From contig NC_089285.1 in assembly GCF_963678975.1 (NCBI RefSeq), positions 8,480,694 through 8,544,693 of the forward strand: DNA of 64,000 nt, written 5' to 3'. The position numbers were made by a program, and so were the translations under genes. The notes beneath the pieces were generated by a model that was not told the DNA's origin, did no database searches, and saw only the letters and a list, made by a program, of their open reading frames with translations. Within the stretch, counting starts at the first letter, position 1. Every line of letters starts with the position of its first letter. Below are positions 1-64,000 of this stretch, piece after piece. The stretch is from Dysidea avara. Its lineage: Eukaryota; Porifera; Demospongiae; Dictyoceratida; Dysideidae.

Positions 1-570
1 GTATTGTAGGATCTAGAGGTTTCCTACTATGAGACATCCCAGGATGTACTCAGGTATCTCGGGATCCTAAGTATTGTAGTATCTAGAGGCTCCCTACTAT
101 GAGACATCCCAGGATGTACTCAGGTATCTTGGGATCCTAAGTATTGTAATATCTAGAGGCTCCCTACTATGAGACATCCAAGGATGTACTCAGGTATCTC
201 GGGATCCTAAGTGTTGCAGGATCTAGAGGTTCCCTACTATGAGACATTCCAGGATGTACTTAGGTATCTTGGGGTACTAAGTATTGTAAGATCTAGAGGC
301 TCCCTACTATGAGACATCCCAGGATGTACTCATGCAGGTATCTCGGGATCCTAAGTATTGTAGGATCTAGAGGTTCCCTACTATGAGACATCCCAGGATG
401 TACTCAGGTATCTCGGGATCCTAAGTATTGTAGGATCTAGAGGTTCCCTATGATGAGACATCCCGGGATGTACTCAGGTATCTTGGGATCCTAAGTATTG
501 TAGGATCTAGAGGCTCCCTGCTATTAGACAATCCGTGGGATGTACTGAAATATCTTGGGATACTTACTAA
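1..570. repeat. 70-bp tandem repeat, about 8 copies
   Basis: Direct reading shows eight head-to-tail units. The first four start at 1, 71, 141 and 211 and are exactly 70 bp. The fifth (281-354) has a 4-bp insertion, two more regular units follow at 355 and 425, and a degenerate unit starts at 495. Each unit contains GTATTGTAGGATCTAGAGG and CAGGTATCTCGGGATCC. The array begins at or before the window edge, so its full length is unknown. Confidence 0.95.
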
Positions 571-639
571 GAAAGATCCTGGGATCTCGGGATTAGTTTG
601 GAAGAAATGGTACATGCTGTGGCAGTACTGGACTAACCT

Positions 640-864
640 GGTACCAGGAGCATTAGGGAACCCTCTGCTACACAATGCGCTGCAACAATTATTAGGTATG
701 TTGTGAAGCCAATAATGAACATATATACTGTAGGAATGATGCAAGAAGAAATACAGAGGGGTAGAGAGGAGAGCAGAAGATCTACTGATGCTGATGGAAG
801 AGGAGGTCGTGGTGGAAGAGGAGGCCATCATCAACCTTACATAAACTTTTATTGTAACAACTAA
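640..864 (+). CDS. possible terminal exon with RGG-rich tail
   Basis: On the plus strand a frame stays open from about 655 to a stop at 862-864 and ends in an Arg-Gly-Gly run (GRGGRGGRGGHH) preceded by a charged stretch (QEEIQRGREESRRS). Tails like this occur in RNA-binding proteins. The minus-strand open frame over the same bases is Ser/Thr low complexity and looks like the shadow of the RGG codons. No start codon, upstream exon or clear acceptor site could be fixed, and the 70-bp array lies just upstream. It may be the last exon of a gene outside the window, or chance. Confidence 0.25.
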   Translation, partial: GTRSIREPSATQCAATIIRYVVKPIMNIYTVGMMQEEIQRGREESRRSTDADGRGGRGGRGGHHQPYINFYCNN

Positions 865-1435
865 CTAAACATTTCATTTTTAAGAACTTACATGTACATT
901 TCCATGTTGTCATTGTTCTTTTGGAAAACATTATTATATTAAACAATAACAAATAATACTGTACTACAACTCACAGTAAGACTCACAGCTTCAGTTAGTT
1001 AATCACTATGTTTTCAGTAATGTCATCAAAGTCTCAGTACTTGGATGAAATCTCAACTTATAGGTCTTAAAAGAAATCAAAGGCTGTATCAACCAGTGTA
1101 TTATGTAACTGTAAACTATAATTGTTTATTGGAAATCCATGACTTGGCTTTCTTGGGTTTACAGACAATTATACTCACAGCTCTATGTTGTCAAGCTGAA
1201 TTTGTAATAGCAATGTACAGAGAAAATTTTAAGTTTCATACCTTCTTTTGTCTTGTAATACAACATCATTACATGGTGTTTTAGGTATGGATTGTCCCTA
1301 ATGATGAAAATTTGAAATTTATAGCTTATTTTGTTCGCAAATGAAAAAGGTACAATTGAAAGCATACACTAAGAGGTCAAAATACCATTGTTATGAATGA
1401 ACTCTTGTACGTAGTATAAAAGCTATGTGTGACCA
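865..1435. other. AT-rich stretch, no gene seen
   Basis: Only short chance frames on both strands. No repeat structure, transposase motif or splice pattern was recognised. Confidence 0.5.
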
Positions 1436-1672
1436 TATTTTGGAAAATCACCCATATGAGGACATTTGACATCTAAAATATTTAATGATCCAAATAACAA
1501 GCTTTATAGTACAAATCTACTTGTTAACGATTATAAGCCATTCTCAATACCTTAAATTACAATACATATTTTTATTAACTGCACTTTCCTTTTAATAGTA
1601 GCTTACTAAACATGAAAATTGTAATTATTTCACTTGCAAGCACTTTGGTGATTTTCCAAAATTTCGGTCACA
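1436..1672. mobile_element. TA-flanked MITE, TGTGACC end family
   Basis: The left end reads TGTGTGACCATATTTTGGAA and the right end, reverse complemented, TGTGACCGAAATTTTGGAAA; both run on into AATCACC. A TA lies outside each end (1434-1435 and 1673-1674). The ends resemble those of the MITEs at 33681 and 36007, so all three probably belong to one Tc1/mariner-like non-autonomous group. Confidence 0.6.
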
Positions 1673-2019
1673 TATTACAGTAAATGACATAAGTCTAAGC
1701 ATACATTGGAAAATATATGTACATCATTCTTGAAAAGATGCTGTAACCAAATTGCATCACACTCGTGTTCACCTGTGCATCTATAAGAAATCAATTTCTT
1801 CTGTACAATGAAGGCAATCACTATATCCACGAAATATGTATAGGTAATGAGGGCAGTATAATTCATATACTTGATAATCCCATAAGTCATATTAGGCAAC
1901 TGTTTAAAAGCAACCAACATAACACTTATGTGTGTTGTACCTATTTATGCGGGTGGGCGGGTGAAAAGCCTTAAATGCGGGTGTCACCCGCGCAATGCGA
2001 GTGAGTTGGAAGGTCTGCA

Positions 2020-3260
2020 ACTATACACACACACATTGGATGGACAGTACTCTTATTCACTGTATCCATCCATGATTCATACAACTAATGACACAAACAC
2101 ACACACACACACACACATTGGATGGAGAGTACTCTTATTCATTGCATTCATCCATGATTCATACAACTAATGGCACACACACATTGGATGGAGAGTACTC
2201 TTATTCATTGTATTCATCCATGATTCATACAACTAATGGCACACACACATTGGATGGAGAGTACTCTTATTCATTGTATTCATCCATGATTCATACAACT
2301 AATGGCACACACACATTGGATGGAGAGTACTCTTATTCACTGTATCCATCCATGATTCATACAACTAATGGCACACACACATTGTAATGGAGAGTACTCT
2401 TATTCACTGTATCCATCCACGATTCATACAACTAATGGCACACACACATTGGATGGAGAGTACTCTTATTCATTGTATTCATCCATAATTCATACAACTA
2501 ATGGCACACACATTGGATGGAGAGTACTCTTATTCATTGTATTCATCCATAATTCATACAACTAATGGCACACACACATTGGATGGAGAGTACTCTTATT
2601 CACTGTATCCATCCATGATTCATACAACTAATGGCACACACACATTGGATGGAGAGTACTCTTATTCATTGTATTCATTCATAATTCATACAACTAATGG
2701 CACACACATTGGATGGAGAGTACTCTTATTCATTGTATTCATCCATAATTCATACAACTAATGGCACACACACATTGGATGGAGAGTACTCTTATTCACT
2801 GTATCCATCCATGATTCATACAACTAATGGCACACACACATTGGATGGAGAGTACTCTTATTCATTGTATTCATCCATGATTCATACAACTAATGGCACA
2901 CACACATTGGATGGAGAGTACTCTTATTCACTGTATCCATCCATGACTCATACAACTAATGGCACACACACATTTTATGGAGAGTACTCTTATTCACTGT
3001 ATCCATCCATGATTCATACAACTATTGGCACACATACACACATTGTATGGAGAGTACTCTTATTCATCCATGCTTCATACAGGCTCACACTAGATGGAGA
3101 GTACTCTTATTCACTGTGTCCATCCATGATTCATACATCTATTGGCACACAGATTGGATGGAAAGTACTCTTATTCAATCTATCCATCCATGATTTATAT
3201 AACTATTGGTATGTATCCTGGATGGAGAGTAAGTATTCTTATTCACAATATCCATCCATG
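2020..3260. repeat. 66-bp minisatellite, about 19 copies
   Basis: Nineteen degenerate copies of a unit containing TTGGATGGAGAGTACTCTTA and CATACAACTAATGGCACAC. The usual spacing is 66 bp; copies that lost one CA are 64 bp. Because 66 is divisible by three, one plus-strand frame reads as a 22-residue repeat (LDGEYSYSLYPSMIHTTNG). Frame is lost wherever a CA pair is missing, so it is not a convincing protein. A (CA)n tract sits near 2096-2117, and copies degrade toward 3260. The array lies just beyond the 3' side of the Helitron. Confidence 0.95.
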
Positions 3261-3343
3261 ATTACAACTACTGTATTGGCACACATAGTATATATGTATA
3301 ATATTGTTATTCCCTTGACACACCATTACTATGCAACGTAAAA

Positions 3344-3946
3344 CTATGATACTCTCACTCCAGATACAACATTAAAGTGGTTACCCGTAAAATAAATATA
3401 CATGGACATACAATTTACATTTCTAGGTAAGCTTCTGTCAATATAGGATGGAAAATATGCTGTCCAATTGTGATTTTGATGTGATACATCATACACGTAC
3501 AAGGGAACACTGAACAGATAAGAAGCAGAAACCATCTCAATAGCAGAACCCCAGGTTCCATCTCTATCCATTGCAGTGCATCAAATGTACTCTTCAGTAG
3601 TTGTGTAGCTATGCATACCACTGGCATAGTTGGCACGTCCATCTGGACCAATTCCAATTAGCATATGTGAAATAGATAGCATATGACTGATAATTAGAGC
3701 TCTGGTTTTATAATGTTGGTTTTCAGAGCCAGTAATAATATACGATAGGGCACAGAAGAGACAGTTTCCATCACCCCCTATGGATCTCAATCGACGCCTA
3801 TTGGGATGAGTGAGAATAACATCACGACTACCAGGGCTACAAACAAAAGGTGAAATAAATTGCAGGTCTGGAATTTTTGCACGTACGGACTTTTGCCATT
3901 GCTCATTTATTTGATAGTAATGAAAATGTGGCCATGATGACAACAC
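3344..3946 (-). pseudogene. OTU-family cysteine protease domain of the Helitron
   Basis: OTU proteases cleave ubiquitin or related conjugates, and OTU domains are known passengers of animal Helitrons. The catalytic Asp-Gly-Asn-Cys motif is visible (GGDGNCLFCALSYIITG, around residues 57-73). A Trp-Gly stretch (DGTWGSAIEMVSASYLFSV) and a C-terminal histidine motif (MYIYFTGNHFNVV) complete the expected Cys/His pair. The frame is interrupted by a single in-frame TGA at 3581-3583 between the halves (EEYI, stop, CTAMDRDG); otherwise it is continuous. It lies downstream of the helicase, so it may have been a C-terminal domain or a separate ORF. Confidence 0.82.
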
Positions 3947-4180
3947 AGGACAATGACCAAGTGCCGTATACTGATAAAGATTGCATTGTAGTTAGTGAGC
4001 AAAATGTCACTCGTGCTAGTACAACATGTTGGCCATGTGTTTTTTTGATGCGGAACCTTCAAGATTTATTCTTTTAGCAGGTGGAGTTTATACTGCATTA
4101 AGTTTTCTTTTACTCCCACTAGTTAGAGTTTTTTTTGGAGGGGGGACACCACTATCAATAGTTGCAGTGACTTAGCCTTT

Positions 4181-5876
4181 TTATGTAGGCTTCACCTCAA
4201 CCGGAATTTCATAAGTGCTCCTGTAGTTATTTCTAGGCCTGTTTACTTCATCCAGGTATCTACTACTTACCATAATAGAGGCTGGATCAAAGTTTGTGAG
4301 ATACAAACCATTTAGTGAACGTACTCTAGAAAGAGCCACATATGCCATTCCTGGACTAAAACAGGTCAATAATGGCACAGTCTCTGGCATTTATGAATGG
4401 TAACAGCAAAGGCAAGTATTAGAGGAAACTACTTATGATAAACATAAAAAGTTTTCTTCACCATAAACTTGCTGCGCACTCTTTCAATAGGGCATGGCTC
4501 ATCTATACGATCAAACTTTACTGTAATAAGCTGTGAAGTGATGGCAGTCACAGTGCCAATATGATCAAACTTTACTGTAATACACTGTGAAGTGATGGCA
4601 GTCACAGTGCCAATAGAGCCATTGACCAATCCTCTCTTGGTATCAATATTCCTACACAACATTACTCTTGCACCTACTGCAATTGCAAGTTTAGCTTCTA
4701 GTCCAGAAGTTAAATTACAGTCTTTGTTCAATTTCTTCAACTGAGCTGCCACATCTTTGGTCCATTTGCGAGTACTGCTTGTCTCATCAATCTCATCAAT
4801 ACAAGATATGGTCTCAATTTTGGCATCCAGAGCAGTGAGCATTTCCCTGTTATGATCTTCACATACTTTACAAGTAGGAAAGAGACAAACAGGGGAACTT
4901 CCTGCCTTGTTGAGTTTTTGAAATGTCTCAGTCACACTTTCATTCATAACTCTCTTGCTAAGAAGATCTAGTGTTTCCTTTGAAGGTTTACCTAGGCAAA
5001 CCTCATCTAGAATTTTTTTGTACATGGGGTCATCCTTCTGGTGCTGAACTCTTCATAAGCGACACAATCCTTCCAGATGTTTGGTGCTTTTATACAACCT
5101 ATTTTAACATTCACTGTTTCATTGGTAAATTTACAAAATACTGGCATTCTATTTACTGGTGGCAGCTGTAGAAGGTCTCCAACAAATAACATTTATTTAG
5201 CCAAACCAGTCGCTATCATACCCCAGCAACGTTGATGGGTAGACACACCCCCAAAAAACTCATCCAACCGAAGTTGAATATCTGCTAGGGTAGGTTTGAG
5301 ACCATTGACACTTCGTCGATGATCACAAGTTTAATTGAGCGGAGGGTCATTCTCATAGCTTTATTGCTGGTCCAGAAAGACCCCACCATTCAGCAGCTTT
5401 ACCTTGGTGTTTTATGTGAAGCTGAAACAGCCTATGCAGGGTGACCCCACCCACATTATAAGAGGCCAAGCCTGTTGGGGCGGCAACAACACAATTTGCA
5501 TCACCACTTGTGTCATCTTTCCAATTGCTGCCACTTGATGTTCAATAACATCAATAAGAAATGATTTTCCAGTGCCACCTACCCCACTCATAAACAACTG
5601 TAGTGGTATTCGACTTGCACAAGTGCACTCTCCAAATTCGTGCTGTCTTTGATGGAGAAGATGTTCAGTAATCATGTCAAAGACATGGAGTTGATCTTTG
5701 TTTAACATTTGTATATTATCATTCAAAGTTTCATCATTCATTATATTCCCTTCCATTTCATTTACATCGTGTATAGCGGCTTTTGCTTCTCCAGCTATCT
5801 CTAGACCACTATGTTCATCTATATCTTCCTTTGAGCACTCTTCTTCTGGGCTTGCAAAATTTACAAAGCTTTTCAT
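4181..5876 (-). pseudogene. PIF1-type superfamily 1 helicase domain of the Helitron
   Basis: Helitron helicases unwind DNA during rolling-circle transposition. In minus-strand order: Walker A (FMSGVGGTGKSFLIDV, near 5560-5610), Walker B region (LVIIDEVSMVSNL, near 5290-5330), motif MLFVGDLLQLPPV at 5150-5192, the conserved GARVMLCRNIDTKRGLVNGS block near 4610-4670, and motif VI GMAYVALSRVRSLNGLYL near 4300-4350. Frames change several times between these blocks, so no complete protein is encoded. A short internal duplication (IGTVTAITSQ repeated, about 4505-4620) is specific to this copy. The order and spacing match Helitron PIF1-like proteins rather than the cellular PIF1 gene. Confidence 0.9.
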
Positions 5877-6990
5877 GATGTTCTACTATGTCACTGTTGG
5901 ATGTGATAAACTGATTTAAATGCATCTTCTGTAGTCTTATTCTTCTCAACCAGGTCACTTTCATTTCTAAATGAAACAAATAACAACAGTAAAGAATAAA
6001 AGTAGTCCTCCTTGCTAGGATCATAAATACAATGATTTGGAAGACGTGGCTTGGGTAATTTTTGTAAGTTCTGTTGCCACTGGAATCAGTTCCACTGTAT
6101 GTATACCACTTTAAAAAATCATACAGACACATGTTCTCTAAATCAAAAGGCCTGTTGGGATAGAAGTTATCTATCAAATTAGATTCAAACACATTTGTAG
6201 AGTCTGGATCATTGTCAGCCAGTGCTTTTAATTTTTCATGATTTTTAAGTCTCCTTTTTTGTTTGTGAGGCTGGTCTACAGCAACCCATTGGACTGTGTC
6301 AGATTTCTCTAACAAATGATCACCAAGCAAGATGTCAGATGCCTCATACATACCACGTTCTCTACTACGAAGGGAGCGAACACCAAAACTGAACAGCCTA
6401 CTGAAATTTGATTGGGCATTATCTGTGCAGTCAAATATTTCTTGCATGTGCGATTTCTCTGCTTTGGTGACATAGTCAGTCACATAATTTGCTAAAGCAA
6501 GTGAGCTTTCTGACACAAATTGTATGTTAATGTTTTGCCAAAGGAAAAGAAGGAGGGTTATAGTCATTAACTCTGACCTCTGAGGCTGACCTGGACAGCG
6601 TATAATTTTATTTCTACCCTTTAAAGACTCCTCAACAGGCTAGCCTCTTCTGCTTCCAGTCTAGGAAAGCCAAATTTACAACGTGTAATGTAAACACCCC
6701 CAACTTTTTTCTTCCTTTTACAATACTTGCTGCACTTGGTGCAGTTGGTATTTGGTGACCAGGCGGTACAGCTCAGGATTGGTGACTTGTTCAGGGATCC
6801 TACACGTAATGTGCTTCTGAATCCAGCGAAGAACATGTTCATCTGGATCTTTACCAATGACCGGTGCTCCTTCAATCCACACCAATACGTGCTCTGCGTG
6901 ACTGATACTCTTTTTTCCTGTAAAAGTGAGACACTTGGCCAAGTGCCTGCCCTTTGATGATAACAGTTAGGAAAAAGTCATGAAATTTGT
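5815..6990 (-). pseudogene. Helitron Rep (rolling-circle endonuclease) domain and linker
   Basis: Near 6940-6985 the minus strand encodes KFHDFFLTVIIKGQALGQVS, the usual entry to the Helitron_like_N domain. After a frameshift comes HVLVWIEGAPVIGKD (about 6840-6885), a zinc-ribbon-like CTKCSKYCKRKKK and RCKFGFPR. The long frame 5815-6567 contains FVSESSLALANYVTDYVTKA, whose two tyrosines and lysine (Y28, Y32, K35 of that frame) match the two-Tyr catalytic motif that nicks DNA. It continues with SFGVRSLRSRERGMYEASD and the linker to the helicase. At least two frameshifts and a stop lie here. Confidence 0.87.
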
Positions 6991-7298
6991 CTGCTGGTGG
7001 TATCGCTACCAGTCTCGTAAGCAATCTTTTTGGCAGCATCACTTACACATGCTTCATCTATATTCTTGTACAACCAGTTGATTTCTTTAAGCTTTAAAGG
7101 CCTTTTCACATATAAAGCAGAATAGAAGTGGATTGAGTGTGGTTTGTGGTGAAGCCAGATTCAATGCGCATAGAATGGTTTCACATAAAACCTAAAGTAA
7201 AGCGATTTAATTTGTTATTAAATTGTCACATGACACAATTATTATGTCACCACTCAGTGATAATTGCACTAGATTGCGCGTGAATAGTGTAGATTAAT

Positions 7299-8719
7299 AT
7301 GGCGGCACTGCTTATGCTTACCTCTTTAGCGCTATTTATGCTATGGAAAATTATTGATATGCGAAGAAGAAATATTTACAACAAACACAGAAGACAATGC
7401 TTGCTGCTCAAGAGGCTCAATGATCGAAAGAAGTGTGTTACAGAAAGAAGAAGACATAGAAGGCCAGTGAATGATCATTCTACTGTTTTGAATGCTTTCT
7501 TGTATGTTTTTACTCCTACACGTATAAACTGGTCTAGCTATTTGCAAATTGCAATTGTTTAACATGTACGTAGCTATGTGTAATACATAACTGTATATTT
7601 TTAAACTGTAGGATGTACTTGTTTGCTGCACTCTGTAACAAGAGAGTTATTCGTAGTGTGTGGGTTAAACCAAGGAGAACTGGATACTGGGATGCAGCCA
7701 AGAGAGGAATATTTGGAGATGAGTGGTGGATTGATAATTTGCGTATGAGCAAGGCAACGTTTATTAAACTCTGCACTGAGTTACAACCATACTTGAAGAA
7801 AGATCCGTGTAGAAGTCGTGCACCAATTGCTGTCGATCAGCAAGTAGCAGTAACCATTTGGAGACTGGCAACAAATGTTGAATATCGGACCATCAGTGCT
7901 TTATTTGGAATTGGCATTTCCACTGTATGTGAAACTGTACATCGAACATGTCACGCTATCTCAGAAAATTTATTGTCAAGATATATCAAGTTGCCACAAG
8001 AAGAGCAATTGAAGGAAATTATAAGAGAATTTGAAACCCTCTGGGGATTTCCTCAAACAGTCGGAGCAATCGATGGGTCACACATACCTATTTTGAAACC
8101 CCAAGAGTGTCCTTCAGACTACTACAATCGTAAAGGCTTCTATTCCATAATTGTTCAGGCTGTGGTAGATTCTCAAGGCAGGTTTATTGACGTCAATATT
8201 GGATGGCCAGGTAAAGTTCATGATGCTCGTGTACTTGCCAACTCTACAATTTATAAGAAATGTAATGATGGAACATACCTTCCTAACTGGAATAGGCATA
8301 TTAACGAAGTTGATGTACCTTTGGTAATCCTTGGTGACCCTGCTTACCCACTGTTACCTTGGTTGATGAAACCATTTGCTGATACTGGTAACCTGACTAG
8401 GCAACAACAGCAGTATAACTATAGACAAAGCAGAGCAAGAATGGTTGTAGAAAATGCTTTTGGCAGGCTAAAGGGAAGGTGGAGGTGTCTATTGAAACGA
8501 ATGGATTATTTAAGTGTTGAAAGTGTTACGCATGTTGTAGCATCTTGTTTAGTTTTACACAATGTCTGTGAGATGAATGGTAATCGCTGTCGTCCAGAAT
8601 GGGTTCATCATGATTCATTAACTCGAGGGGACACAACTTCACCTACAGATGTCACGAGGCATGCAACCCCTTCAGCTAACAACATACGAAATGCACTTAA
8701 AGACTATGTAAATCAGTAA
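7299..8719 (+). CDS. HARBI1-like DDE transposase (two exons)
   Basis: Catalyses cut-and-paste movement of the Harbinger element, together with the Myb-like partner encoded opposite. Exon 1 is 7299-7501 and exon 2 is 7612-8719. The 110-bp intron starts GTATGT and ends CTGTAG, and the phase fits (two bases plus one), giving about 436 residues, normal for the family. Exon 1 is basic after a hydrophobic start (RRRNIYNKHRRQCLLLKR). Exon 2 holds a helix-turn-helix-like region (VAVTIWRLATNVEYRTISAL) and the DDE triad: Asp in GAIDGSHIP, Asp in ILGDPAYPLLPW, Glu in VENAFGRLKGRWRCL. No stop or frameshift was seen, so it looks functional. The first ATG is chosen because exon 2's own ATG (7613) would leave a truncated N-terminus. 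Confidence 0.9.
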
Positions 8720-8782
8720 TTGTAACACACTAGTATTAATATTATCACATGCTAAAGATACAACTTATCACAAATACAATTC

Positions 8783-11700
8783 TTAATCAGAAGGTGGCTC
8801 CATAGTGCTGGTAGTAGCATCATGCTGTGTATCTGCGGCATTTGAGTAGTAGTGGTGGCCATATGGTGGATGAGCACTACTAGAATAGGAGGAAAACCAC
8901 CTGATGAATAACCTAGTGGTGGAAAATTCATGGCGCTGTATGTATGTACACAATAACATACTTTTTCCCCATTCCTTTTCTGATACTGTGGTAGTACTAG
9001 CACTTGCAGAAGCAGTAATGGTAGTGGTAGCATTTGTGTGTAGTGTTGAGGCTGTGGTACTTGTACCTATAAATTACATTTGAAATTACAGCAAGCTAAG
9101 TTATATGGTACCCAAATCCTTTGCTCCCTGCTGATCCTGTATTTGTTGATCACATCCTGCCATTTCACTATGTATACTGGAGGATAGCTCAGTAGAAGTG
9201 CTCTCTCTTGATGGAGAAGATGTTAACAAATTAACATATCCACTACCATCTTCCACATCTTCTGTTGATATGCTTATAACACACACAAATTTAAACTATT
9301 CTAACCATCCAGCAACTCCTTGGCACTTGCTGTAGTAACTCCAGAATTTTCCATAACTACTACAGGCTGTGATGTAGCCCTTGTAGCCAGAATGGCATCA
9401 ATTTCTTCATAAAAAGGGCAGACAGTTCGTTTGTTACCTGTTTGCCTGTTCTTGTCCTTAACCTACCATGAAACCTTATGGTATAAACCAGAATTCAACA
9501 CTCATTATACCTTTCTATACTTCTGAGTCAAGTTTTTGACCTTTGTACGGCATTGGTGCCACGTGTAAATGAACCCCTGCTCATTAAGCTTCTCTGCTAT
9601 GTCTTCATATATAGCTTTATTGCGCGTAACAGAATCCAGTTTCTCTTGTACACTACTTTCTCCCCAAATTGGAGGTATGTTCCTGAACCATTGTTGGCAG
9701 GTTTTGATAAACCTACTTTTTGCCATTTTTGGCAACTTTCAAAGCTGCCAAAATTGGCAACTTCAGAAGCTGCCAAAATTGGCAACTTCAGAAGCTGCCA
9801 AAACTGGCAACTTCAGAAGCTGCCAAAACTGGCAACTTCAGAAGCTGCCAAAACTGGCAACTTCAGAAGCTGCCAAAACTGGCAACTTCAGAAGCTGCCA
9901 AAACTGGCAACTTCAGAAGCTGCCAAAACTGGCAACTTTTAGAGCTGCTTCAAAAATGTATCACTAGCAGCTCTATGATATTTCCAAAAGTGGCATAAAT
10001 TCCATGTCCCTTTATAGTTGCAAAGGTATTTTTTAATTGTGGGATTGAATTTCAGTTTGGGGTTTCAAAACTGGAAGCTTTTATAACTACCAAAGTTGGC
10101 AAGATTATAAATGTAAGTTTATAAAATATCCAAAATGGGCAAGTTCTGTAATTACCAAAATTGGCAAGTTTCATAATATCCAATGTTAATAAGTTTATAA
10201 TTACCAAAATTGGCAAGTTTGAATTTCCAAAATTGGCAAGTTTGAACTTCCAAAATTGGCAAGTTTGAATTTCCAAAATTTGCAAGTTTGAATTTCCAAA
10301 ATTGGCAAGTTTGAATTTCCATAATTGGCAAGTTTGAATTTCCAAAATTGGCAATTTTGAATATCCAAAATTGGCAAGTTTGAATTTCCAAAATTGGCAA
10401 GTTTGATTTTCCAAAATTGGCAAGTTAGAATTTCCAAGATTCCATTATTGGCATGAAGTAGGCATGTCAAACTTGGCAATAAAAAAACATCTTATTTCTT
10501 GCCAAAAATGGAAACTCAAACCCACAATTAATGGTTACACACAGCACTATATAAGTAAACCTGATACCTTCCAATTTTGGAATAACTGTTAAGATGCTTG
10601 TGAGAGAAATTGAAGCACTTACTGGCTCCATGACAAAGCGGTGTATACTCTCCTTAGCTTGCCAAGGAAAATACGTTGCTCTATTGTTTTGCAATAATTC
10701 AGATCCCACATAATGCCAATGTGACAATAATGGGGGTCACAAATTATTGCCAAATTCGACAAAAAAGGTCCTGCCAAATTTGGGCTTAAAAGAGCCAGTT
10801 TTGGAAGCTCAGTAACTTTTACATTAATTCTGTTGTTGTAACTACTTTGAAGTTGCATTTCATAAATTGCCAACAATGGCAAAATAAAATTCTTTACATT
10901 GCCAGACTTTGCTTTTAAGGCTGTTCCAACTTTGGCAATAACCCAATAGCTGCAAAATATGGAACCCAAGAGATTGACAAAAATGGCAACATGTTGGATC
11001 TACATTTGGCAAAATATGGACAATGCTGAATTTGCCAACATCTGGGATAAACCTAATTTTGCCACAATTGGCAAAAATATGATACTGAATGTTGCTAAAA
11101 CTGGCAAAAAGTAGGTGATACATTTTTGAAGCAGCTCTAAAAGTTGCCAGTTTTGGCAGCTTTGAAAGGTGCCAATTTTGGCAGCTTTTGAAGTTGCCAG
11201 TTTTGGCAGCTTCTGAAGTTGCCAGTTTTGGCAGCTTCTGAAGTTGCCAGTTTTGGCAGCTTCTGAAGTTGCCAGTTTTGGCAGCTTCTGAAGTTGCCAG
11301 TTTTGGCAGCTTCTGAAGTTGCCAGTTTTGGCAGCTTCTGAAGTTGCCAGTTTTGGCAGCTTCTGAAGTTGCCAGTTTTGGCAGCTTCTGAAGTTGCCAA
11401 TTTTGGCAGCTTTGAAAGTTGCCAAAAATGGCAAAAAGTAGGTTTGCCAACATCTGGGATAAACCTAATTTTGCCACAATTGGCAAAAATATGATACTGA
11501 ATGTTGCTAAAACTGGCAAAAAGTAGGTGATACATTTTTGAAGCAGCTCTAAAAGTTGCCAGTTTTGGCAGCTTTGAAAGGTGCCAATTTTGGCAGCTTT
11601 TGAAGTTGCCAGTTTTGGCAGCTTCTGAAGTTGCCAGTTTTGGCAGCTTCTGAAGTTGCCAGTTTTGGCAGCTTCTGAAGTTGCCAGTTTTGGCAGCTTC

Positions 11701-11988
11701 TGAAGTTGCCAGTTTTGGCAGCTTCTGAAGTTGCCAGTTTTGGCAGCTTCTGAAGTTGCCAATTTTGGCAGCTTTGAAAGTTGCCAAAAATGGCAAAAAG
11801 TAGGTTTGCCAACATCTGGGATAAACCTAATTTTGCCACAATTGGCAAAAATATGATACTGAATGTTGCCAAAACTGGCAAAAAGCAGGTTTATCAAAAC
11901 CTGCCAAAATTGGCTGTTGAACATACCTGCAAATTGCTATCAATGCACGGGTAGCATTATTAGTCCAGCCTGCAGCTGTTCCGGCCAT
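8783..11988 (-). CDS. Harbinger Myb/SANT-like DNA-binding protein (multi-exon)
   Basis: In PIF/Harbinger elements this second protein binds the element ends and carries the transposase to them in the nucleus. Exons read on the minus strand: 11988-11927 (MAGTAAGWTNNATRALIAIC), 9682-9511 (IWGESSVQEKLDSVTRNKA through WHQCRTKVKNLTQKYRK), 9462-9306 (VKDKNRQTGNKRTVCPFYEE), 9261-9112 and 9066-8962 (Ser/Thr-rich, ending VSEKEWGK). A last exon ends near 8783-8785; its limits are uncertain. All firmly placed junctions are GT-AG and in phase. The intron at 9262-9305 is only 44 bp, while intron 1 is about 2.24 kb and full of TTGGCA repeats. The trihelix core (W, IWG, WHQCRTKVKNL) is typical. The gene is convergent with the transposase, 63 bp apart. 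Confidence 0.85.
9700..9965 (+). repeat. 25-bp TTGGCA tandem array, plus orientation
   Basis: About nine units of 25 bp containing GCCAAAACTGGCAACTTCAG, bounded by a divergent entry sequence near 9700-9750 and an exit reading AGAGCTGCTTCAAAAATG. Three units equal 75 bp, so long repetitive frames appear, but none is a gene. The array lies in intron 1 of the Myb-like gene, beside the acceptor of its second exon. Confidence 0.92.
10130..10450. repeat. 22-bp tandem array related to TTGGCA motif
   Basis: About a dozen units of 22 bp containing AAAATTGGCAAGTTTGAATT. It shares the core CCAAAATTGGCA with the flanking 25-bp arrays but has its own period. Copies vary more toward 10130. The apparent Asn/Leu/Pro-rich proteins in three frames are a by-product. 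Confidence 0.92.
11030..11930 (-). repeat. two inverted modules of the 25-bp TTGGCA array, duplicated in tandem
   Basis: The sequence CATCTGGGATAAACCTAATT occurs near 11039, 11451 and 11813 and frames two near-identical modules of about 410 and 360 bp. Each module contains CAGCTCTAAAAGTTGCCAG followed by 8-10 units of 25 bp (TTTTGGCAGCTTCTGAAGTT). They are reverse complements of the array at 9700-9965, so the intron carries one copy in one direction and two in the other. The right border repeats the short sequence found at the left border (AGGTTTATCAAAACCTGCCA). Confidence 0.92.
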
Positions 11989-12189
11989 TGTTCTTGCGCG
12001 AAATGTCTATGTTTGTCATGTGTACAGCGGCGTCCATTGTATGGATGCGCATTCAATCCGCACAAACCACCTTGGTAAGTGGCTTCAGTTGATTGCGAAT
12101 TGAAACCGCATTGTGCTAATTCGCTTCTAATGTGAAACCTCTCAAAGCAGTTCTAATGCGCATTGAAATGTAATGTGAAAAAGCCTTAA

Positions 12190-12643
12190 CACGGCCTCTT
12201 TCACATTATCTGCATCAACCATACTCTGCCATACAACCTTGTCCTTAGTGGGCTTTCTGTCTAATAATATAAAGACATGGGGGTCTGGGAGAATACTGTA
12301 TACCTCTGAGGCTAAATCATGTGGCATGTCTATGGAATCTAGTAGTTCCTGAGTTTTGTCAAAAGGCATAGGTAAGAAATGACGTACCCTTTAATGCTTT
12401 TGTTGCATTGTAGATATGAACCTTGCCTGTATAGCTTCCTAGGCAGATGATCGTTTGGAAGGCCTTTGCCTTCTGGATCAGCTGCCTTTCAAGGATATTT
12501 AGTTTGGAAACCTCATCAGGTATTGGTTCCGTAAGGAGGCCATTTAGAATGCACCTATTGGGAAACTGATTAGCACTGAGACGGATGCGACAGTATTGAC
12601 AAACATATAATGTCTTATCCTTATCATCAGGGTCACAGTCTAA
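12190..12643 (-). pseudogene. Helitron DUF6570 domain, first half split by insertions
   Basis: Minus-strand frame beginning DCDPDDKDKTLYVCQYCRIR then FPNRCILNGLLTEPIPDEVS and LNILERQLI, the pattern of DUF6570, a domain of unknown function found N-terminal to Rep in animal Helitrons. After a short frameshift it continues DPHVFILLDRKPTKDKVVW and VDADNVKEAVL, where the Harbinger is inserted. An in-frame stop precedes DCDPDDKDK next to the MITE junction. The Cys-X2-Cys pair suggests a metal-binding start. Confidence 0.85.
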
Positions 12644-13250
12644 CAGACATGGGGCCAAGTACATGAGTACTTATACTTAAGTACACTTAAGTACAGGTTT
12701 GAAAGTACTTGTACTTTACTTAAATACTTTCTTAATTTCTCCAATGTACTTGTACTTATACTCAAGTACTTGTATGTACTTGAGTACTTAAAGTACTTTT
12801 AAGTACTTGTAAGTACTGCAAACATTATACGTAGTATATACACAATGGGTGTATAATGAGAATAACAAAATTGTATGAAGCAACTTCTTGCAATTATTTT
12901 AGTGCCTTCCTCAACCTTACTATGTATTGTGTAGCCATGATTAATGATGTCATAGCATTCCAGCAAACAAAAGCAATGCTGCTATTTATTTTAAAGATTT
13001 AAGAGAGAGAATGGTTGACAAAAACCTGAAAGTACTATACCCCTAGGCACACTTACATACTACAATACACTGAATATAGTATATATTTTACTACAGCAAA
13101 TGCACTTGTACTTTACTTAAGTATTTCCAGCATGTACTTGTACTTTACTTAAGTACTCTCTTGATTGCTGCTGGAGTACTTGTACTTGGAAAATTCAAAA
13201 GTACTTGTACTTTACTTAAGTACTTTTAAATGTACTTGGCCCCATGCCTG
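12644..13250. mobile_element. hAT-type MITE (607 bp) with 8-bp target duplication
   Basis: Ends are CAGACATGGGGCCAAGTAC and, reverse complemented, CAGGCATGGGGCCAAGTAC; both start CAG as hAT ends often do. The 8-bp sequence CAGTCTAA flanks both sides (12636-12643 and 13251-13258). The interior is non-coding and filled near both ends with copies of TTTACTTAAGTAC and GTACTTGTAC, probably subterminal transposase sites. It sits inside the Helitron coding region. Confidence 0.9.
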
Positions 13251-13346
13251 CAGTCTAACATTTATTTTTTCAAATGCTGCCACATCTCTGAACTAAACTT
13301 TTCCACATGATACTGGAATTTGGTTACACTATTTTTTTACAAATAA

Positions 13347-14207
13347 CTAGTGGCAACTGACACACGCATGCTCCGGGTCATCATTAAGCTTACTGTGGTA
13401 TTCTTCAATAGTGGCTGCATGGGTGAGTTGCAGCTGTGTTTCAATGTGAGGCAAGCCTGCACTGCTCAAAAGCAAAGCTTCCGTGTCTTTATCTTTACCT
13501 TCATTTAAATACATTTCAGCATCTTCATCGATAAGTTCCATGTAATTGATACCATTGAGTTTACAAAGGCCATTAAAAGTACCTGTGTGCAAGGCCTCGT
13601 CTATACTTTTAACAAAATTATGGCAACACCTTGCCATGTAAACATTTTCCAGGAGCCTCCTTAATAAAGGATAATGTACAGAAGCAGCCCTAAGAAGCCT
13701 TAGTTTGTTCTGGCAAGTTCTAGCAGTGCAAGGCTGTGGGTGTCCCAGCTTTAAAACCTCTGCTGGCTTAAAAAATTCTGGTTCAACCATGTCATTGTCA
13801 GTTTATATTTTCACATGATGGTTATAGGGACACCCTGTATCAACCATGTCGAGGTCTTCTCTTCCTTCCTCAATAGGCTGATCAAATGATTTTATCAACT
13901 CTAAAATAGACTCAACACTTTTAGTGTCAAGTGTTCGGCATGCAGTGGAGCAATCTAGCTGCTTAGACAGGTGGGCTTTACCGTTTTCATCAACCACAAT
14001 TGGTGATTCATATGACATCCATTCATCATTATATGGAATCAAATCCCGACTAACAATGCGTCGTTTGGTGCGGTCAATTGCCAACTCACTATGTACATAA
14101 TTGTATTTGTATGTGGTTTTATAGTAAAATGGCTCTCTGGAGGTCGTATGGAAGCATTCACCAAAGTCATCCTTGGTATTAATTTCAAGGGCATTAATAT
14201 TTTGCAC
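13347..14207 (-). pseudogene. Helitron N-terminal region (divergent)
   Basis: Two frames separated by a frameshift and short gap: 14207-13803 (GECFHTTSREPFYYKTTYK; IDRTKRRIVSRDLIPYNDEW) and 13790-13347 (EPEFFKPAEVLKLGHPQPC; ARCCHNFVKSIDEALHTG; DPEHACVSCH). The last Cys-X2-Cys may pair with CQYC at the start of DUF6570 as a zinc site. Position and direction make this the segment between the N-terminal repeats and DUF6570; no separate function is recognised. Confidence 0.65.
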
Positions 14208-14247
14208 TTGTTTTAAAAGCTCCCTTTCTTAGAGACTTTGCACCTCT

Positions 14248-14952
14248 TCATTTTATCCAAGCTATAATTTTGTTTAAAAGACTTCTTAAGTCTGTCAGTA
14301 TTCTTAGCATAAACCAGCTTTGAAGCCTTTTAAAATTTCTCAGGATATCTGACATAGGCGCGTTTTGAGGCCACTTTAAACTTCTCAGGATTGTTAGCAT
14401 AGGCCAGCTTTGAAGTCTCTTTAAACATCTCAGGATTGTTGAAATAAGATTGCTTTGAGGCCTCTTTAAACTTTTCAGCATCGTTAATGTAAGCCTGTTT
14501 AAAAGCTTCTTTGAATTTTTCTGGATTGCTATCATAAGCTTTTTAAAGGCTGCTTTGAACTTTTCAGGTTGGCTGGAATATGCTTGCTTTGAAGCTTGCT
14601 TGAACTTTTCAGGGTTGTCAGTATATGCTTGTTTCGAGGCTTGTTTAAACTTTTCAGGGTTGTCAGTATATGCTTGTTTCGAGGCTTGTTTAAACATTTC
14701 AGGGTTGTCAGTATATGCTTGTTGCGAGGTTTGTTTAAACTTTTCAGGGTTATTCGCATATGCTTGTTTCAAGGCTTGTTTAAACTTTTCAGGGTTATTC
14801 GCATATGCTTGTTTCGAGGCTTGTTTAAACTTTTCAGGGTTCTTACTATAAGCTTGCCTTGAAGCCTGTTTAATACTTTCACTGTTGGAAGAATACCTCT
14901 TTTTGTCTTGCAGCCTTTTCGTTTTGACAGATCGCGGCATTACCCGATTCAT
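14248..14952 (-). pseudogene. Helitron N-terminus with 45-bp (15-residue) tandem repeats
   Basis: Starts MNRVMPRSVKTKRLQDKKRY, then repeats FKQASKQAYTDNPEK about seven times with 15-residue (45-bp) spacing and more degenerate copies to about 14300. The basic, Gln/Ala-rich repeats resemble the N-terminal KxxNPEKxK repeats seen in many animal Helitron proteins, perhaps a DNA-contact region. A single-base frameshift near 14550 moves later repeats to another frame, where the same pattern goes on. The antisense Cys/Phe-rich frames are shadows. Confidence 0.75.
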
Positions 14953-16230
14953 TTACACCATCAAACAAAACACAATATAACAGTTCTCACTTAATCACAC
15001 TGTACTATTATCTTGTCTAATAGGTAGCTGTTAACTCACGAAGGTCAGTAGGGTGTAGTACTACTTCACCGAGACTTTTATCTTCTGTATCCTGTTTCCA
15101 CTTGTGTTGAGAAACAATTTACAATAAGATATCAATGTCCCAGTAGCTTGTTTTGCTCAGGTATAACCTAACGCCTGAAAATGACACCAATTAGTACTGC
15201 ATCAAGAAGTATTACAGTTAAAAATTAGCGTAGATATCCTTCAGCTAGGTTCAGGTAACAATTAGCACACAAATCATTCTCACTTAGCGTGAAACACAGT
15301 GAAGTCAAGAACTTTGTTTAAAGAACAAAAGACAATTCGAAAATTCTAATCGAACCAATGAAATGTGAACAGCTCATTTGCGGCTTGCAGTCTGTGGTCA
15401 GGGCCCCCCCCAGTTAATGGTAGCAATAGAAGAGAGAGGCTTTCAAGCCATAGATTGTTTCCGTAGGCTATGTTAAAATATAACAAAGTCTCAGCTAGGA
15501 GTAAACTAGGTATGCTGTAGCTACAAAACTGCGGCCAGACGTGGCATGACGCTGGATGCAGTTATTTTAATACTGACACCTTATAGCTTAGTACATAGTC
15601 TCTCCCCAGACCCTGAAGTACACCCAGCCGTATAGACTATAGACCTCCCCTTTTACACTAAACATGTTAGGAGCACACAGTTTCTCTGCATTTATGGTCA
15701 TTGTGAATAATAATTATATACACATAAATCAACTACAACCATGCAAACCAACTATAAAATTATAATAGCTATGGCTTCCCCTAAGACACAGTAGTGGGTG
15801 CTGTAGACCAGATTCTATCATCCTCGACCTGTGAAAAATACAATGTTTACACATGAACATGGGTAATCAGAGTATTTACGTGACTGCTCTATTAGAGTAT
15901 TTAATCCACCGCCCACATGCAATAATCACAGAGCAAAAAACCACCTTGCAACAAAAGTCATCAGCCCAGATTAAGCTTCCTGGCCTATAATAAAGACAGA
16001 TTCTATTAGCCACAAGCAGCGCACAACAAAAAACTTAACTTTGAATGCAATCTTGTATGGCTTCTCGGACGTAATGGCGATTTTGCAAGGAGAAATGGCC
16101 CGGTTTGGACTGTTTCCATTTGAAAACGAAATCAAAAATAAGTCATGGACACGCACAATGATCCATTCAGCAAGCCTTGCTACTTTTTATCCCAGGATTC
16201 TCCTTGTAAACTTCGCTATGCAATAATGTT
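14953..16230. other. no gene seen; possible Helitron 5' flank
   Basis: Contains no supported coding region. It should include the Helitron promoter and 5' end (just above 14952) but no terminal TC or hairpin could be fixed. The motif GACTGCTCTATTAGAGTAT near 15880 recurs near 44660 and, inverted, near 48580, so it belongs to a dispersed repeat. Confidence 0.5.
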
Positions 16231-16503
16231 AAGATGAATAAAAAATTGGAAATTTTAAAATGGGAATAGGGATCGCTGAAAAAGCCACCAAACAAGAAGG
16301 GATCGCTGGGGTGGTAATGTAAACCACAAATCCCTATTTTGACTATCTGTCATAAATATTTAGTTACATGCTCCAGTCATTTTGAAATGAGTAAAAACAG
16401 GGATTTGTGGTTTACACTACCATCCCAGCGATCCCTTTTTGTTCGGTAGCTTTTTTCAGCGATCCCTATTGTCATTTTAAAATTTCCAATTTTTTATTCA
16501 TCT
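16231..16503. mobile_element. fold-back MITE with about 110-bp arms
   Basis: The left arm (GATGAATAAAAAATTGGAAA, AATAGGGATCGCTGAAAAA, GTAAACCACAAATCCCTAT) is repeated inverted on the right across a short spacer near 16350-16385. Arms match at roughly nine in ten positions. No coding capacity. A clean target duplication could not be defined, so the superfamily is open. Confidence 0.85.
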
Positions 16504-17130
16504 AGTTTGTGTACTTTTTACTTAATCCAGTAATGGATTTGTTTTATTGATAAAGATAATTATTGTAGATACAAGTCTCTTATAGTCATGCTGTCACCTT
16601 AGCATCCTAATGCAGAGTTCATGAATACACACCAGATGGTATGATACTGAGCTAGCTACCTGTCACAAGACATGGAACTCTGACAAGCATATTATTGTAC
16701 ATTAAAATAGTCAGTGGTTGTGCATTTATTATTTGAGCCAAGACCATATACAATAAGAATCACATGCAGATTTTCCATGGGTGCATGGACTTAACATTGG
16801 CTCACTGGTGCACAGTTGTATTAAATGATAATATAATGTAGTTTGTACAGCTAGAGTTTGTTGTTCATGTGAGTACTGTTTCCATTTGGTATATATACCA
16901 CAGTGAAGAAATCTATGTTGACATGTGTGAATGCAACGGCTTCCTACAGAAATATGTGGCACACACCAGAGAGCGAGACGTGTACAACTTAAGTACAGGG
17001 GTCTAAGACACACATGAGAGACTTATACAATAGCTTAGTTAGCACTGAGCATGCACCAGATCAGCAGGACTTAAACTCAGACAGAAGACTGGATATACCA
17101 ACAGCATAATGAATTCTTATTTTTATTGTA
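16504..17130. other. no gene seen
   Basis: AT-rich sequence with only short chance frames on either strand; no recognisable repeat or domain. Confidence 0.45.
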
Positions 17131-17259
17131 TGCCCACAGTATAACAATTACTGATCTATCCTATTCCCTTGCAATGATTGCAATGATTAAATTATTTTGT
17201 GAACGTTTCATTGTAGTGGACAAAATAATCCTTGTGCTTACCACTACCTCTGTCCCTGC

Positions 17260-18085
17260 CCCAAGTGGTGCATCTAGTTCAACAAGCACCGTTGTGTCTT
17301 TTACACCAACACGTTTAGGAACTATGTGGAAATCTATTGTTTGGGACTATTTCACGATAGCCGAAGACAATATGTTTGCTAAATGTAGTGATTGCAGAGA
17401 TTTGGTGTCAAGAGGAAGTGATAGTTGAAAAAATTTCAACACAACAAATTTAATTAATCATTTACAATCTCGTCACCCTAATACCTACCGCGATTTTTGT
17501 GAATTAAAAACAGGAGGGACAAACAAAGAGAAGCTTCTAGAAAAGGGAGACTGCAAGCAGGTGAATTCACAGGATTTCGGCAGTTGCCATTACAAGGTAC
17601 AAAAGAAGTTAGTAAACAATGGAGTATTGATGATTCAGGGGCAATTGTCGTTCACGAACGATATGGGGAAATGGTAGCTCTTGACTATCAGTCTATACCA
17701 ATAGCTGAAAGATGTATGGTTTAAAAGGCTTGTTAATACTCTAGAGCCCAAATATAATTTGCCTAATAGGAAATATGTTACTAAAACACTGCAAAAAATT
17801 TATACTGGGATTAAAGAAGAGCTTCATAAACTAGTGCATGATCCTGGTGTGGAGTATTACAGTTTCACAACGGATGTATGGAGTACCAATGTGGCTTCTC
17901 ATTCTCTTTTGAGCTTAACTAGTCATTGGATTGAAAATTTCAGAAGGTTTCTGCTGTACTATCTGTAGAAGAATTACAGGGTCCTCATACTGGAAGTAAC
18001 ATTTGTGAAAAATTCAACACTATGGTTACCAAGTGGAAAATTGAGAAAGCAAAGGTACACCTTGTTTTACGTGACTGCAATTAAT
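17260..18085 (+). pseudogene. hAT transposase fragment with BED zinc finger
   Basis: hAT transposases move by cut-and-paste using an N-terminal BED finger for DNA binding. The finger is visible as IVWDYFTIAEDNMFAKCSDC, then NLINHLQSRHP, giving the C2H2 pattern. Downstream frame 17759-17968 holds the start of the catalytic domain (YYSFTTDVWSTNVASHSLLS, where the first Asp is expected), followed by HTGSNICEKF and WKIEKAKVHLVLRDC. There is a stop inside the finger and frameshifts between blocks. The sequence ends abruptly near 18085, where the Gypsy fossil begins. Confidence 0.8.
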
Positions 18086-18102
18086 AGTACTTTTCTAATA
18101 GC

Positions 18103-21100
18103 GTGTGTATACTTGTTGATATGTAATAGTACGCATACACATGGGACTCATGAGTTGAACAATGGCGTTATTTGTGTGTTGAACTAATGCAGTAATATCT
18201 GTCGATACCAACATTAATCCGGTCACTCTGACATTACATTGGCGATGAGGATCACAATAGCAACAAGCATTATTGGTTCTTTGAATCCTTTTCAACCGGA
18301 GAATGAAAAAGATTGAAGAGTACCTTAAGCGTGTCAAACTCTACTTCGATTAAAGACGATAAGGAAGTGACAGTCCTGCTTAGATCAGTAGTGACACTTA
18401 CGCTCTTCTGAGCAATCTTTTGGCACCCACGCGCACGAAGCCACATGACCAGACATTCAAGCAGCTGGCAGATACCCTTCGCCAGCATTTCGCTTCCAAA
18501 CCATTTATCATCATGGAACGGTTCCACTTCCACAAACTGGACCAAGCACCTGGTGATAGTATTAGTGAATACCTGGCTGAATTACGCCACATGGCGAAGC
18601 ATTGCAATTTTGGTGATTACTTAGACCAGACCATGCAGTACGAGATTGTGGCATTCGCCACCAAGGTACACAGAAGAGGCTACTCTCTGAACTGGAACTG
18701 TCCCTAGCAAAGCTACATAGATAGCTCGGAGCGTGGAGGCAGCAGAGACACAAGCTTCACAGTTACGAGTAGTGTTAGTTAACTAAAACTAAAACTTTAG
18801 TTCTTCTGATTTGTCAAAAGACTAAAAGTGCCTCAATTTTTACGAAGAAACTTATCCTAAAACTAAAATATCATTTAATGACTACAAATAACTGAAATTA
18901 AAACTAAAAGTACTTACCACACAACAATTATACAAGTTGTTAATTCTTTAAAACTAAAAGTACCTTGCTATATTGTAGTAACTAATTATTCACTATTCAC
19001 ATACTATCTGCCAGTGTAGTAACTAAAAGTATTTTGCTAAAAAGATATTTCATAATCATCACAATGGTTTAATGCTTAAAAGTTACTACTGCGACAGGAT
19101 GTAGCTATAGTAACTTAAACTATCACGGAGTTTAATCTAGGCACATGCAAAATTTGTGGGAATTCTCAATTGAATGTGAAATTTCTCACCCATAGCTTCT
19201 TTTATCTAGGAGATATACTGAATTATATCAGACCATGTAGTAGTTTCACAATGCGTGGGACAACAATTAACTTCAAATTGGGTGATTTGTTCATTCCCAA
19301 AACCAAACATTTTCCTGTATTTACACAATATTACAAGTGATTTAATTGAGAAAAAGCACAAAGAACACATGATTAAACTCTCAAGAATCTCTTTTCATTA
19401 ATTTTAGATTGTAAGAATGGTGATCTTTGTCAACAAAGTGATTTGTCATCAATTTGTCACATCTGATCACTATTCAGTTCTATAAACTGATAATGAAAAG
19501 TTAGTTAGTATTGTATTAGACAGTAAATTGGCCATGTCTTCGGAATGCTTCAACGTATCGTCACAAAATTTTCACACAAGGTAGATAACCACTCAGTGCT
19601 TATTTGTAGCTATAAAAAAACAAAATTGGCCAATGTGCCCAGATGTATGGTTTTCCAAAATAGGGTCACATTTATTAATTATTTATTAATTTAGCTATGA
19701 TTTTTTGTTTGTTTTATTATTTGCACTGCTTATATATTCACAATAGTATATTTTAATGTAGTCTCCTACATCTAGGGATGGGCTTTGGGCAGGGACAAAC
19801 TTTTTCCAACTATCCATGTGGCCATCTGTGTACTCTTTTCTGTCGCATGCTTTTGAGAGTTATCCTGATTATAATGGAGTTGTCCTGATTATACTGTTCA
19901 CTGTTTCCTGCCTACTTTGCATTGTGGAACCCATTTACCCTATTGTATCTACCTGGTCATCAACTACTACTAGCTGTCAGTAAGCAACATTATTGCATAC
20001 CTCCCAACATAAACCTTGTTTAAACTCCTCCATTTAAATACATCATTGCAATAGGTGCTGGGAGAGGTTTCTGTTCACGTGAGTTACGGCACACAAGAGG
20101 GCACACACACAATGTATGTAGTAAAGGCAGAGGTGCTAATTTGTTGGGTCGTGATTGGCTTGGGCACATCAGACTTGATTGGAAAGCTATTGCCCAAATG
20201 GTAAATAGCTTTACCTCATCTTGTCAGCCACTTTTAGACAAATATTTTAAGGAGGAATTAGGAACTCTAAAGTGCATTAAGGCCCATTTGCAAATCAAGC
20301 CGCAGGCAATGCCTAAGTTTTGTAAACTCCGTGCTGTACCATTTGCACTGAAGAGAGAGAGTTGGCCTGTCTCGAGGGATTAGGAGTATTGCAGAAAGTT
20401 GATCACAGTGATTAGGCAGCCCCCCAGTTGTAAAGGGGATGGCTGTTTGAGTGTGTGGTGATTACAAAATCACAGTTAACCTGGTGCTGGTGATTGACAG
20501 ATACCCACTGCCTAGGCCTGATGATTTAATGGCACAGTTAACAAGGGTAAATGATTTTCCAAATTTGATCCAAGCCTACCAATAAGTATTATTAGATGAT
20601 GAGTCTCACAAGCTTGTCACCATAAATACTCCAGGGCCTGTACTGGTATACTAGGGTACCCTATGGTATAGCCTGATCCCCTGCCCTGTTCCAGAAGATA
20701 ATGGAGACAATCCTACAGGGTATCCCTCATACAATTTGCTACTTTAACGACATCCTGGTGACGGGTGTCACAGAGGCAGAATTTAGAAGTCCTAAAGCAT
20801 TTACAAGTTTATGGGTTAAGGGTGAAACCACCGGTTTATGGAGCCCTCTGTAGAATATCTAAGGCATTGCATTGATGCCAGCAGTGTGCACACTACATTG
20901 CAGAAAGTAGAAGCAATTTTGCAGGCACCAGCCCCACAAAACCCACAGCAACTGTGGTCCTTAAATCAAATACTAAATGGAAGTGGTCTACTGCCTGCCA
21001 GCAAATGTTTCAGCAAGCCAAAGAAAAATTAGCATCTACACCAATATTATCCCATTATGACCCCTCCGAACAGCTTAAGTGGGTGGCAGACACTTCAGCC

Positions 21101-21862
21101 TATGAATTAGGAGCAGTGATTTCTCACACATTTAGTGATGGCACTGAAAGGCCAATGCGCATGCCTCTCACACCTTGTCTGATGCCGAGAGGAATTGTGC
21201 ACAAGTAGACAAAGAGGCCCTTACTCTGGTTTTTGCAGTGCAGAAATTTCATATCTACTTATATGACAGACATTTTGTGTGTCACCGACCATAAACCATT
21301 GGTGACATTATTTGGGCCTAAAAAGGCTATTCCTCCATTAACAGCAGCTAGGTTACAAAGATTGGCCATAATGTTATCCGCATACATGTATGACATAGAG
21401 TACAAGCTGACCAGCCAACATGCCAAAGCAGACAGTTTGTCCCACCTTCCTAAAAAGGTTACTGAATAGACAGTGGATGAAACAGCAGTCTTAACATTGC
21501 CCAAGTAGAGGCCCTGCCTGTAACGACATTATAAGTAGCTGATGCCACTAAGATAGACCCACTATTGCACAGGTGTTTCGTTATATCCAGATTGGGTGGC
21601 CAAGAGAAATGGACAGTGCACTCTTGCCACTCCAAACGGCCTGAAATTATAGAAATGAGAACTAATACAGCATACAAAATGGTAGAAGAGTTGAGAAAAC
21701 TTTGTGCATCATATGAGTTGCCCGAACAGATTGTCAGTGATAATGGGCCCCAATTTGTATCTGAAGAATTTGCCACATTCACTAAGAGGAATGGTATCAA
21801 TACATCAAAAGTGCACCACACCATCCCACCGCAAATGGAGCAGCTGAACGGCTAGTGCAAAT
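18103..21862 (+). mobile_element. Ty3/Gypsy LTR retrotransposon fossil
   Basis: An old, broken copy. An LTR-like end and primer-binding-site-like start (ATTGGCGATGAGGATC, near 18237) are followed by a gag-like region at about 18420-18710. A pol region at about 20130-21862 shows, in order, a protease/RT junction, reverse transcriptase, RNase H and integrase core. The gag and pol parts are separated by a hAT-like repeat. Many breaks (roughly ten or more) and no matching 3' LTR: the right side stops against a hAT fragment at about 21863. It looks long inactive. Confidence 0.85.
18766..19140. mobile_element. hAT-like repeat inserted in the Gypsy fossil
   Basis: Begins AGTGTTAGTTAACTAAAACT and is rich in AACTAAAAGTA. 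About 370 bp match, inverted, the copy at 35140-35577. It has no coding capacity. Its position between gag-like and pol-like parts shows it entered after the retrotransposon. The right end (19140-19800) is not matched by the other copy and stays undefined. Confidence 0.65.
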
Positions 21863-21865
21863 GTG

Positions 21866-22330
21866 ATAGTCTGGCTCAAGATAGTTGATTACCTGCCCGA
21901 AGCCATTTCCTTCTACTATACTAACTGGACGCAAGTCTGGCAACCATCTCACAAACTAGTTTGGTCACCTTAGCTGCACGATCGGATGAGCACTTTCTCT
22001 TCACTCCCACAAAAAAGAGTCCATCAATCTTTGTCCGGGCAGAGCTGTCGCTAGAATCCAAGCTCACAATCTGATCGTGCTTAGCAATTAAATGGCTTCC
22101 CATTGACGATGTTCCACCATGATAAGTTAACTTTGTATCACGAAGTGTACATTGCACAATTTTATCGCTGTTCTTCTTGAAGTAATCCCATACTGAGCTT
22201 CGTTGCCATCTTGACATGGTGATGCAGTATTTGTACTCTATCAATCATAATAATCATAATAATGACTATTAGCGAGCACCAAAATACAATTCGTGGTAAC
22301 AACAATACGACACGTGTTAGCCAACAGTGT
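21866..22330 (-). pseudogene. hAT (ZBED-like) transposase fragment, BED finger
   Basis: Minus-strand frame starts MSRWQRSSVWDYFKKNSDK and continues SSMGSHLIAKHDQIV, the second half of a BED finger; the first Cys pair is incomplete (QCTLRD). It goes on KVTKLVCEMVAR, then after a one-base shift LRPVSIVEGNGFGQVINYLE, a block characteristic of ZBED/hAT proteins. It stops where the Gypsy fossil begins. The motif AGAGATACCGAATATTC near 22341 resembles a hAT end. This copy differs in sequence from the one at 17.3-18.1 kb. Confidence 0.8.
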
Positions 22331-23295
22331 GTACTAATTAGAGATACCGAATATTCAATATGCTTTCTAATAAACCGAATACCAGTATTTCGATCGACTA
22401 TTCGTTAAACCGGATAATTGTTTCAGCACTAATGTATAGAGCTCAGTGTGGTTGATGAGTGGTATGCTAGTACATGCCATAATGTGATTGGTTATGCAAA
22501 TTTATAGAGATCACCATGTTGAGAAAAGACTTGGATCTCTAGGGTGAAGTCTTGTGATTAATTTCATTAGGTTGGGGCAATCTGTTTGTCGCAGCCAGAT
22601 TATAGAAAGCTATGTGTTATATGTGACCTAATTTTAGAAAACCGTCGAAATACGCACAATAGTACTTTTGTAATAAAATGCATTCAAAAACAATAAGTAA
22701 AAAATGCAAGCTTCAGAAAAAATTTAAGCAAGTTTTTATCGCCCTGTTGGTTGGTGAATTGACTGAAAACTGACTAATATATATGTGTGTGTGTGCGTGT
22801 GCTATCTTTTGTTTAACTTCCTCTTCACTGTCACTTCTATTAATATTAATTTTACTATTAATATTTATGCCTCTAAAGTGATTTTCATGAACCAACTTTC
22901 TTCTTAACTGTCCTTTTGCGACTTTTAAAATACCAGTGGTATCTTCTTAAAACAGCAGAACATAAACTGCTGTTGGTTGCTCATTTCACTTTCTCTTGGG
23001 AAATGGCTGATTATGAGATGATTGTGTCTATGAAATTATTGTAACTTTGTTATTAGTGTCAATTGTAGGTATTTTAAGCATAATACACCAAAATTAACTT
23101 TAAAATGAACAGCAGCTCTGATACTTTTATTGTACACTAGAAATGGAAGCCAGTTAGTAGTAGTAAAAGCTTTATAGTGCAATGTTAAAAATGCATAATG
23201 ATACAAACAGTAGTTATAGCTGCATGAGCAAGTTGCACTAAAGGAATCTGGTAACAAGTACCGGACCCTGAGGTTATGCACTTAATTACTTATAA
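22331..23295. other. no gene seen; hAT-like end and solo TGTGACC motif
   Basis: Holds the presumed outer end of the hAT fragment (near 22341), a single TGTGACCTAATTTTAGAAAA near 22620 related to the TA-MITE family, and a short GT/AT microsatellite near 22780-22800. No coding region is supported. Confidence 0.5.
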
Positions 23296-23299
23296 TAAC

Positions 23300-26200
23300 T
23301 AACTATTGTGTGCATTAAAGTTCGGTGGCTTGGGGTGTTTAGAACAGATGCTGCAGGGACAAGAAAATAAAGACTGTGTAAGTTGTCAGGATTAAAGTTC
23401 TCCATAAAATGCTGCCATAGAAATTGGATTAACTGAGCTTTGATGGTAAGAAATGGTTTAGTTAAGTCAATTGTAGGTAGGCTGTTGAAAGTTCTAGGTA
23501 ATCTGTTGAAGTAAAAATTTCTTTGTTAGATGATGTGAAAACATGTTCAAGTTTGTTACAGGAAGAAGACTTGGTAGAATGGTGGAAGAATTTGATGAAG
23601 GTTCGGATGTCGAAATGATTAGATGGATTTTTCATTGCTTTAATAAAGAACAGGATGTCACATAGATCATAAGTATACATTAATGGTAACAAGTTGAGTT
23701 TGATAAGGCATGTTTTGTAGTCAAAGATGTAGTCATTCAGGATAAATTTGGTGGCTCAGCGCTGTATTCTTTCAGGAGCAGAGATATCTTGGATAAGGTA
23801 GCGATGCCACAATGGGGAACAATATAGTACAGAGCTTATGATAACGTCCGGACACCGGACAAAATCCGGTCAAATTGCATAGATGTCTGACCATAATGCA
23901 ATTTGTCCTGACACAGTGTCCCATCAAAGCACAAGGAAGGAGCCTAAGGGCTGAGCTGGCATGCTATCAACAATAACAGTCACTTGGTTGCCAGGAGATA
24001 GTATACATTCTTACAACCCAAGGGAGTGGCCACAAATGTACCAATGCCAACCCTCTGGTGTGGATAGTTATAAAAACCGGAATCGAAATGGGAAACGAAA
24101 CGAAACGAAATCAGCCTACACTCTAGTAGAGGACAATCACTATATTATGCACAGTTACATGCACGCAGTACCTGTTTATGCATCAAGCAAGACTCCAGGT
24201 GGCAGATTTCTCTGCACGGCGCTTATCGATTAGATAGAGATATTAAACGCCTGCTCCTATCCGAGGGTCTGGGGACTCTATAATAGAAAAGTTCTGTGCT
24301 TGGGTAGGTGAGCGTTGATTGTCCCTAGACCACTTTTATAAGAGGAGTGACTAGGAATAGCTACTTGATCATTACAAACCGTTTACGGAAAAAAAAAAAG
24401 CAGTGGATTGACGAGTCTAAAGCCATAGGGATCCATAGTCTGGCGGCGCCCGCCCCTCCGCTTACTCTATGCGAAGGGGCGGGCGCCACCATACTAAGGG
24501 ATCCATCTGTGGCTATTATGGCACGCTTCTTATGAAAGTGGTTAAGGGACAATCAACGGCTCACCTACCCAAGCACAGAACTTTTCTATTGTATAGTCCC
24601 CAGACCCTCGGATAGGAGCAGGCGTTTAATATCTCTATCTAATCGATAAGCACCGTGCAGAGAAATCTGCCACCTGGAGTCATGCTTGATGTATAAACAG
24701 GTACTGCGTGCATATTATAGTGTAACTGTGCATAATATAGTAATTGTCCTCTACTAGAGTGTAGGCTGATTTCATTTCGTTTCCCGTTTCGATTCCGGTT
24801 TTTATAACTACCTCTCTGGTGTACTGCAACCACATAACAGCTGCAGTAAGTCATGTGACATCTTACCACTATAATGTTAATTTGCTATGCTACAGTAGAC
24901 ATATTGGGCATTCATCTTCCACATGTCCAGTCAATTTGAACAATTGTCCAGTCAATTTGAACAATTGTCCGGCCAATTTTGGTTTGCCAGGACATTGTGG
25001 CAGGACAACAGAGAATTCTTATCATAAGCTCTGATAGTAGTTGGGATCTAACTAGTGCTAAATAGAGGGTTCACTTTGTAGTAATGTTGATAGATTGGCT
25101 GAATATACGTCTAAGTAACCCAAGTGTTCTGTAAGCTTTGGATGAAATGTGATTGTAGTGATCTTTCCAAGACAAGTCAGTGGATAAAATACCTAGGTCA
25201 CAATGGGTGTTGCTAGACATTATCGAGCAATTGTCTATGTTATAAGAAGTGGTATGCTCTGTGTTAAAGGAAAGGTGTCTAAATTTGTTGGTGTTGCAAG
25301 ATAAGTAGTCATGAGACCAGTCAGGAATAAGTCAGGATAGGAATAAGTCATTGATCTAAACTAAGAACAAAAGTGGTCCAAGGATACTCCCCTGGGGCAC
25401 ACATGATAAGACAGGGAGAAATGTTGAGTAAGAACTATTGAGGCGTACACATTGGAATCGATTTTTAAGATAAGATTTAAACCACAACCACAAGTCACCA
25501 GTAATACCAATTTGCCATAGTGTTAGAAGCAGTAAATTATGTGGAACTCAGTCAAAAGCCTTGGAAAAGTCTAAATAGATCACGTCAGTTTGGGTTTTTT
25601 GCTCATAGATATGTTTAAGAAAGATAAGAAGTTGTTGTGAGCGTCCTTTCATAAATCCAAATTGAGAGGTGGAGATACAATCAAAAATAGAATTGATGAC
25701 TTTGTCATAAATAATTTGTTCAAGTACTTTCAATGCAGGGAAATGATATGGGTCTGTAATTTGAGACACTATTCTTGTTGCCAGCTTTGAAGATAGGGGT
25801 GATACAATGGATCTGCCATTCAGAAGGAAGACAGAAATTTAATATGGCATATGAAAATAGGTAATGCAAAGGTTTAGTTAAAACAATTGGACAGTGTTTT
25901 AGGACTGCAGGGCTAATTCCATCAATGCCAGTTGCCTTTGTAGGGTCAAGTGATAGTAGACTTCTTCTACAGTGATGATGATGGAGTCTATAGTGGAATT
26001 TGTTGAAGGCATATCTTCAAATTGAGGTAGAGTATAAGTATTCTGGGAAAAGACAGAGTAGAAGTACCTATTGAATAGAGTTGCCTTGTCAATATCTTGG
26101 GTGGCAGAACCATTATCAAAGAAGACTGTGGCAGGGATAGAAGATGATAATTTTAGTGATGCTTATCACATGCTGGAATATTTTTGAGTTGTTACTAAAT

Positions 26201-26325
26201 GGACTAAATTTGCTTCAAAATTGGCTTTGGCCTGTTGGATGCAATTTTGGAGATGATCTTTCGGCATTATCTAGCATGACTTGATGTCTTCCAATCTGGC
26301 AGTCGATAACTAGCACCAAATCAGA
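23300..26325 (-). mobile_element. CR1/L2-like LINE, 5'-truncated, split by a fold-back element
   Basis: Minus-strand reverse transcriptase blocks in order: KATGIDGISPAVLKH-like region (25920-25960, decayed), VLEQIIYDKVINSIFDCIST and QFGFMKGRSQQLL, VIYLDFSKAFD (25548-25769), then LPVLSCVPQGSILGPLLF (near 25385-25430). The maturase-like end has CNTNKFRHLSF and LSWKDHYNHISSKAYRTLGL. After the insertion come RYLIQDISAPERIQ, KLNLLPLMYTYDLCDILFF and the terminal part to about 23300. No endonuclease domain, so it is 5'-truncated. Several frameshifts and stops. Confidence 0.87.
23830..25033. mobile_element. 1.2-kb fold-back DNA element with 6-bp target duplication
   Basis: Ends read CAGAGCTTATGATAA on both sides in inverted orientation. 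ATAGTA flanks it (23824-23829 and 25034-25039), and removing the element and one copy rejoins the LINE sequence QLLYCSPLW. Inside, two arms of about 290 bp (24048-24335 and 24540-24835) are inverted copies, for example GGATAGGAGCAGGCGTTTAA. The spacer contains a GC-rich hairpin at 24448-24497 (GGCGCCCGCCCCT against its complement). No transposase. CAG-type ends suggest a hAT relation, but the six-base duplication is atypical. Confidence 0.85.
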
Positions 26326-26633
26326 AACAATTCAAAAGTAAAGCAGAACAAGAGCGAGAAAGTTTCAAACCACTCGCATCAGCATTTTTTTTGTCTCAGT
26401 AGTTAGAGAACTACTGAGTGGGTACACAGGACTTGGGTAATTCATCATGATTACGTTTGTTGATTAGATTTATGAGTAGCAGAATAGCCAAATTTTAGCC
26501 AAAACATGACAATTTCAGCCATTGGTCCCAAGATTTTTTTAGTGCAAAGGCTTAAATATCTCGTGACATGATGACTAATGCACACGTGATGTACATTTAG
26601 TGACATCGAGTTCACGACGATTCTCTGCCAGCA

Positions 26634-27045
26634 ATGACTACCCTGACTACATCTTGTCAAGACTCGTTCGTAATGCTTGAGCGAGAAGGAGGGACTCATG
26701 AAATACGTATAGACCAAGTGAATACTGAAAACTTGCAACGCATATTTCAGGTATCCATGTATACTTCAGTTCGCTCTCTGCATGCATGATAGGCAGGCTA
26801 AGGCAGCTATTGCACTGCAGCAACGAGCTATAGCAGTATGATATGATATCTTATGTTATTCCACAGCATACTAAGTTTACTGAGCAATGTTGTAGAAGAA
26901 TACTAGGCTGCGAAACCTGCTGTACAGAGTGGTATGCTAGTCCACAAGGCTCTGCCAGAACTTCTCTGTGCACAGCAGACCAAGGTCAGTCACAAATCAT
27001 GAAACTTAATGGTTTGGACAACTTCATGATCACTTTGTCTGGCAT
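26634..27045 (+). pseudogene. truncated RING-finger gene paralogue
   Basis: Exon-like 26634-26750 reads MTTLTTSCQDSFVMLEREGG then HEIRIDQVNTENLQRIFQ and ends with a GT donor (CAG/GTATCC). It matches exon 1 of the RING gene at 58368-58475 (MLERQGCDSHELRLEQVTVD, TLRRLFQ, same phase 0 boundary). After TTCCACAG at 26861-26868 the frame HTKFTEQCCRRILGCETCCT, EWYASPQGSARTS and MKLNGLDNFM matches the second half of its RING domain. The long middle exon and the first RING cysteines are missing, so it is a broken copy. Confidence 0.72.
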
Positions 27046-27419
27046 ATTGTCAACATCTGCAGAACCACTTGTTAATAGCAAACTATGTCAAGAGTACTGT
27101 ATTACTGTGATGACATGGTATTAATTTTGATTTGTGCTGTAAATTTTATTGCATTTGAATTCACTTCTTTAATACATACAAATTACATACTGTAAATGCT
27201 GCTAACACAAACCTAAAATTTTACAATACTACTAAGGTGAAATTAAAGTGCAATTATTTCAGGCCAGGCTCCTCAGGCTAAAGTTTTATACATGCATTGA
27301 AAGAGCATGTGATCTTTTGCAGCCTGACTTTAAAACTTTATAGTTACGCTACCGTCACTATTATTTAAATTAAATTGAGCTCTGTCTTCTTTTTGACCAA
27401 TTATACATAACAATAATAA

Positions 27420-28600
27420 TAATACATTTAATTTGTAAATTAGACAATAGTGAGTATGGAGCAAGATACCTCAGAATGTGCCCTGAATTTCAAGAAGACC
27501 ACTGTGTGTTATGTCTTGAAGATAACAAATTTGACAAGGAAAGGTATTTTTGACCTTTACCGAATATAGTAAAAGGTATGGGTGATCAGAACTCCCGTAC
27601 TACCTATTTAACTGAATGTGTTAATATGACACCTATTAGAACTGTTCTAGTTCATCAAAGGTGTTACAGGGACTTTAGTCGTATACTGACTCTACAAAAG
27701 AATGATGCACAGAGAATTAGGAAACAAGGGTTATTGCAGGAATGCATGCTCACATGCAAGAATACTATGGACATGGTTGCAGAGGAGATGGTGATTACAA
27801 TTATGGTCACAAAAGCTTCAAGTTATTCTGCTTAAGGAAATGAAGTTAATGTTGTAGCAGACGACACGAATGTTCTTGTTCTCTTGATTTATCACTGGAG
27901 GGAGTGCATGGCTGATGCAATATTCATTTTCTGAGGTAAGAAAAGAAAATCACATATATGTTGGCATGAACTTCAGTAGTGCTTTGACAATGTGAAGCAT
28001 CCATTAAGAGAAGATGATTCTTCAATTTGAGTTGATGCATCCAATGAATTCAGGTTGATAAGCAAAGAGTGCACATAAATTCAACCTGTTGTTTTCCAAA
28101 CTAAAAGCTATTGTATATACAAAGAGAAGAGGACATGACCCTACCACACTACAGATAGGCAACACTGATATTACAATTCCCCAAACCAGGTCATATTGAC
28201 CCAGTTACTACACATGATTACATTACATAATGTAATTTCCTCATGCTTTGAGATTAAACAAGCTGCAGGTTTTTTTTTGCAATTAATGTTATGGAGATAA
28301 TATCATAAGTAAATCATTGCTTGATCGTCAAAAGTTTCCACCCATAGAACGTGCAGCATACCATCACAACTTACAGGCTCACTTACAAGTTGAAGCTATT
28401 AATCGGTATGTTGAATCCTAGGCAGTGGGGTTGGAAACTTGATGTTTTAACTTTTATACCAAAAATAATGACAGATTTGGAGGCAGCACCAGAGAAGTTA
28501 CTGCAGTTTGCATATCTAAAATTTCATGTGGAATTAACTTGTGCTATTGAAGTCAAAAATTTCATTCTTCTACCTAGAAAATAATTCTTCGATCCAATCA
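27420..28600 (+). pseudogene. decayed transposon-like ORF of unknown family
   Basis: Pieces in plus-strand order: CVLCLEDNKFDKERYF, RTVLVHQRCYRDFSRI (27640-27690), NVVADDTNVLVLLIYHW (27845-27900), and near 28340-28500 AAYHHNLQAHLQVEAINRY with LEAAPEKLL and LLQFAYLKF. These recall a widespread invertebrate protein type with an early Cys/His motif, a DDTD(V/L)xVLL motif and an LNPxxWGW...APxxLL C-terminus, whose transposon class I cannot name. Many stops and shifts. Confidence 0.45.
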
Positions 28601-28835
28601 AGCTGATGAGCTCTGGTGAACTTTCACTCTCGATTCATTTAATAAAAATTACAAGAGATCCAAGTTTCATGGGGTTCAAATGCCAAGTACAGACCAGATC
28701 TTTAGTTAACTTTAAGAATGCAAATGCATTGAAATCTGTTTCATGGCCACCTGTTTGTAAAAGACCCTTCTCTATAAAGTTACGTCAACTTTTCACATGA
28801 AGAATCTGTACAGTCCTATCAATACTGTTACTCAC

Positions 28836-29154
28836 TATCTAATCCAAAACAACCAAGCTGTAAAATAAGTGTGCGACCCTCAAAAAGGCTATGGTGAAAA
28901 CAGGTGTGAAATCCAAGGTGGCAGCCAAGAAATGGCTGTGATGGTAGGTTAATGGTAAATATTTATATAACGTGAATTTTGTGCCAAGACTAAGCAACAC
29001 CAAAATTCACCTGAATTTTCGTTATTAAAATTTTTACCATTAACCGACCATCACAGCCATTTCTTGGCCGCCACCTTGGATTTCACACCTTTTTTCACCA
29101 TAGCCTTTTAGAGGGCCGCATTATTTTTTTACAGCTTGGCTGTTTTGGATTAGA
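28836..29154. mobile_element. palindromic MITE, about 120-bp arms
   Basis: Left end ATCTAATCCAAAACA and right end (reverse complement) identical, followed by CCAAGCTGTAAAA, GGCTATGGTGAAAA and GTGAAATCCAAGGTGGC in both arms; the arms meet near 28985. Non-coding. No certain target duplication. Confidence 0.85.
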
Positions 29155-29332
29155 TTTCACTTCTTTTTGTATTTGTATACCCCAAAGGCTGGCTTTGGGA
29201 CTTTTTAACCTATCTTTTTTCTTACCACAGGAAAAAGAAAAGATGAAGCAGATGTTAAATACTTTAAATGCATATTTCTGAATTTATCAGTAAATGTACA
29301 AATTATATATATAATACATATAGTTATTACAG

Positions 29333-29510
29333 AACTCTCTGCATGGTGGTTTCTTTGTTACTTAAACTCTACAAGGTGACTTCTTCTAGCTGATCTCTCT
29401 ACAGGGTGATTTGTTTGTAGCTGAATTATGTGCAGGTGATTTGTTTGCAGCTGAGCTCTTTACAGAATGATTTCTTTGTAGCTGAACTCTCTACAAGATA
29501 ACTTCTTTTG
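29333..29510. repeat. degenerate minisatellite, about 35-bp period
   Basis: Five imperfect units carrying CTACAGGGTGATTTGTTTG and AGCTGAACTCT. The minus-strand Ser-rich frame across it is a by-product. The rest of 29155-30080 shows nothing else recognisable. Confidence 0.75.
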
Positions 29511-30667
29511 GAAGGTTTGTATAAATTTGATGAACTGCTGGATGGTTGTCCACTGTACAGACTAAATGGCTGGACCCTTGAATTTGCTATCAGCACTGGG
29601 CACTGACTAAAGGGCACTGGAGTGGTGCTCTAGTGATGACAAAGAAGGGGTTGATATGTAGGTGCATTAAGGGATTCCGAACTAACCAGGACCGTGTTCC
29701 ACCATTGTTTGTGTCTATAGCCCCGTGGTTCCGGGTGGCTATGCCAGACTGCCCCACTATATGGTCCCTAGTAACTGTATATGCTTACAATCTATTACCC
29801 AATCACCGAAACTCACTTTATAACTCGGCACTGCTGCTTCTCTGATCCCGGTGTGCTCTATTTATAGCAAACCACGCGAAAGTTAAAACTTTCACAGATT
29901 GAATAGAAGCCCTGGAAACTATAACTGACCCTGCACTGGTGCAACAATTATTGCTGCTGATACATATCACTAGCTTACTACTGTAACTTTTAAACTTTGA
30001 AAATTGGAATTCGTGAAATCCAAAACCAAATTGCAAAAACAGCAGCGTTTTAAGCACTGTTTTTCTTTATTTTAATATTAGGGTCATTCCATATGAATTC
30101 AACAAAAAAAAATCCTGACCCTTTCCAATTTTTATGAAAATTGGCACAAATGTTGATGGTATTAAGAAACGTTGTTGTACCAAATTCTGGCTCATTCCAT
30201 CAACTACCCTTTAAATTATGACCGCTTGTTTATTTTGGCATATTTTTTCTTCTTAAAAAAATGCTCATATCTTTTTTTGTGATCAACGTAGGCACATTCT
30301 GTTTGTTTTATTGAAATGTACATTAAATTGTCTTTCAAATGATATATAGGTTATGATTGAACAAAGGTAAAGATTAAACCACAAAAAATGACCTTTTCCT
30401 CTGATCTCAATTATTTAGAAAAAGGATACTTCAATTAGTTTAATTATTTTGTTTACATGCTATTTAAACATGCCTTGCAAAATACCTTGAGTTTGAACTT
30501 GGGATGGCCACTGCTTCATGAGTAACATTTTATTTGTGAAAACATCTTTTGATACAGAAAGCACTTACACGTTATACATACGTACATTACTTTATGTAAA
30601 TACATGTATGGTTTATTTACGTATGTGTATCTTATCCCTATGTTTCCAATGATATGTACAAACAACA

Positions 30668-32420
30668 TTATGTATACTTTTTCCTTGCTTTTAGTTTGTC
30701 AGTAACAGTCTTACTTTCTTGTTTTGATATAGTGTGGGTATGACCTGTAACTGTTCTTGGGTCAACTTTTGTGATGACATCTGAATAGCGAACCACTACA
30801 ATATTTTGTTTTGATGGATATCTGAATGACTGTGATGGTCCAAGGGGACACAAAAGGTCAATTTTTACATTTCTGTCATTCTCATCTACATTATGTACAT
30901 AACCAATCCACCACATCTCATCATATACTACTGCAACAAATCCATTTATTTCTTCTAATGGGAGTCCATCGGTTTCAATTGATGCAAGCTTTTCTTCCTT
31001 TTGAACACCCGAGTTGGAATATAGTTTGGTACAGAGTGTATTTTTTGTTAATGGAACAAAACAATGAAGCTTTTGTGTTCCAGGAATGGTTTTAGATTGC
31101 TGAAATCTTTCTTGGAGAAACATCTCTGCTCTTTTGTAGTCTTCACAGGTACAGAATTTAAGATGCCCACTTGTACAACTGATGGGGTGTCATTATTTGA
31201 TGGTCATAGGTTCTCTGAAGGCTTGCTCTTGCAGCCAGGCATTTCACTGTGCCTCCTAAACCATCACATGGTCCTTTTCCATGGGATATTGCAAAAAAAT
31301 GCCACTCAGCATCAATTTCAAAATCTGTTTTGTGATGACATAAGTTTATAAAATTCTTTTGATATTTATTCTGTGCAGCTGAACCATTGCAATAAAGGAA
31401 TGGGTCAAAAGAGCTTTTAGCTGATCACAAAACAAGTCCACAAATTCTTCAACTGGTTTGGAGATAGTCTCAAGTGTTGGTCTATCAGTGGATACCCACT
31501 GCTTGTATTGTACATAATCAATCATATTGTCATCCATCAGTTTATACAGAAGTTCTTGCAAGCCAGATGTTCCAGGGCATGAACTGCAAAGCTGGAAATA
31601 ATGTGGAGGATTGCTAATTATTTTTGCTAGGCAGTGACTGTATTCTTTGAGTGGAACATCGTCATCATGACTGTAAGTTCAGAAATTTTTCCGTCAACCA
31701 TTATCAGCTTGATATTTTGATGGATCGTACAAACACATACTGCATGAGTGCCACTTGTCCCAGCTAGTACACAATTTCTTGGACGAAGTTCAGCAAATTT
31801 TGAAAACCCTACTTTCTCTGGGATATTTTTCTTTAAATTGCTGATAAACTTCTTTTAAATTTCCAAGAATTAATCTTTTCTGAACATGAATCCAATGATC
31901 ACCCTCTCTTATAGACACAAAATCTTTTTTACCAGGTATGATTCTGCTGATTTCATCAAGTCCATAAAAGCCTTTCACAAGGCTAATGGTTCCAGTAGGT
32001 AAGGTGGATCCGTGCTTTGGATTTGGGGAAGACAAAACCCCATGATTTTTAGCAAGGTCTTTTGCTGTGCGTGCCATATAAGTCGTAACTGAAAATTCTT
32101 CTTGGATTTTTTCACACTCCAACTTTTAGGAAGTATTGTAAGAATTTGTATTTTCTGGCTTCTGCCTGTACAGGCACAGAATTTTTCCTTCAACTGTTCT
32201 ATGATCTCATGGCCATCATTAATTGTATTTCTCATTGTAGAAGGTAAAAAAGCTTTTGCAGCAGCATCTTCTATTTTAGTTAATTTTTCTTTGGTATAAC
32301 TTGTGTGTTCCAACTTCTTTTTCACAACTGGAGTTTCACCAATGGCCTTCAGACATTGATTAATCGATTCCAAATCTTGTGGACAAGCATAGTCATCATC
32401 TACATCATGACGTAGTTTGT
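30668..32420 (-). pseudogene. putative transposase of the long-TIR element (unclassified family)
   Basis: Blocks in minus-strand order: EIIEQLKEKFCACTGRSQKI, QILTILPKSWSVKK, TYMARTAKDLAKNHGVLSSP, VKGFYGLDEISRIIPGKKDF, IHVQKRLILGNLKEVYQQF, KFAELRPRNCVLAGTSGTHA, VCVCTIHQNIKL, YKQWVSTDRPTLETI, then EWHFFAISHGKGPCDGLGG, TVKCLAARASLQRTYDHQIM and a C-terminal NGFVAVVYDEMWWIGYV. I recall this order from unannotated cnidarian, sponge and arthropod proteins. At least three frameshifts and several stops separate blocks, so this copy is inactive. The QILT..PKSW..K region looks like a helix-turn-helix. Confidence 0.7.
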
Positions 32421-33680
32421 CACATGATTCATCAAGTGGTTCTTCATTAACAGTTAAATTGTTGAGTTGTTTTAAACTGGTCTCAAATTATTTTTCATAG
32501 AACAATGTCCAGGTTTATTAAATGGATTACAGCATACATTTCTCCATTGAACTTTTTCCATTTAACAGCACTACAACCAACACTTTTCCATCTAACTAAT
32601 AATAAACTTATTGAGCATATAAACTTAGTAGTTTTTATGTGGCTGTACCATCTCATATCAACAGGTTTAAAAGGAACATGAAAGATAACTATGGTGTTTG
32701 TCTTAATTTTATGGCCCACCTTCAAGTAATTATTCTTTGTGGTGATTGGCTGTACTCATCATCTTCAAAAGGAACATGAAGGTGTTTGCCTTAATTTTAT
32801 AACCCACCTTCAAGTAATCACTAGCTATTAAAATAATATTTATGGTAACTGGCTGTTTTTACCACCTCATATCATCTGCTTCAAAGGAACATGAAAGATA
32901 ACTACAGTCTTTGTCTTTCCGTTAATTTTATAACCCACCTTCAAGTAATCACTAGCTATTAAAAATAATATTTATGGTGAGTGGCTGTTTTTACAACCTC
33001 ATATCATCTGCTTCAAAAGGGACATGAAAGATAACTACAGTCTTTGTCTTTCATAGCTCACCATTAAGTAATCATTATAAACCTAATATTAAAGATTTTA
33101 TGGTAAACATATTTGTTAATACATAAGTCATCTAATGGTGTTTATTACCTAGTAGCTGTATATATGTACATCTGTATTTCATAATGTGCTGTATATATGC
33201 AAATGTCCTATGCCTAATATTATCAGACTCTTCAAGTGGCTATCAACCTCCCAAGCTTTACTAAATATTCTTGCACATACAATTAAACACAGTAGTTCTA
33301 TTTTGTACTATACAGTGTATAGCATTTCTCAAACTTGTGCTTAAGAAGTAATTAAGGAAGTTACATTTAACGTTTATGGCTGAAGCACCAACACATGAAT
33401 ATATTATACTAGAGCATGTGTTTTCTCATGAAGTAGTGGCCATCCCAAGTTCAAACTCAAGGTGTTTTGCAATGTATGTTTAAATAACGTAAACAAAAAA
33501 TTAAACTAATTGAAGTATCCTTTTTCTAAATAATTGAGATCAAAGGAAAAGGTCATTTTTTTGTGGTTTAACCTTTACCTTGGTTCAGTCATAACAACCT
33601 ATATATCATTTGAACGACAATTTAATGTACATTTCAATAAAACAAACAGAATGTGCCTACGTTGATTACAAAAAATGATA

Positions 33681-34542
33681 TGTGGCCAGATTTTACAAAA
33701 CCGATCCAAATCGCACATCAGGCAAAATCAAACCAACACCACCAGTGGATAGCTACACTATCCTACTAGTAGTTTTGACACTCAGTACCACTCAAGCTAC
33801 TCCAGGCTGGTTTCTACAGACGTCTTTTCTGGAGGGTGTGTAGAGCTCGAATGGTGGTTTTAGGCCTTCTGAATGACCTGGCTTGGTAAGAATCAGTGGT
33901 TTACTGGTGGACAGCCTGATAATGTAGGCCAGACATTTTTCTGTGGATTTTGCTACATATCAACCACTAAGGAGCCAGCAGAGCCCTGTAATCTCGTCTC
34001 TGGACTCCAATCGTGGTCTGTCTCCATTTTGAGGTCTAACCCGGCTGGTTTCTACAGATGTCTTTTCTGGGAAGTGTGTAGAGCTCGAATGGCGGTTTTA
34101 GGCCTTCTGAATGACCTGGCTTGGTAAGAATCAGTGGTTTACTGGTGGACAGCCTGATAATGTAGGCCAGACGTTTTTTCTGTGGATTTTGGTACATATC
34201 AACCACTAAGGAGCCAGCACAGCCCTGTAATCTCGTCTCTAGACTCCAATCGTGGTCTGTCTCCATTTTGAGGTCTAACCCTTGCCCACCCCACCACCCC
34301 TTTGTGAGCACTCGTGATACTACCTTGCTCGTCCAACAGCTATCTTATGTGGCGGGAAACTCTACAAGCAGGTACAAGTACTGGAAGTGGTCTGAAAGGT
34401 AACAGATTGATGCATCTTGAGTATAAATTTCATACACGTGCTTGCTATCCTTGGAGAGTTATGCTGGCTTGAATTCTTTAAAACCGTTTATCTCGAAACT
34501 TCTAATGTGCGATTTGGATCGTTTTTCCAAAATCCAGTCACA
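33681..34542. mobile_element. TA-flanked MITE (862 bp) in the right arm of the long-TIR element
   Basis: Ends TGTGGCCAGATTTTACAAAA and (reverse complement) TGTGACTGGATTTTGGAAAA, both continuing to GATCCAAATCGCACAT; TA on each side (33679-33680, 34543-34544). Taking it out rejoins the arm exactly (TTACAAAAAATGATA with TGAGCATTTTT). The interior has a tandem duplication of about 238 bp (from about 33800 and 34038), with GGCTGGTTTCTACAGA at both starts. Non-coding. Confidence 0.9.
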
Positions 34543-34736
34543 TATGAGCATTTTTGTTAAGACGTGTAAAAATATTCCAAAATAAATAAGCAGTCATAAC
34601 TTAAAGGGTAGTTGATGGAATGAGCCAGAATTTGGTACAATGATTCTTAATACCATCAACATTTGTGCCAATTTTAATAAAAATTGGAAAGGCTCAGGAT
34701 TTTTTTTTTGCTGAACTGGTATGGAATGACCCATTA

Positions 34737-35139
34737 TATTATTGAGTGGCCCAAATATACACACACCCTGGCGGAGGATGAGTGATATAAATTACACACC
34801 TAAGTTTGCTTGTTTGTTGCAGCAAAACACATTCTAAATATTTCTGAAAATACAAGATACACACTGTGACAATTAAGGTGCCAAGATAGATATGGTAAGC
34901 AAAAGATCAACAGAATGTACTAAGGTATCAAAATCAAAATGATTTGCTGTTCCAAGTGCCAAAACAATTGTAGTAAATATGAAGACCGATTTAGCAGTCA
35001 GTGCATACCACCCTTCAATAATTTGATGCAACCCATCATGTTTAGTTATGCAATGTTAATGAATGCAGCAGCTTACCTGCATGATTTTTTTTCAAAGAAC
35101 AAGTGTACATAATTTCACTAATTTTAAAAGAGCTCTTAT
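34737..35139. other. no gene seen
   Basis: AT-rich spacer between the long-TIR element and the hAT-like repeat. No feature recognised. Confidence 0.4.
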
Positions 35140-35577
35140 TAAACTCTGTGGTAGTTTAAGTTAGCTACATCCTGCTTGACATCGTCGCAGTAGTAACTTT
35201 TTAATCCATTGTGATGATTATGAAATATCTTTATAGCAAAACACTCTTAGTTACTTTTATATACACTGGCAGATAGTATGTGTATAGTGAATAATTAGTT
35301 ACTACAATATAGCAAGGTACTTTTAGTTTTAAAGAATTAACAACTTTTATAAATGTTGTGTGGTAAGTACTTTCAGTTTTAATTATTTGTATGCTTGGCG
35401 AGTACTTTTGGTTTCAGTTATTTGTAAACATTAAATGATATTTTAGTTTTAGTATAAGTTTCTGCATAAAAATTGAGGCACTTTTAGTTTAGTTTTAGCC
35501 TTGACAAATCAGAATAACTAAAGTACTAAAAGTAAAAGCCTTATACTTTTAGTTTTAGTTACCTAACACAACACTAG
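35140..35577. mobile_element. hAT-like repeat, inverted relative of the 18766 copy
   Basis: Reverse complement begins AGTGTTGTGTTAGGTAACTA and carries the same blocks as the copy at 18766-19140 (TTTTAGTTATTTGT, ACTGGCAGATAGTATGTG, CATCCTGC..GACATCGTCGCAG). Non-coding. Confidence 0.65.
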
Positions 35578-36006
35578 CTGATATGCGATAATTTAGAATG
35601 TAGTGAGATTATTAATAAGGCTTCAACTTGCACAAAGAGAGACTAGCAATCAGCTATCCTGAATTAGAGGTTAGTTGTCTGCTGAAACGATTGCTGGAGA
35701 ACGTATATAAAAAACAATGCCCATGATATCAAAAGCTTTCAACTTCACTTCTCAAATATGCAGGTCCAAGAGCTTACAATTTTCTCCATGAAAACATATT
35801 ACCATGCTTTCATAGAGTTCATAGAATTATACGATCGGAATACAATCACATGAATGAAGAAACAATGTCAAAGAAAATGAAGTAGCTAAGTTTGCATATG
35901 TTTATATGGCCCAAGCTCTGTTGTTGCGTGTACCTGCCTTTTGCCTTGCTTGTCTTGGAACAGACCTGCGGAGGATGTCCTTAAGCGATGGAAGTATATA
36001 TATATA

Positions 36007-36257
36007 TGTGACCGGATTTGCGAAAAGGTACCTTTTCCACACATTTTACATACCAGCAAACAAAATGATGTAACACTTGACTCCTTATACTGATTAACCT
36101 GCTCTTAGTATCAAAATGCAGCCAAATACTGTAGCTACACCCATGGAAAAGTTCAGGCAATTGTATGCTATGATACAAACGTTATGAAGTTTCAAAGTTC
36201 AAAAAATGGGTCAAAGTTTGTGTGTGAAAAAGGTACCTTTTCGCAAATCCGGTCACA
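36007..36257. mobile_element. TA-flanked MITE (251 bp), TGTGACCGG ends
   Basis: Ends TGTGACCGGATTTGCGAAAA in perfect inverted orientation, continuing GGTACCTTTT; inverted repeats are about 38 bp. TA duplications at 36005-36006 and 36258-36259, inside a short TATATA tract. Non-coding. Confidence 0.93.
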
Positions 36258-36289
36258 TATATATATTTAGAGTGCAAACATCGTGGCAT

Positions 36290-37490
36290 TACAATTGTGA
36301 GTTTTGGTGCAGATGGTGACAGCAGAGCGTTGAGAGCAAATGAAAAGCTCATGCCAGTTACTACAGTCATTTGATAAAGCACTGCTAAGATATCTCCATC
36401 ATCATTACTAGTAGCAATAGACTATTCCCAAAGATGGAAGTCTTGGTTTAAAGTACAACATCCAACCATTCTAGCATATATTCAAGATCCCATCCACATA
36501 GCTGTAAAGTTACAAAACCATCTTGCATTTTGCCAATTGGTCATTACTTGGTTGGTATTCATAGTTTGAGAATGGTAATCCAAATTTTTTTTAAAGATCA
36601 ACATGGAATGCCGGTATCTGTCATTGTACCTTTTGATCCCTGGAATCATGCCGGTATGCTGTAGCAATTGCTCTCACGTGTCGTTTGTTGGATGGTGAGG
36701 GTCGTGGTAATTTATAGTCGCTTCTTCCTTAATTTGTTACAACTGTCACTAGAAGATCATCCCATCTAACCGATTTATCAGATCCTGCCCAGGGACTTAG
36801 ACTGAACAATCCTATTGCATTCAAATCTTTGGATAGTTTCCGCAGAAGTTGGCATGGTGCAATTTCAACAATATGGGACACTCTACCTGCCAATTTACTA
36901 CTACAGAGCCATGCCACAGGATGGTGCGCCGAAATGTCTCCAACACTGCTACCATTAATGACACTTATATACTGTATACACACATTGCTGTACTTATGCT
37001 GTTTGTTTAAAGTGATGAGGTTGTATCATAAAGTTTTTTTTAAATGCGAATCTCTGACATTGACCACAAAGACAAACAAAACTTGGAAGCAGTAATGAGA
37101 ATCACTAGCAGTTCAGTAATAATGAGATCCCTGATGCAAAAAGAACTCATCTATACCTCACTGTTTTACGTTGGATTGTCGATAGTTACATAGATGAGAC
37201 TTTCTTGCGAGTTTATAAAGCATGGTATGCATGGTATGGTACTTTCTTTCTTAGATTCTGGCACTAATGGTTGTTTCAAAAAGATGAATTCACTATTGAC
37301 AGTAACTTCATCTTGTTGTTACTGTGTGGAACTAAATGCTCACTCAATTATTTCATTAATACAATCTGCATGTGGCAAAGATCATCAATTTTTGCCATGG
37401 CTGCATGGCTCCCAGTCTTGTGAGAAACTGTTTAGGATGATGCACAGTATGAGTCCCGTATTGCCTCGAATTACAGCCGGTATTGCATAA
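36290..37490 (+). pseudogene. decayed transposon-type ORF with SFGADGDSR signature
   Basis: Plus-strand blocks: SFGADGDSRALRANEKLM (36300-36350), YIQDPIHIAVKLQNHLAF (36475-36530), DIDHKDKQNLEAVMRITSSS (37060-37115), then 37194-37490 with ELNAHSIISLIQSACGKDHQ and FLPWLHGSQSCEKLFRMMHS. This set and its order occur in an unnamed invertebrate protein family probably derived from a DNA transposon (signature 'PW..GSQ.CE..FR..RSM'). Numerous stops and shifts; no terminal repeats identified. Confidence 0.5.
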
Positions 37491-38035
37491 ATGCCTGGTC
37501 CCATTTAGTTGCCGGGGGTGTACAGTATCATAACAAAAATAAACGCCAGGTCTCAAATAAACGTCTAGTGTAGTCATTATTTTTAACAATTAAGGTGTTA
37601 TAAATGATGAGGTGAAAAATGTTTTATAGAGTTTCTTGTAAGCTTGAATCTGTGAAATATGCTGAGGGAAACATCAAGGAAAGTACAACACCAAGGCATG
37701 AAGTTGACTCATGAATGCTGCCGGATCAGGTATATAAATGCCAGTCTCGTATAGTCGCCAGTCTTGTTCAGTAGCTGAGGTAAAAAGTTGCTTGAAAGAA
37801 ATAAACACCAGGGCCGTAATTCAAGACAATATGGTAGTACATTTTCAACAATTATAAACTTTGGACTCCTTGGTTTGTTAAGAAGATTGCATTGCCTAAA
37901 ATTCAATTTTCACTAGAGACAGAAAGTGAACAAAATGATATTTCTTATCCTAATGTGCAAGCTCATAAAGCTAAAGCAGAGAAAGCTGAGAAAAAATACC
38001 GATCATACAATGGTCAATCTCCTAGACAAAATCTA
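37491..38035. other. no gene seen
   Basis: Contains a loose repeat of the theme AAATAAACGCCAG / AAATAAACACCAGG near 37540 and 37800, otherwise unremarkable AT-rich DNA. Confidence 0.4.
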
Positions 38036-38039
38036 TACT

Positions 38040-38740
38040 AAAAAAAGAATGTACTGAGATTTTAAAATGTTCTCACTCAAAGTTGATTTCCACCAGTTGA
38101 GAGCTCCGCATTCCTGGATCAGATTTGAATTGGTCATAGCTGCCAAGGAATGGGATGAGGCTAAGCAAAAACTAATTCTACCAACCCAACCCTTCTTCGT
38201 GGTAATTTGGACAATATAAAGAAGGCACTGAAATCGTGTGTGACCCATTAACCTCAGGACAAGCGTGTATGAACCATCATCAAGGTGCAGGTGAAGCTGT
38301 AAGAGATTATGCACTGATATCAAGAAGCTGTTCAAAGAATCCTACCCTGATGAGGCTTATCCTCTTATAACAGTTTTTAAATAGCCATATGCCACCAACT
38401 GTTACTGATAAGTAAACCAACATTTTTGGAACAAGCCATTATTGATGCCACAAGCATTAAACATGCATTAAACTTTGTGTCGGTGCCAGAGGAGCCAAAA
38501 GAGGTCAGTGTTTATAAACAACATCCCCAGCCTGACAATGGAGATTCTCAGAAGCTTCAGGCTCTAGTAGAATCAATGACCAAAAAGATGGCAGGATTTG
38601 AGGCTAATCAACTACCAGGAACCAGCACAACATTTGGTAAGGCGACAACCAGTGCAACACATGTTGGAGAATGACATAATCAGACCTAGTGCTAGCCCCT
38701 GGTCATCCCCAGTAGTGGTGGTGCATGGTCCGTGTAGGGC
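38040..38740 (+). mobile_element. Ty3/Gypsy-type retrotransposon fossil (gag-like plus RT scrap)
   Basis: A gag-like stretch (ends near 38620) is joined directly to a short piece with the Gypsy reverse transcriptase entry motif (IIRPSASPWSSPVVVV, near 38680-38720). The intervening part of the element is absent. No LTRs were recognised. Broken in several places and old; no intact part remains. Confidence 0.65.
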
Positions 38741-39383
38741 ATTGGGATTTAGGTTATTGGAATTCGTGAATTCCAATTTTCTATTTTTTAAGTTGGAAAA
38801 GTTAAGGAGTGGAAGGATGCTGACGCTGTGTTTAAAGACCAGAAAAATACACTGATAAGTTGAAAGGTAGGTCGGGTTTGCTGAAGAATACGATCCCGGG
38901 ATCGTATAATTCAGGATTGATTTCCGGACTCCTGTAGAATGTGATCCCATAACTTTTTACTGAAGAATACGATCCCAAGAGTTTCCTGAAGAATACGATC
39001 CTGACATAGGCATGCGTTCTGCGCGCTTTTGCGCGTAATTTTAAATTCATTATTTTCGATAGCTCCACCAAATTTTGTACGAATGCCCCAGACTTGCATT
39101 GATCCTTGTGTCCTACATCATCCGAAATGTGTGCTATGTCATCCGAAATGGCACTGTATAAATTTAAAGCTTAATTGTCAGCTACACAACTATTGCTTCC
39201 TTGCAACAACTATGGATGAGCTCGGGCCATTAATATTTGGAAACTACGAAGAATGTCTGATGTATTATGCACGTCAGTGGCTTCATTATTTTTATTTTTT
39301 TATTTTCCAAAAATGTGCAGCCTCAGTTTGAGGATTAACGCACATATGAAACATGCATACAAAATGTTTTACAATATGATTGA

Positions 39384-40325
39384 TTATGGGATTACTGATT
39401 GGTCAGTTAATTGGTACTTAAAAATTTGTAATGATTGTTGTTGGATTAGGTCAGGTGGGAGTGAATTCCACAGTCTAATTGATCTAGGGAAGAATGAATT
39501 ACTGTACTGATTGGTCCTTGCATAGATATGATGAAATCTTTGATCATGTCCTCTGGTGTTAGAAGTGACAGGGATTAAATCAACTGGAGATATATCAATG
39601 AGGTTATGAACAATTTTGTAGAGGAGGGTGATACTAGATACTTGTCTGTGGTGTTCTAAGCTGGGAATGTTAAGGTCAATGAGCATGTTAGTTACGCAGC
39701 TGAAACGCGAGAAGTCAGCCATAATGAATCTGGCAGATTGCCTCTCTTCTGATGTGAGGGGACCAGACAGGATTGGCGTATTCTAAGATTGGTCTTATCA
39801 TGGCATTATAACATTTCAATTTGATTTGAGTTGGGCAGGACTTAAGATTTCTCTGTAGGAATGCTTTGACTGATAGAGCTTTGGATGTGATGTTAGTAAT
39901 GTGTGTGGACCAAGACAAGTCATTGGTGATTGTAACTCCTAAATATTTAGTAGATGAAACTTCTTGGATAGAGATGTCATTAATGGTGTAGTTGTACGTG
40001 ATCGGATTGTGTTTACGAGTGATTCTCATGAATACACTTTTATCAGGATTCAAAAACATACCAGATCTAGTGCCCCATTGTGATAAGGAGTTGAGATCAT
40101 TTTGAAGTGATAAACAGTCGGATGTAGAGCGAATAACAGTATAAAGTATGGTATCGTCAACATACAGACCGATGTTGGCATTGATTGATAATGGTAGGTC
40201 ATTAATATAACATAAAAATAATAGAGGGGCTAAGATTGTTCCTTGGGGGACACCCGAGTTAACTGCATGTGACTCACTGGTTGAACCGTCAAGAGTTACT
40301 TGTTGATGCCTTCCGATTCTTGCAA
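39384..40325 (-). mobile_element. CR1/L2-like LINE 3' fragment nested in the Merlin
   Basis: Minus-strand blocks: GRHQQVTLDGSTSESHAVNS, GVPQGTILAPLLFLCYINDL, IGLYVDDTILY (catalytic YVDD box), SLSQWGTRSGMFLNPDKSVF, ISIQEVSSTKYLGVTITNDL, YNAMIRPILEYANPVWSPH and, in another frame, RSIRLWNSLPPDL. It starts in mid-RT, so it is 5'-truncated, as LINE copies usually are, and has at least one frameshift near 39718. Upstream of it the Merlin transposase begins, so it probably lies in the Merlin 5' region. Confidence 0.88.
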
Positions 40326-41485
40326 GTCAGGCGCACTGTAGGCTCTGTGGAACTACTATGGATCTGAAGAAACGGCCAAGTGTAAAGGATCAGTTTAGCT
40401 GGAGATGCACTAATAGTAGCTGTCGCACCTGGTTGACCCTCCGGCATGGTTCTTTGAGAAATCTAATTTGGATCTTCAGAAGTGGCTCCACATCACTTTT
40501 TTGTGGTCAGCAGATGCTTCACAAAAGCAGATAATTGAAACTACTGGAATCAGTCAGAAAACCATCATTGATTGCTGCAGTTTTCTGAGAGATATCTAGC
40601 TGTTCCTGGAAGTTGTTAAGAGATCCAACTACCCTAGGAGGGCCAGGCTGTACTCTGCAATTGATGAGTCATTGTTTAAACATAACCAAAGGTTAGGTTT
40701 TGCTATGATACTTATCGTTTACAGTATATTATATTTGCTGTATTTATAGAACCATAGAGGAAGATCTCCCCAAACTGAAAAATGGGTGTTTGGTATTGTT
40801 GATATTTCAACTCGTCCAGCAACAGGATACATGCAATTAGTGGTTCAAAGAAATGCAGCTACTCTTCTTCCTGTCATACAACAACACGTGCATCCAGGGA
40901 CAGCGGTACATTCAGATGAGTGGGCAGCTTATTCTCGTATATCTGCAACAGGCTATACCCATTCATCAGTTAACACTTTGTTGATCCCATTACAGGGACT
41001 CATACCCAGCATATAGAGAGCTACTGGTCAAGAGCAAAAGCTAACAGGGGTTAATCTAGGGGGGGCGGGGGGGGGGGGGCACAGGCCCTCTCTGGGTTAG
41101 CTATTGCCCCCCCTAGGTTTATACCTAAAGCCTTGAGAAATGGAAAGGTTTAATTGATCCCAAAGTTGTATAATCCAATGGTCAATATTCAATGGCATCA
41201 CAGTAAAATTTCACCAAAATTGAGTATATTTACACCTAAATTTTCAAAATTTTCCTGGGGGAGCATGCCCCCAGACCCCCCTAGAATCCGAAGCGACTTA
41301 CTTCTCCCCCTCTAGGTTAATATTCTGGGTTGAGCCCTGGCTAAGTTGAAGAGGATGCACGGAACATGTGATGATCATCTCCCGGAGTATCTTGATGAAT
41401 TTATGTGAAGGGAGAGATTTGGAAGGACAGCAAAAGAGGCATATGATAGCATGATTGGTCATATCACCAAAAGATACCCTCTACC
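40325..41485 (+). pseudogene. Merlin transposase (DDE, IS1595-like), broken
   Basis: An N-terminal zinc ribbon (AHCRLCGTTM ... FSWRCTNSSC) is followed by SFFEKSNLDLQKWLHITFLW and SQKTIIDCC (helix-turn-helix). The catalytic core has Asp in YSAIDESLFKHNQ, Asp in HSDEWAAYSRI and Glu in QHIESYWSRAKA. A probable small intron lies at about 40691-40748 (TTTATAG before NHRGRSPQTEKWVFG), though the phase does not close cleanly. After the MITE the frame resumes KLKRMHGTCDDHLPEYLDEF and ends HITKRYPL. Breaks: a stop in the N-terminal half, a frameshift near 40960, the MITE, and TGA in place of an expected Trp near 41405. Confidence 0.85.
41045..41339. mobile_element. 295-bp MITE with CAGGG ends in the Merlin transposase
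   Basis: Starts CAGGGGTTAATCTAGG and ends, reverse complemented, CAGGGCTCAACCCAGAATAT; GCTAA lies on both sides (41040-41044, 41340-41344). Contains a G run interrupted by one C (41065-41080). Its removal with one GCTAA restores the Merlin sequence AKAKLKRM. Non-coding. Confidence 0.88.
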
Positions 41486-41950
41486 ATGACTTACCGTAAT
41501 TAAGTATTTGACTACCATATCAGTGATTGCAACTACATGTATGTTGTGTAACTTTTATATATTTCTATCATTTCAATCAATCAAACATCAATTTATGAAT
41601 CAAAGAAATATAGGTACACTTATCAAAGGGGTAATTAAAAATCTCATGATTATGTTTTATCAATTATCCATAGCTATAGCTAAAATGGTAGTTATACAAG
41701 TAGGATAATGTAGGACACAAGGATCATTGCAAGTCTGGGGCATTCGTACAAAATTTGGTGGAGCTTTTGAAAATAATGAATTTAAAATTACGCGCGGAAC
41801 ACATGCCTACGTCAGGATCGTATTCTTCAGGAAACTCTTGTGATCGTATTCTTCAGTAAAAAGTTATGGGATCACATTCTACAGGAGTCCGGAAATCAAT
41901 CCTGAATTATACGATCCCGGGATCGTATTCTTCAGCAAACCCGGTAGGTC

Positions 41951-42295
41951 ATATGGTTTATTTGTTTTGGTGGTTTTAATATTTGCGAGTGAATGTCACG
42001 GAATTTTTCATATAATGCCCGCCATTACTCGAGGTTTCTGTTGGCCTATCTTGCTAATAGCTATCGTTTAATCTGTGATTATATGATGTTAAATAACGCA
42101 TCCTGAGCCTGTGAAAGATGATTTTTACTATGGCGGCGCCCGCCCCTTTTCATAGAGAGGGGCAAGGGTGAGACGCTCTCCCTCCATGTATGGTGGGGGT
42201 GAGCACAACCATACTATTACTGTCTATTTTTAATTGTAGAACCTCAATAGTGATGGGTATGCCATTTTGCCACCAGTTTATGGATCCTCAGTGCC
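41951..42295. other. no gene seen; GC-rich palindromic scrap
   Basis: Near 42131-42165 a GGCGGCGCCCGCCCCT element resembles the hairpin at 24448-24497. No coding signal. Confidence 0.4.
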
Positions 42296-42299
42296 TTGT

Positions 42300-42660
42300 T
42301 TTGTTTACCTTTTTGACTGGTGAGCCCACGCATTCCGCATCAAAAGAAAGGATGGGTGCCAGAGTTAATGTTTTCATGAGAACGCACGCCCCAGGTATTA
42401 ATTACTGACTCAAAAGTGAAGTAGCCATTATGCTTTGCTACCAGCCATTATACACCACTATACACAAAGAACACCTCCACAGTCACCACGAAATATTCAG
42501 ACAATTCACTAGTCTCAACTACTCGAGATTGAACGGTGGTCATTATGCTTTGCTTTCGCCTATATATTTCAGTCCGTTATATAGCGTTACAAATGAAGAA
42601 CAGTACAAGAAGTGTCTCTGCAATCAATCCAGTCACTACAGAAAATATGGATGAGATACA
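42300..42660. repeat. dispersed repeat, copy 1 of 3 (SINE-like)
   Basis: Shares GTGAGCCCACGCATTCCGCA, AAAAGTGAAGTAGCCATTATG and CAATCAATCCAGTCACTA with copies near 44850-45050 and 45920-46065. Length about 200-350 bp, no coding capacity. No tRNA-like promoter box was found, so SINE status is only a guess. Confidence 0.6.
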
Positions 42661-43135
42661 AACACAGCCACAGTGAAGCCGCATCTTGCTATCACAAATC
42701 GACTCCTTGCGTCAGCGAAAGAGCTGAAACACAAAGGAGGACAAAGGCAAGTTCATGATGCGTGTGTTGTATGTACTGTGGTTGGCAAAAAGGCACATCT
42801 CATCTTGGGACAAAGCGACATCGAACAGTAAAGAAATCAAGCCTGTACCTATATATCCATTGTTTGTCCATTGTCGGTTGGCTAAAGGCATCAGTTTTAG
42901 TCAGGATAAAATTCTGTTAAATAGAATCTTTTAAAATTTCATAGAATCTTTTTGGAAGTGGTCTGAATTCAGACATTTTTGGGCTTGGCTGTGCCTAACC
43001 AATACTGCCAAGTTGTCATGAAAGGAAATTCAGGCTGGTTTTTGGGTGGTATTTTGATTGGAAAAGCAGTACTACCATACTGTATGATACTGTTTGACTG
43101 AATAATAGCTATTTCACTTTCAAATAGTCCAGTAC

Positions 43136-43328
43136 AGTGAACCCTCGGTTATTCAAATCCTTAGCCAAGGGTAAAAGTGTTCAGATAGCTGAATTGTTTG
43201 GATAACTGAGGTCCGTAATACAGAGCTGTGTTGTTGAAGTACTCTAATAGAACGTACATTTGTACTTGAATACTCTAACAGAACAGTCATTTCCAAAATT
43301 TTGGATAAACCAGGATGCGGATCTACTG
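43136..43328. mobile_element. pogo/Tigger-like MITE remnant
   Basis: Left end CAGTGAACCCTCGGTTATTC resembles pogo-type termini and the right end is ATCTACTG, each next to a TA. The inverted match is poor beyond the first bases, so this rests on the left end. Confidence 0.45.
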
Positions 43329-43743
43329 TATTGAAGTGTGGAAAATAGCTAAAAGCTAAGTGAAATGACCACTCCATATTCCAGCAATGTTCACTCTCAT
43401 TCTTTTGTTTTGATGCAGTATGCGATGGTCCACATGTATTATTGTGCTATTGAAAAAAAGGGAATTAAAGAAGTGTAGAAATTTCACATTAGAGTAGGGA
43501 TGATAGGAATAAAAAGTATATCGAGGGAGGTGGTCTACACCTGCAGCTGTACTATAAATTGACATATACTTCAGTCATTGATGTACTATTGACAGACTGT
43601 CTGAATGAAGTAGGAATTAAATATCCACTAGTAGCTATGGCTGTAGGTGTAGTTCAGTGTTGTTGGGTCTACTGGGTTTCATTTGTACGGTTCATCCGCT
43701 TTATAAAATATCTGGGTCTGACCTGGATTGGATCACGTGCGAC

Positions 43744-44225
43744 CTAATTTATAGTATGTATGCTTTGAGGTGGATTCTCAAAAACATTTAATAACTCATG
43801 GACGCAATTATACACGATCTTGAAATTTGGCTCATTTATAGTACTGCTTGACCTGCTAAAAATACTCAAAATGTTTTTGTTCAAATGTCCAACACAATAT
43901 TTATGGCCAATCAAAATTTTCACCATACGTTTCCTATTAGGAAGCCATAAAAGTACACTGTCCATCACACCTTTTCCCTACCTTGTAACAGAGCCAAATT
44001 GTACATTTCTGTTGTTGACATCTTTGTTGTCATCACTAATCATCTGGTTGGCTGAAATGTTAACTCTCAATCTTGAGAAAAAATCTGCTTTTAATTTTTG
44101 GTTGTTTTTCAGGATCCAGCTCAACTTGTACATACTATAACAATGTGGAAGTGTATGTGTTATCGCGTAATAGTCTGGCCTAGATGGTGCTACTGCAGCC
44201 GACCTTTTGGTAGCCACATCCACTT
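43744..44225 (-). repeat. dispersed repeat with a recurring short frame
   Basis: The minus strand 43744-43968 reads LLWLPNRKRMVKILIGHKYC and NEPNFKIVYNCVHELLNVF. The plus strand at 50443-50655 reads LLWLPYRKSMVKILIGCKYC and NEPNFKIVCNCICELL. The neighbouring block (VNISANQMI, AGGATCCAGCTCAAC) recurs near 48140-48230. This is a repeat family; the coding look may come from an old element gene. Confidence 0.55.
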
Positions 44226-44310
44226 ATTGAGATCTCATGTGTTACTGTTACAAACATATGTGGAGCCATGACCACACTGTATACTCATAAGTGCACACAA
44301 TTACACAGAA

Positions 44311-44805
44311 AAATTCGGAATTTTGAACTAGAGTAGGGACCATAGCACATCAATAAAAGTACTGAAACAAGTTGGAGTAGTGCACTACATTAAATCACAG
44401 TAAAACAATAAGAAGTGTTATATCCCTACTGTGCAGTGGCAGATTTAGAATTTTTAAAGGGGGGTTTCTGAAAGTTGGTATAGCTGAAAAATAAGGGCAT
44501 TTCAACAGAAAATATTGAGATTTAGAAGCTTTGAGATTGGATTTTAGGCTACTATTAGTTAACAATTATACATATAAATCAATGCTTTAAACTGTAAATA
44601 CTAGGATAAAAGAACTGACTAAGCTGTAGCTTTGATTGCTGTATTAGAGTAGTTACTTGACTGCTCTATTAGAGTATCTTGATCATTTTATGCAGTGGGA
44701 GGTGAAAAATTAAGTGTTGCTGAGGGTTTAATGGCTATAAATAGTTTCAGTACTTTTTATCGATGTGCTATGGTCCCTACTCTAGTTGAAAATTCCAAAA
44801 ACTTT
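44311..44805. mobile_element. MITE with about 48-bp inverted ends (GAACTAGAGTAGGGACCATAGC)
   Basis: Left GGAATTTTGAACTAGAGTAG and right (reverse complement) GGAATTTTCAACTAGAGTAG, both continuing GGACCATAGCACATC and AAGTACTGAAAC. The interior contains ACTGCTCTATTAGAGTATC. Non-coding; target duplication not defined. Confidence 0.75.
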
Positions 44806-44849
44806 CTTTTGTATTTCATTGTTAACATTTTTTTTGTAAACAATTATTA

Positions 44850-45050
44850 TGACCGGTGAACCCATGCATACCGCATCTGAAATGGCACCACGTGTCCTAG
44901 CTATATCAAATATCATCTGAAAAGTGAAGTATCCATTCTGCTTCATTGTCAGCTATGTTCAATCCATTAAACAGTAGTACAAATCAAGAACTGTTTGAAA
45001 AGCACCACTGCAATCAAAATAGCCACTATAAAAAATAGATGATTTCCGTT
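44850..45050. repeat. dispersed repeat, copy 2 of 3
   Basis: Contains GGTGAACCCATGCATACCGC, AAGTGAAGTATCCATTCTGC and GTTCAATCCATTAAACAGTA in the same order as the copies near 42300 and 45920. Confidence 0.65.
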
Positions 45051-45495
45051 TCGAAGGGAAGCCATCACATGCTACCGTCAAATTGACGCTTTTCGCTGTC
45101 AACAAAGATGAATGGGACGCATAGTATTCGCTTGAAGAGGTTTAGTGAATAAGAGTTTTATCTTATCGTAAACTTCCTTCCCCTCTTAGCATTCTACAAG
45201 GACCACCCGCTTTATTGAAATAAATTAATTATCGTGTCACCGCTTAATTCAAGGTATTCTACAAACATAATTTTTATTTCAACACTTTCAACATACTTTA
45301 TTTATTTATTTTTTATTACCAGTTCTCCAACTTAAAGTCATCATAGAGACTAGCTACTTTCCCCAAGCCCACTGAAATACAAACAAATTTGGGTAACATG
45401 ACAAGGTAAGCAATAAATTTATTTCCACTGACCTTAACATTATACATACAGCTCCATACATTCTATTCTTCATTCTTGTGATCTAAGAACATGTC

Positions 45496-45545
45496 ACCTG
45501 AGGAAGCTGTCAAAAGCAGAAATGCATTGTGACTAGTATAAAGTT
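45496..45545 (+). ncRNA. possible hammerhead-ribozyme-like motif (Penelope-like relic)
   Basis: CACCTGAGGAAGCTGTCAAA followed by AGCAGAAATGCATTG contains the hammerhead core strings CTGAnGA and GAAA around a minimal stem (GCT with AGC). Short hammerheads of this form are known from Penelope-like retroelements. No Penelope reverse transcriptase is seen nearby, stems are weak, and the match may be a decayed copy. Confidence 0.35.
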
Positions 45546-45743
45546 CTTAGTTACCTGACTATTGACAATACTATTGTCAGAGTCTCCTGGAATTCTGAAC
45601 AATGTCACAGAGTTCCGTCTACCATCTTCTCTCTTACCAATCACCTCTTAACACATATCTTAACTTACTACAGCATTAAAATTAAACATTTTATTATTTA
45701 CATTTTTTTCTCTCTCCACCACACAAGTAGCATTATCGAAGAC

Positions 45744-45866
45744 ATGGATAGTAGTCTCCTGGATGTGTCTGCAGATATCATCGGTGAGACCCCCAAGAAG
45801 AAGCCTATGTCTCCGAAGTCATTTTCCAAGGACGTTGTTGAACGCCTGGCAATAGTAACACCATAA
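45744..45866 (+). CDS. short exon-like ORF, unknown
   Basis: Forty codons reading MDSSLLDVSADIIGETPKKK then PMSPKSFSKDVVERLAIVTP, with balanced composition unlike the AT-rich surroundings. A copy of the dispersed repeat follows directly. No family recognised; it could be a retroposed or exonic fragment of a host gene. Confidence 0.25.
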   Translation: MDSSLLDVSADIIGETPKKKPMSPKSFSKDVVERLAIVTP

Positions 45867-45919
45867 GGTAGAGTCGATGCTGCCGAATTCTTAAGTTCCA
45901 ATACTGTTCGAAAAGCATC

Positions 45920-46065
45920 TTTGCAATCCATGCATACCGAAACAAAGAAATGGTGTTGCGCGTCCCAATTGTATCAATTATCATCTGTAAAGTGAAGTAT
46001 CTGTTATGCTTCATTGTTGGCTATGTTCAATCCATTAAACAGTAGTACAAATCAAGAACTGTTTG
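45920..46065. repeat. dispersed repeat, copy 3 of 3
   Basis: Starts CAATCCATGCATACCGAAAC and carries AAGTGAAGTATCTGTTATGC and GTTCAATCCATTAAACAGTA in common with the copy at 44850. Confidence 0.65.
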
Positions 46066-46169
46066 AAAAGAGAAATAAGTGATCTAAATTTTCTTCGAGA
46101 AGCATTACATACTATTCAGTTTAACCACAATGTACAATAATTTAATTGTCAGCCATGGTAACAAGCCAC

Positions 46170-46370
46170 GATATGTCAATATATCACGATACACGATATA
46201 CCAATACGGTTTGACTTTGTATCGATACAGCGATATTGTCTTAAAATGATACGATACGCGATATATCGATATATTGTTGCATCTCTAGTACTTGGTATCG
46301 GTACTTGTACCTGCAGATACTTCCCAACTGAGTACTTGGTAAGAATCGGTGCAGCCCTACTGAAAATCTG
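46170..46370. mobile_element. hAT-like end sequences
   Basis: A block rich in CGATATATCGATA ending GCATCTCTAG, next to AATCGGTGCAGCCCTACTG. Both are typical of hAT termini (TAGAGATGC and CAGTAGGGCTGCACCGATT when reversed). They appear to be two abutting element ends; interiors are absent. Confidence 0.45.
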
Positions 46371-46379
46371 GTCCTACAG

Positions 46380-46480
46380 CCTGTTTAAAAATGTTATAAA
46401 AGGTGCAGAAAGGAGAAAAATCCATGACTGGACATGGATATCCGATTTATGCTCAAGCACTTACAGGAGTCTGCCAGGTG
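46380..46480 (-). repeat. SINE-like repeat, copy 1
   Basis: Shares CCTACAGCCTGTTTAAA, GGTGCAGAAAGGAGAAAAA and ATTTATGCTCAAGC with the copies at 51560 and 51830, but has lost the box B region. Confidence 0.55.
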
Positions 46481-46509
46481 GTCAAGTTCTTTTCTCTTTG
46501 TCAATTTCA

Positions 46510-47190
46510 TGTATATGTATCCATATAAACTCTAGAGCTGTACAAGGTAACTTACCTATTTAGCAAAGTTTGTCTTCAGTTTAGTGCAATATGCCTCGGA
46601 GAACACAGTAAATCAATGATCAAAAGCATGTCTCTTTTTCAATGTGCTAAAAATAAGAGGTGTGGTTGATTTGACTGACCGCGTTTACTGTAGTACATCT
46701 AGACCATTAAGGGATGTGTCGCATGCTACATTATTACTGACACTGCTAAACCATAAGTCCACATGATCAGTCATATCGTGAAACTGTTGGTACGCTGTCT
46801 ACTAGCTGGTAATCAATACTTATGTATGGTAGTGAGTCACAAAGTACTTCTTACTGCAGAATGAGCGTTTTCAGCAATTTTGTGGTGTGTAATTCGACAT
46901 AATTTCATTGCATGAGGATGACGACCAGCATGTTTAAAGATCAAATGAAAAGCATGGTGCAGAGGTAGACCGACCAAAAATTGGGTTTTGAAGTTTAAAA
47001 AAAATATACATAAGTGTTTCACATGATGTATGGCCTTATAGGACTAAGACCTTTTCATAATATAAAATTTTTCTTTCTAAGATTTTTTCATGGGCTGGAT
47101 TTTATGGGAGTCGTACATCATTTAGGGGGATCCCTACTATACAGTATAGTAGTATTGTATGATTCATTGTTTTAGCATATTAATCAGTTT
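46510..47190. other. no gene seen
   Basis: AT-rich DNA without recognisable repeats or coding signals on either strand. Confidence 0.45.
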
Positions 47191-47196
47191 TTTTAA

Positions 47197-47848
47197 CCCT
47201 TAAATGCGCATGAAACTTTTAAGGAATTAAGCCGTTAATGCACACGTAACTTTTAAGGAATACGTGTTTAGACAAAGCAAACTTATATGGTGAGGCAAGA
47301 TAGCCTTTCCTAACTCTATTAGCCTAAAACGATATATCAGCAGAAAGCTTATTCATTGGCCTACAGTACTTGGGGAAGGCTAAATAACCACTGTAAGAAG
47401 AATAACGTCTCACTTTATCACAACAGCATATTCTTCGTCTTGTCTGTCGTATTGATTGTGGGTTTAATCATGTGAGCTGTATATAATCTGATTCGCCATT
47501 GAATGGCGATTTGACTGATACTTGTTTGCAGCGATTTGGACCAACTGAAAAGAAGGTATGGATCATTTTCTAAAGGTATGTAACACATTTTTGTAGTTCT
47601 TTGCTAAGAATTATTTTGATGGTGAGTTTTTAGTTCCTATTCTTTGGCCGTAGGGTAAACCCCTAGGTATCATTGTATTGCTTATTACATCACGAGTAGA
47701 ATGACACATATTACAAAGCCATACGGTGAATGCTTCAAAAGTTACAGCACTTTGTTTACAGCCATGCGTAAAAGCCTATATATAGGCTTATGCGTTTTCC
47801 AGGGGTATGCATAATCTGCCTATATATAGGCTTATGCACGTTTAAGGG
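47197..47848. mobile_element. piggyBac-type MITE with TTAA target duplication
   Basis: Ends CCCTTAAATGCGCAT and (reverse complement) CCCTTAAACGTGCAT, each flanked by TTAA (47193-47196, 47849-47852), the invariable piggyBac target. A near-end block is internally repeated (CCTATATATAGGCTTATGC twice at 47775-47840). 652 bp, no transposase. Confidence 0.85.
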
Positions 47849-47852
47849 TTAA

Positions 47853-48885
47853 ATATTATGTTGATTCACATTGTCATTACATCATTAGGGTAAAAGTGCT
47901 GGAAAGGTACACGGAAACTTTTCTCTATGTGGGGGAGGATGGAAAAGCATCACCATCAGTCCCAGTGAATGGTGTAAACAGAATGACTGTGGTGTTCGCT
48001 TCTATCATGTTTATTCTTTCATTAGTCATGTATTTTATAAGTGGAATATTTATTGTATTGAAGTATGATTGCTTATAGAATTAAGCAGGTGGTGTTTTGC
48101 CAGTTAAACTCGTAACTTATTACTGTTACTTGCAACTATAGTATGTACAAGTTGAGCTGGATCCTGAAAAACAGCTAAATTAAAAGTTTTTTTTCTCAAC
48201 AGAGTTAACATTTCAGCCAACCAGATGATAGGTGGTAACAATGGTGGATCCAGGATGGAGCATAAGTGGTGACAATGGGGTATAAAACTCATGAAAATAT
48301 GCACATTTTACTACTGTTTATTACAGATTCACCTAAAACTAAAGCAAACCAAAATCAAACTAGTTATGAAATTGTTACCCAGCACCTTTGTGCGTACTAA
48401 GCCCACTAAAAAATAAATATTATTACTGTGCAGACCTCTGAAAAGAGTATGATGCACAGATCACAAACAAACAAATTACAATTAGCTTAATCAATCTTAA
48501 TAATTCAGGGGGGTGGTATGTGTCCCCCCCCCTTCCTGCATCCCTTTCAATAAAAATTGCATACAAGATCAAGATACTCTAATAGAGCAGTCACTCTAAA
48601 AAAGCAGTCACATTGTTCACGAGGCATTGTAGCTTAACTGTGAAGCTGTGAATAAGGATACAAATAAGGATTTTTATATACTTTATAGTAAATACATTTG
48701 GTAAAGGGCAACCATTATTGCTGTGACCTTTTTTTTTTGCTCTTCAACCTTTTTACAGCAAAGTGCACCCCCCTTTCAAAACTCTGGATCTGCCCTATAA
48801 TTCTTGCTAGACCAGCTATAGTCTTAGCTTACATTGATCAATGTTGGGGTAGAGAATTCCAAGAGTTTGATAGTGGAGGTAAAGA
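47853..48885. other. repeat-derived spacer
   Basis: Holds a copy of the AGCTGGATCCTGAAAAACAG repeat near 48150-48230 and an inverted GATCAAGATACTCTAATAGA motif near 48568. No gene is supported. Confidence 0.45.
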
Positions 48886-48889
48886 AGGA

Positions 48890-50200
48890 ATATAGATAGG
48901 AATATAGATAGGAATCAATTCGATAGGAATCAATTCTTGTCATTGGTTGTATAAACCTCTTGCTATGGCCTCTTGTATCATGTAATTGGTACAGGTGTTA
49001 GGTAGGAGCTTGCTGAGATGTCAATAAAGCGATTAGTAATCTTAAACATCATAACAGCTTTCTATTCTCTACATTTAGCAAGGGTCGGCCAGTTAAGGTT
49101 TGTTAGCATTTGTGTAACACTGGCATAGGGGAGAAGTTATTCATCACAAATCTTGCTGCTTGTCTCTAACTTCTATCATATAGATATCCTTTTGTGTGTG
49201 GTGACCAAATAATGGCTGCATGTTGCATAATCTAATATAGCCAGCAATAATAGGCTTTATCATCACTCTGTAACAATTGCTTTTAAGTTCAAGTGGACAG
49301 TTATACAAGTTACGTTGCATAAAACCTTTGGTTCTGTTAGCCTTGTTGGTAATTTGTTTATATGTTCAGACCAAGTAAGATTATGACTAGTTACACTTAA
49401 ATACTTAGCATGGGCAACTTCCTTAATTTCTTCATTTAGGATTTAAAATTGGATGTTTTTGTTGGTTATTCTGAGAAACTCACACTTTTGAGGGTTAAAT
49501 AATTGTCATTTCCATTCATCAGCACATTTTCCAAGAGAATCCCGAGATCTCTGTAGCTGTTGGCAGTCCTGCTCTGAATGAGTAGTAGCATTTAATTTTG
49601 GATAATATCCCATTTGGCAAAGCATTTATGAAGCACAGGAAGAGTAGTGGGGCCAAGACAGTGCCCTGGGGTACACCAGAAGTTACTGTAGATGGATCAC
49701 TCTGCTGACCTTCAACTATTACACACTGGCATCTTTGCAGAACAAAATGTTGTATCTAGTCTAGTAATTTTCCTCAGATACTATATTTGGGTACTGGCAC
49801 AGGATGCCAGTATTCCATCAGTGTAACAAACTCTTAAGTTATCTACGTCAACATGTCAAATTCCCCTGTAAATCATTGTTGTTTACACTGTAAGGTTTTA
49901 AATAAATAATGATGGAGTTATGCTAGTGGGATACTTTGTCAAATGCCTTCGAGAAATGTAAAAAAAAAAGTCAGTCTAGATCTGTTCATTTTTGTTTAAG
50001 TTCTCAGCAAAATCATTTACTGTTAGCAATAGTTGAGTTTCACATGATCACCCTTGGAAGAAGTCATGTTGTTGATCACACAAGATGTTATATTTAGTAA
50101 GATGAGCATAAAGTAATATGTGAATAGACAATGTGTTCTAATGGACAAGTTAATGACATGGGTCAATTGTTACTAGCTGTCACCTCTTTTAACCAGTGGT
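48890..50200 (-). mobile_element. CR1/L2-like LINE fragment, heavily decayed
   Basis: Minus-strand blocks CETQLLLTVNDFAENLNKNE (near 49980-50045), a degenerate DF.KAFD region, CQCVIVEGQQSDPSTVTSGV and PQGTVLAPLLFLCFINALPN (near 49610-49730) mark reverse transcriptase. Downstream sequence to about 48890 agrees in order with the C-terminal part of the other LINE copies here. Frames are broken throughout and no endonuclease is present. Confidence 0.75.
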
Positions 50201-50400
50201 ACAATATTTGTTACTGCTGTTTAAGACATTCCAGAGTGTTTAAGACTCTGCAAAGGCCAGCAATAATCAACAGTGAGACACTGTAAGAGGTGATCATTTG
50301 CTGCTTCAAAAAATGCAGCAAAATTAAATTGCCAACAAGAGAACCTGGCTCTCCCCAACCACTTACAACTTAGTGCCCCTCCCCTTGCCAGCTCCTGGGT
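50200..50400. mobile_element. hAT-like repeat with GGCAAGGGGAGGGGC end, copy 1
   Basis: Shares AACAGTGAGACACT, GAGGTGATCATTTGCTGCTT and GCCCCTCCCCTTGCCAGCTC with the copy at 63730-63968. In that copy it ends GGATCCGCCCCTGG, a hAT-like terminus when reversed (CAGGGGCGGATCC). Confidence 0.6.
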
Positions 50401-50659
50401 GATAGCATAGGTGTCAACAACACTGTTTAGGAAAGAGCTGTAATGGACACAACACTTTTATGGCTTCCATATAGGAAAAGTATGGTAAAAATTTTGATTG
50501 GCTGTAAATATTGTGCCAGACATTTGAATGTAAAGAGTTTTAATAGATTTAGCAGGTCGAGCAGTGCTACAAATGAGCCAAATTTCAAGATCGTGTGTAA
50601 TTGCATCTGTGAGTTATTAATGTTTTTGAGGATCCAGCTCAACGCATACATATAAAACT

Positions 50660-51555
50660 GTTTAGTTTATGTTTATATATACATTACCAATATACAAAGT
50701 GACTAATAATATCAAGAGTATAATTACTTTGTGTGCTAGTCTTAAGCTGAACTACCACCTCATTATGTGACATGATCACATTGTTGAACATACAATGTGT
50801 ATTTAAGTTTCATTCATTCATTTGAGGTGAGCTTTGTTACTTCATTGTGACCAGGTGTTACTCAGTGAATCACTCACATTCAAGGAGTTGAAGAAAATGT
50901 GCAATAGTCACCAGAAATGCAATTGAAAAGCAAAAAAAAAAACACCTTACGAAATTGTAAATTACAGTACATCTTGAAGATGGCTAAGGCATACCTAATG
51001 ACCCGACCTTCATGCATGGTCACCTTTTATAAATACCACCCTCTTTACAAAGACCACCTCTTCACAATGTAAAAATAAGCAAAGCTCCAAACATTTATTT
51101 CATGACTTGATCAAAACAGCTTAGGTCAGCTAAAAAGGCTAGGCTCTTACAGTCATCATCTCCTTACGAGTCCTTATTTTCTTTAATATAGTACAGGTTG
51201 CAGTGTACTAGCTACGTATATACTGTACACTTCACTTGTATGGAATTTTTTGACACATTCTGTAATGACTCGAATAGTAGGTAATTTTATTACTACAAGC
51301 AATGAAGTTACTAATCTCATTACTATGGTAGAAGATCCCTATTTCCTTCACCTTTTTGCAGGTTATGTACATATAGTACTACAATGTAGGGCTGAAATGA
51401 TCATGGATTTTTAGTATTTGAGGACTGTATACGCAGTGTTATACAGTGCTTGTTCCTGACAAGCAATATTAGTTAAATTACATGCATCAATCAAATTCTA
51501 TAGCCTTTCATGATACATCATGTGAGCTGGGTTGTATGATCTTATTGGGTACTAA
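50660..51555. other. no gene seen
   Basis: About 0.9 kb of AT-rich sequence; no domain, repeat or splice structure recognised. Confidence 0.45.
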
Positions 51556-51559
51556 TTTT

Positions 51560-51685
51560 ACAACCCTTGGGTGCAGAAAGGAGAAAATAATCTATGACCG
51601 TGGCTGGACCTGGGCAGCTTCGAACCTTTAGCCATCTGATTTATGCTCAAGCGCTTGCAGGGGTCTGCCAGGCAGTCAGGATGTT
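51560..51685 (-). repeat. tRNA-derived SINE-like copy
   Basis: The minus strand contains GGTTCGAAGCTGCCC, close to an RNA polymerase III box B, about 40 bases after a weak box A-like TGGCAGACCCCTG; spacing is as in a Leu/Ser-type tRNA. Copies near 46380 and 51830 share flanking GGTGCAGAAAGGA. Best read as a tRNA-derived SINE, not a functional tRNA. Confidence 0.55.
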
Positions 51686-51829
51686 TTATCCTTGTTATGT
51701 ATCAATGATTTCCCAAAGTAGCTACCCCAAGTGGAACTAAACAGACATGGTTTCCGACTTTCCGTTAATTATGGTTTTATAGCACAGGTGCTGAAGGTCT
51801 GTAGGACACCTGGTCCTACAGCCTGTTTA

Positions 51830-51935
51830 AAGATGTTACACTAAGTATGTTTAAAAGGTGCAGAAAGGAAAAAAATTCATCACTACATGTGGATCTGAAC
51901 AGCCTTGAACCTGCAGCCCTTTGTGACTTTGACAA
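51830..51935 (-). repeat. tRNA-derived SINE-like copy, degenerate
   Basis: Shares AAAAGGTGCAGAAAGGA and a box B variant on the minus strand (GGTTCAAGGCTGTTC). It sits just upstream of the TA-flanked transposon. Confidence 0.5.
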
Positions 51936-52099
51936 AACCAGGCCTCCACACACATCAAAACATGTCATGGGGAATTCATTTAATGACCGTACTGCGGTTT
52001 TCCAGGTTCTTGCAATTCAAAACGTGATGCGCTAACAAAGTGCGCAACACACGCACATGCGCAAAAGTTCATTTGGTTATTAGTGAAAACCGCAGTGAG

Positions 52100-54583
52100 A
52101 TGGCGGGTGTGCCGGGAACTTCCTTGCGAATTAATCATCCAAGTGGGGCTTCTAGCCAAGCAAGCCAAGGAGCCTTGAATATAAGAGGAATAGTAGTAAC
52201 TCCTTTGACGACTAGCTCGAGATATCAACAACCCATCACCACTATGCCCGCCGTATTGGTTAGTAAACTTCTGTGTTGAGTATCATGTGCAGTCATTTAT
52301 TATGCATTATGGGGAAGACTATAGTGTTTTAGTAAACTATTACATCCTTCTTTTGTTGTGGCCAATGTTGAAGGAACACGAAATGATTCTTTAAGTACTT
52401 TTTTCAGGTTGGTTGTCGTACTGAGCTGGCGTAACCCTATTAGCTATATTCCTATGAAAAAGTTTGCGGACATTTGCTATACTTTTGTTCATGGCAAAAA
52501 TGCCAGCTGGAACAGGCATGTCCAATACATTTCGATTGATTAATTATTGTGTACCGCCTGCCTCAAGTCTGTTTAGTAACTTTCCGAATTTGATATGTGT
52601 AAAGCAACTCTGCGATAGTAGAAGGAAATTTAAGGTCGTCATTTTAAGGTTGAAAATCTCTTACTTTTCTATGGCGAATTGAATGGTGGATATTTGGAAA
52701 AGAACGTTCTGAGCTATTTTGATGTCTTCATAGCCATTAACCTTTAGTGTTACAACAAAACAAAAACACTGAACTAGTTCTGCAGGTTAGTTTGTGAAAA
52801 TTACAGTGTTCCATGATTGAGCAAAATAATGTCCAACCCATGTAGCAAACTTCTTCATATGTAAAGCCAGATGTAAGTAACTGGCACTGTATCTTGTTGA
52901 TGGAGTACAATCATGTCTAGTGTTACTCATAGACCACTAGGGGCTGGTTGCACGCAGTACATGGCTGAATTCATTTCATTATTATTCCCCTTCATCATAG
53001 TGCATGGTCCGTAATCTTTAGTGTTCCTGTATCATAGAATTATCCCAACCTAAATCAGTGCTCCACTGTTGATATAGTTCAATCTAGCATTGTCAATAAG
53101 TCAGGTGCTTCGTGGTCAAGTGTTTTCATCTAGATTGTTTTGGTCTGGGATGTAATTACTTTAGTATTAGGATTATATATAACTTGTTCGGGAAGAATGA
53201 CTCAGCATGATTAACAGAATAATGATGACACATTACATGCACAACAGCAACAGTTACTACACACGTGATCATATGATTACATAATGTGTTTTCTAATTAG
53301 AATCCCTACTACATATCTACATCCTATTTAAAGTCTCAGTCATTTCTTATACAGTTTTGTACTCAATTCTATGTATTTTGAAACATCATGCATGTGATCA
53401 CTTTAGGCTGTATACAATCGTTAGAAAAACATGCAACGATATCTAGTAATATACCAATAAACATGATCAGTGTACTTTCTTGTAACCTCCTCAAGCACGC
53501 AGTTTTAGGTATGATGTGCACATTAATCATTTTGATGAACCTGTATTAAAGCAATAATGATTTCATTGCTAATAATTAATAGCTGTTACAAATGAACCTA
53601 GCTTTTACAAAGGGAGCCAGGAGTTAGACTTTAAAGCAATAATAATTTTGATCATATAACTAAAGAATGTATTGTATTTTCCTATTCTGCTCCAATATTC
53701 CTAAGTATTCAATTAAACTTTATATGTAGCTAAATGATAAGTGGATATTACATGCATATAATTGGTTTTACAGACCAGCTACTTCTACAAGGTGAAGATA
53801 ATTCCATCTAACCGAAAGAGGGAAGCTTTAATTAGAGAGCTACACCACTTTAATAGCCGATTCTCGTGTGTAATGGACTTGAAAGTGAAACTAATGGATC
53901 AGTTTGGGACACAAGTTCCAGCAACAACTACGTTTAATGTTGGGTACTTCGAAGGTCGGCAGTCCATGAAGATGTGGGTCTGTAGTCAGGATGATTTGGA
54001 TAAAATGTATTTGTCATTTGAATCAGCAAAAAAGAGGGATATTCTTTTGTGGTGTGATGGATATGAAGATGGAAGTAATCAGAAAAAAGACACAAGTACA
54101 AAGCAAGCTGATAGGGAAGCAGAAATTGATAGGCTTGTAGATGAACTGAAGGAAATTCATTCTGATGAGGACTACACTGAACCACAATATCGCTTGTGGG
54201 CACGAATGATTCAAAATGGTATTCATGTAAGTAAACAAGATCCACCACGAATTCCTCTGATTACTGGTGTTGCACCAGCCCAAAAGAAGCGAAAACGAAT
54301 GGATGATGTGGAGCAAACCATTATCTCTACAGCAAGTGCTTTGGTTAAGGCAGCCTTCAACCCATCACAAGTCAGTACTACACAGTCTCCTTCTTTTCAA
54401 CAAACTGTTATTGCAAGTACAAGTGAAAGTCAACCTTCACCTGGAAAAGCTGCAGAGATTAGAGGCAAATGCCTTAGTCAATTGAGTGTGCTGAAAAGGT
54501 TGTTTGATGATGATGTTTTGACAGAAGAAGAGCTCAAAGAGCAAAAAAGTGAAATTTTTAGGACTTTGCGTAAACTTAATTAA
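52100..54583 (+). CDS. accessory protein of the IS630/Tc1 element (PB1-like)
   Basis: Exon 1 (52100-52258) reads MAGVPGTSLRINHPSGASSQ to TTMPAVL; exon 2 (53774-54583) starts TSYFYKVKIIPSNRKREALI. The 1,515-bp intron has GTTAGT and TTTTACAG ends and phase 0, giving 322 residues with no break. The region KVKLMDQFGTQVPATTTFNV, GYFEGRQSMKMWV and DILLWCDGYED resembles a PB1-like fold; then comes EPQYRLWARMIQNGIHVSK with PPRIPLITG, a Lys/Arg patch (KKRKRMDD, possible nuclear signal), and a C-terminal helix pair (LFDDDVLTEEELKEQKSEIF) like a SHOCT module. I recall similar unnamed sponge proteins. Its role is unknown; position suggests a transposase partner. The in-frame TTG/ATG-free start of exon 2 supports splicing. 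Confidence 0.78.
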
Positions 54584-54671
54584 GTGAGAGTAGTGATGAC
54601 AAGTGTTGTTATCACATGTGATTATATAAACTGTTATTTGTGTTTACAACATTGTTATTGTGTGTGTGTGT

Positions 54672-55684
54672 TTACATGTTGTAAATACCAGATGCTTTAA
54701 TCCATTCTTTACAATCGTTTGAAGATACTGATGAGAATGCTGCATAGATTATTGTATCAATATCTTCCAAAACTTGCATCTCTAATTCCATACTTTTCAT
54801 TGCAGTTTTAACCTTAGAAAATGCATTCTCAATGGGATTGTAGTCTGGTGAGTAAGGGGGCAGAAAGTGCAAGATAGCACCAGTGTCTTCAATTACATCA
54901 ACTACTTCTTTTGTGTGGTGAATAGAACAGTTATCCATGATGACTACACTGTTTTTGTTTACTCCATCAAAAGGCATCAATATATTTACCAAATGTTTTA
55001 GAATTATATCATAAAATACTTCACCATTCACACCACCCCGCACTATACTGCAGCCTAAAATTCCTTCAATGGAAAGGAATGAAATGACTGAAACATGTTC
55101 ACCTCTGATTAAAAGCTGCTGATTCCTTGCTGGCTTCCCTCTTATACTGTATCCTTTTCTCCTTAGAGCATCTCTTCTATCAGTTCCTGTTTCGTCTAAA
55201 AATATCATCATTTCAGGAGTGTAGAGGGACACATCATCAGCATACTGCTTTCTTAAATCCTCATCTCTTTGAATTGCATATTTGGACATCTGTTGGTGGG
55301 TGAAGCCAGCCTTGTGCAAGTATTTACAAAGGCAACTTAAGCTCACAACTACACCTAGCTGGATTCCAACTCCAGTTGGATCTCTCTAAGATATATTCCT
55401 GGCTTTGTCAACAGTAATTGAGCTAGAAAAAACTGCACCGGTTCAGTCAGCTTCCTAAATGCATTCTCAGCTGGATATGGTTTCTTGTTCACATCTCCTT
55501 TTGTTCTAAAGAGCATGTAAATTCTGTGCACAGTGGTAGGATCAATGCATAAATTACTAGCCACTTCTTTATCAGACAATTTCATAACTTCCTTTTGCCA
55601 CACAATCCGCCATCTAATATCGTCACTGTAAGCACTAGCGCGAGACGGTTCACAGCTATACCTTTGCCTTATTAATGATGTCAT
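54672..55684 (-). pseudogene. IS630/Tc1-type transposase (DD34E), one frameshift
   Basis: DDE transposase for the surrounding element. The first part (55684-55355) begins MTSLIRQRYSCEPSRASAYS and has a helix-turn-helix pair (KLSDKEVASNLCIDPTTVHR). The second (to 54672) carries the catalytic residues: Asp in MIFLDETGTDRRD, Asp in VVIMDNCSIHH, Glu in PPYSPDYNPIENAFSKVK, with 34 residues between the last two. The halves differ by one frame around 55350-55360 (LREIQLELES against GIQLGVVVSLSCLCKYLHKA); a one-base indel is the simplest cause. Apart from this it is full length, about 335 residues. It ends 88 bp from the accessory gene. Confidence 0.88.
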
Positions 55685-55787
55685 GGTTTACCGGGGGTAC
55701 CGCGTAAATTTAAAAATCCGCGCATGCATGAGCGCACAAAGTTAGCGCATGACGCTTTGAATTGCAAGAACCTGGAAAACCGCAGTA

Positions 55788-56235
55788 ATAATATAGTGAA
55801 GTAGCCCCCAAATCATTGCACTTTTTCATAAAAGCATGAAATTCCACATAAATAGTATCAAATCAAGAAGTAATTTAGGGTCACCTCTAGGATTTTAACG
55901 AAACTTGGTGTTTGTAGTACCTGTGGTGGTCATCACCCATACAAATTTTTAGCCCCATAGCCACAAAGTAATTATGGAGATTTATGACCACAAATTGGTC
56001 CATCTGAAGTACAAAATTAACTATAAATTTGTACAGTGTTAATATTTAAAATAACGTAAATCTTCACCACTTAAAAAAGACTGTTGATTGACCTTTTTCA
56101 AGTGATGCTTAAATTATGGGATATCAGTTTAGCTGAGATTGAAAAGTTCTTAGATGAACACTTTAAGCCTTAATATTTCAAAAAAAAAATTAGTATTGTT
56201 TAAAATTCTAAAATAATAAATTTTTGTGTGGAACC
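55788..56235. other. no gene seen
   Basis: AT-rich spacer with no supported feature. Confidence 0.4.
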
Positions 56236-56236
56236 A

Positions 56237-56497
56237 CGTTGTCTTACACAATGGAGGTGTACAAGTACAGTACAACCTACAGCTGTAGTGTTGAAAGACC
56301 ATGCACCTTTACGCTCTCATTTCTTTAATGTTATAGCTCTAATGCAGCCACCCAGTCTAGCAAATCCGAATGATGGTTTTATAGACAGGTGGACTTCAAA
56401 TAAGAATTAACAGTAGTATAAATCCTTCAAGGCAGGTGGTCACTAATAGCTACAGGTTGTACTGTATACCTGTCCACCTCCATTGTGTAAGACAAAC
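56237..56497. mobile_element. MITE with about 48-bp inverted ends (TTGTCTTACACAATGGAGG)
   Basis: Left TTGTCTTACACAATGGAGGT and right (reverse complement) identical, then a GTACAGTACAACCT block in both. About 260 bp, non-coding. Confidence 0.8.
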
Positions 56498-56499
56498 TA

Positions 56500-56975
56500 G
56501 CATTACCTATAGTTGGGAGTTGTGGTGGAAAGTTTCATGCCTTTATGAATGATTTTTGCACTGTGCAACTAGAGACTACTACTTTTTAAATAACAATTGG
56601 AACACTTTTCCTCCATTTGTACAATACTTCTGTAAATAGTTTTAACTAAATTCCTTGTAAAAATTGCATGTGTGCTGATCTGGTATAGTTACAGGCTGTG
56701 CCTTTATACCGTGTTAATCATAATTGATATCTTGATCATAGGCATTGTCTCAGTACTTATCACTGTCAACTAGAATTTTATATTGGTGAGGCAGACCTTG
56801 TGGTGGTCCTGTGTCTGGGAGCATGCCTCCCCACAAGGAAATTTTAAAAATAGGTGCATGTTACAAGTTTGAATCTGGAGGTAATTTTATTCATACCAAT
56901 TGATTGCAGGGCCTACCATAATAATACATATATAGCATGTAACTATATATTATTTATTTATATTTATTTTGGCTA
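56500..56975. other. no gene seen
   Basis: Spacer between the MITE and the RING gene. A TATTTATTTATATTTATTTT tract near 56950 may contribute to 3' processing. Nothing else recognised. Confidence 0.4.
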
Positions 56976-56980
56976 AGAGG

Positions 56981-58475
56981 CTAGAATAGCCTGTACACCA
57001 AATCATGATAGAAAAACATACGTATTATTAGTCCAATGCATATCCAGCTCTGACTTAAGTCGTTCAATGAGTGTGCCTCAATAATATGCTGCGGTAAACT
57101 GTTCCAAGAATTCACTACACGATGAGAAAAAAAGGTTACTTCATAGCAAACAAGAAGAATGGCATTTGTAAATTTTAAATGAGTGTATATATTATTATCA
57201 AGTCTACTTAACCCTCGTTCAGCTCTACACAAAGGGCACCGCTTCATTATTGCCTCTGGGCCTGAGTACCAGTTGCGACAGCATGTGTCACAGCTAAGTG
57301 TGCTTTTACAGCATCTTGCCAGCATTAGTGGTGGTTTAATGGGCATACTGTGACAAATCCTACACTTAAAATTTTCTGACAGTGATGTCTTTAAAGCGAT
57401 TGGTATTTGCAACTTGCTGTCTGCTGCACACATGCGAATTTCTTCAATGTGTTCCTTCATCTGTTCAATGTTTGCAGCAACTCCACTCAAATTTTCTACT
57501 ATAGTGTAGCTGATCATCCCATCAACTACTTGCTGTTTAATTTTCTTATGCCTTGGCTCATCTAATTCGTTGTCCGAGCTATCAGTATTTTGTACAACTG
57601 CATAAACCTTTCTCTTTGGACTTTTCCAGAATGCCAATCCTATAACAAAAGAAAGATTAGATGACTCAGCTAGCTATATGGATATGTATGATGTGCACTG
57701 TTTTGGTGCTATAGCCGGGCACAGTTTTGTGTAAAAAGTACACTTCATTTTTTTTATCATGTATATATACATTTGTGTAACTATAAGCTAGCTACATACC
57801 TTTTGTTGCAGAACCTTCCTCTATTGGTAGACCATCACTTGTGACTATAATATAGTTGGGTCCCCATTTTCTCTTGACAACGCCAAGAATATAATTAACA
57901 TTTGCTGTTGCTTCTTCCAACTCCACAAAAATTTGGCTAATCTCTTTAAATTCTATCTTCTTTTTGTGCCTGGTCTGAATAGGTTCAGCCTTGATAACTC
58001 TTAGGCTGTAGGACTGACCGGTACTCTGATGCCGGTAAACAACAGACTGGAATCCAGAGCTACTACCTCGGCTAGAACCGGGACTGCTGCGGACATCTTC
58101 CGAGAGCGGAGTGCTGGTTAAAGAGCGCGGGCGAGGAGGCAGCAAATTACCGCGAGTTGTGCCTTGCAAGCTAGGGCCCTCCACAATTAATATGGCATGG
58201 CATGAAAGGCCCTGGTTTGACAAATCAAAGTTGCCACTAGGCAAAGGAAAGTACAACGTTTCTTCAAGCTCTTCCCTCAGCCAAGTAGAGGAAGGGTCAA
58301 CCTATAAAAATAATGCATCAGTAATGGTAATAATGCAAAGTGATCTATATAGCTAGTGGTAACTAACCTGAAACAATCGCCGTAGTGTGTCAACAGTGAC
58401 TTGCTCAAGCCGTAGCTCATGCGAGTCACAGCCTTGGCGTTCAAGCATCACTGTAACACGAGAAGATGATGCCAT
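56981..58475 (-). CDS. RING-finger protein, three exons, with LINE-derived C-terminus
   Basis: Exons: 58475-58368 (MASSSRVTVMLERQGCDSHE, ends CAG/GTTAGT), 58301-57800 (starts VDPSSTWLREELEETLYFPL) and 57639-56981. Introns are 66 and 160 bp, GT-AG, phases 0 and 1. Exon 2 has a Pro/Ser/Arg-rich linker and a basic KAEPIQTRHKKKIEF, then WGPNYIIVTSDGLPIEEGS. Exon 3 holds a RING-like zinc domain (FKCRICHSMPIKPPLMLARC, CKSTLSCDTCCRNWYSG, MKRCPLCRAERG), suggesting an E3 ubiquitin ligase, substrate unknown. After the RING the frame runs into LINE sequence (FFSHRVVNSWNSLPQHIIEA), probably exonised or a new stop context. The promoter lies above 58475. A truncated paralogue is at 26634. Confidence 0.78.
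56985..57180 (-). mobile_element. LINE 3' fragment within the RING gene's last exon
   Basis: The minus strand encodes LKFTNAILLVCYEVTFFSHR and VVNSWNSLPQHIIEAHSLND, the usual C-terminal end of CR1/L2-type reverse transcriptases (compare RSIRLWNSLPPDL at 39.5 kb). It is in the same frame as the RING domain, with no stop between them. Confidence 0.75.
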
Positions 58476-58699
58476 GGCCAACTCCAGCTGTCTGTTACAA
58501 CTAAAAATTAAGACAATGAGAAATCAGTTTAACAGTACGTGTGAAGCCACCACATTACGCATGCGCATTTATAGCAGGTTTACTTCCGGCGATATTTCCG
58601 GCACAACTGGTGGCCCGGCGCCTCTTGCATTCATTGCTTTTCGGCTAATGCCATTCTTTTACAGTGAAATCTGTGTGCCAAGGACCAATTTAGTTTGAT

Positions 58700-59205
58700 T
58701 GGGTAGTCAGCAATGTGCTGGTGACACCTAGGGGCACAGGGCGTCCAAAAGATGCATAGCTATACAGACTATACATAATATAAGTCTATAATAAACAAAG
58801 TATCATGCAGTACAGTTATAGGAGATTTCTCTGAAAAGTGGTAATTGATCCAGATTCGATTACAGGTATGGGTATATTATTCCAGTCACTAATTGTTCTG
58901 GGATAGCTAGAAGCTGTACAAGTGAGAATTAGGGCCGGCCATCTTTTTGTCATTGCAAAATTGGTACTACGGAGAAGAAGAGGGTCTGGCAAAAATTTCT
59001 CCCTACCCCGGAAATGAAGATAATTTCTATAGTATGATAGCTAGTTAATGGATACTTTATGACCACTTCCATGCATGCATGTGCTGAAGTCTGAGATCCA
59101 ACAGCTGAATGACCTTCCAAAATGTAGCATGCAATCAATGACCAATCAAATTCAGATAGATATATATAGCATTGATGTTGTGTGCAAGAGGCTGATCCAG
59201 TACAA
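58700..59205. other. no gene seen
   Basis: Intergenic region upstream of the RING gene. The minus-strand 86-residue frame here has no recognisable features. Confidence 0.4.
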
Positions 59206-59207
59206 CT

Positions 59208-59325
59208 CATGACTTTGAATTTAATCTCCTAAGATGCTGTACCACTATACCCATCAGCAGTGATTGCTGATGGGTATAGTGGTAGCTACAACATATTCTT
59301 AGGAGATTAAATTCAAAGTCAGTGT
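59208..59325. repeat. near-perfect long hairpin
   Basis: TGACTTTGAATTTAATCTCC is mirrored at the right side, and the core CCACTATACCCATCAGCA faces TGCTGATGGGTATAGTGG across a five-base loop (GTGAT). One arm carries a few extra bases. It may be a tiny MITE or a small-RNA precursor. Confidence 0.85.
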
Positions 59326-59338
59326 TAATGTTAATACA

Positions 59339-59496
59339 TGTGAAACCTCACTTAGCAGCCACCTCTTTAATAAGACTACCTGGTTATTGTGGCCACCTCT
59401 AGTAAGCCCCAAATACTACTTTATGACCTCAATAATAAGGCCACCTCGTATTATGGCCACTGATCCTAGAGGTGGCCCTATTAATGAGGTTTCACT
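59339..59496. mobile_element. small MITE with GTGAAACCTCA ends
   Basis: GTGAAACCTCACTTAGCAGC at the left and GTGAAACCTCATTAATAGGG reversed at the right, with GGCCACCTCTAG motifs inside. 158 bp, non-coding. Ends resemble pogo-type MITEs. Confidence 0.65.
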
Positions 59497-59774
59497 GAAG
59501 CATCGTTTCTTAAACCACCACCCTTTACCCCTTTTACAATATACACTGTATTATAGATTACATGTTACGTCAGCAGCTAATGAGTTGCTACTTGCTAAAA
59601 TCAAATCCTAGTGAACCATAGCAGTCTATTGGAAATGTTGAAGGGCTAGGGATACATGCAGGCCCAGGCCAGGTAATTGATGTTTTAAATGTATAACTTG
59701 AATTGGAATGGCCTTATTTAACACTAATCTCTTTCACCAGAGAAGTTATTAATGCTGTATTTCATGTGACAATA

Positions 59775-60140
59775 ATAATATTTTGCAGCCTATAAGTATC
59801 CGGAGCCAATCATCACTGCCGTCTGGTAATGAAGCAGATCACACAATCTCTGACAGGTGCAGGTCATGTGAAAATAATAAAATTTTGCAATTATTCTGAG
59901 CCAATCATCACTGCCTTCTGGTAATGGAGCATATCATGCAAGCTCTGACATGTGACATTAATAAAACTTGAAATTATTCTGAACCAATCATCACTGTCTT
60001 CTGGCAATGAAGCAGATCACACAAGCTCTGACAGGTGCAGGTCATGTGACATTAATAAAACTTGCAATTATTCTGAACCAATCATCACTGCCTTTGGTAA
60101 TGGAGCAGTTTACACAAGCTCTGACAGGTGTAAACTTGAC
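59775..60140. repeat. tandem repeat, four units of about 84-98 bp
   Basis: The string CCAATCATCACTG recurs at 59806, 59899, 59983 and 60077, each followed by TGGTAATGGAGCA-like and AAGCTCTGACAGGTG sequence. The two overlapping plus-strand frames here are repeat by-products. Confidence 0.85.
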
Positions 60141-60880
60141 AAAAGCAGTGGTGATCCTCTCTCACACAAGCAAGGCAATTGAACTCTGTCATAAATTATT
60201 TTGTTCATTTTTCAAATTAGTAGATCCAATGTTTTACCAATGATACCTATAGAATGCCAAGATACATACTTGAAGTCATGTGAGCTGTTCTTTTATACCA
60301 AATATTTTAATACCTGTCTATACATATAAGGTCTGTTTTCTTTGACCTGTAAAACTGGCAAATCCATTTCTGTGCATCAAGCACATTCATGACAGTGCAA
60401 TTTCCAATAAGATACAGGTGAATTCAAAATGACACAGCTGGACTGCAGTTGTTGACTATCATGTCAGATCCAATAGTTGCAATGGCTATTGAAAATGGTT
60501 ACAGTTAAGCCTGTGTTTAAGGAGACCTGGCACCAACCAAAAGTGTATGTCCTGGTTATGAAGGTGTCCTGATTTCCAGGTTAGTGCACATACTAATGGA
60601 TACTTTGGGACCACTGACATGTGTCCAGATTATGCACATGTTCTCATTTTAACACTGTATCACACCATCAGGGGATACTTATGCCAATTGTACATAATAC
60701 CAAGAGTCCATAATAAGAGGACTATGGACTCTTGGTACTCTTGCTTACGCACCTTACGAATTTTTGTGACCAACTACGTAATATTGGTATGTGATAATTA
60801 TTGAGCTTCATGTGAGAACTTTCTACATAGAAATCATAGCATCTACTATATACAGTAAAGCAAAAAAGTTACTAGTAAAC
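60141..60880. other. no gene seen; short hairpin
   Basis: A hairpin (TACCAAGAGTCCATA against TATGGACTCTTGGTA) lies near 60690-60738, possibly the centre of a small fold-back MITE. No gene recognised. Confidence 0.5.
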
Positions 60881-63420
60881 CTACAACTGTCTGCATAGAT
60901 TTATGCTGATGTCAATGAAGTGAAGGAGACCTGAACGAAAGCAAGCAGAGTTTCCATTTACGATGTCCTGGAAAATTTGGTTAAAGCTTTGAAACTGTAG
61001 TTTAAACTGCTCCTCCCGTTGCTCTATCAAATCAACCCTTTGTTCTAATGGGTCTGTTCCAAATCCACTGAATACTGTTATTTGACCACCAAAATTTTGG
61101 TACTGCTGAAGAACATCTTCTGGGTCAGGTATACCAGATAAAGGTAGCTGGCCAGTCTGGTTGTTGGCTTGCATTACAACATTTGGTATTCCTTTATTCA
61201 TGCCTAATACAAAATAAATTTACATCAAATAAAAGTATGTCCATGCAATAATTAACACCTAGTTATGGAATGAAACCATATAGTAAATCACAGGCTATCA
61301 GTGAATCCAATAGTTGGCTGTATCCTTAGCTGCAGTTGAAACAAACTTTAGGGTTTAAGTTCATTGGAACATATTGGAAGAATTTCAATATGTCACAAAG
61401 TTGATTTGGGTTTAATTACATCCAACTAATTCAGCCAAACATGTCGTGTATAGTAGGTATTGTAATGATGGTACCTGGAAGGTGATTTTTCCCATACTTT
61501 CATTACTATACTATTATACTATACAACAGTACTATATTTGTTCATTTGCAGCTGATAACACATAAGATTTCACAGATTTATGCATGGTTTTGAATAAAAG
61601 TGCATAACTGTTAATTTACATTTCAGAGATAAAAGCACATACATGATTAAACTACAGCAGGGTATCCAAGAGACCAGAAAGGCAGGTGATTGTAGCCATA
61701 TACCTGTATATACGTATATAATATATACCACTTTACTGTGGGTATTCAAAGGTACCATTCAGGCTCACATATTACCTGGGCAATGTCTAGATATTACCTG
61801 GGCAATATCATTAGAATGTGGTTTGCTTATCGCTTTAATGACCAACCAGTTCAAAGATACGAAATGCTTTGACTCATTTTATTGAGCGACATAGAGCGTT
61901 CTATTGTGGGTTTTAGTTTACACATTAGGCAAGGCTCAGTGTAGTTGCTAAGTTTATTATTTAACAATAACTAAACTATATTCTAAGACTAAAATGATTG
62001 CTTGGGCGATGCATGGATGCATATTTTTACCTACTGCATGGGGGGCATGTCAGCCATTGAACAGGTCATGAAACAAGAATATGACAACTAGGTGATTACC
62101 TAAGTACTTAACTTTATGTGTTACCTTATTTACTGCCACAATAGCAAAGGTTTAATGTAGTATTAGATCTTTTACATCCCAAAAAAACAATTCCCACAAT
62201 TGAAAGTTTCTGGCATGTGTTGAAACAGCATTCTAGAAGGATAAGATACAAAGGTTTGAAACACTAAAACAATTAACAAAAAAATGTATGCACTTGATAG
62301 TCTAGAATGCAGCTGGTGCCCTTTAATGCAGAGTATAAAGTTTAAGCAAACAAATAAAGGCTATTGAAGCAAGATTCTTGTCTGTACCTAAATATATAAG
62401 AGTGTACTTGTGTGTTCCCTTACACAATACACAACATGTAAATTATACTCCATCATGCCACTTGGTCAAAAATGATTATATCAAGCTTATTTTGTGATTC
62501 CATTACAACTGCACGTAAGCTGGTTCAATTGTGTGTCACTGTTGTTTACTGTATAGCTATACGTACTTGTTTTGAAGTTGTTCGACAATGAGGGTCCCTT
62601 CTTGTATTATTTCGGAAGTGAGAAAGCTGCTCTTGTACAAATAGCATCAACATCCACTCATTCCCATGGTCTACGCGAACCTGATCCCACACTCCATACT
62701 GTCTAAGTATAGGTCTACATTGTAAATAAGACACAAATGTATGTGTGACAAGATATTATCGTTTCATGTAAACACACATCTACAGCACATACATCAACAC
62801 ATTGACTAATTTAACACGGATTGATGTACACAGTAATGTATGTGTCACAATATCATGCAGCATATTAATCAACATAAGGGCTAGTCTTACATACATAAAA
62901 AGATCTGAATATATGGTGTAGTTATTCTTCACTGGTAAGGTGATAAATCCAACAATTTTTGAACTATATCCATCTAGCGCACATATATGTGTGCATCCAA
63001 ACATGACCATTTTCTCGTTCTGGTCAATGTGGATCTTATGACTGAAGTAATCAGCACTGTAACGGTGTGGATTGGTCTGTCGCTACACTGCAATTCACCT
63101 TATTTCATTAGTTCAATGCTACTGCATGAATTATATAGAAGCTAGAAATGAAAACTAACTTATTATATACCTCCTGTTCTCTTTTAACTCATCTGTATTT
63201 TTATACTCCAGTCTGACTGACTCTTGAGATAATCGTATGGATTAATTCAGCCACCAATTGCAATTTTTCACCTCTAACTGAATTTCCTAACACTAATTTT
63301 TGTCTACCACTGTAAGTCAAAGAATCCATGCTGCTACTCATTTCGGATGCAAAAATAGACTGGATTCCCTTCTCCCTCATTTTCCTCCTAAAATTAGATA
63401 CTGTGCGTAAATAGAAAGCA
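60881..63420 (-). CDS. partial multi-exon gene with integrase-like core
   Basis: Minus-strand exons recognised: about 63080-62880 (QTNPHRYSADYFSHKIHIDQ, NEKMVMFGCTHICALDGYSS, KIVGFITLPVKNNYTIYSDL), 62705-62562 (RPILRQYGVWDQVRVDHGNE, LFVQEQLSHFRNNTRRDPHC, ends CAA/GTACGT) and 61203-60881 (MNKGIPNVVMQANNQTGQLP, DPLEQRVDLIEQREEQFK, stop). Possible N-terminal exons lie at 63170-63390. The first two carry the two Asp of an RNase H-fold integrase core (HIDQ and VRVDHG). The exon expected to hold the catalytic Glu was not found between 61205 and 62560. Families with this layout are common in sponges and cnidarians and may be domesticated Ginger-like genes. It may be an altered host gene or a degrading copy. 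Confidence 0.6.
61205..62560. other. putative intron of the integrase-like gene, or lost exon region
   Basis: No exon was recognised on the minus strand although the family's catalytic C-terminal half would be expected here. Contains only short chance frames. A repeated ATTACCTGGGCAAT occurs at about 61770 and 61793. Confidence 0.45.
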
Positions 63421-63519
63421 TTGAAATTACTTGCATCACGTGATGTATAACTACTGAATTATCTCAATGCCCACATGCTGATTTACAATGAAAATATTGT
63501 GCACCTTCAGATCAATGAT

Positions 63520-64000
63520 AGATATATATTATAAGTTAACGTTGAAAGCGCTTTTGTTCTGCATTTTAAAAAGTGTATAAATTTTCAGTATTATTATTAT
63601 TGCAAGACCTCGCACAGTTAACGCAGCCATAACAAATTACAGTTTAAACGCCAAGCGCCTCTATACACCCCATCATTGTTCCAAGGTTTTAAGCACCTTC
63701 ATGCGTACTAAGTGCCTCTAAAAATAATTATCGTGTCTCTGTTATTTAAGACATTCAAAGGCTTTTACACAATTTTTAAGACTTCACAACCATCTGCAAA
63801 GGCCAAAACGACAAGAATCAACAGTGAGACACTACTAAGAGGTGATTATTTGCTGCTTCAAAATGCAACAACTAACATTACAAGAGAATATGGTTCTCCG
63901 GCCCCAACCACCTACCAACTTAGCCTGTTTGTGCCCCTCCCCTTGCCAGCTCCTGGATCCGCCCCTGGAAATATATTATAAGTTAACGTTGAAAGCTCTT
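63520..64000. mobile_element. hAT-like repeat, copy 2, framed by a 30-bp direct duplication
   Basis: The body 63730-63968 matches the copy at 50200-50400 (AACAGTGAGACACTA, GCCCCTCCCCTTGCCAGCTC) and ends GGATCCGCCCCTGG. The sequence ATATATTATAAGTTAACGTT occurs before it (from about 63522) and after it (from about 63970). That is far longer than a hAT target duplication. The window ends inside the second copy. Confidence 0.65.

Follow-up and report, generated by a model that had tools for sequence, protein, structure and literature searches.

Tc1/mariner elements are the standard self-sufficient transposons, in which one enzyme works almost anywhere, hence their use as tools. For the wider IS630-Tc1-mariner (ITm) superfamily, one open reading frame (ORF) is the usual, not strictly defining, content of an element (excerpts of PMC8533490). 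A locus in the sponge Dysidea avara raises the question of whether a member of this superfamily can have a second gene as a working part, and what such a gene would do. The locus lies in a stretch of 64,000 nucleotides, here called the window, of contig NC_089285.1. A sequence-only reading of this DNA had proposed an IS630/Tc1-type transposon with a transposase gene and a convergent accessory gene, and this proposal is borne out by the ends of the element, by the profile matches of its transposase and by the open frame of the accessory gene. The element thus has two genes, and the second is unusual for the superfamily.

A real transposon of 3.8 kb is present at 51992-55785 of the window, with the following features:

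51990-51991, no strand: left TA target-site duplication, matched by TA at the other end
51992-52045, plus strand: left terminal inverted repeat; 49 of 54 bp equal the right repeat, the first 30 bp identical
52085-52096, plus strand: 12-bp inverted copy of the terminal repeat tip, an exact match that stops 3 bp short of the accessory ATG
52100-52258, plus strand: predicted accessory exon 1 of 53 codons, its start codon 108 bp from the left end
52259-53773, plus strand: predicted accessory intron, 1515 bp, GT..AG, phase 0
53774-54583, plus strand: accessory exon 2 including the stop codon; helix pair, KKRKR patch, SHOCT-like C-terminal helix pair and possibly a small alpha/beta domain
54672-55385, minus strand: transposase C-terminal piece with DDE_3 domain, DD34E; 237 residues, stop at 54672
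55355-55684, minus strand: transposase N-terminal piece with weak HTH_23; 109 residues, its ATG (55684) lying 101 bp inside the right end
55732-55785, minus strand: right terminal inverted repeat, pairing with the left repeat
55786-55787, no strand: right TA target-site duplication, matched by TA at the other end

Counted with the TA, the arms of the terminal inverted repeats (TIRs) are 56 bp long and 91% complementary, and the perfect repeats claimed earlier are indeed present, with the stretch of identity after the TA running to 30 bp rather than the 20 bp first given. The TA duplication of IS630-Tc1-mariner elements is found on both flanks, as had also been claimed; at just 2 bp it is weak taken alone. 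The 22-bp TIR tip occurs exactly at 51992-52013 (plus strand) and 55764-55785 (minus strand); with up to 3 mismatches allowed it has no further occurrence in the window, and none of 100 shuffles contains it. Nor does the window contain a second copy or short derivative of the transposon.

Other features were noticed elsewhere in the window. By eye, an ORF at 4429-6639 resembles a Helitron-type helicase, a 381-residue ORF at 7574-8719 has the look of a Harbinger-type DDE transposase, and an ORF at 39715-40326 resembles a LINE-type reverse transcriptase. Arrays of a 25-bp repeat at 9730-9938 and 11141-11786 give rise to long ORFs of repeated peptide, and a perfect 25-bp inverted repeat at 59210-59321 encloses a second perfect inverted repeat of 20 bp. 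At 56981-58301 the minus strand has two neighbouring ORFs, of 230 and 169 residues, and a cysteine-rich stretch of the first looks RING-like by eye; neither matched a family above cut-off (the first matched DUF538 at E 0.13, the second nothing), and the ORF at 57795-58301 was rejected as a relative of the accessory protein (best E 3.5).

The transposase is ordinary for its group. Its assignment as an IS630/Tc1-type DD34E enzyme is confirmed by Pfam DDE_3 (103.5 bits; cut-off 28.6), by NCBIfam IS630 on the C-terminal piece (110.5 bits; cut-off 100) and by a D-86-D-34-E catalytic triad. Helix-turn-helix matches fell below cut-off in both pieces (HTH_23 in the N-terminal piece, 20.5 bits against 24.6; HTH_33 in the C-terminal piece, 18.3 bits against 25), and a search of solved structures returned a single match at E of 1 or less, Sleeping Beauty (E 0.0044). 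The reading frame is lost where the two pieces overlap, at about 55358-55385. Because the pieces cover positions 13-89 and 91-295 of the IS630 model and so abut, the gene has suffered one frameshift with no visible loss, in agreement with the earlier count.

A scan of prokaryote genomes with this transposase gave 91 pattern matches, of which 55 were confirmed as relatives (best-segment identity 29-50%). By record title 48 of them are cyanobacterial, in a sample biased by the scan's need for exact short peptides. Two multi-copy cyanobacterial IS630 groups have clear borders and a repeated unit of about 1035-1042 bp, which therefore leaves no space for a second gene of accessory size; a third multi-copy group of relatives has no clean border. 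ORFs were examined at nine of the 55 loci (seven cyanobacterial, one from Planctomycetota and one from another bacterium). In the seven cyanobacterial loci (L001, L003, L004, L010, L015, L017 and L036) the ORF for the catalytic part opens with a KKT stretch within its first 14 residues. Three of the seven split their coding sequence between two long ORFs in different frames: 207 and 130 residues in one well-bordered group and 203 and 155 in the other, all on the transposase strand, and 213 and 137 residues in the third element. The KKT stretch together with the two-frame ORFs suggests programmed frameshifting in those relatives. By match coordinates, the ORFs of L001 and L015 begin near the equivalent of residue 28 in the C-terminal piece of the window. 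We rejected programmed frameshifting for the sponge transposase, as its frames overlap in about the first 9 residues of that piece; by eye, the overlap contains no slippery heptamer of the usual kind. Its frame break is taken as a mutation or sequencing error. At none of the 55 loci was a match to the N-terminal piece paired with the catalytic piece at E 0.01. Plasmid records matching the transposase numbered 953, all below 60% identity and at 30-34% in the ten listed. In viral contigs no transposase relative was confirmed by a scan that needs an exact 8-residue peptide, and the TIR DNA pattern had no match.

The accessory gene was modelled as two exons that join to encode a protein of 322 residues. 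The join 52258/53774 scored highest among 32 open in-frame joins drawn from 616 donor/acceptor pairs, by a splice-site scoring table; the donor ranks first of 8 and the acceptor only sixth of 77. Judged from these signals, the gene is probably spliced. Its open frame of 273 codons is longer than any that arose in 500 shuffled versions of the element, where the longest frame was 101 on average and 203 at most, and in frame the codon usage of exon 2 resembles that of the transposase (r 0.73; 0.09-0.43 in the five other frames). Since the six intron frames themselves reach r 0.50-0.60, this agreement is partly due to base composition. Exon 1 is less sure: its codon usage gives no support (r 0.05 on 53 codons), and it is favoured by the splice ranking and by its GC content of about 0.49 versus 0.34 in the intron. 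The spliced, open 322-residue protein of the earlier account therefore stands as to its open frame and best join and is less secure in its first exon. It is also true, as was pointed out, that the accessory frame is open while that of the transposase is broken; this carries no weight as a sign of selection, because, with two frames of similar length, a single lesion is about as likely to fall in one as in the other.

The arrangement of the two genes speaks to how the second came to be there. They are convergent, with start codons at nearly mirrored distances from their own ends (108 bp for the accessory gene, 101 bp for the transposase) and stop codons 88 bp apart, and apart from the intron the transposon contains little DNA besides. 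This compact mirror layout favours a built-in second gene over random capture, and we take it as the strongest argument from a single copy that the accessory gene is a long-standing part of the element. The opposing explanation is that the gene, or part of a gene, was captured once from the host, either by the present copy or by one from which it recently descended, and has no role in transposition. We consider such a passenger unlikely, given that random capture would seldom fit a complete gene so tightly and that exon 2 and the transposase are alike in codon usage, with the reservation about intron frames given above. In its favour are the single known copy, the length of the 1515-bp intron, long introns being unusual in compact transposons, and the failure to find a relative with the same layout in viral and prokaryote collections.

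For the accessory protein itself, no relatives were found in viral contigs or prokaryote genomes, where the need for an exact 8-residue peptide restricts the search to close relatives, or in phages. Plasmids gave three matches at E 0.2 and 26-27% identity that we judged to be chance, one of them under an annotated IS3-type transposase, and two DNA patterns from the element led to no confirmed relative. As the collections were viral, prokaryotic, phage and plasmid and held no animal genomes, the absence of accessory relatives is expected either way. Similar unnamed proteins may exist in cnidarian and sponge proteomes. Among the matches listed from open-access titles and the beginnings of abstracts, none described an accessory gene of this sort in a Tc1/mariner element from an animal, although a Repbase entry for one is possible, and the excerpts of PMC10027918, PMC3630058 and PMC6431247 mention no accessory gene of this kind.

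What the protein might do was approached through its domains. In Pfam, at E of 10 or less, the whole accessory protein matched only SHOCT (18.5 bits, E 0.0017) and, at E 0.061, NFACT-C, neither of which reached its cut-off. With the last 69 residues taken alone, SHOCT rises to 21.6 bits (E 0.00018; gathering cut-off 27), and in a control no shuffle of nine matched SHOCT and four matched another family (best E 0.01). The proposed SHOCT-like helix pair is weakly upheld as a C-terminal resemblance, with two confident helices in a model, and falls short of a family assignment at the cut-off. First experiments gave no support for SHOCT as an oligomerisation domain (excerpts of PMC3581485). Exon 2 residues 183-261 match phrog_2700, a PHROG of unknown function (E 0.00014), and a single-sequence model of exon 2 predicts helices with confidence at about 110-147 and 223-268. 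Neither Pfam nor NCBIfam indicated a DNA-binding family. The basic patch that had been described is present as KKRKR at residues 224-228, the sole cluster resembling a nuclear localisation signal (NLS) by two simple patterns; the same patterns found none in either transposase piece. Short basic motifs of this sort arise easily by chance.

A PB1-like N-terminal half had also been suggested, and this was not confirmed. Pfam PB1 was absent from the accessory protein up to E 10 (hmmscan), and a PDB sequence search (phmmer) listed no PB1 chain, its matches being at chance level (an Argonaute-N protein at E 0.06-0.32, a regulator at E 1.2 and an esterase at E 0.76). The fold models are poor here: the proposed PB1 part has pLDDT blocks of 28-34 in the exon 2 model and a mean of 45.2 when modelled alone, and the order of strands and helices in these low-pLDDT models partly fits a beta-grasp fold. 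Foldseek with the first (exon 2) model returned 253 matches at E of 10 or less and none at 0.001, with the PB1 domain of MEKK2b at rank 27 (E 1.7). On this one structural hint from a model, PB1 is a lead and not a finding.

The accessory start is marked by a further feature. The 12-bp tip sequence has three exact matches in the window, namely the two ends and 52085-52096, where a mean of 0.20 would be expected at up to one mismatch and none of 100 shuffles reached three. Single-stranded DNA of the left end (51992-52096, 105 bp) can fold tip to tip with a z of -2.95, and none of 200 shuffles folds equally well. The internal copy might serve the transposase as a regulatory site, or it might be a relic; adjoining the accessory start, it could couple transposase binding to accessory expression. 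This placement would also suit an accessory protein that was no cofactor at all and served as an element-borne repressor, anti-silencing factor or host-interaction protein, its level tied to that of the transposase by tip-bound enzyme. Such a regulator is, in our estimate, as improbable as a captured passenger. It gains from the tip copy and from a related transposase that works alone (excerpts of PMC2170065); set against it are the lack of a recognised DNA-binding family in the protein and the fact that the 12-bp copy is without the inner part of the repeat. It is that inner part which Tc1-type transposases usually bind. Least probable, and we think very unlikely, is the insertion of an accessory gene from another transposon into a one-gene element, a superposition for which one could cite the several transposon-like ORFs seen by eye in the window and the extra inverted tip copy at 52085-52096 in the left part, and which has against it that the other ten inverted-repeat pairs (arms of 14-24 bp, 71-93% complementary) never span the accessory gene and that this gene starts directly behind the left end.

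Comparison with described elements indicates how far a second gene sets this transposon apart. It is like the single-gene IS630-Tc1-mariner elements (the cyanobacterial IS630 elements and ISY100) in its TA target, inverted ends and DDE_3/DD34E-type transposase, and differs from the cyanobacterial units in having 3.8 kb and a second, convergent and probably spliced gene. Extra genes beside a DDE transposase of the IS630/Tc1 group are likewise found in the ciliate elements TBE, Tec, Anchois, Sardine and Thon: TBE and Tec have three ORFs, one of them on the opposite strand in Tec, Sardine has up to four and Anchois has two besides the transposase (excerpts of PMC7325037 and PMC3464196). The ciliate genes are described as coding for a zinc-finger protein and a site-specific or tyrosine recombinase, along with hypothetical ORFs, and would in this differ from ours; the hosts differ as well. 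The claim that the accessory features are unusual in the superfamily accordingly holds against the usual single ORF and is qualified by the ciliate members. In Kolobok (KolX, KolobokP) a DDE transposase is also accompanied by an accessory gene, in another superfamily, and in KolobokP that gene lies on the opposite strand and encodes a His-Me finger nuclease (excerpts of PMC9587614).

The closest parallel in logic is with Harbinger. Most PHIS groups, including Harbinger and ISL2EU, are two-gene elements with Myb/SANT or YqaJ partners (excerpts of PMC4482050); in Harbinger3_DR of zebrafish the transposase is bound by its Myb-like partner, an interaction required for the nuclear location of both, and domesticated PIF pairs show a complementary NLS pattern (excerpts of PMC9710019 and PMC4482050). 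In contrast, the DDE_3/IS630 transposase here is unrelated to that of PIF/Harbinger, and no Myb/SANT/MADF or YqaJ domain was found in the accessory protein up to E 10 in Pfam. Target duplications of Harbinger are 3 bp. The element could work like a Harbinger; it is not one.

We therefore return to the accessory gene as a working partner. We give an even chance to the reading that this is a two-gene variant of IS630-Tc1-mariner in which the accessory protein aids nuclear entry or assembly, by a Harbinger-like logic with unrelated proteins. Each gene would be expressed from the terminal repeat next to it, and the two proteins would thus be made together. The N-terminal helix-turn-helix of the transposase would bind the ends, with cutting and insertion at TA to follow; the accessory protein would act as a dedicated partner whose KKRKR cluster carries the pair into the nucleus and whose helical parts hold protein contacts while the two ends are assembled. 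Labour would thus be divided as in Harbinger through unrelated protein parts. In favour of a cofactor, by sequence patterns, is the apparent confinement of the NLS-like cluster to the accessory protein versus both transposase pieces. Against it are the custom of ITm transposases to act alone, an exon 1 and intron predicted from sequence with an acceptor only sixth best, and, weakly, the single copy and the lack of an accessory relative in the collections searched.

A bolder form of the partner reading is possible, and we hold it only tentatively: an animal lineage of IS630-Tc1-mariner elements may have become an obligate two-component system, in which a transposase that lost, or never had, a nuclear-entry signal of its own relies on an adaptor not otherwise described and encoded by the same element, the adaptor gene lying under the opposite terminal repeat and having a transposase-tip site at its start, and in which separate terminal promoters and a common tip sequence balance the two products. 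If the accessory gene does encode a dedicated partner, an animal Tc1/mariner member that has one would show how autonomy is surrendered, would stand as an independent parallel to Harbinger, and might provide a switchable two-part tool.
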